Assembly (NCBI RefSeq): GCF_000236865.1
Contig: NZ_HE611015.1
Coordinates: 378,212 to 442,211, forward strand
DNA from: Senegalimassilia anaerobia JC110
Lineage (GTDB): Bacteria > Actinomycetota > Coriobacteriia > Coriobacteriales > Eggerthellaceae
Reading direction: 5' to 3'
DNA length: 64,000 nucleotides
Part shown: in pieces, positions 1 through 64,000 of the stretch
How positions within the stretch are numbered: position 1 is the stretch's first letter
Layout: each line of letters starts with the position of its first letter
The notes under the pieces: model-generated
What the model was told of the DNA's origin: nothing
What the model saw: only the letters and a program-made list of their open reading frames with translations
Databases searched by the model: none
Program-made: the position numbers and the translations under genes

Positions 1-112
1 TATCGCCATGGCAGGCCATATGGTGATGGCTGACCTGCAGCAACGCGAGGAAGCAGAGCGCCTGAGCACCCTCACGCAGTTGCGGCCCATCGACCGTTTG
101 CGCCAGCGCCGA

Positions 113-1644
113 TCAGGCGTGCTTGCCAGCAGCAAGCTCTTCAACCGGAGCGTCCGCGTTGCTTTGCAGCCCATCGATGCCGATCAGGTCGAACAGCTCC
201 TCACGCGAATGGATATCGAACTTCTGATACACATGGCGCACATGCGCTTTCGCGGTACCGTTAGCGATGAACAGCTCGTGCTCGATCTGCCCAACGGTTT
301 TGCGTTGCGCCAGAAGCATGAGCACCTCGGTCTCACGCGACGTCAACCCGAACCGCTTCGCTAAAAGCTCGCAGCGATCCACGATCTCCTGCTTGCGCAC
401 GGCCTGGCCATCAGCCCCTGAACCATCGAAAAACGACGCTCCCCATTTATTGGACAGCTCCTTTTGAGATAGCAGCACGAACGTCCCCATGACCACGGCG
501 ACGATAGCTATGCCGATGGCGATGGTGGTGCCGCGCACACCACCGATATCGATCATCGACCCGTATTCGTATACGCACCGGCCAAGAAACATGAACACCA
601 GACGAAGGCTGCGCTCCAAACCGAACAGCCATATCGCCGACACGCCGTAGCGATAGCACAGGTTCGAGCACAACACCATGATCAGGATGGTAAACGCGGT
701 GTAGCCACCTGCCACGCAATACCCGCCGAACACGTCGTCGGCAAAACCGAACACGGAAATGGAGAACAGCGCAACCACCGTCAACGGCAACGCGATGCGG
801 CAAAGCACGTTGAAATCGAATTTGTCGCGTCGCACCAGCACGCCGATGACCACGAGCACTGCCACGATGAACGTTCCCGGCGATGAATGCGGCCCGAACG
901 CGCCACGGTAAGCACTCGATTCGATGATGCCGTACGAAAACGCGAAGAAGCCCATGAGCAACATGATCTTCCACGGCACGGAGACGCTCACCCACGTTTT
1001 CTGCGGCCGTTCGCCTTCGGGCAGCAACCCGAAAGCGCGTCGAGCGCACAACAGAGCCGCTACGGGAAGCAACGCCGTCATCGCAAACAACCACGGCATC
1101 TTAAAGCCCATGTACACATACACGATCAGCGCACCGAACACCAGGGATGACGCGTAATACAGCGTTACGCGGATGGGATTCAAGCATCCATACAGTTCGC
1201 TGAAGATCAAGATGATCAAGCCCAGGCCAAGACCACCGAGGACCGAACTCGCAAAGCAAAGCTCCAGCGCGATCGACGGCATGAAACTCGACGCGAACAG
1301 CAGCACGGTTGACAGTAGCATGAAACTGCCGCAAAGGATATATACCCGGGCTCTGTTGAACAGCGGGCCGATTCTACGCGCAAGCGCCACACACGCCAGC
1401 ATTTCGACGATGGCGGTGAGATCGAAGATGTCGCGCATGGAAACGGAAAAGCCTGGAAGCCGACGAACGACCCCACAAAGGTGATCTCTATCCAGGCGCG
1501 GTACACGCCCAACCCTAGAAACGCCAACGGGATGGGCACCAGCACATCCCGCAAAGGACGGTGCGTCTTCTTCTCCTGGGCCTGATCGCCGCTTGATGGC
1601 TTCGCCGGCGCCACATTCTGCGCCGCTACATTCGAACTGTGCAA
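113..1644 (-). pseudogene. LuxR-family regulator with multi-TM sensor domain, frameshifted
   Basis: The product would be a transcription regulator with an N-terminal polytopic membrane domain and a C-terminal LuxR DNA-binding domain (LTSRETEVLMLLAQ followed by GTAKAHVRHVYQKF). The C-terminal frame is open from about 1450 down to the stop at 113-115. The expected hydrophobic N-terminus lies in another frame: a TTG at 1644 preceded by GGGGGAG gives MHSSNVAAQ and then a PLAFLGLGVYRAW segment. One additional base in the A4 run at 1447-1450 would join the frames as AFSVSMRDIF. I therefore annotate one frameshifted gene of about 510 codons. It could be a real pseudogene, a phase-variable tract or a sequencing error. 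It lies divergently from the flavoprotein gene that it probably controls. Confidence 0.75.
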
Positions 1645-1964
1645 AACGCTCCCCCATCACCTTGTGCAATTGGGGTTATGCATCCATATAACCCCCTCTC
1701 CCTTCCCTCATTGTATACGACTGTTTAAGCGCAACGCTAATGCACTCAGAAACGGTCGCGCGAGTATTGCCTGTTCAAGAGCGGGTTATTTCAAGGGGTT
1801 ATGGAAATAGTCCCCTTGATTTCCCAAGAGGCTGATGAATCGACGTGTTTGTGAAGATATTGTGCAGGGCACAGCAACGAGTTTTGGAGGGCGAAGGGAT
1901 CGTTGCTCTGCCCCATCGAGCATGCAAGCGAAATGCGGGGCTCGCATACCGAAAGGAGTTACTC
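1645..1964. promoter_or_regulatory. Divergent regulatory region with GGGGTTAT inverted repeats
   Basis: This 320-bp gap separates the divergent LuxR and flavoprotein genes. GGGGTTAT (1672-1679) and ATAACCCC (1688-1695) form an inverted repeat with an 8-nt spacer. GGGGTTAT occurs again at 1795-1802, inside a second inverted repeat of TCAAGGGG (1791-1798) and CCCCTTGA (1812-1819). TATACA, read on the minus strand at about 1712-1717, is a possible -10 element for the regulator gene. These are candidate operators by sequence symmetry only. The flavoprotein start is fixed by GAAAGGAG at 1951-1958. Confidence 0.5.
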
Positions 1965-3617
1965 ATGTCCAAGGAAATGTCGCGTCGCGATCTGCTCAAG
2001 ATGAGCGGGCTGGCGGCAGCAGGCGTCGCGGGAGCATCGCTTCTGGGCGGCTGCGCACCGAAAGCGGCATCGAGCGCATCCGATTCAGGCAAGGCGGCAA
2101 ACGGCGGCTCGACCGCCGCAACCACCGCGGCAGGCCACGAGCGCGCAGGGCTTCCGAGCTTCCTGAGCGCACCCGAGCCGATCAAGGACGTGAAAACCAC
2201 GAAGGATTACGACGTCGTGATCGTAGGCGCTGGTGCTGCAGGCATCCCCGCCGCCATCACCGCCAAGGAAGCGGGCGCGAGCGTCGCCGTCATCCAGAAG
2301 GAAAGCACCGCCATCTCGCAAGGCAACACCGCAACGGGCATCCTGCTCGACAAGTCCGATCCCGCCGGCGTCGAAGCCGTGGTGTCGAAGCTGATTTCCG
2401 AGCATGATTACCGCGCTAAGCGCGAACAGGTGGAGCTGTGGGCGAAGAACTCCGGCGAGGCCATCACATGGCTGTTCAACCTGGCACAACAATGCGGCGC
2501 GCAGGTCTCCGACACCACGAAGAAGTGGACGTCAGGCATTGCAAAGGTCAACGACTACGAGATGAACTACTTGTCTATCGACTTTGGCCCGAAGCCCTAC
2601 AACACCGGCGAAGGCATGAAGGCGTTGGCTGAGTATGCGGAAAAGCAGGGTGTCGACTTCTTCTACTCCACCGAGGCGAAACAGCTCGTGGGCGACGCAT
2701 CGGGCATCACGGGCGTTATCGCCAAGGGTGCCGAGGGCAACATTCAGTTCAACTCGAAAAAGGGCGTTATCCTGGCTGCCGGCGATTACCAAAACGACGA
2801 CGAGATGGTGAACTACTATCTTCCGGATCTGAAGCATCTCGGCCGCAAGCAGACGAACAAGACCGGCGACGGACACAAGATGGCCATTTGGGCCGGCGGC
2901 GCGATGGAGGACCTCGGTCACACGAAGATGCTCCATGACTTCGACGCCGGTCCGGGCTCCATGTGCGATATGCCGTTTTTGGCGGTGAAGATGGACGGCA
3001 CGCGCTTCTGCGATGAGACCTGCGGCATGTCGCTTATGAACAACTTCCTGCGCAGCGACGCCGATCAGGGCAACTATTGCCAGATCTTCGACAACAACTA
3101 CACCGAGACGGCTGCAAGCTGGCCGGGCAAGCTGTTCGACCAGGAGGCCATCAAGGCGTACATGCCCGAAGAGCCCGGCGAGAAGAAGGGCGTTTACGAG
3201 GGGCAGATCGCAACGTTTAAGGCGGATACCCTTGACGAGCTTGCCAAGAAGCTGGGCATCACCGACGCGGCCGCGTTCAAGAAGGCCGTCGAGCGCTACA
3301 ACGAGCTGGTTGCGAAGGGCAGCGACGAGGACTTCGGCAAGCAGGCTAAGTGGCTCACGCCCATCGACACCCCGCCGTTCTACGGCATCCATCGTCATGT
3401 GCGCGTATCGGCCATCGTGTCCGGCGTGAACGTCGACAAGCACATGCAGGTGCTCAAGGACGGTACCGAGGAGCCGATTCCCGGTCTGTTCGCCATCGGC
3501 AACGTTGCCGGTAACTTCTTTGCCGGCGTTGACTACACCATGTGGATGCCGGGCTTGTCCCTTGGCCGTGCCCACACGCAGGGCTATGTGATCGGCAAGT
3601 ACGTGGCCGAACTGTAA
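1965..3617 (+). CDS. Tat-exported FAD-dependent reductase (fumarate reductase/flavocytochrome c flavoprotein family)
   Basis: This 550-aa flavoprotein probably reduces an external organic electron acceptor outside the membrane; the substrate cannot be read from sequence. The start at 1965 follows GAAAGGAG; an upstream in-frame start lacks a comparable site. Residues 6-13 (SRRDLLKM) are a twin-arginine motif, and LGGC ending at C30 resembles a lipobox, so a Tat-exported lipoprotein is likely. A Ser/Ala-rich linker precedes the FAD fold VVIVGAGAAG at about 84-93. The C-terminus has the family motif GLFAIGNVAGNFF followed by SLGRAHTQGY. No heme motif is present, so electrons must come from a partner, and the tetraheme cytochrome gene lies 142 bp downstream. 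The layout resembles the Cgr1/Cgr2 cardiac glycoside reductase pair, with the gene order reversed. Confidence 0.88.
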   Translation: MSKEMSRRDLLKMSGLAAAGVAGASLLGGCAPKAASSASDSGKAANGGSTAATTAAGHERAGLPSFLSAPEPIKDVKTTKDYDVVIVGAGAAGIPAAITAKEAGASVAVIQKESTAISQGNTATGILLDKSDPAGVEAVVSKLISEHDYRAKREQVELWAKNSGEAITWLFNLAQQCGAQVSDTTKKWTSGIAKVNDYEMNYLSIDFGPKPYNTGEGMKALAEYAEKQGVDFFYSTEAKQLVGDASGITGVIAKGAEGNIQFNSKKGVILAAGDYQNDDEMVNYYLPDLKHLGRKQTNKTGDGHKMAIWAGGAMEDLGHTKMLHDFDAGPGSMCDMPFLAVKMDGTRFCDETCGMSLMNNFLRSDADQGNYCQIFDNNYTETAASWPGKLFDQEAIKAYMPEEPGEKKGVYEGQIATFKADTLDELAKKLGITDAAAFKKAVERYNELVAKGSDEDFGKQAKWLTPIDTPPFYGIHRHVRVSAIVSGVNVDKHMQVLKDGTEEPIPGLFAIGNVAGNFFAGVDYTMWMPGLSLGRAHTQGYVIGKYVAEL

Positions 3618-3636
3618 AACCCATGACCTTCGGATA

Positions 3637-3726
3637 GGCGTTTCGGAGCGTTCGTCGTCCTCGAAACGCCCCCGAACGGATCATCCCCCTAAGCTGAGCG
3701 CCCTCCACTCCCTCCGAGCGCTCAGC
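3637..3726 (+). repeat. Two hairpins between flavoprotein and cytochrome genes
   Basis: GGCGTTTCG (3637-3645) pairs with CGAAACGCC (3662-3670), and GCTGAGCGC (3693-3701) pairs with GCGCTCAGC (3718-3726). The second is followed by GTCTTATTTG, a weak U-rich tail. They could attenuate or stabilise the mRNA between the two co-oriented genes, letting the cytochrome be expressed at a different level. Confidence 0.45.
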
Positions 3727-3759
3727 GTCTTATTTGAACCGAGACAAAAGGAGCACACC

Positions 3760-4446
3760 ATGGAAACGCCGACGAACAGCGTGGACGCGTGCAGCAAGAA
3801 GAGCAAAAAACCGCTGATAGCGGGTATCGTCGTTGCGGTTGTGGTGCTGGCGGGCATTGGTTTTTGGACATGGCACAACACGCCGGGTTTTTGCGGCGTG
3901 TGCCACACGCCCATGAGCACGTACGTTGCAACGTACGAAGCGCAACCTAACGCGCAAGCGACGGACAAATGGGGCAACGACGTAACGAATTCGAACGCCA
4001 TGTTGGTGGTCACGCATAAAGAAGCCGGCGTAGAATGCCTGTCGTGCCACGTCCCGAGCATCAATCAGCAAATCGGCGAGGTGACCGAGACTATCACGGG
4101 CGATTATTACTACCCGCTTTCTGAAGTCAGCATTTCCGCTTTGCAAGAGAATTCCGGGCAGAACGCAAGCGACGAAGCCGCCTTCCGCCTGAAAAGCGGC
4201 TGCCATGTCACCGCGAGCGGCACCGAGATATCCACGCGCGAGGACTTGATGAAGGCTACTGCGGACAAAGCATTCAACCCGCATAGCAACCATCACGGCG
4301 AAGCAAACTGCAGCGATTGCCATAAATCGCATCGCGCATCGGTGATGCAGTGCACGCAGTGCCACAACGACGCCGCGGCAAGCATGCCGGAGGGCTGGGT
4401 GGATTACAAGACCGGAAAACAGATCGCAGAATCCGCCGTCAAGTAA
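3760..4446 (+). CDS. NapC/NrfH-type membrane-anchored tetraheme cytochrome c
   Basis: The 228-aa protein should take electrons from menaquinol and pass them to the neighbouring exported flavoprotein. AAAAGGAG lies just upstream of the ATG. A single N-terminal anchor spans about residues 18-37. Four covalent heme motifs are visible: CGVCH (45-49, followed by TPM as in NrfH heme 1), CLSCH (93-97), CSDCH (184-188) and CTQCH (198-202). A fifth GCH at 147-149 lacks the first cysteine and is more likely a ligand or a relic. The length suits NrfH-like quinol dehydrogenases. It is the second gene of the reductase module. Confidence 0.9.
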   Translation: METPTNSVDACSKKSKKPLIAGIVVAVVVLAGIGFWTWHNTPGFCGVCHTPMSTYVATYEAQPNAQATDKWGNDVTNSNAMLVVTHKEAGVECLSCHVPSINQQIGEVTETITGDYYYPLSEVSISALQENSGQNASDEAAFRLKSGCHVTASGTEISTREDLMKATADKAFNPHSNHHGEANCSDCHKSHRASVMQCTQCHNDAAASMPEGWVDYKTGKQIAESAVK

Positions 4447-4524
4447 AGCCACCGCCAAGCACGACGCGCATGGTTGAGAACGACCAGTGAGCCAAAATGT
4501 TACGAAGACAGCTCGGCTCATCGC

Positions 4525-4564
4525 GAAACGAAGGGAGCTCCCATATGGGAGCTCCCTTCGTTTC
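4525..4564. repeat. Perfect 40-bp palindrome, probable bidirectional terminator
   Basis: The arms GAAACGAAGGGAGCTCCCAT and their exact complement meet without a spacer. It lies between the convergent cytochrome and ppdK genes, about 80 bp after the cytochrome stop. The core GGGAGCTCCC recurs in two further hairpins in the same gap. Confidence 0.6.
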
Positions 4565-4646
4565 CCAGGAACATCTCGCGCTTGCCGGAAGCAGGAACAT
4601 CCTACACTTGCTGGAAGAAAGAGAAATTGCGCCTGCCGGAAGAAAT

Positions 4647-4673
4647 AGAGAGCTCCCTTATCAGGAGCTCTCT
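4647..4673. repeat. Second GAGCTC-core hairpin
   Basis: AGAGAGCTCC (4647-4656) and GGAGCTCTCT (4664-4673) flank a 7-nt loop. It shares the GAGCTC core with the hairpins on either side. No U tract is visible, so its role is uncertain. Confidence 0.45.
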
Positions 4674-4724
4674 TCGCATTTCATGCTCTTGCTCGAGGCG
4701 GAACCCCCCCTGCTCACATCTGAC

Positions 4725-4758
4725 AAAAAAGGGAGCTCCCACATGCGGGAACTCCCTT
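4725..4758 (-). terminator. Rho-independent terminator of ppdK
   Basis: Read on the minus strand, AAGGGAGTTCCC pairs with GGGAGCTCCCTT (one G-T wobble) and a run of six T follows. It lies about 30 bp past the ppdK stop, as expected for an intrinsic terminator. Confidence 0.82.
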
Positions 4759-4787
4759 CATGAAGCTAACAATGCGCAAACGCTAGC

Positions 4788-7514
4788 CTACTGGGCCTTC
4801 TTGGCCTCGATGGCAGCCTGGCCGGCGGCCAGACGGGCCAGCGGCACGCGGTAGGGGCTGCAGGACACATAGTCAAGGCCGATGGCGTTGAATGTGTGGA
4901 TGGAGTCCGGATCGCCGCCGTGCTCGCCGCACACGCCGCAGGTCAGGTCGGGGTTGCCCTGGTGACCCAGTTCGACGCCCATCTTCACCAGCTTGGCAAC
5001 GCCGGGGTCGACCGTGGCGAACGGGTTGAAGGGCAGCAGGCGCTCCTGCAGGTACTGCGGGATGAACTCGGCCTCGACGTCGTCGCGGCTGAAGCCGAAC
5101 GTCGTCTGGGTGAGGTCGTTGGTGCCGAAGGAGAAGAAGTCGGCCTTCGTGGCGATCTCATCGGCGGTAACGGCCGCACGCGGCAGCTCGATCATGGTGC
5201 CGATCTGGATGTTCAGCTCGACGCCCTGCTCGGCGGCAACCTCGGCGATGGTCTGCTCGGCGACCTCGCGCAGCTTGGCCAGCTCGGGAACCACAGACAC
5301 CAGCGGGATCATGATCTCGGGCTTGGGGTCCAGGCCCTCCTTCTTCAGCTGGGCAGCGGCGGTTGCGATGGCGCGCACCTGCATCACAGGGAGGATGGGG
5401 TACACGATGCCCAGGCGGCAGCCGCGAAGACCCAGCATGGGGTTGGCCTCTGCCATGGCGTCGATCTGCTCCATGAGGGCGCGCTTCTCGGCGATGACGC
5501 CCTTGTCGCCGCCGGTGGCCTCGAGGCGGGCGATCTCGACGTCGAGGGCACGCGGGCTCTCCAGGAACTCATGCAGCGGCGGATCGAGCAGGCGCACGAT
5601 GACCGGCAGGCCGTCCATGGCCTTGAACATGCCATAGAAATCGCCCGTCTGAGCCTCGAACAGCTGGTCGACGGCCTTCTGGCGGACATCCTCGTCCTCG
5701 TTGAGGATGAAGGTCTGGATGATCTGCTTGCGATCGCCCAGGAACATGTGCTCGGTACGGCACAGGCCGATGCCCTGCGCACCGAAGTCGCGGGACAGCT
5801 GTGCGTCCTCGGGGTTGTCGGCGTTGGCGCGCACACCCAGGGTGCGGAACTCGTCGGCCCACTCCAGGATGGTGTCCAGGTCGCCGGTGAGCTCGGGAAG
5901 CACCAGCTCGACGGCGCCGAGCACCACGATGCCGGTGGTGCCGTCCAGCGAGATCATGTCGCCTTCCTTGATGACGACATCGGTGCCGGAGACGACGGCC
6001 TGCTTCTTCTCAGCGTCGATCTTGAGGGCCTCGACGCCGCACACGCACGGGGCGCCCATGCCGCGGGCGATAACGGCAGCATGGGAGGTCTTGCCGCCAT
6101 GGCTGGTCAGGATGCCCTCGGCGGCGATCATGCCGGCCAGGTCGTCGGGGTTGGTCTCCCAGCGGACGAGCACGCACTTGCGGCCGGCCTCTGCGGCGGC
6201 CACGGCGTCGGCGGCGGAGAACACGGCCTCGCCGACGGCAGCGCCCGGGGAGGCGTTCAGACCGCGGGCCAGCACATCGTACTCGGCGTTCTTATCGAAC
6301 TGCGGGTGCAGCAGCTGGTCGAGCTGCTCGGGCTCGACGCGCATGACGGCCTCCTCCTTGGAGATGAGGCCCTCCTTCTCCATCTCGATGGCGATGTGCA
6401 GCGCGGCGGCGGCGGTGCGCTTGCCGACGCGGGTCTGCAGCATGTACAGCTTGCCCTGCTCGATGGTGAACTCGATGTCGCACATATCGCGGAAGTGGTT
6501 CTCGAGGACGACGAAGATCTCCTCGAGCTGCTTGCCGGCCTCTTCAAGGCCCTCGACGTGCTTCAGCTCGGCGATGGGGCTGGTGTTGCGGATGCCGGCC
6601 ACGACGTCCTCGCCCTGGGCGTTGACCAGGTAGTCGCCGTAGAACTCCTTCTGGCCGTTAGCGGGGTTGCGCGTGAACGCGACGCCGGTGGCCGAGGAGT
6701 TGCCCTTGTTGCCGAACACCATGGACTGCACGTTGACGGCGGTGCCCAGGTCATCGGCGATCTTGTTCTTCTTGCGGTACAGGACGGCGCGGGGGTTGTT
6801 CCAGCTGCCGAACACGGCCTCGATGGCCAGCTTGAGCTGCACCATGGGGTCCTGCGGGAAGGCGACGACGCCATCGACCAGCAGGCTGGGATACTCGACG
6901 CCGGAGACGTTCTCGGAGAAGATCTTCTTGAACTCGGCCACGAGCTCCTGCAGGTCCTCTGCGGTCAGGTCGGTGTCGGAAGCGGCGTTGCGGCTGTTCT
7001 TCATGACGTTGATGGCGTTCTCGAACAGATCGCCGTCCAGGCCCATGACCACGTTGGAGAACATCTGGATGAAGCGGCGATAGGAGTCCCATGCGAAGCG
7101 CGGGTTCTCCGTCTGCTTGATCAGGCCGTTGATGGACTGATCGTTCAGGCCCAGGTTCAAAACCGTGTCCATCATGCCCGGCATGGACATGGGAGCGCCG
7201 GAGCGCACGGAGACCAGCAGCGGGTCCTCGGCGTCGCCGATCTTCTTGCCGATGCGCTTTTCCAGGTCAAGACGGTACTCGTGAATGGTGTCGAGCGCGC
7301 CCTCGGGCCAGGTGTTGTCTGCGTTGGCATACTCCATGCAGGTTTGGCACGTGATGGTGAATCCCGGAGGCACCGGCAGGCCGATGTTGGCCATTTCGGC
7401 CAGGTTGGCGCCTTTGCCGCCAAGGATGGCCTTCATATTGGTGTTGCCCTCGGTGACGTTGTTGCCCTCGGCGTCCTTGCCGAAAGCGTACACACGCTTG
7501 ACTTCTGCAGTCAC
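4788..7514 (-). CDS. ppdK: Pyruvate, phosphate dikinase
   Basis: PPDK interconverts pyruvate, ATP and Pi with PEP, AMP and PPi in the cytosol. At 908 aa it has the usual full length: an N-terminal nucleotide-binding domain (GGKGANLAEM near the start), the central phosphohistidine domain with GGKTSHAAVIARGMG around residues 470-485, and the C-terminal PEP/pyruvate barrel ending with CGVCGEHGGDP. The start is GTG at 7514, chosen for AGGAG 8-12 nt upstream. The gene lies 47 bp after ppsR, whose product should act on the Thr of the GGKTSHA motif. An intrinsic terminator follows. In an anaerobe it may work in glycolysis as well as gluconeogenesis. Confidence 0.97.
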   Translation of the reverse strand: MTAEVKRVYAFGKDAEGNNVTEGNTNMKAILGGKGANLAEMANIGLPVPPGFTITCQTCMEYANADNTWPEGALDTIHEYRLDLEKRIGKKIGDAEDPLLVSVRSGAPMSMPGMMDTVLNLGLNDQSINGLIKQTENPRFAWDSYRRFIQMFSNVVMGLDGDLFENAINVMKNSRNAASDTDLTAEDLQELVAEFKKIFSENVSGVEYPSLLVDGVVAFPQDPMVQLKLAIEAVFGSWNNPRAVLYRKKNKIADDLGTAVNVQSMVFGNKGNSSATGVAFTRNPANGQKEFYGDYLVNAQGEDVVAGIRNTSPIAELKHVEGLEEAGKQLEEIFVVLENHFRDMCDIEFTIEQGKLYMLQTRVGKRTAAAALHIAIEMEKEGLISKEEAVMRVEPEQLDQLLHPQFDKNAEYDVLARGLNASPGAAVGEAVFSAADAVAAAEAGRKCVLVRWETNPDDLAGMIAAEGILTSHGGKTSHAAVIARGMGAPCVCGVEALKIDAEKKQAVVSGTDVVIKEGDMISLDGTTGIVVLGAVELVLPELTGDLDTILEWADEFRTLGVRANADNPEDAQLSRDFGAQGIGLCRTEHMFLGDRKQIIQTFILNEDEDVRQKAVDQLFEAQTGDFYGMFKAMDGLPVIVRLLDPPLHEFLESPRALDVEIARLEATGGDKGVIAEKRALMEQIDAMAEANPMLGLRGCRLGIVYPILPVMQVRAIATAAAQLKKEGLDPKPEIMIPLVSVVPELAKLREVAEQTIAEVAAEQGVELNIQIGTMIELPRAAVTADEIATKADFFSFGTNDLTQTTFGFSRDDVEAEFIPQYLQERLLPFNPFATVDPGVAKLVKMGVELGHQGNPDLTCGVCGEHGGDPDSIHTFNAIGLDYVSCSPYRVPLARLAAGQAAIEAKKAQ

Positions 7515-7561
7515 TTTCTTACTCCTAACGTAAGGTCGTCCGAATACGGGACTTAGTTCAA

Positions 7562-8455
7562 TCAGGACCTGATCACTATATCAGCACCTTGCGGGTGAGC
7601 CCGTTCGTAGTACCGCAAAATCTCTTGAGCGGTTTCCTCAACGGCGCGATTTTCGGTGTGAATGACGATGGCCCCCAGTTTTCGCATGAGCGCGCGGGCG
7701 CGTTCGAGGTCCTCGTAGACGTATTCGGGATCGGCATATTGCGATGCCGCCACGGCTGCGTTGCCCAGGCGACGCTGCCGGATCCCCACCAAAACGTCGG
7801 CGGTGGTCATCAAGCCGAACAGGCGCGTGCGATCCACCTCGTACACCTCCTTCGGGGGCTCGGTGGACGGGTCGAGCGGGATGTTGGAGACCTTGTAGCC
7901 CTGCTGCGCCAGGTAGATGGAGGTGGGCGTCTTCGAAGAGCGCGACACGCCGAGCAGCACGATGTCGGCCTGCGACATCTCCTGCGGGTTGCGGCCGTCG
8001 TCGTGGGCGATGGTGAACTCAATGGCCTCGATACGGCGGAAGTAATGCTGGTCGGCCACGTGCAGGCCGCCGGGGCGCTTCGAAGGGGTCTGCCCCGACA
8101 GCTTGGCGATGGCGTTCATGGCGTCGGTCATAAGGTCGACCGCCACCACGTTGGGCAGGCTCTCGCAATAATCCGACAGGCTACGGCGCAGATCGCCGTC
8201 GACGAGCGTGTAGAAGATGAGCAGGTTCTCGTCGCCTTTTAGGCGCTTGTGCAGCTGGCCGTGCTCGGCGATGAACTGCTTGACCTCCTCGAACGAGCGC
8301 ACATGGGGAAGCACCTCGATGTTGGGGTTCGTGACGCCGAACTGGGCGGCTGCGGCGCGGGCCAAGGCCTGTGCGGTAAGCCCCACCGAGTCGCTGACGA
8401 CATGGATGGTGGGCAGCGGCGTGGTGTTCTCGTGCACGATGAACTCGCCTTGCAT
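7562..8455 (-). CDS. ppsR: PPDK regulatory protein (bifunctional kinase/pyrophosphorylase, DUF299)
   Basis: Members of this family inactivate PPDK or PEP synthase by ADP-dependent phosphorylation of the Thr next to the catalytic His, and reverse this with Pi. The 297-aa product begins MQGEFIVHEN. The ATG at 8455 is preceded by AAGGAGG, whereas an upstream extension to 8539 would run through a terminator. Family marks are the N-terminal HVVSDSVGLTAQ, the P-loop-like LGVSRSSKTPTS, and GLMTTADVLVGIRQRRLG. It is co-directional with and immediately upstream of ppdK, so PPDK rather than PEP synthase is the likely target. Confidence 0.95.
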   Translation of the reverse strand: MQGEFIVHENTTPLPTIHVVSDSVGLTAQALARAAAAQFGVTNPNIEVLPHVRSFEEVKQFIAEHGQLHKRLKGDENLLIFYTLVDGDLRRSLSDYCESLPNVVAVDLMTDAMNAIAKLSGQTPSKRPGGLHVADQHYFRRIEAIEFTIAHDDGRNPQEMSQADIVLLGVSRSSKTPTSIYLAQQGYKVSNIPLDPSTEPPKEVYEVDRTRLFGLMTTADVLVGIRQRRLGNAAVAASQYADPEYVYEDLERARALMRKLGAIVIHTENRAVEETAQEILRYYERAHPQGADIVIRS

Positions 8456-8492
8456 GGGCGTCCTCCTTGCAGACGGTGTCTTGCGGGTATGG

Positions 8493-8528
8493 AAAAGGGG
8501 CGGCAGGCCGTATCGGCCGCCGCCCCTT
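8493..8528 (-). terminator. Terminator or leader hairpin between glyS and ppsR
   Basis: On the minus strand AAGGGGCGGCGGCC pairs with GGCCTGCCGCCCCTT (one bulged base) and TTTT follows. It lies between the glyS region and ppsR. The stem sits on the promoter side of ppsR, so a transcript ending here would be a short leader unless it began further upstream. Confidence 0.65.
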
Positions 8529-8611
8529 GAAGTGTACACGCTTTCGCGTTACGGGGTGCGCGGGGTTGCCCTCGCCTCTCCTTCGCTACCGGTTGAAAAC
8601 GGTAACCGGCA

Positions 8612-10699
8612 CTACTTGGACTTCGCCATCTTGCCGAAGTCGGCCACGTTGGCGAACACGGCCACGAAGCGGTTCAGCAGGCGCAGGCGGTTATCGCGCA
8701 GGGCCGCATCCTCGTCCATGACCATGACGTCGGCGAAAAAGCCGTCGATGGGCGCGCGCAGGGCGGCCAGCTGGGACAGCGCGGCTGCGAAGTCGTCGGA
8801 TGCAAGCGCGGAGGCCACGGCCTGCTCGGCGGTTGCCACGGCGCCCGCGAGCGCGCGCTCAGGTTCGGTGAGCAGGGCATCGTCCACGTCCTCGCCCAGC
8901 TCGGGCTTGCGCAGGTTGTTCGCACGGGCGTAAGCCGTGGCCAGGTTGTCGAACGTCTCCGCATCGTTGGCGCGGGCATCCTCGAGCGCATGGGCGCGCT
9001 GGCTGATGACGGCCGGCTCCTCCACACCCGCGGCCAGCACGGCGTCGATGGTGTCGGCATTGACGCCACCGTCGCGCAGCATGACCTTGGTGCGGGTGAC
9101 GAAGAAGTCGACCACCTCGGCGCGTACGGCGGCAGCGTCGAAGGCCACGCCCTGCGCGGCGAAGCTGGCAAGCGACTCGTCGATGGCGGCGGCAAGCGAG
9201 ATGGGAAGGCCCGTCTCGAGCATGTTCACAATGCCGATGGCGCTACGGCGCAGCGCGAACGGGTCGGAAGAGCCGGTGGGACCCTGGCCGACCGCGAACA
9301 GGCCGCAGATGGTGTCGAGCTTGTCAGCCAAGGCGACCAGCTTGCCCACCGTGGTGTCGGGCAGCGCATCGCCGGCGAAGCGCGGCTGATAGTGCTGGCC
9401 GATGGCCTGGGCGACCTGCGGCGTTTCCCCGGAGGCGGCGGCGTAGTAGCTGCCCATGACGCCCTGAACGCTGGTGAACTCGATGACGGCGTTGGTGACC
9501 AGGTCGGCCTTGCACAGGCGCGCGGCACGCTTCGCATCGGCTGCGTCGGCGGCGCTAAGCTGGGCGTCGGCGGAAAGGGCGCAGGCCAGCTTCTCCAGGC
9601 GCACGGCCTTCTGACGCACCGTGCCCAGGGACTCCTGGAACACCACCTTGTCGAGCTTCTCGATATAGGACTCCAGCGGATGCTTGAGGTCCTCCTCGTA
9701 GAAGAACTTCGCGTCGTCGAGACGAGCGCGCACCACGCGCTCGTTGCCGTCGATGATGGTGGCGGCGCATTCGGGGTTGCCGTTGGAGACGATGATGAAC
9801 TTGTTCGTCAGCTTGCCCGCAGCATCGTAGAGCGGGAAGTAGCGCTGATGCATGAGCATGGCGTCGACGATGATCTCCTCGGGCACCTGCAAAAACTCCT
9901 CGTCGAAGGTGGAGACGAGCGGCTGCGGGTACTCGGAGAGGTTGACCACCTCGAGCAGCGTCTTCGCGGGAAGGTCGGCGGTAAAGCCGGTTTCGGCCTC
10001 GATGGCTGCCACGCCCTCGCGGATGATGCGCTCGCGCTCGGCCTGCGTGGGGATCACGTAGGCGGCGCGGATGACGTCGAGCAGGTTCGCGGCGGTATCC
10101 ACCGTGTGCTTGCCGGGAGCCAGCACGCGATGGCCCATGGTGAAGTTAGAGGACTCGGCGCCGGCGAAGCTGACGGGCAGGACGACGTCGTCGAGCATGG
10201 CCACGATCCAGCGCACCGGGCGAACGAAGTACTCGCGATATGCGGCCCAGCGGCAGGAGCGGGGCCACTTGATGGCGGTGATGAAGCCCGCCAGTACATC
10301 CGGCAGCAAGTCGGCCACGGGCGTTGCCGGGATGTTCTTGGTGGCGAACACGTACTCGGTGCCGTTGACCTCGCGGCGCTCGAGGCTCTCGGGCGAGAGG
10401 CCCTTGCCACGCGCGAAGCCGATAGCCGCCTTGGTGGGGTTGCCGTCGGCGTCGAAGGCGATCTTGGCCGCAGGGCCCTTGTACTCCTCAACGAGCGCCT
10501 CGGTGGCGTCGGCCACGCCGTAGGCCATGACGATCAGGCGGCGGGGGCTGGAGTGGATCTCGATGGAATCGTAGGGGATGCGCGCATCGGCAAACGCCGC
10601 GGGCACCATCTTCTCCAGCTGCTTGTTAGCGGAATCAAGGTCGAACGCGGGGATCTCCTCCACGCCGATCTCGAACGCGAGAGTGTGCTTATCGGCCAT
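8612..10699 (-). CDS. glyS: Glycyl-tRNA synthetase beta subunit
   Basis: The 695-aa beta subunit of the alpha2-beta2 glycyl-tRNA synthetase provides tRNA recognition. The start is the ATG at 10699 (MADKHTLAFEIGVEEIPAFD), with GGGGAG overlapping the glyQ stop codon. The longer frame to 10867 lies inside glyQ and is not used. The N-terminal GVEEIPA, central EYPQPLVSTFDEEFLQVP and MHQRYFPL segments are typical, and the size matches E. coli GlyS. Close spacing with glyQ (2 nt) implies translational coupling. Confidence 0.96.
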   Translation of the reverse strand: MADKHTLAFEIGVEEIPAFDLDSANKQLEKMVPAAFADARIPYDSIEIHSSPRRLIVMAYGVADATEALVEEYKGPAAKIAFDADGNPTKAAIGFARGKGLSPESLERREVNGTEYVFATKNIPATPVADLLPDVLAGFITAIKWPRSCRWAAYREYFVRPVRWIVAMLDDVVLPVSFAGAESSNFTMGHRVLAPGKHTVDTAANLLDVIRAAYVIPTQAERERIIREGVAAIEAETGFTADLPAKTLLEVVNLSEYPQPLVSTFDEEFLQVPEEIIVDAMLMHQRYFPLYDAAGKLTNKFIIVSNGNPECAATIIDGNERVVRARLDDAKFFYEEDLKHPLESYIEKLDKVVFQESLGTVRQKAVRLEKLACALSADAQLSAADAADAKRAARLCKADLVTNAVIEFTSVQGVMGSYYAAASGETPQVAQAIGQHYQPRFAGDALPDTTVGKLVALADKLDTICGLFAVGQGPTGSSDPFALRRSAIGIVNMLETGLPISLAAAIDESLASFAAQGVAFDAAAVRAEVVDFFVTRTKVMLRDGGVNADTIDAVLAAGVEEPAVISQRAHALEDARANDAETFDNLATAYARANNLRKPELGEDVDDALLTEPERALAGAVATAEQAVASALASDDFAAALSQLAALRAPIDGFFADVMVMDEDAALRDNRLRLLNRFVAVFANVADFGKMAKSK

Positions 10700-10701
10700 G
10701 G

Positions 10702-11652
<951 letters not shown>

Positions 11653-11717
11653 GGTTCTCCTTGTCTGGTTCCGCTGGTCCTTGCTTGCCTACTTGAAAAC
11701 TGTCGGGCGACGCGCCC

Positions 11718-12284
11718 CTACTCCAGCAAGCCGAAGTCGGGCACGGGCCAATATACCAGCACGCCCCTGCCCGTTACCGAGCTTGTGGGGACCGCGCCGA
11801 AGTATCGCGAATCCTGTGAGTTGGTGCGATTGTCGCCCATCACCCAGATGTAACCGGAAGGAACGGTGTACGGGAAGGTGATGGTGGAATTGGTGAGCGG
11901 CAGCGTGGGCTTGCCATGCGTGTAGGTTTCGGTTTGAGCCACGCCGTCGATGTAGAGGAAGCCGTCGCCGTCGATGTCAATGGTTTGGCCGGCGGTGGCT
12001 ATGCAGCGCTTGATGAGCGTGCGGCCCGGGATCTCGGGGTCGGAAAACGTGACGATGTCGCCGGGTTGCGGGTCGCGGAAATAGTAGCTGACCTTCTCGG
12101 CGAACACCATGTCGCCGGTCATGATGGTCTCCTCCATGGAACCGGAGGGGATCTCGTAAGCGGTGAAGACGTACGTGCGCAGCGCCCAGGAAAGCCCCAG
12201 GACGAATGCGATCATGATGAGAAGGCTCAAAAATGAGCGCAGTATTCCGCCTTTTTCCCCGGTGGCGTGCTGACCTGCGGACAT
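11718..12284 (-). CDS. lepB: Signal peptidase I
   Basis: The 188-aa enzyme cleaves Sec signal peptides at the outer membrane face. One N-terminal membrane segment (SLLIMIAFVLGLSWAL) leads to the catalytic Ser in EIPSGSMEET and the catalytic Lys in GRTLIKRCIA. The conserved WVMGDNRTNSQDSR box follows. The length suits Gram-positive type SPases. Its place between trmD and glyQ continues the translation/export gene block. Confidence 0.95.
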   Translation of the reverse strand: MSAGQHATGEKGGILRSFLSLLIMIAFVLGLSWALRTYVFTAYEIPSGSMEETIMTGDMVFAEKVSYYFRDPQPGDIVTFSDPEIPGRTLIKRCIATAGQTIDIDGDGFLYIDGVAQTETYTHGKPTLPLTNSTITFPYTVPSGYIWVMGDNRTNSQDSRYFGAVPTSSVTGRGVLVYWPVPDFGLLE

Positions 12285-12368
12285 GATGTCGTACGTTTCC
12301 TTTCTTCAGGGCCCGCGCAAGCGGCGCCCGATAAGCGCTTAGCTGCTTATGATACCGCGCTGCGGCCG

Positions 12369-13250
12369 CTACCGGCCTTCGGTCGATAAAGATTGCAGAA
12401 ATGCCCGGTCGGCATCGGGCAGCTCCATGCCCTCGAGCAAGTCGGGGCGCAGGCGATAGGTGCGCACGAGGCTTTGCTCGCGGCGCCATCGGTCGACCGC
12501 ACCGTGGTTGCCGGACAGCAGAACCGCCGGCACCTCCATGCCGTTGAAGTTAGCAGGGCGCGTGTACTGCGGGTATTCCAGCAAGCCGTCGGCGAAGCTT
12601 TCGCCCAAGGCGCCCGTTTCGGCGCCCAGGACGCCGGGAAGCTTGCGCACCACGGCGTCGATGACCACCATGGATGCCAGCTCGCCGCTGGTGAGCACGT
12701 AATCGCCCAAAGAGATGACCTCGTCGGCCAACGTGTAGGCTCGCTCGTCGATGCCCTCGTAGTGGCCGCAGATGAACAGCAGGCGATCCTGCTTGGCAAG
12801 CTCGCAGGCGCACGCGTCGTCAAAACGGCGGCCCTGCGGGGCAAGGAAGATGGTGTAGGGCTTGGAAGCCTCCCGATCGACAGGGGCTGGGGAGGCGTCG
12901 CTAAGCGCTTGCTCGGCAGCGTCCGAGTCGGAGCCTTCGCAAGGCGCCTGTTCAGCAGAAGCGGCAGCGCCCTCCCCCTGGGCCGATTCGGCAGGGGCCG
13001 AAACAAAGTCGCTGCCCGTTGCGCCGCACAGCGATTCGTAGGCTTCGAAGATGGGGGCGCACTTCATGACCAGGCCGTCGCCGCCGCCATACGGCTCGTC
13101 GTCGGTGGTGCGATGGCGGTCGTGCGTCCAATCGCGCAGGTCGTGCGCCTTGAAATCCAAGATGCCCTTTTCCTGGGCGATGCGCATCATGGAAGCGCCC
13201 ATGACGGATTCGTACATATCGGGAAACGTGGACAACGTTTCGATGATCAT
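12369..13250 (-). CDS. trmD: tRNA (guanine-N1)-methyltransferase with an acidic insertion
   Basis: TrmD methylates G37 of tRNAs using SAM. The ATG at 13250 has GGAGGT four bases upstream; the GTG at 13262 lies ahead of that site. Core motifs are THDRHRTTDDEPYGGGDG, LAPQGRRF, CGHYEGIDER and the knot region ISLGDYVLTSGEL, then LLSGNHGAVDRWRR. The product is 293 aa, against about 250 usually. The difference is an Ala/Glu/Ser-rich insertion at roughly residues 78-128, before TIFLAPQG. The insertion shares the frame and GC content of the gene and lies at a surface loop by comparison with E. coli TrmD. Confidence 0.95.
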   Translation of the reverse strand: MIIETLSTFPDMYESVMGASMMRIAQEKGILDFKAHDLRDWTHDRHRTTDDEPYGGGDGLVMKCAPIFEAYESLCGATGSDFVSAPAESAQGEGAAASAEQAPCEGSDSDAAEQALSDASPAPVDREASKPYTIFLAPQGRRFDDACACELAKQDRLLFICGHYEGIDERAYTLADEVISLGDYVLTSGELASMVVIDAVVRKLPGVLGAETGALGESFADGLLEYPQYTRPANFNGMEVPAVLLSGNHGAVDRWRREQSLVRTYRLRPDLLEGMELPDADRAFLQSLSTEGR

Positions 13251-13265
13251 GGGTACCTCCACAGG

Positions 13266-13787
13266 TTACAGATCGAGCAGGCCTTGCGGCACGTTGACGT
13301 ATATGCAGCGCGTCTGCTCATCCACCCCTTCGAGAAACTCGTCCACAACGGGAATGAGCACGGTGCCTTCATGGCCGGCGCGCGCAACTTCCAGCAGATG
13401 CTGGCCTGGCATTTCGTTGATGGCCACGGCGGTGCCGATGGTGCCGGCTTCGGCATCCACCACCGTGAAGCCCTCGATGCCGCCTTCCTGCAGCTCGAGC
13501 ACGTCATCGGGAAGGTCTTCCCGGCGTGCAAGAACATAGCAGCCCACCAGGGCATCTGCCTGGTTGGCATCGACGACGGTATCGAAGAACACCGTAGCGC
13601 CGCCCCGGGCCTCGGGACGAACCTCCACCACGGTGCCTTGACGCGGAACATCGATCACCGGAGGCACGAAAGCGCAAAAGAGGCCCTCTTCAAGCAAAAA
13701 AGGGAGACCCGCCACGCTACGCGCGACGAGCCCTCCCTTCAAGTGCTTAGCTTTCGTGAATTCGGCTACGCGAACCCAAGCGCCCAT
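13266..13787 (-). CDS. rimM: Ribosome maturation factor RimM
   Basis: This 173-aa protein should assist 30S head assembly through S19. The N-terminal beta-barrel starts MGAWVRVAEFTKAKHLKGG. The linker carries LVGCYVLARREDLP, and the C-terminal PRC-like barrel ends in LIPVVDEFLEGVDEQ and NVPQGLLDL. It overlaps the khpA stop by one base in a TAATG junction. Its place between khpA and trmD is the conserved order. Confidence 0.92.
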   Translation of the reverse strand: MGAWVRVAEFTKAKHLKGGLVARSVAGLPFLLEEGLFCAFVPPVIDVPRQGTVVEVRPEARGGATVFFDTVVDANQADALVGCYVLARREDLPDDVLELQEGGIEGFTVVDAEAGTIGTAVAINEMPGQHLLEVARAGHEGTVLIPVVDEFLEGVDEQTRCIYVNVPQGLLDL

Positions 13788-14041
13788 TAATCGAGCAGCT
13801 CCACGTCGACATGGGTGTTCGTGGAAGAAGCCGCGGCACGCGCAAGCGTGCGGATGGCCTTGATCACACGGCCCTGACGGCCGATGACCTTGCCCGCGTC
13901 CTCCTCGTTGACACGAACCTCGACGAAGATGGAGCCATCTTCGGTTTCGCGCGCATCGATGACCAAGTCGTCCGGGTTATCGATGAGCGGACGGATCACG
14001 GACTCTACGAGCCCAGCGATTTCCTCGGTCTGCGCTGCCAT
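13787..14041 (-). CDS. khpA: KH-domain RNA-binding protein KhpA
   Basis: The 84-aa protein is a single KH domain with the GxxG-type loop in GKVIGRQGRVIKAIRTL. The start at 14041 (MAAQTEEIAGLVES) is preferred over an extension to 14083, which overlaps rpsP. The gene lies between rpsP and rimM, where khpA is found in many Gram-positive bacteria. In other species KhpA pairs with KhpB/Jag to bind RNA and affect cell division; that role is inferred here from the family. Confidence 0.93.
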   Translation of the reverse strand: MAAQTEEIAGLVESVIRPLIDNPDDLVIDARETEDGSIFVEVRVNEEDAGKVIGRQGRVIKAIRTLARAAASSTNTHVDVELLD

Positions 14042-14045
14042 AAGC

Positions 14046-14288
14046 TTACGCCTGCTCGCGGAACTTCTTGATGAGGGCGGCAACCGTGTCGGTGGGCTGA
14101 GCGCCGTTGGCCAGCCACTTGTCGCACTTCTCCAGGTCGATCTTGATCATTGCGGGCTCGGTCAGCGGGTTGTAACGGCCGATGTCGTCGATGAACTTGC
14201 CGTCGCGCGGGCAACGGGCATCGGCAACGACGATACGGTAGTACGGACGCTTCTTGGCGCCGTGACGGGCCAGGCGAATCTTAACCAT
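14046..14288 (-). CDS. rpsP: 30S ribosomal protein S16
   Basis: The 80-aa protein starts [20 protein letters not shown] and contains [11 protein letters not shown], both diagnostic of S16. AAGGAG precedes the ATG at 14288. It heads the rpsP-khpA-rimM-trmD group; khpA begins 4 nt after its stop. Confidence 0.97.
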
Positions 14289-14509
14289 GAAGAGTAACTC
14301 CTTCTTGTTCTTACTTGAATCCTCTTTGCCAGCCCGCAAAAAAGCGCGCAGCAAAACAGCAGTTGTTTATGATAAGGCGAAACGCCTCGATTGACAAGCC
14401 TTCGCTTCGGTTATCACCAGGTGTTCACGAATAAAGCGGACAAATGGAGGACCGCAACGAGCACCGGAAAGCCTTTGAGCCCCAAACCCGACCGGGCGGT
14501 CGGTCAGCC

Positions 14510-15016
14510 TCAGCAGGGCTGGGCGGTGTCGAGCGTGTCGATGTAGTAGATGAACATGTCCTCGTAGCCGCCGAGGCCGTTGATGAAGCCGCCGGGGATC
14601 ATGCCGACCTTCGTGAAGCCCATGGACTCGTACAGGTGCTGGGCGGCCTCGTTGGAAGCGACCACGGCGTTGAACTGCAGGCCGCGGAAGCCCTTCTTGC
14701 CGCAGGTCTCGATGCAGTTCTCCACCAGCTTGCGGCCAAGGCCGAGGCCGCGCGAGGCGGAGGCCACGGCGAAGCTGGCGTTGGCGATGTGCGCGCAGCG
14801 CCCGATGCCGTTGGGATGCAGGATGTACATACCGAAGATGATGCCGTTGACGTCGGCCACCATGGTGGCGGTCTGAGCGGAGAAGAACTCATCGGCGTTC
14901 TGCTCTGTCAGCGGCGTGACCTGCGGGAACGCATCGCCCGCTTCCACAACCTCGTTCCAGATGCGCACCATGGCCTTGATATCGTCTGCGGTGTACGGAC
15001 GGATCTGCAGCTCCAT
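14510..15016 (-). CDS. GNAT-family N-acetyltransferase
   Basis: The 168-aa product has one GNAT fold: MELQIRPYTADD at the start, an acetyl-CoA loop in SRGLGLGRKLVENCIE, and the C-terminal NEAAQHLYESMGFTKVG. A run of GGGGAAACC precedes the ATG. The acceptor is unknown. The gene is inserted between ffh and rpsP, which are often neighbours, with gaps of 222 and 280 bp on either side, so it probably has its own promoter. Confidence 0.88.
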   Translation of the reverse strand: MELQIRPYTADDIKAMVRIWNEVVEAGDAFPQVTPLTEQNADEFFSAQTATMVADVNGIIFGMYILHPNGIGRCAHIANASFAVASASRGLGLGRKLVENCIETCGKKGFRGLQFNAVVASNEAAQHLYESMGFTKVGMIPGGFINGLGGYEDMFIYYIDTLDTAQPC

Positions 15017-15121
15017 TGGTTTCCCCTTTCGTTCTCAGGCGCTCCCCTGTTGCGCCTGCCAAATATCAGTTTCGCACATTACGCCACGCCCTGCGCCTAT
15101 CGCAGGGGCAAGCGGTTCTGG

Positions 15122-15149
15122 CGCCGGCGTCCCGACAAGGACGCCGGCG
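15122..15149. repeat. GC-rich hairpin between ffh and the GNAT gene
   Basis: CGCCGGCGTCC (15122-15132) and GGACGCCGGCG (15139-15149) form a perfect 11-bp stem with a 6-nt loop. No U tract is visible. It lies about 150 bp after the ffh stop, in a 280-bp gap with no supported gene. Confidence 0.5.
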
Positions 15150-15296
15150 ATGCATCGCATTCCGACGAAGCATCGCAAGCACGGACCTTATGGCCACGTC
15201 CGCGAAGCCGATGATGGAATGCCGGGTGCCGCAGCCTCGTGAGGTGCCGGCAACCGCATTGTCGAGCGGCTCCAGCAACCGTCACGCGGACCGGTG

Positions 15297-16709
15297 CTAT
15301 TTGATATCGCCCATCATATCCTGGATCTTCTTCAGGTCTGACATCTTCATGCCGCCCATGCCCGGGATGCCGCGGCGGCGCTTGCCCTTCTTGCCGCGCT
15401 TGCCCTTGCCGCCCATCTCCTCGACCGCCGGCATCATGCGCTTCATCATCTTCTTCGTCTCATTGAACTTCTTCATGAGCTGGTTGACCTCAGTGACCGA
15501 CACGCCGGCGCCGGCGGCGATGCGGGCACGGCGGCTGCCGTTGAGCAGGTCGGGCTTCTCGCGCTCGGCCTTGGTCATGGAGTTGATGATGACCTCCATG
15601 CGATCGAGCGCGCCCTCGTCGACCTGGCCCTGGCCCAACGCCTTGTCGCCGCCGGGAAGGGCGCTGATGAGCTTGGAGACGCCGCCCATCTTGCGGATCT
15701 GGCGGTTCATGGTGACGAAGTCGTTGAGCGTGAGCTGGCTTTTCATGAGACGCTCGGTCTCGGCCTGCTCCTCTTCCTGCTGCTGGACCTTCACCGCCGA
15801 CTCGATGAGGCTGAGCATGTCGCCCATGCCCAGGATGCGGCGGGCCATGCGGTCGGGATGGAACTCCTCGAGCGAATCGGGCTTCTCGCCGGCGCTGATG
15901 AACTTGATGGGCTTGCCCGTGACCTCGCGGATGGACAGCGCGCCGCCGCCGCGGGCGTCGCCGTCCATCTTCGACATGATGACGCCGTCGAAATCGACGC
16001 GTTCGGAGAATGCCGCGGCCACGTTGACTACGTCCTGGCCAGTCATGGCGTCGACGACCATGAGAATCTGATCGGGCTTGACGGCCGACTTGATGGCCTG
16101 GGCCTCTTCCATCATCTGCTCGTCGACGTGCAAGCGGCCCGCCGTGTCGACGATGACCACGTCGCGCAGGTTGTCGATGGCGTCCTGCACACCGCCCTTG
16201 GCGATGGCCACCGGGTCCTTGCCGTCGCCGCGGAACACGCGCACGCCGATCTCGTTGCCGAGCGTTTCCAGCTGATCGGCTGCGGCGGGACGGTAGACGT
16301 CGCAAGCGGCCAGCAGCGGGCTGTGGCCTTCCTGCTTCAGACGGTACGCCAGCTTGGCGGCCGCAGTGGTTTTACCGGAGCCCTGCAGGCCCACGAGCAT
16401 GATGACGTTGGGGATGCGGCTGGAGAGCACCAGCTTGCTATCGGTACGGCCGAGCAGCTCGGTGAGCTCGTCGGTGACGATCTTGATGACGTTTTGCGTC
16501 GGGGACAGGGAGTCGAGCACCTCGGCATCAAGGCAGCGCTCCTTCGTGCGCGCCACGAACTGCTTGACCACCTTGAAGTTGACGTCGGCTTCGAGCATGG
16601 CCATGCGCACCTCGCGCATGGCGGAGTTGATGTCGTCCTCGGTCAGGCGGCCCTTGCCGCGCAGGCCCGAGAAGATGCCTTGCAGGCGATCGGAAAGGTT
16701 ATCGAACAT
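15297..16709 (-). CDS. ffh: Signal recognition particle protein Ffh (SRP54)
   Basis: Ffh binds signal sequences of nascent membrane proteins and delivers them to FtsY. The 470-aa chain has the N helical bundle, the G domain with GLQGSGKTTAAAKL, DTAGRLH and SKMDGDARGG, and the Met-rich M domain with a basic KGKRGKKGKRRRGIPGMGG stretch before the end. Length and order are standard. The ffs RNA is not visible in this window. An MBL gene separates it from ftsY. Confidence 0.97.
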   Translation of the reverse strand: MFDNLSDRLQGIFSGLRGKGRLTEDDINSAMREVRMAMLEADVNFKVVKQFVARTKERCLDAEVLDSLSPTQNVIKIVTDELTELLGRTDSKLVLSSRIPNVIMLVGLQGSGKTTAAAKLAYRLKQEGHSPLLAACDVYRPAAADQLETLGNEIGVRVFRGDGKDPVAIAKGGVQDAIDNLRDVVIVDTAGRLHVDEQMMEEAQAIKSAVKPDQILMVVDAMTGQDVVNVAAAFSERVDFDGVIMSKMDGDARGGGALSIREVTGKPIKFISAGEKPDSLEEFHPDRMARRILGMGDMLSLIESAVKVQQQEEEQAETERLMKSQLTLNDFVTMNRQIRKMGGVSKLISALPGGDKALGQGQVDEGALDRMEVIINSMTKAEREKPDLLNGSRRARIAAGAGVSVTEVNQLMKKFNETKKMMKRMMPAVEEMGGKGKRGKKGKRRRGIPGMGGMKMSDLKKIQDMMGDIK

Positions 16710-16800
16710 GAGCGCCTCTTCTTGCGTGTCACGTATGCTTACAATCTTTTGGATTATAGCCGAAGGGCGGCGGGCGGAAACCTTCGGCCGGCAAAACAGC

Positions 16801-16826
16801 GAAGCGAGCCCATAAGGGCCCGCTTC
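16801..16826 (-). terminator. Terminator after the ftsY-MBL unit
   Basis: On the minus strand GAAGCGGGCCC and GGGCTCGCTTC pair (one G-T wobble) around TTAT, then GCTGTTTTGCC follows. It lies 6 bp after the MBL stop and before the ffh start. Confidence 0.6.
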
Positions 16827-16832
16827 GAGCGA

Positions 16833-17840
16833 TTAGCGCACGGATTCGTAGAGCTGGATGCCGTCGCCGTAGGTTTTCGCCTTGATGCTTCCGTCTGCTA
16901 CGAGGTGCTTGAGATAGACGATGCCCTGGGTGAGCATGATGTAGCGCTGCATGATGGGGATGTCCTCCCAGTCGTCGAAGGGCACGTTCCACCTGATAGC
17001 GCGGATGATCTGGTAACCCGACAAGCGCGGGTTGCGCGCGACGATGCCGCACACCTCGTCGAGTCGCTTCAGGTGATGCTGGGCCAGCCAATCGAGGCGC
17101 TGCTCGAAATCGGGGCGGATGGGGCCGTGCGAATGGAACAGCTGCGAGATATGCAGGTTCTGCACGCGCTTGATGCTGTCAAGATACGCCTGCAGCCCGT
17201 CGCCTTCGCGCGGGAACAGCGCGATGGAGGGGCTGATGACGAACAGCGCATGGTCGCCGCCGAACAAGATGCGGCTTTGCGGCTCGAACAGCGACAGATG
17301 CCCGGGCGTGTGGCCGGGCGTTTCCACGACCTGCAGCCCGTAGCGGCCCACCGTAACCGTGTCGCCGCCGCGCACGAAGGCCGTCCGCAGGCGCTGCGGG
17401 TCGAACAGGGGCTGCTCGACGCCCAAGCGCGCGGCCGTGGTGGCATCGGACAGAGCCACGCCCTGCTGGCGATACGTCCGCGTGAGCGCATCGAGGAACA
17501 CGCCGGTGCGCGTGACGCGCGCCTCGCCCAGCTCGACGCCGCCCACGAACAGCGGCGCGCCCTCGGGGACCACACGGTCGATCAGGCCGGCATGGTCCAG
17601 GTGGAAATGCGTGAGGAACCACTTGGCGCGGCCGCGGTCCACGCCCAGCTCATCGAGTGCGTCCGACAGCACCTTCGCACCCTCATCGGAAGGCGCACCG
17701 GTATCCACCACGAGCGCCTCGCCGCCATCCATAATGACGTAGCAATTGGTGGCGGAGGTGGAGATGTTCTCGAAGGGCACCTGCACAAGATACACGTCGG
17801 GCGCGTGGAACACCTGCTCGATGCAAGCCGAGGTATCCAT
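16833..17840 (-). CDS. MBL-fold metallo-hydrolase
   Basis: The 335-aa protein has the metallo-beta-lactamase core: VVDTGAPSDEG, the metal motif THFHLDHAG (about residues 76-84), TPGHTPGHLSLF and GGDHALF. A C-terminal helical region of about 110 residues follows, as in MBL enzymes with a winged-helix-like tail. The substrate is not predictable. It starts 5 bp after ftsY and is probably cotranslated with it, although the family has no known link to SRP. Confidence 0.9.
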   Translation of the reverse strand: MDTSACIEQVFHAPDVYLVQVPFENISTSATNCYVIMDGGEALVVDTGAPSDEGAKVLSDALDELGVDRGRAKWFLTHFHLDHAGLIDRVVPEGAPLFVGGVELGEARVTRTGVFLDALTRTYRQQGVALSDATTAARLGVEQPLFDPQRLRTAFVRGGDTVTVGRYGLQVVETPGHTPGHLSLFEPQSRILFGGDHALFVISPSIALFPREGDGLQAYLDSIKRVQNLHISQLFHSHGPIRPDFEQRLDWLAQHHLKRLDEVCGIVARNPRLSGYQIIRAIRWNVPFDDWEDIPIMQRYIMLTQGIVYLKHLVADGSIKAKTYGDGIQLYESVR

Positions 17841-17845
17841 GGCGG

Positions 17846-18769
17846 TTACGCTTGACGCTGATCGAACGCGCCGACAAGAGCGCGTGCGAAATCATGGGCG
17901 TCGAAATCGCGCAGGTCGTCAAGGCCCTCGCCCACGCCAATCTTGATGATGGGCAGCTCAAGCTCGTGGCTGACGGCAAGCGCGATGCCGCCCTTGGCCG
18001 TGCCGTCGAGCTTCGTGACGATGAGCGCGTCCAGCTCGAGCTCGCGGTTGAACTCGCGCGCCTGCTGCAGGCCGTTCTGGCCGGTGGTGGCGTCGATGAC
18101 GAGCACGGTGTAGACGGGCAGCTTCGAACGCTTGCGCACCACGTTGACGACCTTCGCCAGCTCGCGCATAAGATCTGCCGAGGTGTGCAGGCGCCCGGCG
18201 GTGTCGATGAGCACCAGGTCGGCATCTTCGGCCTCGGCGCGCTCGATGGTGTCGTAGCACACGCTTGCCGGGTCGGCGCCGCGCTCGCGCGTGACCATCT
18301 CGACGTCGGCACGGTTCGCCCACACCTCGAGCTGCTCGATTGCGGCGGCGCGGAACGTGTCGGCGCTGCCCAGGATGACCTTGCGGCCGGCGTCGTGCGC
18401 TTCCTTGGAAAGCTTGCCCACCGTGGTGGTCTTGCCCGTGCCGTTGATGCCCACGAACAGCACGCACGCCGGGTCGCCGCCGAGGATCTCCTGGCCGCCT
18501 TGCGTGAACGTATCGGCGATCTGGTCGTTGAGCATGTCGAGCACGGCATAGGCATCGGGAAGCGCCTTGCGCGTGGCCTGGTCGCGCAGGTTCTCAACGA
18601 TGTCGCACGCCGCCGCTCCGCCGATATCGGCCAGGATGAGCGTTTCCTCCAAGCCGTCCCAGAACTCCTCGTCAAGGTCGGGACCGCGGTCGAGGAGGAC
18701 GTTCATCTCCTCCTTGAACTTGTCGCGAGAACGTTGCAGCCCCTGGCTGATGCGGTCGAAAAATCCCAT
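17846..18769 (-). CDS. ftsY: Signal recognition particle receptor FtsY
   Basis: The 307-aa SRP receptor GTPase starts MGFFDRISQGLQRSRDKFKE at 18769, after AAGGGGAG. A longer frame to 18919 has no such site. The N domain is followed by GINGTGKTTTVGKL, DTAGRLHTSADLM and TKLDGTAKGG. It lacks the long acidic A domain of E. coli FtsY, as in many Gram-positive bacteria. It follows smc in the conserved smc-ftsY-ffh order. Confidence 0.97.
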   Translation of the reverse strand: MGFFDRISQGLQRSRDKFKEEMNVLLDRGPDLDEEFWDGLEETLILADIGGAAACDIVENLRDQATRKALPDAYAVLDMLNDQIADTFTQGGQEILGGDPACVLFVGINGTGKTTTVGKLSKEAHDAGRKVILGSADTFRAAAIEQLEVWANRADVEMVTRERGADPASVCYDTIERAEAEDADLVLIDTAGRLHTSADLMRELAKVVNVVRKRSKLPVYTVLVIDATTGQNGLQQAREFNRELELDALIVTKLDGTAKGGIALAVSHELELPIIKIGVGEGLDDLRDFDAHDFARALVGAFDQRQA

Positions 18770-19111
18770 GTTGCTCCCCTTGTGTCGCAAACCGTCGCAT
18801 GTTGTGCAGCGCCTTTCGGCATCGTTTCCCAACGGAGCGCCGATTGCACCGCGTGTTTCTTTCGGGAAGAAGTATACCCCGCCACCGAGGGCAAGGCATC
18901 CCAGGCAGCAGGCGAACAAGAATTACACGGGGAAGATAGAGCGGTAACCGGTTACAACCGGCACGCTTCCAGATACCTTGCCGCCATCCGGAAGGCTCCT
19001 CCGGTTCCCGGCGTCACCAACGGCCGCAACCGGGATTTCCCGTATACCCGCAAACCCGCTCACACCAGAACCCGCAACGTAGCATAGAAAGCGGCCGGCT
19101 GGCCGCTTCCC
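18770..19111. other. Gap between smc and ftsY, no gene seen
   Basis: No supported coding region is present in these 342 bp. It holds a hairpin just after the smc stop (AAGCGGCC 19089-19096 with GGCCGCTT 19101-19108, minus-strand tail TCTATG) and the perfect palindrome GTAACCGGTTAC at 18944-18955. The second could be an operator upstream of ftsY; this is only symmetry. Confidence 0.5.
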
Positions 19112-22100
19112 CTATTCCGCGTACTTCAGGGCGTGATCGAGCTTCTGGCTGATCACCTTGGTGACGCCGTCGGATTGCATGGACACGCCGAACAGCACGT
19201 CGGACATTTCCATGGTGCGCCGCTGGTGCGTGATCATGATGAGCTGCGTGTCGTTGCGGATGGACTGCAGATACGCCGTGAGCCTGCGCAGGTTGCTGTC
19301 GTCGAGCGCCGCCTCAACCTCGTCGAGGATGTAGAACGGCGCGCTGCGGATGCGGTAGACCGCGAACAGCAGCGCCAGCGCCGTGAGCGACTTCTCGCCG
19401 CCGGACATGAGCATCATCTTCGTGATGCGCTTGCCCGCCGGCTGCGCGCTGACCTCCACGCCGGTGTTCTCCAGGTCGTCGGGGTCGGTGAGGATGAGTT
19501 CGGCCGAGCCGCCCGGGAACAAGGTGGCGAAGATGCTGCGGAAGTTGTCGTTGACCGCATTGAACGTGCTCACGAAATCGTCTTTCATGCGCGCATCGAT
19601 GACGCGGACGATCTTGGCAAGGCTGCGGCGCGCGCCGTCGAGGTCTGCCAGCTGGGCCGCCAGATAATCGTAGCGGCTGCGCAGCTGCTCGTACTCCTGG
19701 GCGGCATCGGGGTTGATGGCGCCCATGTTGGCGATGCGGCGACGCAGCTTGAACGCGTTCTCCTCGGCGGCGCCGCGGTCGTCAAGCTCGGGCAACGCGA
19801 GCGCCGTCTCAAGCGGCACGCCCATATCCTGCACGATGGAGTTGACGGCAGCGTCGACGCGCACCTCCAGCCTGCCCTTCTCCACACGGGCGGCCGACAG
19901 GCGCGCGTTGACGTCGTCGTAGGCGTCATGGGCGGCCTTGGCCTGCTCGCGCGCGGCGGTGACCTGCGCATGCAGCCCGGCAGAGGAATCTTGCGCCTGT
20001 TGGGCCCGCTGCTCAAGATCGTGCGTCCAGCGACGGGCGCTTGCGGTGAGCTCCTCGAACACCGCCAGAAGCGGCGCGATGCGGCGCTGCGCTACGATCT
20101 TGCGCGCCAGCTGGTTTTTCAGCTCGTCCTCGGCGGCGTCCACCGCGGCCACGTCGCGGCCGCGGGCATCCACGATTCGCGCGGTATAGGTATCGCGCTC
20201 GCGCAGCGTGGCAGCCGAGAGCTTGGCCTCCGAAAGGCCGTCGCGCAGCTGCGCCGCCTCCTTGCGAAGCGGCACCACCTTGGCTTCAAGCTCCTCGGTG
20301 CGCACGGCACGGGCTTGGGCCGCTTGCGCAAGCTCGGCCAGCAGCGCCTCAAGCTTGTCGACGTTGGGGCGCGCCTCGGCGACCGTCTTATCCGCCTGCT
20401 GGCGCTGGCGCTCCACATCGGCGAACTCGCGGCGCGTGGACGCGAGCGCATCGGCGGCGCGCTTTGCCTCGGCCGACGCCGCCTGCGCAGCGCCTCGGCG
20501 CTCGGCCAGCTGCTGGGAGAGCTGCAAGCTTTCGGCCTGAGCGGCGCGCAACGCCTCCTCGGCATGGCGCTCCGTCTGTTCGGCTTCCTTGTGCTGCTCG
20601 GATGCGACGCAAAGCGATGCGCGCAGCTCATCGAGCTGTCGCGCACGGGCCAAGGCGCCCTCGGCACCGGCGTCCACCGTTCCCACCGTGAGCTTGCCGC
20701 TGGGCCAGGCGATGCATCCATCGGCCGACACGAAGCGCACAGGGGCGACCGCGCCTTCCCGCACGCGGACGGCCTGAGCCTGACGCGCCGCTTCGAAGGT
20801 ATCGCATATCACCACGTCGCCGAGCAGGGCCTCCACCGTGGGCGCGGCCTGCTCAGGGTATTCCAACATGTCCACAAGCGCCGTGCCGCCGCAGGCCTGC
20901 GCGGCTTGGCGCGCGGGGGCGCTGGAGCGCATGCCGCCGGCGGGAAGCAGCGACACCTGGCCGTCGCGGCCGCTTTCCAGCACGCTGCCCGCAAGGCCCG
21001 CCGCCGCATCGACCGAAGGGGCCATGAGCGCCTCGGCATCGCCGGAAAGCAGATGCTCGACAAGCGCCTCGAAGCCCTGCGGTGCACGCACGGCGCGGGC
21101 CAGCGGCTCGAGCCGTTGGCCGGATATGCGCGCATGCTCGATGAGCCATGCGCGGGCAGGCCCGGCTGCGGCCGATGCGCGCTCAACCTCCTCGAGCGCG
21201 GAAATGCGGCTTTCGAGCGAGGCGACCTGGCGATGAGCCTCGTCAAGCGCGGCACGGGCGGCATCGCGCTCCTTGATGGCGGCGGCGACGGCGCCGCGCG
21301 CCTGCGATTCGGCCTGCTGGGAAGCATCGAGCGAACGCTGAGCGGAAGCACGAGCGTCCTCGAGCTTTTGGGCCTGCTCCTCTGCCTGGCCGAGCGCCAG
21401 CTCGAGCTCCTTGGCGCGCCCCTCGACCAGCTTGGCGTGCGCCAAGCCGTTGGCCAGCGCCTCCTGCGTCTGGGATAAACGGCGCCGCGCATCCTCGGAT
21501 GCGCGGTCATCGGCGCGGCCCTGGCGCTTGAGCTGATCGAGCTCGTCTTCCACGCTGCGACGGGCCTGGGCGTTCTCCCGACGGGAGGCATCCAGGCGTT
21601 CGACGGCGGCCTGCGCGGCAGCAAGATCGCGGCGCACCGCCTCAAGCTGCGCCGACGCCTGCTCGCGCTCGGCAACGGCCTCGGCGCGCTTGGCGCGGCC
21701 CGACTCCAGCTTCACGCGCACATCGGCCTCGAGGCCCTGTGCGCCGCGGCGCTTCTCATGCAACAGCAGCACGGCGCCGTCGAAGCGCTCGACGGCCGAA
21801 GATGCGCGCTGATAGCTGCGCGACAGGTCGCCCGCATTCTCGGTTTGCTTGCGGATCTGCTCCTGCAACGCCTCGGCGGCGGCTTCGGCCGTGGAGATGT
21901 CCTGATGACGGGCTTGAAGGTCTTCCACCAGCTGATGCTCGCCGGCGCACGCCGCATCCCAGCTTTGGCGCAGGCAGCGCAGGTCGTCCACGGCCAGCGC
22001 CAAGCTGACGTCGGTAAGCTGCCCGGAAAGCTCCTGGTAGGCGCGGGCCTTCTTCGCCTTGCGCTCGAGCGGGCCGAGCTGACGGCCCACCTCGCCCGCC

Positions 22101-22681
22101 ACATCGCGCACACGGGCGAGCGTGGCGTCCATGGCGGCAAGCTTGCGTTCGCTTTTCGCCTTGCGCTGCTTGTGCTTGAGCACGCCGGCGGCCTCCTCGA
22201 TGAGCGCGCGGCGGTCCTCGGGCTTGGATTGCAGGATGGAGTCCAGGCTGCCCTGGCCGATGATCGAATGCGTGCCGGTGCCCAAACCGGAATCGTGCAG
22301 GATGTCGAGCACGTCCATGCGGCGCGCGACGCTGCCGTTGATGAGATACTCGCTTTCGCCGCTTCGATACATGCGGCGCGTGATGGAAACCTCGTCGAAG
22401 TCGACCGGCAGCTTGCCGTCGGAGTTGTCGAGCACCAGCTCAACCTCGGCAAGGCCCGTGGCCTTTCGGGCCGACGAGCCTGCGAAGATGACGTCTTCCA
22501 TAGCCTGACCACGCAAGTGCTTGGCGTTGCGCTCGCCAAGCACCCACAGCACGGCATCGGAGATATTGGATTTGCCGGAGCCGTTCGGGCCCACCACGGC
22601 GGTGATGCCCGGCTCCAAGGAAAGCGCGCTTCTGTCGGCGAACGACTTGAAGCCCTTGAGCACGAGCGACTTCAAGTACAT
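19112..22681 (-). CDS. smc: Chromosome segregation protein SMC
   Basis: SMC forms the condensin core with ScpA and ScpB and extrudes DNA loops. The 1189-aa chain starts MYLKSLVLKGFKSFADR, carries the Walker A GPNGSGKSN, two long coiled-coil arms around a hinge (about residues 510-650), and the C-terminal head with LMSGGEKSLTALALLFA and FYILDEVEAALDD. The arms are very rich in Ala, Glu, Gln and Arg. The stop lies 3 bp after a hairpin, in minus-strand terms just before it. rnc lies 3 bp upstream, so the two are probably cotranslated. Confidence 0.98.
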   Translation of the reverse strand: MYLKSLVLKGFKSFADRSALSLEPGITAVVGPNGSGKSNISDAVLWVLGERNAKHLRGQAMEDVIFAGSSARKATGLAEVELVLDNSDGKLPVDFDEVSITRRMYRSGESEYLINGSVARRMDVLDILHDSGLGTGTHSIIGQGSLDSILQSKPEDRRALIEEAAGVLKHKQRKAKSERKLAAMDATLARVRDVAGEVGRQLGPLERKAKKARAYQELSGQLTDVSLALAVDDLRCLRQSWDAACAGEHQLVEDLQARHQDISTAEAAAEALQEQIRKQTENAGDLSRSYQRASSAVERFDGAVLLLHEKRRGAQGLEADVRVKLESGRAKRAEAVAEREQASAQLEAVRRDLAAAQAAVERLDASRRENAQARRSVEDELDQLKRQGRADDRASEDARRRLSQTQEALANGLAHAKLVEGRAKELELALGQAEEQAQKLEDARASAQRSLDASQQAESQARGAVAAAIKERDAARAALDEAHRQVASLESRISALEEVERASAAAGPARAWLIEHARISGQRLEPLARAVRAPQGFEALVEHLLSGDAEALMAPSVDAAAGLAGSVLESGRDGQVSLLPAGGMRSSAPARQAAQACGGTALVDMLEYPEQAAPTVEALLGDVVICDTFEAARQAQAVRVREGAVAPVRFVSADGCIAWPSGKLTVGTVDAGAEGALARARQLDELRASLCVASEQHKEAEQTERHAEEALRAAQAESLQLSQQLAERRGAAQAASAEAKRAADALASTRREFADVERQRQQADKTVAEARPNVDKLEALLAELAQAAQARAVRTEELEAKVVPLRKEAAQLRDGLSEAKLSAATLRERDTYTARIVDARGRDVAAVDAAEDELKNQLARKIVAQRRIAPLLAVFEELTASARRWTHDLEQRAQQAQDSSAGLHAQVTAAREQAKAAHDAYDDVNARLSAARVEKGRLEVRVDAAVNSIVQDMGVPLETALALPELDDRGAAEENAFKLRRRIANMGAINPDAAQEYEQLRSRYDYLAAQLADLDGARRSLAKIVRVIDARMKDDFVSTFNAVNDNFRSIFATLFPGGSAELILTDPDDLENTGVEVSAQPAGKRITKMMLMSGGEKSLTALALLFAVYRIRSAPFYILDEVEAALDDSNLRRLTAYLQSIRNDTQLIMITHQRRTMEMSDVLFGVSMQSDGVTKVISQKLDHALKYAE

Positions 22682-22684
22682 GCG

Positions 22685-23530
22685 CTAGCCCTGTTTCATG
22701 CTCTTATGCAGCTCGCGCTCATGCTTCTTGCGCGCCTTCTCCTCGGCACGGGCCGCAGCCTTGTCGGCCTTGGCCTGCTTGGCCGCGGCGGCCTTCTCGG
22801 CGCGGGCCTGCTCGTCCATGCCCAAACCGAAAAACTCGCCGAGACGCGACAGCGTGGATTTCGCCGCCTGGCTTTCCGCTTCCTTCTTCGTACGGCCCGT
22901 TCCGCGCGCCAGGCCCTGATTGCCTGCGAACACCTGGGCCACGAAGGTGCGGTCATGCGGCGGGCCCTGCGTTTCCACCAGCTTATAGGTGGGCGTGATG
23001 CCGTCTTCCTGCAGGCGCTCCTGCAGCGCGCTTTTAGGGTTTTCCGGCTCGAGCGCCATGTCCTCGGACATGCGAGGGATAAGCGTGCGGTAGATGAAAT
23101 CGCGCGCCGCCTCCACGCCGCCGTCCAGGTACAACGCGGCCACCACGGCCTCGTAGACGTTTTCGAGCGCCGAGTGCAGGCCGCGCTTGCCCGTGCCCGT
23201 CTCCGAGGAGCCGAACACGATGATGTCGGCGAAACCAAGGCCCGACGCCACATCGGACAGGCTTGCGCCCGACACGAGCGCCACCTTGATGCGCGTCAAG
23301 CCGCCTTCGTCGAGCTCATGGAAGCGCTCGAAGGCGACGTCGGCGACGATGGCGCCCAAGATGGAGTCGCCCAGAAACTCCAGGCGCTCGTAGGAATACT
23401 TCACCGCACGGCCTTCGGTGGCCGATGGATGCGTAATGGCGGACAAAATGAGCTGCTTGTTGGAAAACGAGTAGCCCAGCACCTCCTCCGCCCTTTGCAG
23501 TTTTGAGGCTTGTTCTTCTGTAAAGGTCAT
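22685..23530 (-). CDS. rnc: Ribonuclease III with Lys/Ala-rich tail
   Basis: RNase III cuts double-stranded RNA during rRNA and mRNA processing. The ATG at 23530 has GGAGGTTGC before it; the frame further upstream is not needed. The catalytic signature YERLEFLGDSILGAIVAD is intact, and a double-stranded RNA-binding domain (ALQERLQEDGITPTYKLVE onward) follows. The 281-aa protein is longer than E. coli RNase III (226 aa) because of a basic Ala/Lys/Glu-rich tail from about residue 225, which may form a single helix. Confidence 0.96.
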   Translation of the reverse strand: MTFTEEQASKLQRAEEVLGYSFSNKQLILSAITHPSATEGRAVKYSYERLEFLGDSILGAIVADVAFERFHELDEGGLTRIKVALVSGASLSDVASGLGFADIIVFGSSETGTGKRGLHSALENVYEAVVAALYLDGGVEAARDFIYRTLIPRMSEDMALEPENPKSALQERLQEDGITPTYKLVETQGPPHDRTFVAQVFAGNQGLARGTGRTKKEAESQAAKSTLSRLGEFFGLGMDEQARAEKAAAAKQAKADKAAARAEEKARKKHERELHKSMKQG

Positions 23531-23607
23531 GCAACCTCCGAAACCGATATGAATGAGAATCGATGATGATACGACCATACCGCATAGAGCGGCTGGTCCA
23601 CATAGTG

Positions 23608-24621
23608 TTACTTGATTGTATCCGAGCCGTTTCCGGCCTGGGCCATGTGCTGAATTATTTCAGAAACGCCCTGACGCACCACGCGCGCCGTGGTGAGCAC
23701 GCCGTTTTCAATGGCCACCGCGCCCGAGCTTCCGTGCCCGACGATACAGGCACCCTTCACGCCGAGCAGCGGGGCGCCACCGTAGGTATCGGGCGACACC
23801 TGGCTTTTCAAGCCCTTCAGGCCGTCTTTGACGCACAGGGCGCCGATCTTGCCCTTCGTAGTGGACATCATGGCGTCCTTGATGGCGCCGAACAGCACCT
23901 TCGAAGCGCCCTCGATGGTCTTCAGGCATACGTTGCCGGTGAACCCATCGGTGACCACCACTTCGTACTGCGCACCCAGCACATCGCGCCCCTCGCAGTT
24001 CCCGGCGAAATTGGTCAGGCGTTTGGCCATGAGCTGGTGGGCCTCCTGGGCAAGCGCGTTGCCCTTGGTGTCCTCCTCGCCGATGTTGAGAAGCGCGGCC
24101 TTGGGCGACTCGTAGCCTAAGATCTTCTGCGCGTACACGCTGCCCATCTGGGCGAACTGCACCAGGTACTCGGGCTTGCAATCGGCGTTGGCGCCGACGT
24201 CGCACAGCACGATGGGGCGGACGGGGCTGGGCACAACCGTTGCCAGGCACGGGCGCGAGATGCCCTTGATGCGGCCCATGACCAGCGTTGCAGCGGCCAG
24301 GCAGGCGCCCGTGGAACCGGCGGAGAAGAAACCTTGGGCCTGGCCATCCTTGACCAAACGGCAGCCCACCACGATGGAGCTGTCCTTCTTCTTGCGCACG
24401 GCCTGCGCGGGATGCTCGGCCATATCGATGACCTCGGCGGCAACCTGCGCACGACAGCGGGCATGCTGCGCGGCGAACGGCTCGACCACGTCGGCGGGGC
24501 CGCACAAGATGACGGTAAGGCCCTCATCGGCGGCAAGCGCCGCCGCCACGCCTTCGAGCACGACCTCGGGGGCGTTGTCGCCGCCCATGGCATCCACTGC
24601 GATGGTGACGTTGTCTGTCAT
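23608..24621 (-). CDS. plsX: Phosphate acyltransferase PlsX
   Basis: PlsX converts acyl-ACP to acyl-phosphate for phospholipid synthesis. The 337-aa sequence opens TIAVDAMGGDNAPEVVLEG and contains SAGSTGACLAAATLVMGR and VVTDGFTGNVCLKTIEG. In many genomes acpP follows plsX, but here rnc begins 77 bp downstream with no acpP between. FakA, encoded in the same block, supplies the same acyl-phosphate pool. Confidence 0.96.
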   Translation of the reverse strand: MTDNVTIAVDAMGGDNAPEVVLEGVAAALAADEGLTVILCGPADVVEPFAAQHARCRAQVAAEVIDMAEHPAQAVRKKKDSSIVVGCRLVKDGQAQGFFSAGSTGACLAAATLVMGRIKGISRPCLATVVPSPVRPIVLCDVGANADCKPEYLVQFAQMGSVYAQKILGYESPKAALLNIGEEDTKGNALAQEAHQLMAKRLTNFAGNCEGRDVLGAQYEVVVTDGFTGNVCLKTIEGASKVLFGAIKDAMMSTTKGKIGALCVKDGLKGLKSQVSPDTYGGAPLLGVKGACIVGHGSSGAVAIENGVLTTARVVRQGVSEIIQHMAQAGNGSDTIK

Positions 24622-24682
24622 GTTGACACCCTTTCCCTAGCAGGCGTTGCGCGCCGAGCGGACGGCGCTGCTAAACGCAAGA

Positions 24683-24718
24683 AAGCCTCTCTGCGCCAAT
24701 GGCGCCGCAGAGAGGCTT
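24683..24718 (-). terminator. Hairpin between rpmF and plsX
   Basis: AAGCCTCTCTGC (24683-24694) and GCAGAGAGGCTT (24707-24718) form a 12-bp stem. On the minus strand the tail is TCTTGCG after TT. It could terminate the ribosomal-protein transcript or attenuate reading into plsX. Confidence 0.6.
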
Positions 24719-24746
24719 CAAGTTGCAATTGCACGCTGTGACGGCG

Positions 24747-24926
24747 TTACTCCGTCTCGATGACCTCGCGGTTCTTGTAGAAGCCGCAGTTCGGGCACAC
24801 GCGGTGGGGAAGCTTAGCCTCGCCGCACTGCGGGCACACGGAACGGGAAGGGGCTGCGATCTTGTCGTTAGCGCTACGACGTGCATGAGTGCGGGCGCGG
24901 CCCATTTTTTGCTTAGGTACTGCCAT
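24747..24926 (-). CDS. rpmF: 50S ribosomal protein L32
   Basis: This 59-aa product reads MAVPKQKMGRARTHARRSAN at the N-terminus, followed by zinc-ribbon pairs in CPQCGEAKLPHRVCPNCGFY. Both CxxC pairs are kept, so it is the zinc-binding form. It was read directly from the sequence because it is short. It follows yceD, the near-universal arrangement. Confidence 0.96.
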   Translation of the reverse strand: MAVPKQKMGRARTHARRSANDKIAAPSRSVCPQCGEAKLPHRVCPNCGFYKNREVIETE

Positions 24927-25079
24927 GATCTATCTCCTTGCTTTATGTCGGGCGCGCGTGGCGCTCGCTCGTTCGCTTGGTAAACACGCGAAGCGATATA
25001 CTACCAAAGTGTTCCTGTGCATGCAAGTGCCTGTTCGCCAGGCGCACACAAACCCATGCAGGTTCCATAATCCGGGCAG

Positions 25080-25640
25080 CTACTCGCCCAGATCAAGGTC
25101 CTTCAACGCGGCGAAGGGGCTGACGCGACCGTCGGACATGCGCGGCAGGCCGTCATCGGGCTGAGCGGAGCATGCGCACGGCCCCTCATTGAGGTTGGCG
25201 CCGCACTGCGCGCACAAACCAGCGCAGTCCTCTCGGCACAGAGGCACGAGCGGAGCCTCAACCAGAAGCGCGGCGATGATGAGCGGCTCCAAATCGAGGA
25301 TCTTGTCAGCGCCGAGCACCTCGAACTCGTCGTCGTCCATGTCCTCAGGAGCCGGACCGTCCTCGGAGAGCAGGAAGTAGCCTTCCACTTCCCCGTTGAG
25401 GTCCACCTGGAAGTCATCTAGGCAGCGCGCGCACGCGACCGTTGCCGTGCCGCGGGCGCTGCCCATGACCAGAAGCGCGTCTCCGGTGTTGGTGACGGTG
25501 ACGTTCCAGTCAACGGGCTGCGAGAACGTATAGGTATCGGGGCCCGCCTCAAGCGTCCCTAAGGCAAGCTGCCCTGCAAAAGAGGAGCTCTCCGTGGTAA
25601 CGAAGAGCTCCGGCGGGACCTCGAACTTCACGGCATCCAT
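25080..25640 (-). CDS. yceD: YceD/DUF177 family protein
   Basis: The 186-aa product starts MDAVKFEVPPELFVTTESSS and carries the DUF177 core (DWNVTVTNTGDALLVMGSARGTATVAC as family-like order). Cysteines CARC and a C-terminal CREDCAGLCAQCGANLN may bind zinc. Members lie upstream of rpmF and have been linked to ribosome or 23S rRNA maturation in bacteria and plastids. The ATG shares its first base with the stop of the upstream coiled-coil gene (TAATG). Confidence 0.9.
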   Translation of the reverse strand: MDAVKFEVPPELFVTTESSSFAGQLALGTLEAGPDTYTFSQPVDWNVTVTNTGDALLVMGSARGTATVACARCLDDFQVDLNGEVEGYFLLSEDGPAPEDMDDDEFEVLGADKILDLEPLIIAALLVEAPLVPLCREDCAGLCAQCGANLNEGPCACSAQPDDGLPRMSDGRVSPFAALKDLDLGE

Positions 25641-26116
25641 TATTGGCGACCCTGCGCCATGGCGTTGGCGTTGAGGCGATCGCGGCAACGGCGCACGTTG
25701 TTGAGCAGCGTATCAAGGCTTTGCTCGACGTGGCCGAACACCTCGTCTGCGTAATCTTCCGCACCGGCGCGCGTCTGGCGCTCGAGCTCGCGCGCATCGG
25801 CGACCAGCTGGTCGGCCTGCTGCTGGGAGATGCGCACGATCTCCTGCTCGGAGGCGATGGTCATCGCCTGGCTGCGCGCATCCTCGATCATGCGGTTGGC
25901 CTCGGCCTCGGCATCATCGAGCAGGCTTTGACGCTCGCGCACGATCTGGCGCGACTGCGAGAACTCGCTGGGGAACGTGTCGCGGATCTCATCCATGATC
26001 TCGAAAGCTGCAGCGATATCCACCTGGCGCAGGTTGCCCTTGCCGAACACCGGCTTAGAGTCCTCAAGCAGAATCGAGAGCTCTTCCAAAAGCCCCAGAA
26101 CCCCTGTTTCGTCCAT
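25640..26116 (-). CDS. DivIVA/SepIVA-like coiled-coil protein
   Basis: The 158-aa protein is mostly helical, with a coiled-coil from about residue 35 to 145 (RQIVRERQSLLDDAEAEANR onward) and no enzyme motif. By position, between coaD and yceD-rpmF, it matches the mycobacterial SepIVA gene (Rv2927c), which encodes a DivIVA-like septation factor. The sequence itself only supports a DivIVA- or ATPase-subunit-b-like coil, so the function is inferred from gene order. Its stop overlaps yceD by one base. Confidence 0.75.
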   Translation of the reverse strand: MDETGVLGLLEELSILLEDSKPVFGKGNLRQVDIAAAFEIMDEIRDTFPSEFSQSRQIVRERQSLLDDAEAEANRMIEDARSQAMTIASEQEIVRISQQQADQLVADARELERQTRAGAEDYADEVFGHVEQSLDTLLNNVRRCRDRLNANAMAQGRQ

Positions 26117-26415
26117 GATGATCCTTCCACCCAGGCTTGCTGCGTTTGAAAACTGCGTTTAGGCACACGGGCATAAGGCCACGCATGCAGATAAGCATAA
26201 TAGCATGCCGCCCGCCGCTTGCGCCTGAAGAACAAAGCATGCACATACGATGCGCCCCGCCCAAGCACGGGCGGGGCGCATCCAACCTGCACAAGCGCGC
26301 GACGGAGGCAAGCATATCGCCTACCCGAATCCGGACGGGCGGCAACGCCCCTACGCGGGACGGCGCCACGGCAGATCTTCGCCCGCCGGCGAAAGAGCCG
26401 GCAGAGGCATCCGCT
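26117..26415. repeat. Gap after coaD with a perfect GC-rich hairpin
   Basis: TGCGCCCCGCCC (26251-26262) and GGGCGGGGCGCA (26269-26280) form a perfect 12-bp stem with the loop AAGCAC. No U tract follows on either strand. The remaining 299 bp between coaD and the coiled-coil gene hold nothing else I can support. Confidence 0.55.
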
Positions 26416-26901
26416 CTACTGCAGGTTCGCGTACTTCTTCTTGAGCGCCTCGTAGACGCACGGGGGCACGAACTGCTGGATATCCCCGCCCATCTTCGAG
26501 ATCTCGCGCACGATGGAGCTGGACAGGTACATGTACTGCGGCGGGGACATGATGAACAGCGTTTCGAGCTGCGGGGAGAGCTGGTAGTTCATGGCCGTCA
26601 TCTGGAACTCGTACTCGAAGTCGGTGATGGCTCGCAGGCCCTTGACCACCACAGTGGCGTCAAGCTCCTTGGCGAAATCGACGAGCAGGCCCTTGAAGGG
26701 CTCCACGCGCACGTTGGACAGATGCGCGGTGGCCTGACGGACCAGCTCGACGCGCTCCTCGAGCGTGAACAGAGGGCCTTTCTTCTGGGAATCGGCGACG
26801 GCGACCACCACCTCGTCCACCAGTTGGGAGGCGCGGGCGATGACGTCGAGATGCCCCGAGGTGATGGGGTCGAACGTACCGGGGGTCAATGCGCGTTTCA
26901 T
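26416..26901 (-). CDS. coaD: Phosphopantetheine adenylyltransferase
   Basis: CoaD makes dephospho-CoA from 4'-phosphopantetheine and ATP. At 161 aa it has the usual length. The nucleotidyltransferase motif is TPGTFDPITSGHLDVI near the start, and the C-terminal SSSIVREISKMGGD corresponds to the ISSTxVRE motif. AAGGAG precedes the ATG. It starts 15 bp after the rsmD stop. Confidence 0.97.
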   Translation of the reverse strand: MKRALTPGTFDPITSGHLDVIARASQLVDEVVVAVADSQKKGPLFTLEERVELVRQATAHLSNVRVEPFKGLLVDFAKELDATVVVKGLRAITDFEYEFQMTAMNYQLSPQLETLFIMSPPQYMYLSSSIVREISKMGGDIQQFVPPCVYEALKKKYANLQ

Positions 26902-26915
26902 GACGCTGCTCCTTC

Positions 26916-27515
26916 TTAGTCGTTATCGGACGCGGCGCGCTCGCCGGCGCGCAGCACGTCCACGGTAGTATCGCCGTACTTCTTGCGGGATGCAAGCTCG
27001 AAGCCCAGCTCGGCGGCGGCCAGGGCGGACGCATCGTTGCCGGCAAGCGAATGCTCGTAGACCACGATGGCGTCGGGGGCGGCCACGCCGCGCTCCACCA
27101 AACCCGCCGCCATGCCCAGCACCGCCATGGCGTCGTAGGCATAGGGCGGATCCAGGAAGATCAGGTCGAACGGCGGGCGGGCGAACTGCGGGGCGCGCTC
27201 GATGACGTCGGCGCGCGTGACGGTGGCACGCGCCGGCTCGAGGCCCAGATTCGCCACGTTTCTCTGCACGACCTTCGCCGCCTCGGGGGCGCACTCGTAG
27301 AATACCGCGCGAGCTGCGCCGCGCGACAGGGCCTCCAGGCCGAGCGCGCCCGACCCGGCGAACGCGTCGAGCACCACGGCGTCCTCGAAGCCGCCGCGCT
27401 GGCTGAACACGGCGCTCATGAGCGACTCGCGCACGCGGTCGGTGGTGGGGCGGGTGCCGTCGCCCTTCGGTGCGGCCAGCGTTCGACCGCGGAACTGACC
27501 TGCGATGATCCTCAT
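26916..27515 (-). CDS. rsmD: 16S rRNA (guanine-966-N2)-methyltransferase
   Basis: The 199-aa enzyme starts MRIIAGQFRGRTLAAPKG, the typical RsmD N-terminus. It has the SAM motif VLDAFAGSGALGLEALSRG and the catalytic FLDPPYAYD. Its position between recG and coaD is the conserved arrangement. Confidence 0.95.
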   Translation of the reverse strand: MRIIAGQFRGRTLAAPKGDGTRPTTDRVRESLMSAVFSQRGGFEDAVVLDAFAGSGALGLEALSRGAARAVFYECAPEAAKVVQRNVANLGLEPARATVTRADVIERAPQFARPPFDLIFLDPPYAYDAMAVLGMAAGLVERGVAAPDAIVVYEHSLAGNDASALAAAELGFELASRKKYGDTTVDVLRAGERAASDND

Positions 27516-27569
27516 ACCTACCTCTTTCTGGAACCGCGCCGTCGTAGGGCGCGGTTCGAAACGTATCGG

Positions 27570-29741
27570 CTATCTTGCGGGCGCCTGCTCGGGAAACGTG
27601 CGGCGGAGCTCGAACGCGAGCGCCTGATGATCGGGCTCGACAAGCCCGGGGTCGGCCGCCATGATGGCGGCGGCATCGGCGTGCGCGGCCTGGATGACCC
27701 GCTCGTCGCGCACGACGTTGACGAGCTTCAGCGCGCTCGCCCCGCTTTGCCGGTTACCCAGGATGTCGCCCTCGCGGCGAAGCGACAAGTCGTATTTCGC
27801 CAGCTCGAAACCGTCATCGGTGCGCTCCATGGCGGCAAGGCGCGCCAGGGACTGCTCGGATTTCGAGGTGGAGACCAAAAACACCTGCGCCGGCTTCTCG
27901 CCGCGGCCCACGCGCCCGCGCAGCTGATGGAGCTGCGAGAGCCCGAAACGGTCGGCGTCCATGACGATCATGACCGTGGCGTTGGGCACGTCCACGCCCA
28001 CCTCGATGACGGTGGTCGCCACGAGCACCTGCGTCTCGTTGTCGCGGAACCGGCCCATGACGGCGTCCTTGTCGGCGGGCTTCATACGCCCGTGCAGCAA
28101 CTCCACATGCCAATCGACGAACACCGTCTGCTGCAGGTAGGACGCCTCCTTGGTTGCCGCGGTGACGTTATCGCCGGCGAAATCGGCGTCCGACTCGATG
28201 CTGATGGACGCGAACTCGTAGGCCTCCTCGTCGGCTTCCCTACCCCGGCCGCCGGCCCGCTTGTCGCGCGCTTCGGCATCCTGCCCGATAAGGGGGCAGA
28301 CCACGTACACCTGCTCGCCGCGCGCAAGCGCCTCGCGCGCCGCATCGTATGCCCTGCCCTGGTCGGCCTTCGACACGACGTGCGTGGTGCGGCGGGCAGA
28401 GTCGTTGGGGCGGTGCTTGATGTAGGACAGCGTCATATCGCCGAACACGGCGAGCGCGAGCGTGCGGGGAATGGGCGTGGCGGTTAGGTAAAGCGCATCG
28501 GGGGCCTTGCCCTTGGAGAGCAGCACCGCGCGCTGCTCCACGCCGAAGCGCTGCTGCTCGTCGATGACCGCGAGCGTGAGGCGCTTGAAGCGCACGTCGG
28601 GCTCGAGCAGGGCGTGCGTGCCGATGAGCACGCAGATGCCGCCATCGGCGGCTCCTTCGAGCAGACGGGCGCGCTCGTCATCGGGCGTGGAGCCGGTGAG
28701 CAGGCCCCAGGTGACGCCCACTTCATCGAACCACTTCCCCAGCGACGCGGCATGCTGGCGCGCAAGCACCTCGGTGGGCGCCATGAGCGCCGCCTGGGCG
28801 CCCGTGTCTGCCACCGCGGCAAGGGCGAAGCCCGCGACGGCGGTTTTGCCCGTGCCCACGTCGCCGAGCAGCATGTGGTTGGCCGCCTCGGGCGCCGCCA
28901 TGCGCTCGAGGATATCCGCACGAGCCTGCTGCTGTTCCTCGGTAAGGGTGAACGGCATGACACAGTCGAGCGCCGCCGAGCACGGGCCATCCACCACATG
29001 CGCCGTCGGCTGCGCGCCGGCGGCGCGCTGCGCGGCCTGCGACATGAGCGCGAGTTCGAGCAGCAGCAGCTCCTCGTACACCAGGCGGCGGCGCGCTTCG
29101 GCGACCTCTTCCATGGTATGCGGGAAATGGATGCACGACAGCGCGGCGCCGCGGGCCATGAGCCGATACCGCACGCGCAGATCGAGCGGCAGCGGATCGT
29201 AGCAGCCTTGCACGGCATCGAGCGCGTTTCCCACCAAACGGCGCATCCACGCGGCCGAGATCTTCTCGCATGCGGGATGCACGGGGATGATCATGCCCTC
29301 GGCCATCTGGCCGTCGCCGAGCTGCTCGATATAGGGGTTCACCATGCGCTTGAAGCCGTAGTCGAACTCCACCTTGCCTGCAACGGCGATGCCCATGCCG
29401 GGTTTGAGCTGGTCTTTCAGCCAAGGCTGACGAAAGCATGTGACCATGAGCACGCCGGTTGCGTCCACCACCGCGATCTCGACGAGCGTGAGGTTGGGGC
29501 GCGGGCGCTTGAGCTTGACCTCGTGGACCGACCCCTGGATAGTGCACGACCCGCCGATGCGCGCGCCGGCAACGGTCTCGCGCTTCGACAGGTCTATGTA
29601 GCGTCGGGGAAAGTGCGTGAGCAGGTCGCGGACCGTGCGCACGCCCAAACCCGCAAGCGCCTGCGCGCGAGCCGGGCTGACCAGCTTCACGCGCGACGCG
29701 GGTTCATCTAAGGCTAATGTTGCTGCGAGCCTATCGGCCAC
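27570..29741 (-). CDS. recG: ATP-dependent DNA helicase RecG
   Basis: RecG reverses stalled forks and processes recombination intermediates. The 723-aa chain has an N-terminal OB-type wedge domain (about residues 60-160), helicase motif I LLGDVGTGKTAVAGFAL, motif II VIDEQQRFGVEQR, TATPIPRTLALAVFGD, and QLRGRVGRGEKPAQVFL at the C-terminal lobe. The start is GTG at 29741, 9 bp after the fakA stop. The mid-part (about residues 480-510) is slightly enlarged by a basic/acidic loop. Confidence 0.97.
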   Translation of the reverse strand: MADRLAATLALDEPASRVKLVSPARAQALAGLGVRTVRDLLTHFPRRYIDLSKRETVAGARIGGSCTIQGSVHEVKLKRPRPNLTLVEIAVVDATGVLMVTCFRQPWLKDQLKPGMGIAVAGKVEFDYGFKRMVNPYIEQLGDGQMAEGMIIPVHPACEKISAAWMRRLVGNALDAVQGCYDPLPLDLRVRYRLMARGAALSCIHFPHTMEEVAEARRRLVYEELLLLELALMSQAAQRAAGAQPTAHVVDGPCSAALDCVMPFTLTEEQQQARADILERMAAPEAANHMLLGDVGTGKTAVAGFALAAVADTGAQAALMAPTEVLARQHAASLGKWFDEVGVTWGLLTGSTPDDERARLLEGAADGGICVLIGTHALLEPDVRFKRLTLAVIDEQQRFGVEQRAVLLSKGKAPDALYLTATPIPRTLALAVFGDMTLSYIKHRPNDSARRTTHVVSKADQGRAYDAAREALARGEQVYVVCPLIGQDAEARDKRAGGRGREADEEAYEFASISIESDADFAGDNVTAATKEASYLQQTVFVDWHVELLHGRMKPADKDAVMGRFRDNETQVLVATTVIEVGVDVPNATVMIVMDADRFGLSQLHQLRGRVGRGEKPAQVFLVSTSKSEQSLARLAAMERTDDGFELAKYDLSLRREGDILGNRQSGASALKLVNVVRDERVIQAAHADAAAIMAADPGLVEPDHQALAFELRRTFPEQAPAR

Positions 29742-29750
29742 GTTGCCGCC

Positions 29751-31382
29751 CTACTCCACGGAGAAGACGATGGGATACAGGGGCTGATCGCCGCGGTGCG
29801 CGTCGATCTCCAGATCCTCGTAGGCTTGCTCGATGCGCTCCTGCAGCGCCTGGAAGTCCTCGTCGGAGAGATCCTCGCCGGCGAGCAGCGTGCAGGTGTC
29901 GCAATCGTCGGCCTCCATGTGCTCGAGCAGGCCCATGACGACGTCGGAAACGCTGTGGCCCACAGCATGGATGGCGCCGTCGGCGATGCCGATGACGTCG
30001 CCGTCGGCGATGGCGTTGCCCTCGGCGTCCTTGGAATCCTTGATGGCGGTGGTGACCTCGCCGGTCTTGACGTCGGCGAACGCCTCGGTCATGGCCTCGA
30101 CGTTATCCTCGAGGGATGCCTCGCCGTCCACGCCGAACATGGCGGCGAAGGCCTGCGGCACGGACTTGGTGGGCACGACGCCCGCCGGGATGTCGGACAG
30201 CTCGCAGGCGGACTGGGCGGCCATGATGATGTTCTTGTTGTTCGGAAGGAAGATAACCGCGTCGGCGTTGACCTTGGCGGCGGCATCGAGCAGGTCCTTC
30301 GTGGAGGGGTTCATGGTCTGACCGCCGGAGACGACGACGTCGACGCCGAGCGACTCCAAGATCTTGGCGTTGCCCTTGCCGGCGGCGACGGCCACGAACC
30401 CGAGCGGCTTGCGCTCGGCGTGCTGCTCGGCCTCGAGCTTCTCGGTGCGCTCCTCGGACTGCAGCTTCATGTTGTGGATGAACACCTCGGAAATCTGGCC
30501 GCGCTCGAGGAAGTACGCCAGCACCTTGTCGGGCGTGTTGGAGTGAACGTGCACCTTGAACTTCGGCGTCTCGCCCACGCACAGCTCGCAGTCGCCCATG
30601 GTTGCCAGGAAGTCCAGCGCCTCGGCCTTGTCGAGCACGTCGGAATCCACCAGGAACTCGTTGCAGTAGGTGAACTCGCTGCCCTCCCAGTCGTTGATCT
30701 GCTCGATCTCGACCTTCGGAGCGGCGTCGCGCGCAAAGGCCAGCTCGTCGACGAGCGGGCCCTCCTTGCCCGTGAGGGCGGCCACGAAGCCGTCGATGAG
30801 GATGGCAAGGCCGTAGCCACCGGAGTCCACCACGCCGTTCTCCTTCAGCACGGGAAGCAGCTCGGGCGTGCGCTGCACGCTGGCATACGCCTGCTCGACG
30901 ACGTGGGACAGCGCCTCATCGGCCGACATCTTCTTCTTGCGGGCATACTTGGCGGCGGCAGCGGAGTCCTTCAGCACGGTGAGGATGGTGCCCTCGACGG
31001 GCTTGCGCACCGCGTGGAACGCCACGTCCTGGGCCTTTGCCAGGGCGGACTCGATGGACTCGGCGCTAACGGCGTCGAAGCCGTTGGAGCCTTCGCACAG
31101 ACCGCGCAGGATCTGCGAGGTGATGACGCCGGAGTTGCCGCGCGCGCCCATGAGCGCGCCGGTGGTGATGGCCTTGCGGATCTCGGCGGCGGAAGCGCCG
31201 ATGGGCAGCTTGGCCAGGCTTGCAACGACGGATTCCAACGTCAGCGACATGTTCGTGCCGGTGTCGCCATCGGGCACGGGGAAGACGTTGAGACGGTTGA
31301 CCTCGTCTTTGCGCGCGCTGAGGTTTTTGCTGGCGGCCGCGATTGCGTTGACCAGGTCGTTGCTGGTATAGGTACTAGACAT
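29751..31382 (-). CDS. fakA: Fatty acid kinase-type DAK2 protein (YloV/FakA)
   Basis: The 543-aa protein is the ATP-binding component that phosphorylates fatty acids held by a FakB carrier. The N-terminal DhaL/DAK2 domain has PVPDGDTGTNMSLTLESV and ALMGARGNSGVITSQILRG. A middle and a C-terminal domain follow (VSGGQTMNPSTKDLLDA, FLPNNKNI). GAAGGAGAA precedes the ATG. It follows the Asp23-family gene, the usual pairing. No FakB is seen in this window. Confidence 0.92.
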   Translation of the reverse strand: MSSTYTSNDLVNAIAAASKNLSARKDEVNRLNVFPVPDGDTGTNMSLTLESVVASLAKLPIGASAAEIRKAITTGALMGARGNSGVITSQILRGLCEGSNGFDAVSAESIESALAKAQDVAFHAVRKPVEGTILTVLKDSAAAAKYARKKKMSADEALSHVVEQAYASVQRTPELLPVLKENGVVDSGGYGLAILIDGFVAALTGKEGPLVDELAFARDAAPKVEIEQINDWEGSEFTYCNEFLVDSDVLDKAEALDFLATMGDCELCVGETPKFKVHVHSNTPDKVLAYFLERGQISEVFIHNMKLQSEERTEKLEAEQHAERKPLGFVAVAAGKGNAKILESLGVDVVVSGGQTMNPSTKDLLDAAAKVNADAVIFLPNNKNIIMAAQSACELSDIPAGVVPTKSVPQAFAAMFGVDGEASLEDNVEAMTEAFADVKTGEVTTAIKDSKDAEGNAIADGDVIGIADGAIHAVGHSVSDVVMGLLEHMEADDCDTCTLLAGEDLSDEDFQALQERIEQAYEDLEIDAHRGDQPLYPIVFSVE

Positions 31383-31432
31383 TGATGGGATTCTCCTTCA
31401 TTGGGGCAGGCGGCAAGGCGCTTGGGCGCGCG

Positions 31433-31780
31433 CTACTTGCGGACCTTCACGCCCTGCACATGCACTTCAACCCCGTCCAGCGGGACGCGCGCATACTCCT
31501 TCAAGACGAACGTGACCTGGTCGACCAGGTTCTGGGACACCGTGTTGATATTGGTGCCGTACTCGATGACGACGTACAGCGCCACGTGCACGCCGGCGTC
31601 GGTGGCGGTGACCGTCACGCCGCGGCGCAGGCGGCTGGCGGGCAGGATCTTGGCGATCCCGTCGGCAGCGGAAGGTGCGGCCATGCCGACGACGCCGTAG
31701 CACTCGAGCGCGGCGTTGCCGACCATGTCGGCCAGGACATCGTTGGCAACATGGAGGTTGCCGGGAATGGTATCGTTCAT
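31433..31780 (-). CDS. Asp23/Gls24 family envelope stress protein
   Basis: The 115-aa product starts MNDTIPGNLHVANDVLADMV at an ATG with AAAGGAA upstream; the longer frame runs over rpmB and its promoter. It has the alternating beta pattern of Asp23 proteins (GVVGMAAPS, VHVALYVVIEYGTNINTV). Members are membrane-associated or scaffold proteins whose role is poorly known. It heads the fakA-recG transcription unit. Confidence 0.9.
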   Translation of the reverse strand: MNDTIPGNLHVANDVLADMVGNAALECYGVVGMAAPSAADGIAKILPASRLRRGVTVTATDAGVHVALYVVIEYGTNINTVSQNLVDQVTFVLKEYARVPLDGVEVHVQGVKVRK

Positions 31781-31897
31781 GGCGTTCCTTTCTGGCTCGC
31801 ATATGCGGGCTCGAAACTTCTGCTGGCAGTATAGCGCATGCAATTGTGCAGACGGTATGCATGCATGGCGCATGCAAGGCATAAACACGAAATAATC

Positions 31898-31927
31898 TTG
31901 TGATGCTGCAAGTACGTGTGGTATAGT
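31898..31927 (+). promoter_or_regulatory. Candidate sigma-70 promoter of rpmB
   Basis: TTGTGA (31898-31903) and TATAGT (31922-31927) are spaced by 18 bp and lie about 70 bp before the rpmB start. A GGAGTGATG ribosome site precedes the ATG at 31998. Confidence 0.55.
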
Positions 31928-31997
31928 TGGAGGGCTTTTTGTGCAAGAGCGGCGTTCGCGCCGATACATGCAACCTAGGTACATGGAGTGATGAATA

Positions 31998-32189
31998 ATG
32001 TCTAAAGTTTGCGAAATCTGCGGTAAGGGCCCCGTTGCCGGTCGTAACGTCAGCCATTCCCACCGCGTGACGAACCGTTGGTTCCGTCCCAACATCCAGA
32101 AGGTCACCATCAAGGACGCCAAGGGCCATGTCCGCAAGGCCAACGTCTGCACCAAGTGCATGAAGGCCGGCAAGGTCACCCGCGCGTAA
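31998..32189 (+). CDS. rpmB: 50S ribosomal protein L28
   Basis: The 63-aa protein starts [20 protein letters not shown] and ends with [15 protein letters not shown]. The two CxxC pairs (CEIC and CTKC) show the zinc-ribbon form. It is divergent from the Asp23-family gene, the typical neighbour in Gram-positive genomes, and is followed by a strong hairpin. Confidence 0.97.
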
Positions 32190-32220
32190 CACCTTCGCGG
32201 AATATCCCATAAGGGAAATC

Positions 32221-32251
32221 GAAGGCCCCTGCTCTGTGAGCGGGGGCCTTC
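32221..32251. terminator. Bidirectional terminator between rpmB and the zinc-ribbon gene
   Basis: GAAGGCCCCTGCTC and GAGCGGGGGCCTTC pair over 14 bp with a TGT loop and one G-T wobble. CTTCTT-like sequence lies on the + strand side. It sits between convergent genes. Confidence 0.75.
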
Positions 32252-32277
32252 TTACGTTCAGGGAGCGAAGCAGCACC

Positions 32278-33003
32278 CTAATGCGCCTGCAGGATGAGCA
32301 GGCGGCCGCAGTTGGGGCATGTGGCCACGTTGCCCTGGGAGCGCATGTCGACCACGCGCCCATGCTCGATGGGCGTGCGGCATGCGCCGCAGCGCTCCTC
32401 CACAAGCAGGGCCAAAGGCACGCCGGCGGTGGCTGCGGCCGTGCGCTCGTAGAGCTTCATGTCGTCGGCGGGCACGCGCCGAGCCATGGCCTTGCGTTTG
32501 GCCTGCATGTCGGCTATACGCTGCTTCAGCTCGCCGCCTTTCTGCGCAAACGCGGCGCCGGCATTGCGCTCAACGCCCTCGATCTGCTCCATGGCTGCGG
32601 CGATCTGGGCGCGCACCGCCTTGATCTTCTCCAGCTCGGCATCGACGGCGCGCATGTCCTCCTCGAGGGCATCCCGGCGCTCCTGAACGCCCGTCAGCTC
32701 CTTGGTGCGCGCATCGACGGTGCGGAAATCGCCTTGCGCCTGCTCGATCTCGTCCTGGATGCGGCGGGCCTTGCCGGCCAGGCCGTCATCCTCCTCGGTG
32801 ATGCGCGCGAGCTTGTCCTCTGCCTTGGCCGCAAGCTTCTCCACCTGTTCCGCCTTGGCGGCGACGGCGCGCCTCTTCGCCATGGCATCGGCGACGGCCT
32901 TGCGCTCGGGCAGTTCCTGGAGCTGCTTCTCGGCGCGGATGATCTGCACATCGAGTTCCTGCATATGCAAAAACGCGGCCAAAACCTCGGAATCGATCCT
33001 CAT
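32278..33003 (-). CDS. C4-type zinc-ribbon coiled-coil protein
   Basis: The 241-aa protein starts MRIDSEVLAAFLHMQELDVQ. A long antiparallel coiled-coil (about residues 10-175) leads to a zinc ribbon with CGACRTPIE and CPNCGRLL. This architecture is common in Actinobacteria and Firmicutes (DUF164/zf-RING_7), next to the Nif3-like gene as here. The function is not established. The start at 33003 is preferred because the upstream frame overlaps the next gene. Confidence 0.88.
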   Translation of the reverse strand: MRIDSEVLAAFLHMQELDVQIIRAEKQLQELPERKAVADAMAKRRAVAAKAEQVEKLAAKAEDKLARITEEDDGLAGKARRIQDEIEQAQGDFRTVDARTKELTGVQERRDALEEDMRAVDAELEKIKAVRAQIAAAMEQIEGVERNAGAAFAQKGGELKQRIADMQAKRKAMARRVPADDMKLYERTAAATAGVPLALLVEERCGACRTPIEHGRVVDMRSQGNVATCPNCGRLLILQAH

Positions 33004-33068
33004 GCGAATCCTTTTCGTTCGGGCGCCCCGCGTGCAGCCGCACCGCGGCGCGGGGCGCGGTTTGCAAG

Positions 33069-33995
33069 TTACACGCGCACTGCCTCGGGATAAGACCACC
33101 TGTCGCGCTGCGACACGACGGCGACCAGCTCATCGGGCACCCCCGCATCGCGCACGCTGGCGGCGAGCACGCCGCAAAACGGCAGCTCGGAGGTATCGTG
33201 CCCCAGGTCGATCACCGCCATGCCCGCCTGAGACAGGTCGAGCGCGTCATGGTATTTGACCTCGCCGGCAACAAGCACGTCAGCTCCGGCGGCAAGCGCG
33301 GCGCGGCCCGTGGGGCCCGCCGATCCCGTGCAGGTGACGACAGCCCGCACCGCACGGTCGAAGCTCCCCCACACGCGCGGTGCGCGGCCGAACACGCTGG
33401 TGCAACGCGCGGCAAGCTGGCCGAGCGTCATCTTCTCGGCGGGAGCGCACAGCTGGCCGTAGCCCTTCTCGACGCAGCCAGCCTTCGGCTCCACCACCCC
33501 GCGCAGCGACAGCCCCAGCATGCCGGGCAGCATGCGCTGAGCGCGGGCGGAAACGTCGAGGGCGGTATGGAAGTTCATGAGCGCAACGCCCCGCTGAATG
33601 GCGCGATACACCACGGCGCCGGAGTTCAGCGCCGGCGACGAAGCCGGCTGAAACGACGTGGGCGGCGTCAGATAAGCCGGGTGATGCGTGACGAGCACGT
33701 TCGCGCCCGCATCGGCTGCCGCATCGATGGCGCTCACCGTGGGGTCAAGCGCCACGGCAACCGCCCGCACCGGCGCCGCCGGATCGCCCACCAGAAGGCC
33801 CGTGCGATCCCACTCCTCGGCATCCGCTGCCGGAAACTCGGCCAGAAGCGCCTGTTCGAGCGCGCCCACCGAGAGCTGGAAGCTTTTGGTGCGCAAGCCG
33901 CCGACCTCCACGCGCAAAAGCTCAGGTTTGCCCTCGCCCTGCGTCGCCTTGTCCTTCGAGCCTTCGATCTTGATCTTCTTCGAAGCCATGTCCAT
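33069..33995 (-). CDS. Nif3-like dinuclear metal-centre protein
   Basis: The 308-aa Nif3/YqfO family protein has metal ligands in NVLVTHHPAYL, ALMNFHTALD and the C-terminal DLGHDTSE. Before the conserved core (LSVGALEQALLAEFPA) lies a basic N-terminal extension of about 40 residues (MASKKIKIEGSKDK region). The ATG at 33995 has GGAAGGA upstream; a second ATG 6 bp later is possible. It has been annotated elsewhere as GTP cyclohydrolase I type 2, which this sequence does not prove. It precedes the zinc-ribbon gene. Confidence 0.9.
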   Translation of the reverse strand: MDMASKKIKIEGSKDKATQGEGKPELLRVEVGGLRTKSFQLSVGALEQALLAEFPAADAEEWDRTGLLVGDPAAPVRAVAVALDPTVSAIDAAADAGANVLVTHHPAYLTPPTSFQPASSPALNSGAVVYRAIQRGVALMNFHTALDVSARAQRMLPGMLGLSLRGVVEPKAGCVEKGYGQLCAPAEKMTLGQLAARCTSVFGRAPRVWGSFDRAVRAVVTCTGSAGPTGRAALAAGADVLVAGEVKYHDALDLSQAGMAVIDLGHDTSELPFCGVLAASVRDAGVPDELVAVVSQRDRWSYPEAVRV

Positions 33996-34089
33996 CAAGT
34001 CCTTCCATGTGATGAGGCTTCCCTTGGAACGGCCCGGGCCGCATGCCCCGGCCGTATGCCCTGCCGCTTCGACAGGGACTTTGCCGCCT

Positions 34090-34902
34090 TTACTCTAGCG
34101 CAATCTGACGCCGGTCACCCGTTGAGGTGGGAACCGTAACGCAGCGGTAGCCCGCCTCGTACATGGCCGCGAGCCCGGGCATGAGGTTGCAGTCGACCAC
34201 GGCCGGGTCATGCGCATCGGTGCCGATGGAACACGGAATGCCCGCGCGGCAGAACGTGCGCAGAAGGTCGGGCGCGGGGAACAGCTCGGCGCACGCGTAC
34301 GTGAGGCCCGAGGTGTTCACCTCCACCATGCGGCCGCTCGATTGCACGGCCTCGGCCGCCTCATCGTAGAGCGGCTGGGGGTTGAAGCTGGGACGATAAC
34401 CGAACTTCTTCACCAGATCGGGGTGCGCCATGCACGTGAAGGGCATGTCAGTGCAGCTGGCGGCCTGGCACCACACCTCGAAGTAGCGACGCCATACCGA
34501 ATCGACGCCCACGTCGTGCCAGCGCGCCTCCTGAGCCGGGTCGTCGAAGGCCCATCCGTCAAGATAGTGCACGCTGCCGAGCACGTGGATGAAGTTGGAG
34601 AAATCGAACGCCGAGAAGTCGCGGTCCTCCTGCGCGCCGAGCCAGTCGATCTCGCAGCCGGGGATGACCTGCATCTCGGGATGAGCGGCGGCCGCGGCCG
34701 CGACGTCGATGAGATAATCAGGCAGGCGATCCCACGCCATGGAGACCACGTTGTCGGGATCCATGGCCGCCGACATGGGGTAATGCTCGGTGACGGCGAT
34801 GGCGCCGAGCTTGGCGGCCTCGGCGGCGTCCACCAGCTCGGCAACGGTGCCGTGGCCGTGGCCGGTGTAGTTCGTATGCGTGTGCATGGTTACCAGTTCC
34901 AT
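34090..34902 (-). CDS. PHP-domain metal-dependent hydrolase (histidinol-phosphatase-like)
   Basis: The 270-aa protein starts MELVTMHTHTNYTGHGHGTV with AAAGGAG upstream. The PHP metal ligands are seen in HTHTNY, VTEHYP, PGCEIDWL, HVLGSVHYLDG and IGTDAHDP. HisJ-type histidinol phosphatase is one possibility, but no histidine genes are near, so I leave the substrate open. Confidence 0.85.
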   Translation of the reverse strand: MELVTMHTHTNYTGHGHGTVAELVDAAEAAKLGAIAVTEHYPMSAAMDPDNVVSMAWDRLPDYLIDVAAAAAAHPEMQVIPGCEIDWLGAQEDRDFSAFDFSNFIHVLGSVHYLDGWAFDDPAQEARWHDVGVDSVWRRYFEVWCQAASCTDMPFTCMAHPDLVKKFGYRPSFNPQPLYDEAAEAVQSSGRMVEVNTSGLTYACAELFPAPDLLRTFCRAGIPCSIGTDAHDPAVVDCNLMPGLAAMYEAGYRCVTVPTSTGDRRQIALE

Positions 34903-35100
34903 GCGGGCTCCTTTCATTATGCAAAACCTGCCGACGCGATGCGGCGGATGCTCGGGCCGGCAGGTTCGCCAAGCAGGGTGAAGCTTCCGCGACGGTCTCA
35001 TGCCGCAAGCGATGCGCGACGGTGAAAACCGCTGCGCGCAGCAGACCGACGGCGGGGCAAACCTAGTCGGGGCCGCCTTCCGGCAGCCCCGAGCGATTCC

Positions 35101-36309
35101 CTATTCCCAATTCAAAACCGAGTCGATGGCGTCCAGAAACGCCTGCACGTCCTCGGCGGTGGTGTAGCGGCCCATGGAGATGCGCAGCGCCCCGTGCGCG
35201 GCGTCCGCATCGATGCCGATAGCGCGCAGCACGTGGCTGGGCTCAAGCGAATGCGAGCTGCACGCCGATCCGCCCGAGACGCCGAAACCACGCATGTCGA
35301 AGCGCAGGATGAGCGTCTCGCTTTCGAGCGCGTCGACGAGCACGTGCACGATGTTGGGCAGGTAGTCCTGCGAGCCAGGCGCTACCTGGACCGTGGGACG
35401 GACGCCGGGCTTTTCGGCAAGCGCAGTGTAGAGCTTGTCGCGAAGGGCACCCAGACGCGCCTGCTCATCGGCCTGCTTTTCCTGAGCGACCTGGATGGCG
35501 GCGGCGAAACCCGCCGCGCCGCAGACGTTCTGCGTGCCACTGCGACGACCCGCCTCCTGGCCGCCTCCGAGCATACATGCATCGAAGGGGGTGCGGCTTT
35601 TCACGTACAGCGCGCCGACGCCCTTCGGGCCGCCCACCTTGTGAGCGGAAAACGATGCGGCGTCGCAGCCCCAATCAACCACGTTGACGGGCACCTTGCC
35701 AAGCGCCTGCGTGGCGTCGGTGTGGAACAGCGCGCCTGCGGCGTGCGCCGTGCGGGCAAGCTCGGCCACAGGCTGCACCGAACCGACCTCGGAGTTCGCC
35801 GCCATGACGCTGACGAGCACCGTTTCGGGGCGCATAACCTGCTCAAGCGCGGCTACGGTTATGAAGCCGTTGCGATCTGGCTGCACGCGCGTGACCGAGA
35901 AGCCCATCTGCTCGAGGCGCTTGGCCGGGGCCAGGACCGCATCGTGCTCGATGGCGCTGACCACCACGTGCGGCTGGGCGCCGCCCGCGCCGCCGAGGCG
36001 TCGGGCATGGGCTGCCGCCTGCGCCAGCCCGATGATGGCGGCGTTGTCGGCCTCGGTGGCGCCGCTGGTGAGAACCACCTCGTCGGGACGCGTGGCGCCT
36101 AAAGCGTGCGCGATGGCGCGACGAGCATCCTCGAGCGCGGAGAACGCCGCACGGCCGGGGATGTGCAGGCTGTTGGCGTTGCCGCCGAAGGCGATGTTGG
36201 CACGGCCGGGCACCATGTAAGGCGCCATAGCCTGAGCAGCTTCCTCGCAAAGCGGGGCCGTTGCCGCGTAATCAAGGTATACGTAGTTTTCCGGGACCTT
36301 CGCCACCAT
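35101..36309 (-). CDS. Cysteine desulfurase (NifS/IscS family)
   Basis: The 402-aa PLP enzyme takes sulfur from cysteine for Fe-S clusters or tRNA thiolation. The N-terminus has YLDYAATAPLCEEAAQAM, the aldimine Lys lies in SFSAHKVGGPKGVG, and the sulfur-accepting Cys lies in GVSGGSACSSHSLEPSH. The start at 36309 (MVAKVPENYVYLDYAAT) overlaps the end region of rpe by spacing only (7 bp) and uses AAGGAGG inside rpe. No IscU, ThiI or MnmA gene follows, so the acceptor is unknown. Confidence 0.93.
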   Translation of the reverse strand: MVAKVPENYVYLDYAATAPLCEEAAQAMAPYMVPGRANIAFGGNANSLHIPGRAAFSALEDARRAIAHALGATRPDEVVLTSGATEADNAAIIGLAQAAAHARRLGGAGGAQPHVVVSAIEHDAVLAPAKRLEQMGFSVTRVQPDRNGFITVAALEQVMRPETVLVSVMAANSEVGSVQPVAELARTAHAAGALFHTDATQALGKVPVNVVDWGCDAASFSAHKVGGPKGVGALYVKSRTPFDACMLGGGQEAGRRSGTQNVCGAAGFAAAIQVAQEKQADEQARLGALRDKLYTALAEKPGVRPTVQVAPGSQDYLPNIVHVLVDALESETLILRFDMRGFGVSGGSACSSHSLEPSHVLRAIGIDADAAHGALRISMGRYTTAEDVQAFLDAIDSVLNWE

Positions 36310-36316
36310 GGGACGC

Positions 36317-37021
36317 CTACGCCTCCTTGGATGCCAGCGCGGCGACGCGCGCCGCCTCTGCAGCCTGCGCGACCTGCGCGATGGCAGCCGCAGGGTCTTC
36401 GGCGCCGCACACGGCCGAGCCGCACACGAGCACATCGGCGCCGGCGGCGGCCACGAGCGGGGCGGTTTTCACGCCGATGCCGCCATCGACCTCGATGAGC
36501 GGCGCCGCGCCCACCGCGCGGGCAAGCTCGACCGTGCGCGCAACCTTGCGCTCGGAGCCCTCGATGTAGCTTTGGCCGGAGAAGCCCGGCTCGACGGACA
36601 TGATGAGCACCATGTCGAGCTGCGCCATGACCGGGGCGAGCACCTCGACGGGGGTATGGGGCTTAACGGATGCGGCGGCCTTGGCGCCGGCGGCATGGAT
36701 CATCTCGACGGCGCGCTCAAGCTGATAGCCCGCGGCGGCCTCTGCGTGCACGGTGACGATATCGGCGCCCGCCTCGAGGAACCACGGCAGCTGCTCAAGC
36801 GGGTTCGAGATCATGAGATGCACGTCGAGCGGCATGTCGGTGATCTTCTTCAGCTGCTTGACCACGGGCACGCCCATGGTGAGGTTCGGCACGAAATGGC
36901 CGTCCATGACGTCGACGTGGACGTAGCCGGCGCCGCCGGCCTGAATGGCCTCGATGTCGCGCTGGAGGTTCATGAAGTCCGCCGACAGGATGGACGGCGC
37001 GATTTTAACCGGTTGGAACAC
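36317..37021 (-). CDS. rpe: Ribulose-phosphate 3-epimerase
   Basis: Rpe interconverts ribulose 5-phosphate and xylulose 5-phosphate. I choose the GTG at 37021 (MFQPVKIAPSILSADFMNLQ), which follows GGAAGGGAAGGGG; the ATG at 37048 has no ribosome site. The product is 234 aa. Motifs are IAPSILSADF, HVDVMDGHFVPNLTMG, DVHLMI, MSVEPGFSGQSY and EVDGGIGVKTAPL. Confidence 0.95.
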   Translation of the reverse strand: MFQPVKIAPSILSADFMNLQRDIEAIQAGGAGYVHVDVMDGHFVPNLTMGVPVVKQLKKITDMPLDVHLMISNPLEQLPWFLEAGADIVTVHAEAAAGYQLERAVEMIHAAGAKAAASVKPHTPVEVLAPVMAQLDMVLIMSVEPGFSGQSYIEGSERKVARTVELARAVGAAPLIEVDGGIGVKTAPLVAAAGADVLVCGSAVCGAEDPAAAIAQVAQAAEAARVAALASKEA

Positions 37022-37143
37022 GTTTGGCCCCTTCCCTTCCAAGCTCATAGGTTATGTGCATATTCTACCGCACCTGCGCCAAGGCGGCGGCGGCGCGGGC
37101 GCGGCGGGCATATAATGCTGACAAGAACGAGGAAAGGGGCTTT

Positions 37144-37614
37144 ATGGACGGCAATCGCCCGACATATTACAGCTACTTCACCCCCGCCGGCCCCATCACC
37201 GTGGCGGCGAACGGACGGGCCATCACGCGCATCGCTTTGGGAAAAGCCCCGCTCGCGGGCGTTTGCGCGCCGAGCGAGCTGACGAACAAGGCCGCGACGC
37301 AGGTGCAGGAGTATCTGGCCGGCAAGCGCACGTCGTTCTCCCTGCCGCTGAGCCCCTGCGGCACACCGTTTCAACAGCAGGTGTGGGAAGCGGTGGCCGA
37401 CATTCCCTACGCGCAAACCGCGACGGCGGCCGATATCGCCTGCCGCATCGGGCATGCCGGCGCGCATCGGGCAGTGGGCGCGGCGGCGCGGGCCTGCCCG
37501 TTCGCCATCGCGGTGCCGCTGCATAGGCTGGTGCGCGCCAACGGCCAGCCCTGGGGAGAGGGCAAGCCCGCGCGCGTGCGCGGAGCTTTGCTCAAGCTCG
37601 AGCAAAGCCGCTGA
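37144..37614 (+). CDS. Alkyltransferase-like protein lacking the active-site cysteine
   Basis: The 156-aa protein belongs to the O6-alkylguanine-DNA alkyltransferase family: an N-terminal beta domain from MDGNRPTYYSYFTPAGPITV, then the DNA-binding part with TPFQQQVWEAVADIPYAQTA and HRAVGAAARA. The catalytic PCHR is replaced by PLHR (residues 125-128; codons CCG CTG CAT AGG), and the Asn before the usual NP is a Cys (RACPF, C118). Methyl transfer by the normal mechanism is therefore not possible. ATL proteins carry PWHR or similar and flag alkylated bases for excision repair. GAGGAAAGG precedes the ATG at 37144. Confidence 0.85.
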   Translation: MDGNRPTYYSYFTPAGPITVAANGRAITRIALGKAPLAGVCAPSELTNKAATQVQEYLAGKRTSFSLPLSPCGTPFQQQVWEAVADIPYAQTATAADIACRIGHAGAHRAVGAAARACPFAIAVPLHRLVRANGQPWGEGKPARVRGALLKLEQSR

Positions 37615-37747
37615 TTCCGAAGCGACCTGCCGGGACAAAGGCGACGAGCTTGCCGGCCGCTTCGGCATCGCGCAGACCGCGAATAGTAAAGGAAGCCGCC
37701 GGCTCGCAGATCATCATCGGCAGCGGCGACGAAAGGAGATCGCGGAC

Positions 37748-39751
37748 ATGTCGAAATTCGTGATGCCCATAACCACGGCGGTATTGCTGTTCCCGCTGAT
37801 AGCGGCGCTGATCACCGCCCCGTTTCTCATCTACAAGTATCGCAAGGTGGGGAGCGTTCCGTGGCTTCATGCCGCGGCGATGTACTCGTTCGTGTTCTAC
37901 CTGATGTGCGCATACTTTCTGGTGCTGTTGCCGCTGCCTGCCGATCGCACGGCGGTGGTCGCGTACGCTCAGACGCCGCAGCTTATCCCATTCCAGTTCG
38001 TGCGCTCGTTTCTGGCCGAAACCACCGCACGCCTCGACGATCCCTCCACCTGGCTCGCCGCCATCTGCGACCCGTATATGTACGAGGCGTTTTTCAATGT
38101 GCTGCTGCTAGTGCCGCTCGGCGCGTACCTGCGCTACTACTTCCACCGACCTTGGTGGCAGACGCTCCTGATAGGCTTTTGCGTGACGCTGTCGTTCGAG
38201 ACGACGCAGCTCACCGGCATCTGGGGCATCTACGAGCACCCGTATAGGCTCTTCGATGTGGACGATTTGATGACGAACACGCTGGGATGCATGGTCGGGT
38301 TCTGGCTTGCCGGGCCGATCATGCGCGTGTTACCCGATGTCCGCGTTGCCGCACGGCAGGCCGCCGAGCGCGGAACGACCGCATCCGCCACGCGGCGCGC
38401 GCTGACGTTCGGACTCGACCTTGCGCTTTCGCAAGCGCTTGCCGGGTGCGGCTATTTCGCCGTGCACGCTGTGAACGGAAGCCGGCTGCTTGCCGGCTTC
38501 GGTATCGAGCACGCCACGTTCTGGACATGCGAATGCGCGGCCATCGCCGCGGTGTTCGCCTTGTTCCCCGTGATCACACGCGGACAGACGCCCGCCCAAA
38601 AGCTGCTGCGCCTGCGCATCGTTCGACCCGATGCCGCGCCGGCATCCGGCGGGCAGATCGTCTGCCGCTACGCCACCTTGTTCGCCATCGTGCTGCTGCC
38701 CGCATGGGCGTTCGGGCTGGTCGCAGGCGTAGACGATATCCCTACCACTCCCGCCGAGCTGCGCGCGCTCGCGTCGCTGTGCGTGCACGATAAGACGGCC
38801 TTGACCCTTATATGGTGTGCTGGCGTGCTCGCATGGGCGGCCACGCTCGCCGTGCGCGCATGGCGGGCCTGGCGCGGGCGGGCGCCGTTCATCATGCTCA
38901 ACGGCCTTATCAGCGATACCCGCATCATGACCGAAGATGGCATCAAACAGATTCGCGAGCGCACGCACGTGCTCGATGTGAGCAAGGTTGCCGAGCTGGA
39001 GCAGCGCATCGCGGCTTGCGGAACTTCGCTTGGGGCGCTGATGGAGCGCGCCGGATGCGCCATAGCCGACCAAATGCGTTCTTGGGTTCCCGACCCGGCG
39101 CCGATCTTGATCCTAACGGGAAGCGGGAACAACGGCGGCGACGGCTGGGTATGCGGACGTGCGCTCGCGCAAGCGGGATGGCCCGTTGCGCTTGCGTGCC
39201 CGCGACCGCCCGAGCAACTTTCCGCCGAGCCTGCGCGCACGGCTGCGCTCGAGGCGGTTACCGCCGCCGAAGCGCACGGATGGCCACTTTCGGTGCTGGT
39301 CGCGCCAACGCCTGAAGAGCTGTCCCACGAGCTCGATCGCGCTAGCGGCGTGGTCGACGCCATCCTTGGCACGGGCTTCTCCGGCATGCAGGTGCGCGAA
39401 CCGTACGCAACCTGGATACAGCTTGCGAACCGCCGGCGATTCCACGGCAAGCTCGCCCGCAAGCGGATAGGCGGCGGGCACCGCGCGCAGACCGGCAAGC
39501 GCACGCCGGCTCATGCGAAGGCGGCTGGCAAGGCGAAGGACGCGCCGTTCACCATAGCAGCCGATGTCCCCTCCGGCGTTTCGGCGCAAACCGGCGATGC
39601 CGCCCTGCCCCGCATCTATGCCGATGAGACCGTCACCATGATCGTGTACAAGCCAGGCCTGCTTGCCCGCAAGGCCGCCCCCATGACCGGCGTCGTGCGG
39701 CTTGCGCCCCTCGTCGATGACGTCGAGCGCTACCTTGACGCTATGACATAA
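37748..39751 (+). CDS. VanZ-RDD membrane protein fused to a YjeF N-terminal (NAD(P)HX epimerase) domain
   Basis: One open frame of 667 aa begins at the ATG at 37748, after GAAAGGAG. Residues 1-190 form a VanZ domain with about five membrane segments and the SFETTQL and DVDDLMTNTLGCMVGF motifs. Residues 205-375 form an RDD-like domain (TFGLDLALSQ, TPAQKLLRLRIVRPD). From about residue 395 lies a YjeF_N domain with GSGNNGGDGWVCGRAL (about 457), DAILGTGFSG (about 537) and AADVPSGVSAQTG (about 603). A basic insert (KLARKRIGGGHRAQTGKR region, about 561-598) interrupts the last part. The fused domain should repair NAD(P)HX on the cytosolic face. The NnrD dehydratase partner domain is absent. No stop or ribosome site separates the halves. 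Confidence 0.82.
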   Translation: MSKFVMPITTAVLLFPLIAALITAPFLIYKYRKVGSVPWLHAAAMYSFVFYLMCAYFLVLLPLPADRTAVVAYAQTPQLIPFQFVRSFLAETTARLDDPSTWLAAICDPYMYEAFFNVLLLVPLGAYLRYYFHRPWWQTLLIGFCVTLSFETTQLTGIWGIYEHPYRLFDVDDLMTNTLGCMVGFWLAGPIMRVLPDVRVAARQAAERGTTASATRRALTFGLDLALSQALAGCGYFAVHAVNGSRLLAGFGIEHATFWTCECAAIAAVFALFPVITRGQTPAQKLLRLRIVRPDAAPASGGQIVCRYATLFAIVLLPAWAFGLVAGVDDIPTTPAELRALASLCVHDKTALTLIWCAGVLAWAATLAVRAWRAWRGRAPFIMLNGLISDTRIMTEDGIKQIRERTHVLDVSKVAELEQRIAACGTSLGALMERAGCAIADQMRSWVPDPAPILILTGSGNNGGDGWVCGRALAQAGWPVALACPRPPEQLSAEPARTAALEAVTAAEAHGWPLSVLVAPTPEELSHELDRASGVVDAILGTGFSGMQVREPYATWIQLANRRRFHGKLARKRIGGGHRAQTGKRTPAHAKAAGKAKDAPFTIAADVPSGVSAQTGDAALPRIYADETVTMIVYKPGLLARKAAPMTGVVRLAPLVDDVERYLDAMT

Positions 39752-39870
39752 TCGGGGGGCGCCATGTGGCAGGACGCGCGAAGCCGATCCCACCTGACGG
39801 TAAAGCGAGTCGATGCTTCGGCACACTTGCCTAGCTGTCTCTCCTCTTCGCTTCCTACGCGCCCTGAACG

Positions 39871-42800
39871 CTACTCCTCGCCGTGCATTTCCCGCAGGAA
39901 CTTCGCCACGGGGCCGAAGAGGTCGTCCTTTTCCGTAAGGCGGAAATACTTCAGCGGCAGCTGCAGCTTGCGCTTGTCCGACAGATAGCGGCCGCCGGCG
40001 CGACGCACGGGCACCATCTTGTCGCGCGGGATGTCGATGGGCTCCACCACCAGCTTGCCGGCCACCACCGACACCGTTTTGATGTGATGTTCGTTGGCGA
40101 ACGCCTTGATGCGCGCCTTCTCGAACAGGTTCTGCGCCTCCTGAGGCATATCGGGACGCTTGCCCGCCAAATCGTTGTAGATGTCCTCCACGGCGCCGAC
40201 GGTTGCAGCGCTTGCGATCTTGCGATACCACAGCACCCGCTCGTCGGCTTCGGGCACGTATTCCTCGGACAGATACGTGCGGCCCGGCAGGTTCACCGTG
40301 ATATCGGACAGCGCCGGCGGCAGCCCCTCGGCGACCTTCAGGTCGCCTTCGCGCGTCGCGTTCACGGCCGCGCCGAGCATCTGCGCGAACAGATCGAAAC
40401 CCACCGCGGACATGTTACCGGACTGCTCGGCACCCATAAGGCTGCCGGCGCCGCGAATCTCAAGGTCGCGCATGGCGATGCGCATGCCGCTTCCCAAGTC
40501 CGTGTGCTCGTCCAGCGCCGTCAGGCGCGCCTGCGCCTCCTCGGTGAGGTTGACGTGTTCGGGGAACATGAAAAACGCGTACGCCTGGGTGGAGCCGCGG
40601 CCCACGCGCCCCTTCAGCTGATACATCTGCGCCAGGCCCAAACGCTGCGAATCCTCGATGATGAGCGTGTTCGTGTGCGGGTTGTCGATGCCGGACTCGA
40701 TGATGGTGGTTGCCACCAGCACATCGAGCTGTCCGGCGGAAAACTCCTCCATCACCTTCTCCAGCGAGTCCTTGTCCATCTGCCCGTGCGCCACGCCCAC
40801 ACGCGCCTCCCCGGCTGCGGCCTGTACGCGTCTCACCGCTTCCTCGATGGACCGGACGCGGTTGGAGACGTAGTACACCTGCCCGCCTCGGGCAAGCTCG
40901 CGCCTGATGGCGGCGCTGACCACGTCGGGATCCCACTCGCCGACGTGAACCTCAACGGGGCGTCGATCGTCAGGCGGCGTGAGGATGAGGCTCATGTCGC
41001 GCACGCCCGACAGCGACATCTGCATGGTGCGCGGGATCGGCGTTGCCGAAAGCGTGAGCACGTCGATACTCTCGCGAAGGTTCTTCATCTGCTCCTTGTG
41101 GCCCACGCCGAAGCGCTGCTCCTCGTCGATGATCACCAAGCCCAGGTCATGGGGGTTCACATCGCGCGACAGCAGGCGATGCGTGCCTACGAGCACATCC
41201 ACGCTGCCGTCCGCGAAACCCTTGAGCGCCGCAGCCTGCTGCTGCGGCGTGCGGAAGCGGCTGAGCACCTCGACGGTCACGCCGAACGGCTCGAAGCGGT
41301 CCTTGAAGTTCGTAAAATGCTGCTGCGCCAAGATGGTGGTCGGGCACAGCACCATAACCTGCTTCTTATCCTGCGTAGCGGCGAAGGCGGCGCGCAGCGC
41401 CACCTCGGTTTTCCCGAAGCCGACGTCGCCGCACACCAGGCGATCCATGGGCTTGGCGCTGCGCATGTCGGCCTTCACGTCGGCGATGGCGGCCAGCTGA
41501 TCGGGGGTTTCCCGATACGGAAACGCCTCCTCCATCTCGATCTGCGCCGGCGTGTCGGGTCCGAACGCGTACCCTTGCGCGCTGGCTCGGCGTGCGTACA
41601 CGTCAACCAGGTCGAACGCGAGTTTTTTGGTGGCCGCGCTCGCCTTCTTCATGGCGCGCGACCAGTCGGCCGTGTTCAGGCGGGTGCATCGCGGCGTGGA
41701 GCCCTCGGGGCCAACGTAGCGCGTGACGCGGTCGAGTTGCTCGACCGGCACGAACAGCTTGTCGCCTTCGGCGTATTCGAGCAGCAGGTAATCGCGTGCC
41801 GTGCCGTCGATCTCGCGACGCACCAGCTCCTTGAAGTGCGCAATGCCGTGCTGCGCGTGCACAACGTAATCGCCCGGCTTATACGGGAACGTGATCTCGG
41901 TGATGTCGATATGGCGGCTAGGACGCGCGGTGGAGGCCCCTTGGGTGTCGGACACGCTGACCATGCCAAGCTTCGCCTTCGGGATGATCATTCCCAACGG
42001 GATGTCCACGTCAACGACGTTGACGACCCCGCGGCGCAGGCGGCGCTTCTTCTGCCCGTCGGTATCATCGGGGTTTTCCTCGGCATCGAGCCATTCCTGG
42101 ATGGGAAGGCCGTGATCGACGAAGGCGAGCATCATATCGGCGCGGCTTCGACGGTTCGGGGCGCTGAACACCACCGTGTAGCCATCGTCGACGAGCGTGC
42201 GCAGACGACCGAACAGCTTATCGGGATGCCCTGCCGCCTCGACGCGTTTCACCGGCAGCTCCACGTCAACGTTCCCGCCCACGCGCATGATGGACACGTA
42301 CGTTGCACGCTGGCACTCGCCGAAGCTGACCTGCGGCGCCGGGCAGAACAGGCCCTCAAGGGCGATGTTGGTTCCCTTGGCCTTCGCTTCCAGCTCTTCA
42401 CTGGCGTGCATCATGTCATCGAACAGGCTTCGCGGCTCGATAAGCACCGACAGCGCGTCACGGCGCAGATAGGCGCCGAGCGTGACCGGCTTATCGTAGA
42501 GGTACGGCAGCAGCACGTCGCTTCCTTCGAAGCGCAAACCGCCCTCGGCGTTCTCCAAATGCTCGGAAACGCCGCGCAGCGCCGGATTCGAGCCGGCCGA
42601 AGCCGCAAGCTTCTTGCGCGCACGTGCCAGACCCGATTTGCTGCAGGAGAACTCGACGACGGGATAGATATCGACGTTTTGCAGGCTGGAGATGGTTTGG
42701 CCCGTTGACGGCACGATGCGGCGGATCTCGTCCAACTCGTCGCCGAAGAAGTCAAGGCGAACGGGGAAGCTCAGGTTTCCCGGGTACACATCCACGGTGC

Positions 42801-43371
42801 CGCCGCGCGTGCAAAACGTGCCGGGGCCATCAAGCTCGCCGGTGTTGGAGAACCCGCGCGATTCCAGAGCATGGATAAGACCGTCGAAATCCTGGATGCC
42901 CGCAGCCTGCGCGCCCGGCATGTCGGCCAGCTCCTGGCCGCAGATGAAAGACAGCGGCGTCGACGCGTTGGCATTGACCGGCGGCAAGGTGCGCAGCAAC
43001 GCCCGCGCGCTTGCGACCACGACCACCTGCCGTCCGGTCTGCAGCGCATGCGCCGCCTCCATACGCCGAGCAACGGTGGCAAGATCCGCGTGTTTCTTGT
43101 CGAACGGCAGATCGGCGCGCTCGGGGAAGCGCAGCACCTTGTCCTCGCCCAGATAGGCCGACAAGCTGCGGGCGAACGACACCGCCGCATCCTCGCCAGC
43201 CACCACCGCAAACGTGGTCTGCGGCTTATGCGAGAATCGCGCGGCGACCATGAACGGCCGTGCGCTGTTCGCGATGCCTAACGTGCCATCGTTGCCGGCA
43301 TCGAGATTGGACCAAAACCCATCCAAGCATTCCGAGCGCTCGAGCGCGAAGCGCAGAGAATCGATAAGCAT
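39871..43371 (-). CDS. mfd: Transcription-repair coupling factor Mfd
   Basis: Mfd removes RNA polymerase stalled at lesions and recruits UvrA. The 1166-aa chain starts [14 protein letters not shown] at 43371, with GGGGGA nine bases upstream; ATGs at 43380 and 43416 are alternatives. It shows the UvrB-like N-terminal module, the RNAP-interacting domain ([16 protein letters not shown]), the helicase motif [46 protein letters not shown] and [17 protein letters not shown], and the C-terminal autoinhibitory D7 domain. The frame stays open to 43662, which I regard as non-coding. Confidence 0.97.
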
Positions 43372-43844
43372 ACGCTGCATTCCCCCATCACCATCGGCCA
43401 GCCCGGATACTGCCATACGCGTCCGGGCCTGCTTGCGCAGCTTTCTTTCGATGAAGCTGCGCGTTTTCAAGGTGAAAAGTGTATCACGCACCTTCTTCAT
43501 CGCTCGAGACGCCAAGCCTAAGCCACACGTAAACAGCAACATCTGTTCGTATTCCGAACCTTCGCGGCAGCCTTCCATCAGAACGAACAAAGCCGTTACA
43601 CGGAGCCGAAGAACCGGCCAGACAACCGCGCCGAACGCCCGAACAGGTAGGTTTGATATCAAAAGAAGAACGCACGTTGAATTCTTGTTTCATCTGCTCT
43701 TATTCGGAGCTTCCTATGTGTTATCTGTATTCTTCGACGTTATTTATATATCCAGATAACATAACGATTTTGCAGCGAAAAAGCTGCGTACAACATCATT
43801 CGATATACTGCTGTTGTAATGACCTGGAATCGGAAGGATCGCCT
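43372..43844. other. Gap between divergent mfd and nth
   Basis: About 470 bp between divergent genes. The part from about 43640 to 43845 is clearly more A/T-rich than its surroundings and probably holds the nth promoter. No supported gene is present; the mfd frame runs into the first 290 bp, but its codons do not match the family. Confidence 0.45.
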
Positions 43845-44504
43845 ATGCCGCGCGAGTTGATGAAGGAAAAAAGGGAACGCGCGATAGCCATCGCCCAGAG
43901 AATGGATGAGCACTTTCCAGCCGCTGAGTGCGCGCTGCATTATTGGGGCGACCCCTTCAAACTGACTATAGCGGTATTGCTGTCGGCGCAAACCACCGAC
44001 AAGGGTGTTAATAAAGTCACGCCAGCATTATGGGAACGTTACCCGACGCCGCAAGCACTAGCCAATGCCGATGTAAACGAAGTAGAGGAGATTATCCGCA
44101 CCATCGGCTTTCACCATGCGAAAGCCGCGAACTGCGTGAAATGCGCTCGAATGGTGATCAGCGACTTCGGCGGGGAAATCCCGCAAGATATGACATTGAT
44201 TCAAAAACTACCCGGCGTAGGGCGCAAAACTGCCAACGTAGTGCTCAATGAAGCCTTCGGCATTGTGGAGGGCATTGCGGTGGATACGCACGTGTTCCGT
44301 ATCGCGCACAAGCTGAAGCTGGTAGGACCCTCAGCGGATACGCCCCAGAAGACCGAGGATGCGCTTCTCAAACTCTATCCGAGGCAGTATTGGGGGCCGA
44401 TCAATCACCAATGGGTGCTGTTCGGAAGGCAAATCTGCATCGCTCGTCGTCCAAAATGCGCAGAGTGTTTCTTAAGCGATCTTTGCCCGAACAGCGGAAA
44501 ATGA
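43845..44504 (+). CDS. nth: Endonuclease III
   Basis: Nth is a DNA glycosylase/AP lyase for oxidised pyrimidines. The 219-aa product starts MPRELMKEKRERAIAIAQRM after GGAAGGA. It has LSAQTTDKGVNKVTPALWERY, the helix-hairpin-helix LPGVGRKTANVVLNEAFG with the catalytic Lys, VDTHVFRIAHKLKLV with the Asp, and an intact 4Fe-4S motif with spacing C-x6-C-x2-C-x5-C (CIARRPKCAECFLSDLC). Codon use looks less GC-biased than in the neighbours. Confidence 0.95.
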   Translation: MPRELMKEKRERAIAIAQRMDEHFPAAECALHYWGDPFKLTIAVLLSAQTTDKGVNKVTPALWERYPTPQALANADVNEVEEIIRTIGFHHAKAANCVKCARMVISDFGGEIPQDMTLIQKLPGVGRKTANVVLNEAFGIVEGIAVDTHVFRIAHKLKLVGPSADTPQKTEDALLKLYPRQYWGPINHQWVLFGRQICIARRPKCAECFLSDLCPNSGK

Positions 44505-44714
44505 ACGAGTTTGTTGAGGCGCCTAAAACCCTGTAACGCCATAAGTGAACGAATTGTCCTTCGCATCAAACTCCATGAATTGTCGCGCACGCATGCAGAT
44601 ATGGACGATTCTTTGCAGGCCGAAAGCTGTCGCGAGCAGCAATCACTTGAGCACGTGATTCCGTTTAACGAATAGCTTCACCCGCCGGCCAATTTGAGTC
44701 GTTATGCTCAGAAC

Positions 44715-44750
44715 GAAAATGGGCGTCCCCCAATAATGTGGGGGACGCCC
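44715..44750 (-). terminator. Terminator of the hydrogenase maturation unit
   Basis: GGGCGTCCCCCA (44721-44732) and TGGGGGACGCCC (44739-44750) form a perfect 12-bp stem with an ATAATG loop. On the minus strand ATTTTCG follows. It lies about 50 bp past the protease stop. Confidence 0.75.
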
Positions 44751-44796
44751 AGAAACCTACGATATTACGAGCCAAAACCAAATAGGCTTCAACAGA

Positions 44797-45372
44797 CTAC
44801 TCTATTGAAGCCTTCCGAGATAGCGGGAACCCCAATCGTGCCAATTCGCCGACCACAACGTCTACCAGCAGCGGCAACGCATCATGCACAGGCCGGGTAA
44901 GCCCTTCGGTCGCTTCGGCAGGAGAAGCGTTTTCCACCTGCATACCCAGACAAAGGCCCTCAGCTTGATATCCCAATAAAGCAGCGGAATCGAACAAGTC
45001 GATCAGCTTCAGATCATGCAGACTTGCCGTGATGCCGACATGGCGCGCCATCGCATCGGGCGCATAACGAAGCACCGTGCCAGCAGGCTGACCGGAATCA
45101 TCAACTGCATCGACGGTCAGAATCACGTCGAATTCTCGTACACGATCGATCATGGCAAGCGACAAGCAACCAAGGTCCAACAGCTCAACGTTATCCGGAA
45201 TGTCATACGACGCCGTAAGCTCGTCATAGACGGCAGGCCCGACACCATCGTCGAGCATCAATCGATTGCCAACGCAAAGGACTGCCACACGCTGCGGGCG
45301 CAATTCCTCGGGAACAGCCACATTGCTGGCGACATACTCGCGCAAACCCCAGCTATCCTCTTCGCAAGCCAT
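44797..45372 (-). CDS. hyaD: [NiFe]-hydrogenase maturation endopeptidase (HyaD/HybD family)
   Basis: The 191-aa protease removes the C-terminal peptide of the large subunit after nickel insertion. Family motifs are CVGNRLMLDDGVGPAVYDEL and LTVDAVDDSGQPAGTV, with ITASLHDLKLIDLF later. It has an N-terminal extension of about 25 residues. It ends the cluster and follows the small membrane protein gene by 3 bp. Confidence 0.92.
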   Translation of the reverse strand: MACEEDSWGLREYVASNVAVPEELRPQRVAVLCVGNRLMLDDGVGPAVYDELTASYDIPDNVELLDLGCLSLAMIDRVREFDVILTVDAVDDSGQPAGTVLRYAPDAMARHVGITASLHDLKLIDLFDSAALLGYQAEGLCLGMQVENASPAEATEGLTRPVHDALPLLVDVVVGELARLGFPLSRKASIE

Positions 45373-45375
45373 GCT

Positions 45376-45804
45376 TTAACCCTCCATACCCGGACGGATC
45401 ATCAAGTTGTACCACGTAGCGAAGCCGAGCATCGCAAGCCCGATCACAACGCAAACCACAGCCCAAATACGTTCACGACGCACGTACGTTTCCTTGGAAA
45501 CGCCTCGAGCTACCGCACGATGCGCTGCAAAGGGCTGGCTCAGCCGAGAGAACAAGAACGTGACCGCAACCAGCACAAAACCGATAATCACGGCAAACGC
45601 AATCGCAAGCGACGTGCGTTCCGAATACGCAGCATAGAACAGATTATCGGCAACCAGCCACAAAGGATAGAACAAGATGGTAGCCCAAAAGCCATGAGCC
45701 GGACCCCAAATAGGGGGCAAGAACAGCGCCCCGATGTTCCAACGGGGAATACCTTCAAGGAACTTCTCTTCGCAGGCGATCTGCTCTTTGGTTAGCTCAG
45801 CCAT
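45376..45804 (-). CDS. Small membrane protein of the hydrogenase cluster, function unknown
   Basis: I do not recognise a characterised family. From the ATG at 45804 the product is 142 aa: an amphipathic start (MAELTKEQIACEEKFLEGIP), a short hydrophobic WNIGALFLPPIWGPAHGFW stretch, and about three membrane segments. The PPIWGPAHGFW pattern resembles small DUF2628-type membrane proteins in which a WN..A..F.P.W....G pattern recurs. It lies between the hydrogenase cytochrome b and the protease, 3 bp before the latter, which suggests a role in assembly or anchoring. The ribosome site is weak. Confidence 0.7.
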   Translation of the reverse strand: MAELTKEQIACEEKFLEGIPRWNIGALFLPPIWGPAHGFWATILFYPLWLVADNLFYAAYSERTSLAIAFAVIIGFVLVAVTFLFSRLSQPFAAHRAVARGVSKETYVRRERIWAVVCVVIGLAMLGFATWYNLMIRPGMEG

Positions 45805-45936
45805 ACATAACCAATCTATCAGGGGATATGACACACAATAAGGTTTCAGATAATTGTACCCACACGTCAGCGCATTGACGGCGCAAGGCAAAAATCGCCA
45901 CAGGATTCCATGCACGAGCCCGTTACCTCAAGATGC

Positions 45937-45969
45937 AAAAAAGCCCGACCGCCGAAGCGATCGGGCTTT
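45937..45969 (-). terminator. Intrinsic terminator after hyaC with UUCG loop
   Basis: On the minus strand AAAGCCCGATCGC pairs with GCGGTCGGGCTTT across a TTCG tetraloop (one G-T wobble), followed by six T. It lies about 40 bp after the cytochrome b stop and separates the structural genes from the two maturation-side genes. Confidence 0.85.
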
Positions 45970-46006
45970 CAAATCAGCTGCAAGGGCAGATGCAGATAGC
46001 TAAAAA

Positions 46007-46705
46007 CTAGTGCTGCTTGCCGTGACCCATGTCATCCTCGCCGATGATGTTGTGGATATCGGGATCGTAGACCAGACCGCCATGCTCCTTATGGAAGAAC
46101 ATGAGCAGCGTAGGAGCGATACCCTCAACGTTGGCCAGGTAGATGTGGATGAACATGAAGCAGATGAACACGAACATCATGAAGTAGTGGATGATGCGCA
46201 TGCTCATGATGCCGCCCACCAGAGACGTGCCCGCTGCGAAAAACGGGATCTCAGAGGTGGGAACCCACAGAGCCAGGCCCGTGTAGAACATCAGAATGAT
46301 GAGCACGGGGATGAACAGATAGCTGATCTTCTGCGGAACGCCCAGCTTAGCGGACAGCGGGTGATCCTTCTTGAAGAACAGATAGTACTTGATCCACTGC
46401 GGACCCTGATGCAGGTTATCCTTCTGCGGAAGCCACGTCTTGTAGTCGGTAACCTGTTTGCGGGTACCGCCGGTCGGCGAGGACTTCACGATGAAGGCCA
46501 TGATCAAACGGCAGATGCAGTTGATGAACAGCACAAAGCCGAAGAACACGTGCAGACCGCGGGCCATGGACTCAAAACCCCAGAAGAAGGGGTAGTGAAT
46601 ATAAAAGCCGGTGAAAATCAGCAGAACCATGGCAACAAGGTTAATCCAGTGCGTGATCACGAACGGCATCGGATGAGCTTCACGATAGTGTGCCAGATGC
46701 GCCAT
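46007..46705 (-). CDS. hyaC: [NiFe]-hydrogenase cytochrome b subunit
   Basis: The 232-aa b-type cytochrome anchors the hydrogenase and passes electrons to menaquinone. It has four membrane segments beginning with PMPFVITHWINLVAMVLL; histidines in ITHWIN, LHVFFGFVLF, IIHYFMMFVF and FMFIHIYL are likely heme ligands. The stop of the large subunit overlaps its upstream region by spacing of 1 bp. It ends with the HKEHGGLVYDPDIHN segment on the cytosolic side. Confidence 0.93.
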   Translation of the reverse strand: MAHLAHYREAHPMPFVITHWINLVAMVLLIFTGFYIHYPFFWGFESMARGLHVFFGFVLFINCICRLIMAFIVKSSPTGGTRKQVTDYKTWLPQKDNLHQGPQWIKYYLFFKKDHPLSAKLGVPQKISYLFIPVLIILMFYTGLALWVPTSEIPFFAAGTSLVGGIMSMRIIHYFMMFVFICFMFIHIYLANVEGIAPTLLMFFHKEHGGLVYDPDIHNIIGEDDMGHGKQH

Positions 46706-46706
46706 G

Positions 46707-48353
46707 TTACTTCACCCCCCAAGGGCTCGTGACGGTTTCGAAACGCTTGCCCGTGGCAGGCTCGGAGATATGAACCGAGCAGGCCGTGCAGGGATCGAAG
46801 GAGTGTACCGTGCGCAGCGCGTTGATGGGCTTCTCGATATCGCCCACCGGCACGCCGATCAGAGCCTCCTCGAGCGGACCGTGCTGGCCCTTCTCGTTCT
46901 TCGGAGCCAGGTTCCACGTGGACGGGATGATGATCTGATAACCCTGGATCTTGCCGTCCTTGACCGACTCGCTGTGATAGAGAGCACCGCGCGGCGCCTC
47001 CCAGAAGCCGGACCCGTCGCCGGTGTTGGTCTCAGGAGCGCGGAAGTACTCGGAGTCGCCGGACTTCACGGCCTCGATCAGCTCATCGACCCACTCCTTC
47101 ATGCAAGTGGCGATGTAGAGCGTTTCAATCTGGCGGATGGCGGTACGGCCGAGCGTGGACTGGGCCACGGACAGGTCGCCCTCATGGCCAAGGGCCTTGA
47201 GGAACGCATCCACGTGCTCCTTGATGAACGGCACGTTGCGCTTGTAAGCTGCCAGGACACGGGAAAGGCTGGTGGCCTCCATGGAGTTGCCGTTGTAGGT
47301 CGGGCACTTCACCCACGTGTAGCGATCGTTCACGTTGTAGTCGGTGTACTCCGGCTCGGTGGTGAAGTTCGGCGCCTGATAGGTCTCGGAGCCCTTGTAC
47401 CAGGAACGGCCGACCCACTCGGCGATGGCCTTCTCGTCAGGCTCGGAGAGGTTGAGGTTCTCGTCGAGCACGCCGGAGGGCAGGTAGCGGTTGGACATCT
47501 TGAAGTCCTCGCGCTCGAAGACACCCCAAGCGATGTAGCGACCCGGGCCCTTGCCGTACCCGAAAGCATCAGCATAGTACGGGGCGATAGCCAGCACGTC
47601 GGGGATCATGGTCGCCTCGACCCAGTTGTACAGCTCGTCGACGAGCAGCTTCAGGTCATCAAGCTTCTGGTCGGTGGGCACGAAGGCCGTGCCGCCCGGA
47701 CGCAGGGTCATGACATGCGGCATCTTGCCGCCCAGCAGGGCGCTGATCTGAGAAGCCTTGGCCTGCATGCCCAGAGCCTCCAGGTAGTGGGCCGTGCAGA
47801 TAAGATCGAGCTCGGGCGGCAGCTTGAAGCCGGTGCCGTCCTCGGCATCGAACCAGTTACCGCTGAAGATGGACAGCTGGCCGTTCTCAGCGAACTGGGA
47901 CAGATGCTCCTTCAAGGCGACGAAATCGCTGTTCATGGAAGTGCCAGCCGCACGAGCCAGGTCCATGGCGTCGGCCGGGTCGGCCTTCAGCGCGTTTAGC
48001 GGGTTGACGTAGTCAAGGCCGGCCAGGTTGTAGAACCACAGAATGTGGCTGTGCAGGAACTGGGCGCCTTCGAGGATGTTGCGGATGATGCGGGCGTTGT
48101 TGGAGATGGTGATGCCATAAGCCTTCTCGGCAGCGATGGAGCTGGCGTGGGCGTGAGACACGGGGCAAACGCCGCAGATACGCTGCACGATCTGGGCAGC
48201 GTCCTCGGGCGTGCGGTTCTCAACGACCAGCTCGATGCCGCGGAAGCAGCCACCAGATACCCAGGCGTCGGATACCTTGCCGTTCTCGACTTCCATCTCA
48301 ACGCGCAGATGGCCCTCGATACGGGTTACGGGATCGATTACGGAACGCGTCAT
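46707..48353 (-). CDS. hyaB: [NiFe]-hydrogenase large subunit
   Basis: The 548-aa catalytic subunit binds the NiFe(CN)2CO centre. The L1 motif is RICGVCPVSHAHAS (C60, C63) and the L5 motif is DPCTACSVH (C522, C525). Twenty residues (ISEPATGKRF onward) follow the terminal His and should be removed by the HyaD-type protease in this cluster. The N-terminus IDPVTRIEGHLRVEMEVEN is typical of group 1 uptake enzymes. It has no signal peptide and should be exported with the Tat-bearing small subunit. Confidence 0.97.
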   Translation of the reverse strand: MTRSVIDPVTRIEGHLRVEMEVENGKVSDAWVSGGCFRGIELVVENRTPEDAAQIVQRICGVCPVSHAHASSIAAEKAYGITISNNARIIRNILEGAQFLHSHILWFYNLAGLDYVNPLNALKADPADAMDLARAAGTSMNSDFVALKEHLSQFAENGQLSIFSGNWFDAEDGTGFKLPPELDLICTAHYLEALGMQAKASQISALLGGKMPHVMTLRPGGTAFVPTDQKLDDLKLLVDELYNWVEATMIPDVLAIAPYYADAFGYGKGPGRYIAWGVFEREDFKMSNRYLPSGVLDENLNLSEPDEKAIAEWVGRSWYKGSETYQAPNFTTEPEYTDYNVNDRYTWVKCPTYNGNSMEATSLSRVLAAYKRNVPFIKEHVDAFLKALGHEGDLSVAQSTLGRTAIRQIETLYIATCMKEWVDELIEAVKSGDSEYFRAPETNTGDGSGFWEAPRGALYHSESVKDGKIQGYQIIIPSTWNLAPKNEKGQHGPLEEALIGVPVGDIEKPINALRTVHSFDPCTACSVHISEPATGKRFETVTSPWGVK

Positions 48354-48356
48354 GGC

Positions 48357-49637
48357 TTACCTCCCTTCCTTGGTTGCATTGGGGTCGTCGTGACCGGTGT
48401 CTTCCTTGTACATCTTCTGGCGCTCGGCCTCGGACACCTCGTAGGTGCCCACGGACTTCTCGGGGTGCTTGGCATCCCAGGCGCGCTTCTTCTCGAAGTC
48501 CGCGCCGCCGTCCATACGGCCGGTGGCCTTCATGCCGAAGCCGTGCACCACGAGCGCTGCGGCCAGAAGGCCGGTCACGCCCACGGCGATGGTGGTGGGC
48601 TGCACGTCCCAATCGCCGATATGCAGGCTGCGGTGACGCTTCAGGAACGGGGTGTTGACCTCGACCCAGTTCTGGCCCGGGTCGTTGGGGTTTGCCTCGC
48701 AGCAGCCGATGCAGGGGGCGCCGGCCTGGACGCACCAGCTGCGACGGTCGTTCCACATGACCACGCCGCAGTTGGACTTGGTCTGGGGACCGCGGCAGCC
48801 GAGCGGATACAGGCAGTAGCCCTTCTTCTCCTCTTCGGAACCGAATTCGTAAACGAACTCGCCGTTCTCGAAGTGGCCGCGACGCTCGCAGTTGTCATGG
48901 ATGGTCTGATTGAAGATGCCGGCCGGCTTGCCCTCGGAGTTGAGGTCCAGATCGGCGGGCTTGAGCTTCATGAGCACGACGTCGACGAGCACGCTGGTGA
49001 GCCACTCGGGGTTGGCCGGGCAGCCGGGGACGTTGACGACGGGCACGTTGATGCCGGCCTTCTTAAGGTACTGCTGCACGCCCATGGCATCGGTGACGTT
49101 GGGCTTTGCGCCCATCCAACCGCCGTTGACGGCGCAGGAACCCAGCGCGACCACGGCGTTGGCGTTCTTTGCGGCCTCGATCAGGTGCTCGGTGCCGGGC
49201 TTGCCGGCCACGCGCAGGGCGTTGCCGCCCCACTTCTCCTGAATTGCGCCTTCGTAGATGAGGATGTAGTCGCCGGCCTCGATGGTCTGCTCCTTGGCCT
49301 CCTCCATGGAGTAGCCCGCTGCAGCGGACAACGTCTCGGAGTAGTTCAGGGAGATCATGTCCAACACCACCTCTGCGGCGTTGGGCGTCTGAGCCTGGGC
49401 GAACGACTCGGTGCAGCCGGTGCAGGATGCGCCTTCGACCCAGATGACCGGGTAGAGGTTACCCTTCGTGGCGCCGATGACGGACGTCTCGAGAGCCTGG
49501 GCTACCTGCGGGACCGTCAACTGGGACAGCCCGGCAGCAGCGGCCACGGTACCGCACAACTTCATGAAGTCGCGACGCGTGACCCCCCTGGCCTCGAGCA
49601 TGTTCGCGAACGCGGACATTGCGGCCTCTCCTTCCAT
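48357..49637 (-). CDS. hyaA: [NiFe]-hydrogenase small subunit, Tat-exported
   Basis: This subunit carries the Fe-S relay. The ATG at 49637 has a strong AAGGAGG; an ATG at 49619 (MSAFANML) with GGAGAGG is the alternative. The Tat motif TRRDFMKLCG lies near residue 20, followed by a hydrophobic stretch to VAQALE. The proximal cluster motif is EGASCTGCTESFA; more Cys occur in GSCAVNGGW, PGCPANPE, CERRGHF, CLYPLGCRGP and CIGCCEANP. A C-terminal anchor (TIAVGVTGLLAAALVVHGF) precedes a charged cytosolic tail. The length is about 426 aa. Confidence 0.96.
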   Translation of the reverse strand: MEGEAAMSAFANMLEARGVTRRDFMKLCGTVAAAAGLSQLTVPQVAQALETSVIGATKGNLYPVIWVEGASCTGCTESFAQAQTPNAAEVVLDMISLNYSETLSAAAGYSMEEAKEQTIEAGDYILIYEGAIQEKWGGNALRVAGKPGTEHLIEAAKNANAVVALGSCAVNGGWMGAKPNVTDAMGVQQYLKKAGINVPVVNVPGCPANPEWLTSVLVDVVLMKLKPADLDLNSEGKPAGIFNQTIHDNCERRGHFENGEFVYEFGSEEEKKGYCLYPLGCRGPQTKSNCGVVMWNDRRSWCVQAGAPCIGCCEANPNDPGQNWVEVNTPFLKRHRSLHIGDWDVQPTTIAVGVTGLLAAALVVHGFGMKATGRMDGGADFEKKRAWDAKHPEKSVGTYEVSEAERQKMYKEDTGHDDPNATKEGR

Positions 49638-49988
49638 ACGCACACCTCCTTACAGGTGTATCTCGTCTGACCTGTTTCCAGGCCCTTTTGCATATGGAGC
49701 AAAGATACGCAAAGAGCGCGCGGCCAATGCTCGGCTTGTGCCGGCGATCGAGCTTGCAGCCTGGATGGCGCCGCACGCAACGCGACGGAAAGCGCGGGGC
49801 TTGCAGAACCCGGGCCTTCCGTCGTGAAACGCGCGCACGCGCCTTCGCCGATTGGGGATGAAATCGCAGACTTCCATCCCCAGTCGTCTCCACTCCTGTT
49901 CGTTATGTTATCACTCGCGCTTTTTTATACAGAACCGTTATCATATCTTCGCAAGATAAATGAATAAATCTGCATGAAGGAGCTTCGC
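49638..49988. promoter_or_regulatory. Divergent region between hydrogenase operon and pheA
   Basis: These 351 bp should hold the promoters of both units. TATCTT (49944-49949) and AAGATA (49953-49958) form an inverted repeat with a CGC spacer in an A/T-rich stretch 30 bp before pheA. TGGGGAT (49853-49859) and ATCCCCA (49876-49882) form a second repeat. No gene is supported here. Confidence 0.45.
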
Positions 49989-50843
49989 ATGACCGCTGAA
50001 CCCCCATCCGCGTTCGCTTACCTGGGCCCCGCCGGAACCTACCACGACGAGGCTGCGCGCGCATTCGCCAAACGTTTAGGCATAGACGACCCGCAGCTGA
50101 TCGAATGCCCTTCGCTGTCCGAGGTGTTCGACTGCGTGGACCGCGGGAAATGCGAGTACGGCGTAGTGGCCACGGAGAACGCGCTTGAGGGGCCGGTGAC
50201 CGCCACGCTCGACAATTTCGCGTTCCGTTCGAGCGCCACCATCTTGGGCGAGCATGTGCTTGACATCCATCATTGCCTGATCATGCATCCCGAGGCCGCC
50301 CTGAACGACGTGAAAACGGTTGCCAGCCACCCGCAGGGCCTGGCCCAGTGCCGCCGCTATCTCAACGACAACCTCCACGGCATCCCCACCGTTACGGTTG
50401 CGTCCACCGCCGACAGCGCGCGACGCGCGGCGTCCGACAAGTCCGTCGCCGGCATCGGCAACGCCTTCGCCGCCCAGCTCTACGGGGCACGCGTGGCCGA
50501 AACGGGCATTGAGGATCACTTCGGCAACCAGACGTCGTTTGCGCTCATCGGTCGCCAGGGCCATGTCCCGGTGCTGACGGGCAGCAAGTTCAAGACGTCG
50601 CTGGCCCTGTTCCTGCAGGCCGACCGCCCCGGCGCGCTGCTCATGATCTTATCCGAATTCGCCTACGCCGGCATCAACCTGGTCAAGATTCAAAGCCGCC
50701 CCACCAAGCAGGCGCTCGGCGATTACATGTTCTTCGTGGACATCGAAGGCTCCACGCAGGACCTTGAGGTGCAAACCGCCCTGAACTGCCTGCGCTTGAA
50801 GCTGCGCGAGGTGAAGGTGCTCGGCAGCTATCCGGTGGAATAG
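49989..50843 (+). CDS. pheA: Prephenate dehydratase
   Basis: The 284-aa enzyme turns prephenate into phenylpyruvate. The start MTAEPPSAFAYLGPAGTYHD lies after AAGGAG. The PDT domain has YLGPAGTYHDEAA, YGVVATENALEG and NQTSFALIGRQ. A C-terminal ACT domain (TSLALFLQADRPGALLMILS, IKIQSRP-like VKIQSRPTKQ) should bind phenylalanine. There is no chorismate mutase domain. It stands alone, with no other aromatic genes near. Confidence 0.95.
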   Translation: MTAEPPSAFAYLGPAGTYHDEAARAFAKRLGIDDPQLIECPSLSEVFDCVDRGKCEYGVVATENALEGPVTATLDNFAFRSSATILGEHVLDIHHCLIMHPEAALNDVKTVASHPQGLAQCRRYLNDNLHGIPTVTVASTADSARRAASDKSVAGIGNAFAAQLYGARVAETGIEDHFGNQTSFALIGRQGHVPVLTGSKFKTSLALFLQADRPGALLMILSEFAYAGINLVKIQSRPTKQALGDYMFFVDIEGSTQDLEVQTALNCLRLKLREVKVLGSYPVE

Positions 50844-50890
50844 CGCCCCGGAAGCGCTGCGCGAACGGGATGGAGCCGAAGTGGAAAGCA

Positions 50891-50941
50891 GCCCGCGCCC
50901 CGTTCGCCGTTCACGATGAAAGCGGCGAACGGGGCGCGGGC
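50891..50941. repeat. Long GC-rich hairpin after pheA
   Basis: GCCCGCGCCCCGTTCGCCG (50891-50909) and its exact complement (50923-50941) form a 19-bp stem with a 13-nt loop that can pair further (TTC with GAA). It starts about 50 bp after the pheA stop. There is no U tract, so it may act as a structure-only terminator or be a repeat element. Confidence 0.6.
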
Positions 50942-51031
50942 GCCTATACGAACGAGGCTCAAGGTCTTGCGCGCACCTATATATATGCAGCGAAACGAAG
51001 CACCCGCCCCAAGGAGCGGCCGCTTCGCCGT

Positions 51032-51610
51032 TTAAAGGGCGATGACGCCAAGATGCTCAAGCAGCGTTTTCACGCCGATGAGGATGAGCACCGCGCCGCC
51101 CGCGATGGTTGCGGACTTCTCGAAGCGCACGCCGAAAAAATGGCCGGCGGCAACGCCTACGAAGCTGAGCACAAAGGTGACCACGCCGATGATGGCAACG
51201 CTCGGCACGATGGCCACCTGCAGAAACGCGAAGGTGATGCCCACGGCAAGCGCGTCGATGCTGGTGGCTATGGCCAGCATGATCAGCTCCTTGAGGTCGA
51301 GCCTGGCGTCTTGCGCTTCTTCGCCCTGTTCGTCGTCCTCATGGAACGCATCCCACAGCATCTTGCCGCCCACGAACGCCAGCAGCGCGAACGCGATCCA
51401 GTGGTCGATGGGCGTGATAAGGTCGGCAAGCTGACTGCCCAGGGCCCAGCCGATAAGGGGCATAAGCGCCTGAAACCCGCCGAAGAACAGCGAGATGATG
51501 GTTGCCTGCCTTATGTTCAGGCGGCTCATACCAAGCCCTTTGCAAACGGAAACGGCGAAGGCGTCCATGGAAAGCCCCACGCCGATCAGGAACAACTCAA
51601 CGAACCCCAC
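51032..51610 (-). CDS. mntP: Manganese efflux pump MntP
   Basis: The 192-aa product has six membrane segments and the paired family motifs GLSMDAFAVSVCKGLGM and IATSIDALAVGITFAFL, whose Asp residues are needed for Mn export. I choose the GTG at 51610 (GFVELFLIGVGLSMDAFAVS), with GAGAGG upstream, because it matches the usual length. The ATG at 51634 is an alternative. The loop between TM3 and TM4 is acidic (HEDDEQGEEAQDARLD). Confidence 0.92.
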   Translation of the reverse strand: MGFVELFLIGVGLSMDAFAVSVCKGLGMSRLNIRQATIISLFFGGFQALMPLIGWALGSQLADLITPIDHWIAFALLAFVGGKMLWDAFHEDDEQGEEAQDARLDLKELIMLAIATSIDALAVGITFAFLQVAIVPSVAIIGVVTFVLSFVGVAAGHFFGVRFEKSATIAGGAVLILIGVKTLLEHLGVIAL

Positions 51611-51668
51611 GATGATCCTCTCGTCTTGAACCATACCCCCATCGGGCGCATGAACCCGCACCCCCGAA

Positions 51669-51738
51669 CGGACGCATAACGCCACGTCCCCGAAGTGTCA
51701 CGATTCGGACACTTCGGGGACGTGGCGTTATGCGTCCG
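51669..51738. repeat. 31-bp perfect inverted repeat between mutY-like gene and mntP
   Basis: The left arm (51669-51699, starting CGGACGCATAACGCCACGTC) and the right arm (51708-51738) are exact complements over 31 bp with the 8-nt centre ACGATTCG. It lies between two co-directional genes. There is no U tract on either side. It looks like a REP- or MITE-like unit rather than an ordinary terminator. Confidence 0.7.
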
Positions 51739-51759
51739 GAATTTGCGGGCCGCTGTTCT

Positions 51760-52653
51760 TTATGGGAACAGGCGCCCGTCCTCCTGGCGGAAGAAGCCTT
51801 CCCGCTCCAGGTCGGCGCAGATGCCGGCGAACAGCTGCGGGTCGACCGCTTCCCTTCCGGCTGCGCGCTCCTCGGCGTCCAAGCGCACCGCCGCCTGCTC
51901 GACGGCGATGCCCGGGCATGCCAGCACGATGCGCACCAGGCATGCTCGCTTCTGGCGGCGCGACCCCTCGAACGCCGACTGACGCGTGTAATGCGCGCTG
52001 CGCCGCGAGGCGTTTCCCACCTGCGACTTCAGATCCGCACCAACATCCAACAGCGCGTAATACCACCGGCGAACCTGGCCCGCTTCGGGACAGCAGGCCG
52101 CCACCAAAGGCTCAAGCTGCTTATCCGAAACCGCTTCGCAATCGGGGAACAGCGTGTGGATGAACACGGTGCGAACGTTCGTCTCGATATAGATAGCGGG
52201 AAGGTTGCGGGCGAACGAGGTGACGCCGGCCGCCGTTGCCGGCCCGATGCCCGGCAGCTCCTGCAGCTGCTCCACCGTTTCGGGCAGGCGCCCGCCGAAG
52301 CGCTGCGAGCATTCCTCGGCCGCACGCTTGAGCGCCAAGGCGCGGCGGTTATAGCCGAGCCCCTGCCATTCGGCAAGCACATCGGCGGGCGCCGCGGCAG
52401 CCAGCGCATCAGGGGAAGGGAACATGCCCATCCAGCGCTCCCACCGCCCCAGCACGCGCTTGACCTGCGTTTGCTGGAGCATGACCTCGCTCACCAGCAC
52501 GCCGTAGGCGTCATCGATGCCGCGCCACGGCAGGTCGCGATAGAGTCGCTGCCCCTCAGAGAGCACGTAGCGGCAAAACTCGTCCTGAGACATGGCGGCG
52601 CCCGCGGGCCAAACCGCGGACGCCGCAAGATCGGCTATGCTTTTGCGCGCCAC
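51760..52653 (-). CDS. HhH-GPD adenine-glycosylase-like protein without the Fe-S cluster
   Basis: The 297-aa protein matches the MutY catalytic part: LPWRGIDDAYGVLVSEVMLQQTQV with Glu56, the helix-hairpin-helix LPGIGPATAAG (133-143) and IETNVRTVFIHTLF. The Asp expected in LDxNV is Glu157. After GADLKSQVGNASRRSAHY no C-x6-C-x2-C-x5-C motif is present, so the iron-sulfur cluster is missing. The NUDIX-like 8-oxoG-sensing domain is replaced by about 60 residues ending GFFRQEDGRLFP. I prefer the GTG at 52653, two bases after the Rrf2 stop; ATG at 52593 is possible. Base specificity is unknown. Confidence 0.8.
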   Translation of the reverse strand: MARKSIADLAASAVWPAGAAMSQDEFCRYVLSEGQRLYRDLPWRGIDDAYGVLVSEVMLQQTQVKRVLGRWERWMGMFPSPDALAAAAPADVLAEWQGLGYNRRALALKRAAEECSQRFGGRLPETVEQLQELPGIGPATAAGVTSFARNLPAIYIETNVRTVFIHTLFPDCEAVSDKQLEPLVAACCPEAGQVRRWYYALLDVGADLKSQVGNASRRSAHYTRQSAFEGSRRQKRACLVRIVLACPGIAVEQAAVRLDAEERAAGREAVDPQLFAGICADLEREGFFRQEDGRLFP

Positions 52654-52655
52654 GC

Positions 52656-53177
52656 CTACGACTGCGCTTCCCCGATAGCGGGTTGCGCGCCGCAGCCGCC
52701 GCACGCGTCCACCGGGCAGGACATGCGGGCCGTAGGAGGCGCCGAATCGATGGCCTTCCTGATGACGGGGTGCCGGCCACCCTGCTCCATGAGCTCCTTG
52801 AGCGTGATGGAGTCGAAATAGCTGTTCAGCAGGCTGTCCGCGCCCATCCACAACTTGTTGTACGAGCACCCTCCGCGACGCTTGCAATACTCGGCGTCCA
52901 CCGCGCACAGCGAGACGCTGACAGGCCCCTGCACCGCCTCGAGCACCTCGAGCAGCGTGATCTGAGCCGGGTCGCAATCGAGCGCAAGGCCGCCGCGCGC
53001 GCCGCGCACCGTCTTGATAAGCCCGCCTTTCACCAGGTCGTGCTGGATGCTGCGCGCAAACGCGTACGGGATGTCCTCCTGCTCGGAGATGTCGGCGACC
53101 GACACGTACGAGTCGCCGCTTTCGTATGCGGCCTCCAGGATGCGAAGCGCGTAATCGCAACGTCGCGTGATATCCAT
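52656..53177 (-). CDS. Rrf2-family regulator with Fe-S-type cysteines
   Basis: The 173-aa protein has the Rrf2 winged helix (MDITRRCDYALRILEAAYES and VRGARGGLALDCDP). Three cysteines, C91, C98 and C104, lie where IscR and NsrR bind an Fe-S cluster. The C-terminal tail adds a second group, C154, C159 and C162 (CPVDACGGCG). It probably senses redox, iron or NO. The ATG shares a base with the stop of the AAA-like gene (TAATG) and its stop lies 2 bp before the glycosylase-like gene. Confidence 0.9.
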   Translation of the reverse strand: MDITRRCDYALRILEAAYESGDSYVSVADISEQEDIPYAFARSIQHDLVKGGLIKTVRGARGGLALDCDPAQITLLEVLEAVQGPVSVSLCAVDAEYCKRRGGCSYNKLWMGADSLLNSYFDSITLKELMEQGGRHPVIRKAIDSAPPTARMSCPVDACGGCGAQPAIGEAQS

Positions 53178-54739
53178 TACTGCCCGTCCCCCTTCAACAG
53201 GTCGTCCAAATGGTCGAGCTCCCTCCTAAAGTCATCGACCACCGCTTGCTCGAGCGCCTTGTACTCCGGCGAATCGAGCGGCTGATATGCAGCCAGCTTA
53301 TCGAACAGGTTGTCCGTAGTCACCGGAATGTAGCGCCGCTTGGTGAGGCTGTCCTTATATGCTTCCTCGATGGCCTCACGCGCCGCCATGTGCATATCGA
53401 AACGCGGCATGCCCTGCGAGAACCTGACCAGCTGATCGCGGTCGACGCCGCGCACGGACGGATGCTCGCGGGCGATCTCCATCCAGATGTCGGCACGTTC
53501 CTTCTCGGTGGGATAATCGATGTCCACCGCCGAGACCGGTCCCAGCAGATCGAAGAAATACGGGTCCACGTCGTTACCGAGCGCCGAAGTGCACAGCACG
53601 AACACATCAGGGTCGTCGGCCGAGGAGCGGATGAGGTTGACCGCCTCGCGCGCGCCGCGCGAAAGCGTGGACATGATCAGCCCGCCGATATCCTCGGGTT
53701 GATCGAAGGCGGGCGCCGCCCACAGGTCGATGTCCTCGATGACGAGCACCGCCGGCTCCTCGAAGGCGTTGCGAGCCTGGTTGAGCTTGGGCTGGCGGTC
53801 AGCCTGGGCCATGACGCACAGCACGGGCATGCCCTGCATGTTCTCCTCCATGCGCATGCGCAGCACCGGAAGCCCCAGCTCGCCGCAAGTGGCCATCATG
53901 AACTGGTTGGCGTCCTCACGTGCTGGGCTGCGGATGAGCAGCGCGTCGCACGCGGGCATGCGATCGAGGCCGTGGCGCACGTTGAGCTGGCGAACAAGCT
54001 GCTGGAACTCGGGATCCTTCTGCATGCCGAGGCCGAGCGAGCGCACCGAGCGCACCGCCTCGTCAAAGCCCACGAGCTCTTTATAGGTGAGATGCTCGAT
54101 GGGAGCGAGCACGGGCTGCGCGGCAGCCGGCGCAGGCGCGGGCTTTCCCGCGGGCGTCTGCGGCTTTTCAGACGGCGCCGGGCCGGCGGCCACGGGCCGC
54201 TCCCCCGCGGCATCCACGCCGGCCGTCGGGGCCACGGCATTTGCAGCCGCGTCGCCTTCGGGCTTGCCGGCGCCTCCGGGCACGCCCGGAGCCGTGAGGT
54301 GTTCCACGCGCAGCATGCGCGGTCCGCCCTCGCCCATCATGTCCTGCGAGATCATGTCGGTCATGTCCTCAAGCTCGTCGCGAGACAGCCCGAACTCCTC
54401 GAGCTTGGCAAGGGCCAGCTCCTGAAGCTGGTCCGCGCAGGCGGCCACCTCGTCGCTGGACAGGTACGGCTCCATGCGCTCGAACACATATTCGGCGATG
54501 CTACGCTCCTTCAAGGTGCACGCCAGACGCCATGCGCGCTTCAGGCCGGCAATGGCGGCTTCGGAGGGCACAGCGCCCTCGGCTGCCTGACCGCGCTCGA
54601 ACGCCGCCAGGTACAGATGCAGCGCCAGCATAAGGTTCCCCTGCTCAGCAGCCTGTTCAGCGCTGTTCAGGTATCCGGAAACGGAGCTGGACGGCTCATC
54701 GCTTCGGCTGGGCATATCGTTCATGTCGTTATCAAACAT
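53177..54739 (-). CDS. AAA-like protein with degenerate Walker A
   Basis: The 520-aa product starts MFDNDMNDMPSRSDEPSSS after AAGGAGG. An N-terminal helical part (residues 15-140, TPR-like EQGNLMLALHLYLAAFERG) is joined by an Ala/Pro-rich linker (about 150-215) to an AAA-type fold. Walker B-like AVLVIEDIDLW is kept, and DVFVLCTSALGNDVDPYFFD resembles sensor 1 and the following region. The P-loop is lost: the expected GxxxxGKT is CDALLIRSPAREDANQ. ATP hydrolysis is therefore doubtful. Function unknown; the linked Rrf2 and glycosylase-like genes hint at a stress role. Confidence 0.72.
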   Translation of the reverse strand: MFDNDMNDMPSRSDEPSSSVSGYLNSAEQAAEQGNLMLALHLYLAAFERGQAAEGAVPSEAAIAGLKRAWRLACTLKERSIAEYVFERMEPYLSSDEVAACADQLQELALAKLEEFGLSRDELEDMTDMISQDMMGEGGPRMLRVEHLTAPGVPGGAGKPEGDAAANAVAPTAGVDAAGERPVAAGPAPSEKPQTPAGKPAPAPAAAQPVLAPIEHLTYKELVGFDEAVRSVRSLGLGMQKDPEFQQLVRQLNVRHGLDRMPACDALLIRSPAREDANQFMMATCGELGLPVLRMRMEENMQGMPVLCVMAQADRQPKLNQARNAFEEPAVLVIEDIDLWAAPAFDQPEDIGGLIMSTLSRGAREAVNLIRSSADDPDVFVLCTSALGNDVDPYFFDLLGPVSAVDIDYPTEKERADIWMEIAREHPSVRGVDRDQLVRFSQGMPRFDMHMAAREAIEEAYKDSLTKRRYIPVTTDNLFDKLAAYQPLDSPEYKALEQAVVDDFRRELDHLDDLLKGDGQ

Positions 54740-55021
54740 CGACCCAACCTCCTTCAAGTGTCAAAATAGCTATAGTTCGGTATCATTTTACCGGAAGCGG
54801 CTGCAATGCGGCCGCAAGCAAAAAAATCGAAACAAACCTGTCACCCGGGTTAGCTAAGGCGATCCCGCCACCCGAAGACTCAACGACGGCCTCATCGGCA
54901 GAACACGCCGATAGAAGCCGGTTCTCCAGCGCGCCGCGATGCCCCCATCACCCGTAAAACGCGAACGGCGGCACCCCGCCCAAGCGCTACGGGCAATTCC
55001 AAGGAAAACGCCTAAGGGCGT
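54740..55021. other. Intergenic region before the AAA-like gene
   Basis: About 280 bp between the HAD phosphatase stop and the AAA-like start. A short AAAAAAA run lies near 54820. I see no gene or clear terminator. It probably carries the promoter of the AAA-like/Rrf2/glycosylase unit. Confidence 0.4.
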
Positions 55022-55735
55022 TTACCACTCGAGCACCTGATAGCCGCGTTCGCGGGCGGTGCGCCCAAGCGGGCGGTCGGGGCATACGGCGAACCCCTGC
55101 TTGGCGCCGGCGAGCAGGGCGCGATCGGAGTGATGGTCGCCATAGGACGCTGCCAGCTCCCAGCCGCCTTCGCCCCACTTCGCGTTGGCGAAACGGCGCA
55201 GCTCGATCATCTTGCGGTCGCCTTCCACCGGCACGCCGTCCACCTCGCAAGCGTACGTGCCGTCATAGTTCACCTTCATGCGCGTGGAAATCTGGTAATC
55301 GAAGGGCAGGTCCCGCATGGCGCGCTCGATGATGGGCTCGAAGGTGGCCGATACGCATATCACCGTAACGCCCTGCTCGTGCCACGCATCCATAGCCCGC
55401 CTGGCCTGCTCGCGCACATGCGGGGCCACGCATTCGTCATAGAAATCATGAAGGAAGGCGTCCACCTCGGCCTTGGGCTTGCCGGCGAAGGCGCGGAACA
55501 CCAGCCCGCGCACCCACGCCTCGTTCTGCGGCAGGCGCAGCTTGTACGCCGCGGCCCACAGCCCGATGCGCAACAGCACCGTGGGGTTGAGCATGTGAAG
55601 CTTTGCAAGATGCTTCACCAGCATGACGGGCGAGTTGCCGTCAAGCGAAGTGCCGTCGAAATCGAACGCGGCAAGCCGCACCGGGCCCTCCCCGTTGCGG
55701 CTTGCCGTCTGCATTGCCTCTGATTGTGCGATCAT
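55022..55735 (-). CDS. HAD-IB family phosphatase
   Basis: The 237-aa protein has HAD motif I AAFDFDGTSLDGNS, motif II VICVSATFEPIIE, the Lys of motif III in EGDRKMIELRRF and motif IV ASYGDHHSDRALL. The subfamily includes phosphoserine phosphatase and phospholipid phosphatases; GDHHSD and a helical cap with LRIGLWAAAYKLRL resemble the PgpC/YfhB type. The substrate is unproven. The ATG at 55735 is favoured, but 55714 (MQTASRNG) is possible. Confidence 0.85.
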   Translation of the reverse strand: MIAQSEAMQTASRNGEGPVRLAAFDFDGTSLDGNSPVMLVKHLAKLHMLNPTVLLRIGLWAAAYKLRLPQNEAWVRGLVFRAFAGKPKAEVDAFLHDFYDECVAPHVREQARRAMDAWHEQGVTVICVSATFEPIIERAMRDLPFDYQISTRMKVNYDGTYACEVDGVPVEGDRKMIELRRFANAKWGEGGWELAASYGDHHSDRALLAGAKQGFAVCPDRPLGRTARERGYQVLEW

Positions 55736-55786
55736 GTGCGCGCGCCTTCGTCCCAAGCCGAGCCGAGCCGCGCGCCCCTCTGCACG

Positions 55787-57652
55787 CTACTCGTCTTCGA
55801 CGCCGTCTTCCTCGAACTGAGAATTATACAGTTCAGCGTACACGCCGCCAAGGGAGAGAAGCTCCTCGTGCGTGCCCTGCTCGACGATGTCGCCATGCTG
55901 TAACACGCAGATAAGGTCGGCGTTTTTGATGGTGGACAGCCGATGCGCGATCACGAACGATGTGCGACCCTCCATCAGGTTGTCCATGGCCTTCTGGATG
56001 CGCTCCTCGGTGCGCGTGTCAACGCTTGAGGTGGCCTCGTCCAAGATGAGCATGCGCCTGTCGGCCAAGATGGCGCGGGCAATGGTGAGCAGCTGGCGCT
56101 GACCTGCGCTGATGTTGCTGGCGTCCTCGTTGATCACCGTGTCGTAGCCGTGCGGCAACGTGGTGATGAAATGGTGCACGTACGCCGCGCGCGCCGCTGC
56201 CTCCACCTCGGCGTCGGTGGCGTCGAGCTTGCCGTAGGCGATGTTATCGCGCACCGTGCCGTTGAACAGCCACGTGTCCTGCAGCACCATGCCGAACTGG
56301 TTGCGCACGTCGGTGCGCGAGAACTCGCGGATGTCGGTGCCGCCCAGGCGAATGGCGCCCGCGTCAACATCGTAGAAGCGCATGAGCAGCTTGACCATGG
56401 TGGTCTTGCCCGCGCCGGTGGGGCCCACCAGCGCCACGGTCTGGCCCTGGCGTACCTTAGCGGAGAAGTCGCCGATGACGGGCTTTTCGGAATCGTAGCC
56501 GAAGCGCACGTGATCGAACTCCACGTCGCAATCCACGTCGGCGGCCTTGGCCGTGGGCTTCTCCACCTCAAGCTCAGGCTCCTCCAGGAAGGCGAAGATG
56601 CGCTCGGCGGCCGCGGCCATCTGCTGCAGCACGTTGCCCACCTGCGACAGCTGCGTGATGGGCTGCGTGAAGTTCTTCACGTACTGGATGAACGCCTGGA
56701 TGTCGCCGACGGTGATGACGCCCTGCACGGCCAGCACGCTGCCCGCCAGCGCAACGCCCACGTAGCCCAGGTTGCCCACAAAGTTCATGATGGGCTGCAT
56801 CAAGCCCGACAGGAACTGCGATTTCCAAGCGCTTTCATAGAGTTTCGCATTGGTCTTGCCGAACGTCTCGGCAACCGCCTGCTCGCGATTGAACGCGCGC
56901 ACGATGGCATGGCCGGAAAACGTCTCCTCAACCTGGCCGTTGATGGCGCCGAGCATGGCCTGCTGGGCCCTGAAGTGCTTCTGCGAGGCCTTCACCACGG
57001 TGAAGATGAGCGCCAAGGACACGGGCAGGATGAGCACGGTGATGCCCGTGAGCAGCGGGTTGATGGTCAGCATCATGATCACCACGCCCACGATGGTGGT
57101 TGCCGAGGTGATGAGCTGCGTCACGCCCTGGTTCAGGCTTTGGCCGAGCGTGTCCACGTCGTTGGTGATGCGCGAGAGCGTGTCGCCGGTGGAGTTGCGC
57201 TCGAAGTACCCCACGGGCATGCGGTCGATCTTCTCGGCGATGGCGCCGCGCAGCCCGTAGCAGGTGCGCTGCGAGACGCTCGTCATCATCCAGCCTTGCA
57301 CGAAGCTGCACGCCGCGCTGACCAGGTACAGCACCAGCGTCGCCGCGATGATTCCGGCGATGGCGTCGAAGTCGATGCCGCCGGTGCCGCCCACCTTCGC
57401 CACCAAGCCCTCGAACAGCTCCGTGGTGGCCTGCGAGAGCACCTTCGGGCCCACGATGTTGAACGCCGCCGACCCGATGGCGAAGATGATGGCGAGCACG
57501 AGCGCCGCCTTGAACTGGCCCATGAAACGCACGAGCTTGCCGATGGAGCCCTTGAAGTCCTTGGCCTTCTCACCGGGCATCATGCGCGCGCCCGGCCCGT
57601 GCGGCCGGCGGCGCTGCGTGACCTTCTTCAGATCCTCGTTGTTCGCGCTCAT
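55787..57652 (-). CDS. ABC exporter half-transporter, second subunit
   Basis: The 621-aa protein has six membrane segments (about residues 40-340) and one ATPase domain: Walker A GPTGAGKTTMVKLLMRF, signature NISAGQRQLLTIARA, Walker B RRMLILDEATSSVD. A basic N-terminal tail (KKVTQRRRPHGPGARM) precedes TM1. Its ATG overlaps the stop of the partner gene (ATGA), so the two form a heterodimeric exporter. The signature ISAGQ versus VSGGQ in the partner suggests unequal sites. The substrate is likely a drug or peptide. Confidence 0.93.
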   Translation of the reverse strand: MSANNEDLKKVTQRRRPHGPGARMMPGEKAKDFKGSIGKLVRFMGQFKAALVLAIIFAIGSAAFNIVGPKVLSQATTELFEGLVAKVGGTGGIDFDAIAGIIAATLVLYLVSAACSFVQGWMMTSVSQRTCYGLRGAIAEKIDRMPVGYFERNSTGDTLSRITNDVDTLGQSLNQGVTQLITSATTIVGVVIMMLTINPLLTGITVLILPVSLALIFTVVKASQKHFRAQQAMLGAINGQVEETFSGHAIVRAFNREQAVAETFGKTNAKLYESAWKSQFLSGLMQPIMNFVGNLGYVGVALAGSVLAVQGVITVGDIQAFIQYVKNFTQPITQLSQVGNVLQQMAAAAERIFAFLEEPELEVEKPTAKAADVDCDVEFDHVRFGYDSEKPVIGDFSAKVRQGQTVALVGPTGAGKTTMVKLLMRFYDVDAGAIRLGGTDIREFSRTDVRNQFGMVLQDTWLFNGTVRDNIAYGKLDATDAEVEAAARAAYVHHFITTLPHGYDTVINEDASNISAGQRQLLTIARAILADRRMLILDEATSSVDTRTEERIQKAMDNLMEGRTSFVIAHRLSTIKNADLICVLQHGDIVEQGTHEELLSLGGVYAELYNSQFEEDGVEDE

Positions 57653-59814
57653 CTCGCATCACCTCCTTTCAGCTCCTCTTCCGATAGCTGCGACATGGCG
57701 ATCTCGCGATACTCCTGGCAGCTTTCCATCAGCTGCTCGTGCGTGCCCGCCCCCACGACGCGACCGTCATCGAGCACCACGATCTGGTCGGCGTTGAGCA
57801 CCGTGGAAATGCGCTGCGCCACGATGACCACGGTCTTCCCGCCCAAACGGCTGGAAAGCTCATGACGAAGCGCGGCGTCGGTCTTGTAGTCGAGCGCGCT
57901 GAAGCTGTCATCGAACAGGTACGCGCGCGCATCGGTGGCAAGCGCGCGGGCTATGGCCAGACGCTGGCGCTGACCGCCCGAGACGTTCGTGCCGCCCTGG
58001 GAGATGGGCGTTGCCAGCCCCTCGGGGCGCTCGGCGATGAAATCGCTCGCCTGCGCCACATCTGCGGCCGCGCGGATGCAGTCCTCATCGGCATCGTCGA
58101 CGCCGTAACCCACGTTGGAGGCGATGGTGCCACTGAATAAAAACGCCGCCTGGGGCACATAGCCCAACTGCGTACGAAGGGCATGCTGGCTGACATCGCG
58201 CACGTCGATGCCATCGACGGTGATGCGGCCCGACGTGACGTCATGGAAGCGCTCCGCCAGCTTGAGCACCGTGGACTTGCCGCTGCCCGTGGAGCCGATG
58301 ATGGCCGTGGTCTTGCCCGGCTCGCACGTGAAGCTGACATCCTCGAGCACGCACTCGGCGCCGTCGGAGTACCTGAAGCTCACGTTCTCGAAGGCGATGC
58401 GCGCGCCCGGCAGCCCGTTAGCGCCGAGCAGCGCGTCCTTAGCCTTGCCAGGGTCGGGGTCGGCAATGGAGGGCTTGCATTCGAGCACCTCATCGATGCG
58501 CTGAGCGGCCACATCGGCGCGCGGCAGCATGATGGAGAGCATGCCGATCATAAGGAAGCCCATGATGATGACCATGGAGTAGGTGATGAACGCGATGAGG
58601 TCGCCGGTTTGCAGATTGCCTGCATCGATGGCGTGGCCACCGAACCAGATGATTCCCACCGACACCAGGTTCATGATGAGCATCATGAGCGGCATCATGA
58701 AGGTCATCACGCGGTTGGTGAACAGCTGCGTCTTCATCAGGCGCGTATTGGCGTCATCGAAGCGCGCCTCCTCGTGCTGCTCGCGACCGAACGCACGGAT
58801 GACCGGCAAGCCCGTGAGCAACTCGCGCGACACCAGGTTCACCCGGTCGATGAGCTTCTGCATGATCTTGAACTTCGGCATGGCCACCTTCATGAGCACG
58901 CCCATGATCACCGCGATGGCGGCAACCGCCGCGATGATGATCCAGCCCATGGACAAGTCGGTGCGCGCAATCATGATGATGCCGCCGATGGCCAGGATGG
59001 GCGCGTAGAGCACCATGCGCAGCAGCATGACGGTGACCATCTGCACGAGCTGCACGTCGTTGGTGCCGCGCGTGATCAGCGATGCGACGCTGAACGACTG
59101 GATCTCGGCATCGGAGAAGTCAACCACCTGGTTGAACAGGCGCTCGCGCAGGCTGCGGCCCACCTTGGCCGCCGTGCGCGACGCCAAAAAGCCCACCATG
59201 ACGGCGATGACCATGCCGAGCGCGGCAAGGCCGAGCATCTTCGCGCCGGTTGCCACCAAATAGTCCATCTGCATTGCGTCAAGGTCATAGCCCAACTGCT
59301 CATACTCGGCACGAGCGGCGGCCAAACCCTGCTGCGCGATAAGGGTATCGGCCATATCGCCCATGGATCCGCGCGCGCGGTCGAGCATGGCCTGGATGTC
59401 GTCTTTGCCGACCATGCCCTGATCGTACGCGGCTTTCACCTGGTCAAGGTCCAGCTCGGCGATTTGGTCGGCATAGCAGGTCACCGTCATGGGAAGCGCC
59501 ATGGCGTCATCGAGGGCGGCGCGGTCACGCTTGCCGGATTCCGTCAGCGAATAGGTGCCGTCTTCGTTTTGCGCATAAGCGTCGGCGAACACCTGCTCAT
59601 CGGATTCGGGAAGCATCATGACCACCAGGTCATGGGTGCGCCCGGTAAGCTGCTCGGCGGCAACATCCTGCACGCCTTGCTGCTGGATACCCGTATCGAC
59701 GATGTCGGAGGTGTAGTTGGGCAAGGCCAGGTCGCACGCAGCCTGCACGCACAACAGCACCACGACCATCAGCACCACCAGCTTGTGCTGGGCAAGGTTC
59801 TTGATTATGCGCAT
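57649..59814 (-). CDS. ABC exporter half-transporter, first subunit, with large external loop
   Basis: The 721-aa partner has Walker A GSTGSGKSTVLKLAERF, signature NVSGGQRQRLAIARA and Walker B RAYLFDDSFSALD, where the usual catalytic DE is DD/DS: the Glu after Walker B is Ser. So this ATP site may be degenerate, as in heterodimeric exporters. Between TM1 (HKLVVLMVVVLLCVQAAC) and TM2 lies an unusual extracytoplasmic insert of about 140 residues (DIVDTGIQQQ to ATGAKMLG). It overlaps the MarR gene by 10 bp. Confidence 0.93.
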   Translation of the reverse strand: MRIIKNLAQHKLVVLMVVVLLCVQAACDLALPNYTSDIVDTGIQQQGVQDVAAEQLTGRTHDLVVMMLPESDEQVFADAYAQNEDGTYSLTESGKRDRAALDDAMALPMTVTCYADQIAELDLDQVKAAYDQGMVGKDDIQAMLDRARGSMGDMADTLIAQQGLAAARAEYEQLGYDLDAMQMDYLVATGAKMLGLAALGMVIAVMVGFLASRTAAKVGRSLRERLFNQVVDFSDAEIQSFSVASLITRGTNDVQLVQMVTVMLLRMVLYAPILAIGGIIMIARTDLSMGWIIIAAVAAIAVIMGVLMKVAMPKFKIMQKLIDRVNLVSRELLTGLPVIRAFGREQHEEARFDDANTRLMKTQLFTNRVMTFMMPLMMLIMNLVSVGIIWFGGHAIDAGNLQTGDLIAFITYSMVIIMGFLMIGMLSIMLPRADVAAQRIDEVLECKPSIADPDPGKAKDALLGANGLPGARIAFENVSFRYSDGAECVLEDVSFTCEPGKTTAIIGSTGSGKSTVLKLAERFHDVTSGRITVDGIDVRDVSQHALRTQLGYVPQAAFLFSGTIASNVGYGVDDADEDCIRAAADVAQASDFIAERPEGLATPISQGGTNVSGGQRQRLAIARALATDARAYLFDDSFSALDYKTDAALRHELSSRLGGKTVVIVAQRISTVLNADQIVVLDDGRVVGAGTHEQLMESCQEYREIAMSQLSEEELKGGDAR

Positions 59815-60452
59815 GGCGCGCCCCCTTCCGCGGAAGCGGTTTGCGAAGAGGCGTCAGCAGCAGAAAAGGCAGCACCCGCGTCCATAGCCGTGCCTACCGC
59901 GTGGGATGAGGCCGCACCCGCTTGACCGGTGTCTGCGCCGGAAATGGGGCTTACGTTAGCGCCCGCTGCTGAGCTACCGGCTTGCGCACGGCCACCCTGC
60001 TGCGCCAGCACTGCCTCGCTTGCAGGGAAATCGGCCAAGCGCTCCACAATGCGCACCAGATGCTCGGCATCCTCTGGACCAAGATACGTGAGCACCCCAT
60101 CGATCATCTGCTCATGCAGCTCACGGCCGCGTGCGCTGAAGGCACGGCCCTCCTTGGTAAGGTGCACCGTGACCGCACGGCTGTCCCCCTTATCGCGTTG
60201 ACGCGTGATAAGGCCCTTCTCCTCAAGAGATTTCAAGGTCTGGGACACGGCGCTCGGAGTTGCCTGTCCGCACTTGGCGATGTCGCCGGATCGGACCTTT
60301 CTCCCCTCGCCCTCAAGGCGGGAAACCGCCATGATCGCGTACATCTCCGTCGACGTGATGCCTTCTGGTGCCGGCGGCTCTTGACGTTGCTTTCGCATTC
60401 GAGCTGCGGCATCGAACAAGCGACGACGCAATCCAGCTGCGGTATCGTCCAC
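59805..60452 (-). CDS. MarR-family regulator
   Basis: The 215-aa regulator starts at a GTG at 60452 with AAAGGAG upstream. The winged helix is RSGDIAKCGQATPSAVSQTL, then EEKGLITRQRDKGDSRAVTV. A low-complexity Ala/Gly/Ser tail of about 70 residues (AQAGSSAAGANVSPIS onward) extends past the normal MarR length of about 145. It overlaps the ABC genes and probably represses them. Confidence 0.92.
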   Translation of the reverse strand: MDDTAAGLRRRLFDAAARMRKQRQEPPAPEGITSTEMYAIMAVSRLEGEGRKVRSGDIAKCGQATPSAVSQTLKSLEEKGLITRQRDKGDSRAVTVHLTKEGRAFSARGRELHEQMIDGVLTYLGPEDAEHLVRIVERLADFPASEAVLAQQGGRAQAGSSAAGANVSPISGADTGQAGAASSHAVGTAMDAGAAFSAADASSQTASAEGGAPCA

Positions 60453-60793
60453 GCGAATCTCCTTTCGTTACTGAATTGTTTAGGTGCTTAATATTTAGCC
60501 CCTAAACCATAGCACGAGCTAAGGAGTTTCAATCGAAGCATTGAAAGTATGTTGGAAAGTCCATATGCCGTATCCGCCAAGCTGCCGGAAACATAGGCGC
60601 TTGGGGAAGCGAAGGAAAGCGACAAGGCGAGAGCTCCGTTCGTGGGAGCGAACGTAAGCGATGCGCCCGTCGTCTGACGGTTTCCCACCCCTATTGATGC
60701 TCGGAGGTCAAGGCAAGCAACGTGCCCATCGGCCGCATACCCTCACCTTGGTTAATGCTCAACGGCTACAGCGAACAAACCCGAGAATACAAA
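60453..60793. other. Region between tRNA-Asp terminator and marR, no gene seen
   Basis: These 341 bp hold no supported gene. The A/T-rich first part (60460-60510) probably contains the marR promoter. A short frame at 60488-60688 on the minus strand has no family marks and no ribosome site. Confidence 0.45.
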
Positions 60794-60817
60794 AAGCCCA
60801 GCCAAATGGCTGGGCTT
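60791..60817 (-). terminator. Terminator of the tRNA-Asp array
   Basis: On the minus strand AAGCCCAGCCA and TGGCTGGGCTT form an 11-bp stem with a very short loop, followed by five T. It lies 11 bp after the last tRNA. Confidence 0.88.
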
Positions 60818-60827
60818 GAACAATCGA

Positions 60828-60904
<77 letters not shown>

Positions 60905-60926
60905 AAGGTGTAATGTGCTAAAAGAA

Positions 60927-61003
<77 letters not shown>

Positions 61004-61029
61004 ACTGGTGCATACGCTGCTGAAGAAGA

Positions 61030-61106
<77 letters not shown>

Positions 61107-61454
61107 GTTCAGCTGCGAGAAAGTACAATACAGCAGTTAGCGATTCGATGCAAGTACTATTTTCAAAAAATTGGCAGTCCGGCGGTTTTCAACCCGGAAC
61201 GACACGTCGTAGCGGATTCGGACCCGCGTAGGGAAGCCGAACTCAGGCAGAAAATCGAACAGCCTCTCGGCGACCGCCCTATCGGCAGCTGTCCTAGCGC
61301 CATCGATCAGCCTCCCAGCTACTGCCCTAGCGTCGGCCGCCCTAGCATCAACGCGTGCCCGACCCTCATCATGGCAATACGCACAAGAACGCCTCCCATC
61401 CCGCAATGCACAAGAAATGGGAGGCGACTCAAGGGCGTTCGTCGTTTATTCAGC
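61107..61454. other. Gap upstream of tRNA-Asp, with a hairpin and a weak small ORF
   Basis: CGCCTCCCAT (61390-61399) and ATGGGAGGCG (61417-61426) form a 10-bp stem just after the DUF2344 stop, a possible terminator with tail TTCTTG on the minus strand. A minus-strand frame of 89 codons (61137-61406, TTG start) is Ala/Arg-rich, with DARAADARAVAGRLIDGA and a related RTAADRAVAERL. It has no ribosome site and I do not call it a gene. A CCCTAG-like word recurs about every 15-25 bp from 61276 to 61346. Confidence 0.4.
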
Positions 61455-62165
61455 CTATTTCGCCCGCTGATCGATGCGCGTCATGGACAGCACGCGTAGC
61501 GGCTGGTCATCGGCAGGCGGCTCGATGGACTGCGTCCAGGCGTTGTCCACCAGAAACGCCAGCGGAACTTCCTGCTCCTGGTCATCGGGCACGTTCACCT
61601 GATCAAGGCACGCGGCCAGCAGCTTGTCGGGGCGAAGGCTGCCCGTGGGCTTCTGCTCCAAGGTGAACGTCAGCGAAGCCCCCTCGAGGAGCATCTCCCC
61701 CACCAGGAAGTCGGCGACATCGAGCACCTTCTCCTTCTTCTTGCGGATGATATGCACCTGCTCGGGCACCGGCAGCTGCGCCGGTGCGGCCGACAGCAGC
61801 GCACGATACGTGCTCAGCGGGAACGCCGCCGAAGCCGCAGGTGCCTTCGGCTCGATGTATACGCATTCCTTCACCATAAGGTCGGGGACGCTCTCCTTCT
61901 GCAGGGCGAGCAGGGCCTCCTCGGGACGCACATAGCGCAGAAGCTGCAGGTCGACCATCTCGTGCGTGCCGCCCACGCCCACGGGCAGCGCGGCGCCGAA
62001 CGCGATCTTCATGTGCGGGCTGAAGCCCTGCGACACGGCGAAGGGAAGCTGGGCGCGGCGTACGGCGCGCTCGATGGCGCGCGCCACCTCGAGGTGCGAC
62101 AGCAGCGCCAGGCGACCCTGCTTGGCGAACGTGATGCGCATGCGGAACGTCTGCTGCTCTGCCAT
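61455..62165 (-). CDS. DUF2344/TIGR03936 family protein
   Basis: The 236-aa protein starts MAEQQTFRMRITFAKQGRLA after AAGGGGAG that overlaps the radical SAM stop. It carries the family pattern LLSHLEVARAIERAVRRAQLP and SQGFSPHMKIAFGAALPVGV. In many anaerobes it is encoded next to or fused with the TIGR03960 radical SAM protein, as here, often close to rpmA/rplU and rne/rng. Its reaction is unknown. Confidence 0.93.
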   Translation of the reverse strand: MAEQQTFRMRITFAKQGRLALLSHLEVARAIERAVRRAQLPFAVSQGFSPHMKIAFGAALPVGVGGTHEMVDLQLLRYVRPEEALLALQKESVPDLMVKECVYIEPKAPAASAAFPLSTYRALLSAAPAQLPVPEQVHIIRKKKEKVLDVADFLVGEMLLEGASLTFTLEQKPTGSLRPDKLLAACLDQVNVPDDQEQEVPLAFLVDNAWTQSIEPPADDQPLRVLSMTRIDQRAK

Positions 62166-62166
62166 G

Positions 62167-64000
62167 CTACTCCCCTTCCTCGGCGGTTTGCGGACCGGTG
62201 GCGGGCTGCCCGTTTACGGCCTGCTCGGCTACCACGGCCGCAGCCGCACCCTCTTCGCCAGCCTGTTGCGGGCGGGCGTTCGACCCGCCGGCGATGCGCG
62301 GCTGCGCCAGCTGGTTGTCGATGCCCAGGCCCGGGCACGCGCCGCACGCGGCGCAGCGCTCGAAGGTGCAGTCCGGCGTGGTCTTCTCCGCCGCGGCCTT
62401 CTTACGTTCGTGCGCCAGGAAGCGCGTGGACACGCCCGTGGAGATATGCTCCCAGGGCATGACGTAGCCGGTGTCGTAGGACGTTTGCGCCACAGCGGCA
62501 GGATCAAGGCCCACCTCTTCGGCGGCATCGCGCCACGCCTGCTCGTTGAAGTGCTCGGTCCATGCGTCGAAGCGCGCGCCGTGACGCCACGCCGACTCCA
62601 CCCAAGCAGCGGCGGCGCGCCCGCCGCGGCTCATGACGGCCTCGACGAAGCTAGTGGACGGGTCGTGCCAGTGCACGTCGATGGCGCGGTACTTCACGCT
62701 GCGGCGTAGAAGCGACACGCGGCGCAGGGCCTCTTCCGGGGCGATCTGGCCATCCCACTGGAACGGCGTCTGAGCCTTCGGCACGAACAGCGCGCACGAC
62801 ACCGACATGCGGATGTTGCCGCGCTGCTCGACCGGCACGGCCTTCTTCGCCCTGTCGTAGGCGCGCTGCACCAGGCTGGCGATGCCCTTGATGTCGTCGT
62901 CGGTTTCGGTGGGCAGGCCGATCATGAAGTACAGCTTACAGCGGCGCCAACCGGCTCCGAACGCCGCGTCCACGGCACCGAACAGGTCGTCTTCGGTCAC
63001 CTGCTTGTTGATGACGTCGCGCAGGCGCTGCGTGCCCGCCTCGGGGGCGAACGTCAGGCCGCCCTTCTTCTGGCCGGCCACCAGGCCCGCCATGTCCACG
63101 CCGAAGCTGTCAAGGCGCTGCGAGGGAACGGAGATGCGCACGCCCTTACCCTGGAACTGCTCGTTCAGGCGCGTGAGCACATCGGCGATCTGCGAATGGT
63201 CGGTGGAGGACAGCGAGGTCAGGCTGACCTCGTCGTATCCGGTTTGCGCAAGGCCGCACACCACCGAGTTCACGATGTTGTCGGCGGAGCGTTCGCGCAC
63301 CGGGCGGTACATCATGCCCGCCTGGCAGAAGCGGCAGCCGCGGGCGCACCCGCGCAGCACCTCCACGTTCAAGCGGTCCTGCACCACCTCGGTAAACGGC
63401 ACGATGCACGGTTCCCAGCCCGGGCTTTCGGCGAACCCCTCGAACACGCGCTTCTGGATATGCGTGGGCAGGCCCTCCTCCACAGGCTCGATCCAGCTGC
63501 CGGCCTGCTGCGCCTGCTCCTCATCGCGCCAACGATACAGGCTGGGCACGTAGAAGCCGTCCATGCGCGCGATGGCGCGCAGGATGTCGGCTCGGCACGC
63601 CCCCTCGGCGCGCAGGCGCCGGATGGCCTGCAGGCACTCGGGCAGCGCCTCCTCGCCCTCGCCGATGTTGAAGATGTCGAAGAACGGCGCATAGGGCTCG
63701 GGATTGAACGAGCACGGGCCGCCGCCGATGACGAACAGGTCGTCCTCGCCGCGGTCCTGCGCATGCAACGGGATACCTGCCAGGTCGAGCGCCTCAAGCA
63801 CGTTCGTGGCCACCAGCTCGTGGGACAGCGTGATGCCGATCGCATCGAACTCGGCCACGGGCGCGCAGCTTTCGATGGAGAACAACGGCAGGCCCTCGGC
63901 GCGCATGGTGTCGCAGAACTCCGCCGCCGGCAGGAACGCGCGCTCGGCCACCATGCCGTCCACGGCGTTCACCACGTTCACCAGGATGCGCAGGGCCTGG
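62167..64000 (-). CDS. TIGR03960-type B12-binding radical SAM protein (5' end outside window)
   Basis: The visible 611 codons lack the N-terminus, which lies beyond 64000 (the frame reads QALRILVNVVN at the edge). A Rossmann-like N-part (DLFVIGGGPCSFNPEPYAPF) precedes the radical SAM motif RGCARGCRFCQAGMMYRP with C-x3-C-x2-C. GRGG and CTFERCAACGACPGLG at the C-terminus carry further Cys. It is coupled to the DUF2344 gene, with start and stop almost touching. A role in RNA or cofactor modification is suspected from the pair, not proven. Confidence 0.92.
   Translation of the reverse strand, partial: QALRILVNVVNAVDGMVAERAFLPAAEFCDTMRAEGLPLFSIESCAPVAEFDAIGITLSHELVATNVLEALDLAGIPLHAQDRGEDDLFVIGGGPCSFNPEPYAPFFDIFNIGEGEEALPECLQAIRRLRAEGACRADILRAIARMDGFYVPSLYRWRDEEQAQQAGSWIEPVEEGLPTHIQKRVFEGFAESPGWEPCIVPFTEVVQDRLNVEVLRGCARGCRFCQAGMMYRPVRERSADNIVNSVVCGLAQTGYDEVSLTSLSSTDHSQIADVLTRLNEQFQGKGVRISVPSQRLDSFGVDMAGLVAGQKKGGLTFAPEAGTQRLRDVINKQVTEDDLFGAVDAAFGAGWRRCKLYFMIGLPTETDDDIKGIASLVQRAYDRAKKAVPVEQRGNIRMSVSCALFVPKAQTPFQWDGQIAPEEALRRVSLLRRSVKYRAIDVHWHDPSTSFVEAVMSRGGRAAAAWVESAWRHGARFDAWTEHFNEQAWRDAAEEVGLDPAAVAQTSYDTGYVMPWEHISTGVSTRFLAHERKKAAAEKTTPDCTFERCAACGACPGLGIDNQLAQPRIAGGSNARPQQAGEEGAAAAVVAEQAVNGQPATGPQTAEEGE

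Follow-up and report, generated by a model that had tools for sequence, protein, structure and literature searches.

We report that a single open reading frame in the window, the whole stretch of 64,000 nucleotides analysed here, joins a VanZ-RDD membrane protein to the NAD(P)HX epimerase NnrE (YjeF_N domain), that the fusion is genuine and that it is conserved in 12 genera. The architecture is new, its component parts are known and its function is one that we infer. The reading we favour, to which we give a probability of roughly 0.55, is that of an active NnrE tethered to a functional membrane enzyme, VanZ-RDD, with which it may also be coupled. The product would be one integral membrane protein of nine helices. 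It would start with a VanZ-1 Lipocone domain that probably still catalyses reactions of lipid-linked head groups at the outer face, and continue with the RDD domain. Its cytosolic tail would be a complete and active NnrE, the cell's only one, tethered at the inner face, where an Arg-rich disordered loop perhaps holds or orients it at the membrane, and the epimerase would interconvert R- and S-NAD(P)HX for a soluble, separately encoded dehydratase, NnrD.

The gene lies at positions 37748..39751 of the forward strand, the frame being open from 37748 to 39748, followed by the stop, and encoding 667 amino acids; a Shine-Dalgarno (SD)-like AGGAG, seen in the sequence and in a scan, stands at 37734..37738 (+), some 10 bases 5' of the ATG. 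The first-pass annotation had seen VanZ, RDD and YjeF_N joined in one frame, and Pfam confirms all three, each above its curated cut-off. The VanZ domain (PF04892, 3e-26) spans residues 48-188 (37889..38311, +). The RDD domain extends from residue 211 to about 394 (38378..38929, +), ending in PFxMLNGLxSxTRxM, with a match to PF06271 at residues 211-326 (3.5e-7; 31.0 bits against a cut-off of 24.1). The epimerase domain covers residues 411-655 (38978..39712, +), as delimited by Pfam and NCBIfam, AlphaFold2 (AF2), Foldseek and the catalytic lysine K635; its YjeF_N match runs from residue 430 to 637 (1e-28), and the NCBIfam model for NAD(P)H-hydrate epimerase also scores above its cut-off for the tail. 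No Carb_kinase/NnrD domain was found in the protein by Pfam, and it is thus not a bifunctional Nnr (NnrE-NnrD).

A search for the same domain order elsewhere found the fusion, with both halves matched in one frame, in 28 of the 140 genomes of the window's family. The alignment used throughout comprises 26 full-length proteins including the window's own, and leaves out one that is cut at a contig end (G063) and one with a broken frame in NnrE (G068); identity of the relatives to the window protein is 44-74%. Every aligned member has Pfam VanZ and YjeF_N matches, and 25 of the 26 also match RDD at E <= 0.001. No such fusion was found outside the family among 400 genomes of the class or among 397 genomes of the phylum, and when genome contigs were scanned with the NnrE tail, just two distant matches emerged.

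The NnrE half looks catalytically intact, judging by its motifs. G460-NNGGDG, VDAxxGTGF, DxPSG and KPG do not vary among the 26 fused proteins, in agreement with the earlier observation that the NAD(P)HX motifs are kept. In the alignment K635 (codon 39650-39652, +) corresponds to K192 of E. coli Nnr, a lysine numbered from Met6 that is RefSeq position 197; a lysine occupies this place in 26 of 26 fused and 46 of 46 unfused NnrE proteins, and its replacement by alanine in E. coli Nnr lowers epimerase activity by at least 95% (PMC5938422). In the AF2 model most blocks of the NnrE domain, the insert excepted, have pLDDT values near or above 90, and Foldseek retrieves 2ax3, 3rss and 2dg2, with TM0922, AIBP, yeast YNL200c and human Edc3 (E between 1e-9 and 3e-8 for the TM0922/AIBP fold). 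The fusion thus has in common with the N-domain of E. coli Nnr, TM0922 and AIBP/NAXE the fold, NNGGD, VDAxxGTG, DVPSG and the catalytic lysine; it differs from them in carrying a nine-helix VanZ-RDD module instead of NnrD, and in an Arg-rich insert that makes one loop some 20-55 amino acids longer.

The fusion is the only YjeF_N copy in the window's genome. NnrD, whose presence elsewhere had been raised as a point to check, is a separate frame of 344 amino acids on a different contig of the same genome, and in the 28 genomes with the fusion NnrE and NnrD are on separate contigs or far apart. The two are encoded apart throughout the 140 genomes of the family, as against 97% fused among prokaryotes that have both genes (PMC5938422). 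A bifunctional NnrE-NnrD was confirmed in a sister family (G207, L120); it has the same epimerase domain, whereas in the window's family NnrD is separate and the epimerase sits on a membrane partner. Family-wide, NnrE was found in 104 genomes and not in the other 36, while NnrD was found in 137, which makes the epimerase the more dispensable partner, as has been reported more widely too (PMC5938422). Because the R and S epimers interconvert spontaneously, and NAD(P)HX is close to normal in an E. coli mutant of the epimerase (PMC5938422), a strong need for an epimerase sited at the membrane is doubtful. As for the first-pass interpretation, its membrane-tethered epimerase is well supported by the motifs and catalytic lysine, the predicted cytosolic C-terminus and the TM0922/AIBP fold match, but its rationale, NADH repair beside respiratory complexes, is not: no Complex1_51K homologue (NuoF or RnfC) was found in the window's genome, and docking to Complex I or Rnf was dropped for that reason.

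The signatures described for the VanZ-1 Lipocone group, for which lipid head-group chemistry is predicted, are an Asn in helix H2, ExxQ in H3 and DxDDxxxN in H4 (PMC12419801). Their counterparts in the window protein are N117, E151xxQ154 and D170xD172D173xxxN177, all invariant in the 26 aligned proteins save N177, which is kept in 25 (one N177K). Mean pairwise identity is 74% in the VanZ core, 66-70% in NnrE and 47% in RDD, where R217 and one Asp (D224) of the family's Arg-Asp-Asp residues are invariant. The predicted topology has nine helices with the N-terminus out and the C-terminus in, following the positive-inside rule (Lys and Arg high in inner and low in outer loops), which would leave NnrE on the cytosolic side and put the acidic VanZ motif on the outer one; the AF2 model of the membrane part is of moderate confidence (pTM 0.60). 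Judged by its sequence, the VanZ-RDD half is more than an anchor, since no segment is better conserved than VanZ, whose predicted active-site motifs are intact. In one species RDD is reported to act as a cation/proton antiporter, and a membrane protease of B. subtilis is inhibited by an RDD protein (PMC7568657). The neighbours of unfused VanZ-RDD genes showed no lipid or wall theme at the loci inspected.

That the best conserved part is VanZ would also suit a different division of labour, in which NnrE is mainly a cytosolic sensor or regulator and an NAD(P)H(X) or B6-related ligand alters the membrane activity of VanZ-RDD. Fusions have been described of VanZ-1 with cNMP-binding, FHA and HTH domains and of VanZ-RDD with a histidine kinase domain, associations that have been read as signalling (PMC12419801), and there is circumstantial evidence that the epimerase moonlights in vitamin B6 metabolism (PMC5938422). 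We nevertheless consider a mainly regulatory role possible rather than probable, for NnrE shows no variation in its catalytic lysine or in any of its ligand motifs, the genome has no second NnrE to carry out the chemistry, and one species retains NnrE without VanZ-RDD (see below). It remains the most interesting alternative, and would fit the view that the authors of the Lipocone study take of other VanZ fusions with cytoplasmic domains. A more elaborate proposal, which we regard as unlikely, is a switch coupling redox damage to the envelope: NnrE would read the cytosolic NAD(P)H/NAD(P)HX (or B6) state and, via RDD, control VanZ head-group chemistry outside. If true, it would link cofactor damage to cell-envelope metabolism.

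Returning to the favoured reading of a tethered epimerase, the feature that may connect its two halves is the basic insert already noticed as splitting the C-terminal part, which we place at residues 567-598 (39446..39541, +) from the AF2 model and a comparison of loops. In all 26 fused proteins the loop between VDAxxGTG and DVPSG measures 52-85 amino acids and carries a net charge of +5 to +13; in 46 unfused NnrE proteins it has 26-41 amino acids and a net charge between -3 and +5. The insert is specific to the fused clade. It is predicted to be disordered (pLDDT below 50 at residues 571-584), yet its sequence has about 53% pairwise identity, with a GRGRHRKR-like core in most members. That it touches anionic lipid or the cytosolic face of VanZ-RDD is the natural guess; nucleic-acid binding is also conceivable.

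In a tree of NnrE built without the insert columns, the fused proteins form one group (support 89/100) in which a single unfused member is nested, that of a species of the window's own genus (locus L037 of genome G097). Here a soluble NnrE (L037:5703-6467, -) occupies the syntenic site, with the same flanks as in the window, an Ogt-like gene on one side and mfd on the other; VanZ-RDD has been cleanly deleted, the basic insert is gone, and NnrE restarts at an ATG behind its own SD sequence. Given the nested position and the syntenic deletion, the parsimonious account is an essentially single origin, in which the fusion arose once and the membrane half was lost once afterwards, together with the insert. 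The tree of VanZ-RDD can be reconciled with a single origin, its sole intruder (L055) being on a very long branch. Two genera mix fused and unfused species, those of G031 (L029/L071) and of G134/G136 (L031, L032); the fused genome G031 bears the same genus label as unfused species, and its fusion occupies an unrelated neighbourhood, which makes transfer or differential loss probable there.

The deletion in G097 counts against the reading we favour, as it shows the membrane half to be dispensable for retention of NnrE. It agrees better with a neutral fusion, in which a single ancestral joining of two unrelated proteins left each half working on its own, as do the confinement to one family, the single origin and a seam that simply appends NnrE to a complete RDD C-terminus. 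Such neutrality is in our view unlikely: the fusion has been retained intact across 12 genera at 44-74% identity, and a conserved, clade-specific basic insert within NnrE disappears together with the membrane half, both of which suggest that one half has adapted to the other. It is from this retention, and from an insert gained and lost with the fusion, that we infer coupling of the two halves in the tethered epimerase; the co-occurrence of insert and fusion comprises two independent events only.

At the seam, PFIMLNGLISDTRIM has the look of a linker but belongs to the RDD module, of which it forms the end. The tail PFVMLNGVMTNTRVMS is also present in unfused VanZ-RDD proteins of sister families, and NnrE begins about 15 residues beyond it; with this RDD C-terminus occurring in unfused proteins as well, the seam is that of a clean gene fusion. 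The unfused proteins share with the fusion the VanZ-1 motifs, the RDD domain and the PFxMLNGxxSxTRVM tail, but stop at a short tail where the window protein continues into a metabolite-repair enzyme. An invariant Met394 (codon 38927..38929, +; an ATG in 26 of 26) falls at the junction and could be an internal start that additionally yields soluble NnrE. This is very improbable, and we rejected it, as no SD-like sequence precedes Met394 in any of the 26 genes, whereas about two thirds of the main starts have one, and as the Met is part of the RDD C-terminal TRVM motif; most unfused VanZ-RDD proteins have TRVM too, and this shared tail assigns Met394 to VanZ-RDD. A GC-rich frame could in principle conceal an error, but no actual evidence of one was found, and a frameshift or assembly artefact at about 38880-38930, which the first-pass annotation had named as a danger, is practically eliminated by the same open frame across the junction in many independent assemblies of relatives, single-contig genomes included. 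Nor does any unfused relative inspected have VanZ-RDD adjoining NnrE as two genes with a stop between. BLAST rows with internal stops had suggested such adjacent genes in G279 and G038, and the loci disagree: in G279 the gene after VanZ-RDD is PurF-like, and in G038 there is an NnrE but no VanZ-RDD.

The text of the Lipocone study (PMC12419801) does not name NnrE as a partner of VanZ, and none of the papers searched pairs VanZ with the hydrate epimerase. The closest parallel is the plant fusion of NnrE with pyridoxine phosphate oxidase (PMC5938422), likewise a union with a partner other than NnrD, though there the partner is a soluble B6 enzyme and here it is a membrane protein. The epimerase is puzzling in that its reaction proceeds in part by itself, yet the enzyme is conserved and humans do not survive its loss; it has been suggested to moonlight (PMC5938422). 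A conserved natural fusion to a membrane enzyme offers this protein a concrete candidate partner. Conversely, it supplies VanZ-RDD proteins with a cytosolic enzyme of measurable activity and ligand, and the species that lacks both membrane half and insert is a natural control.

The surroundings of the gene vary within the family. In 14 of 18 fused loci (L058-L067, L069, L070, L072, L074) gpsA-like, often plsY-like, and der-like genes lie convergently just 3' of the fusion; the window's genus is without this arrangement and has mfd neighbours instead. The conserved neighbour 5' of the fusion (37054..37614, +), assigned by Pfam (PF01035/PF02870) and synteny, is an Ogt/MGMT-like gene in which the acceptor-cysteine motif PCHR reads PLHR. 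Its relatives have PTHR, PDHR, PSHR or PCHR, a repeated loss of the alkyl-acceptor cysteine as in alkyltransferase-like proteins.
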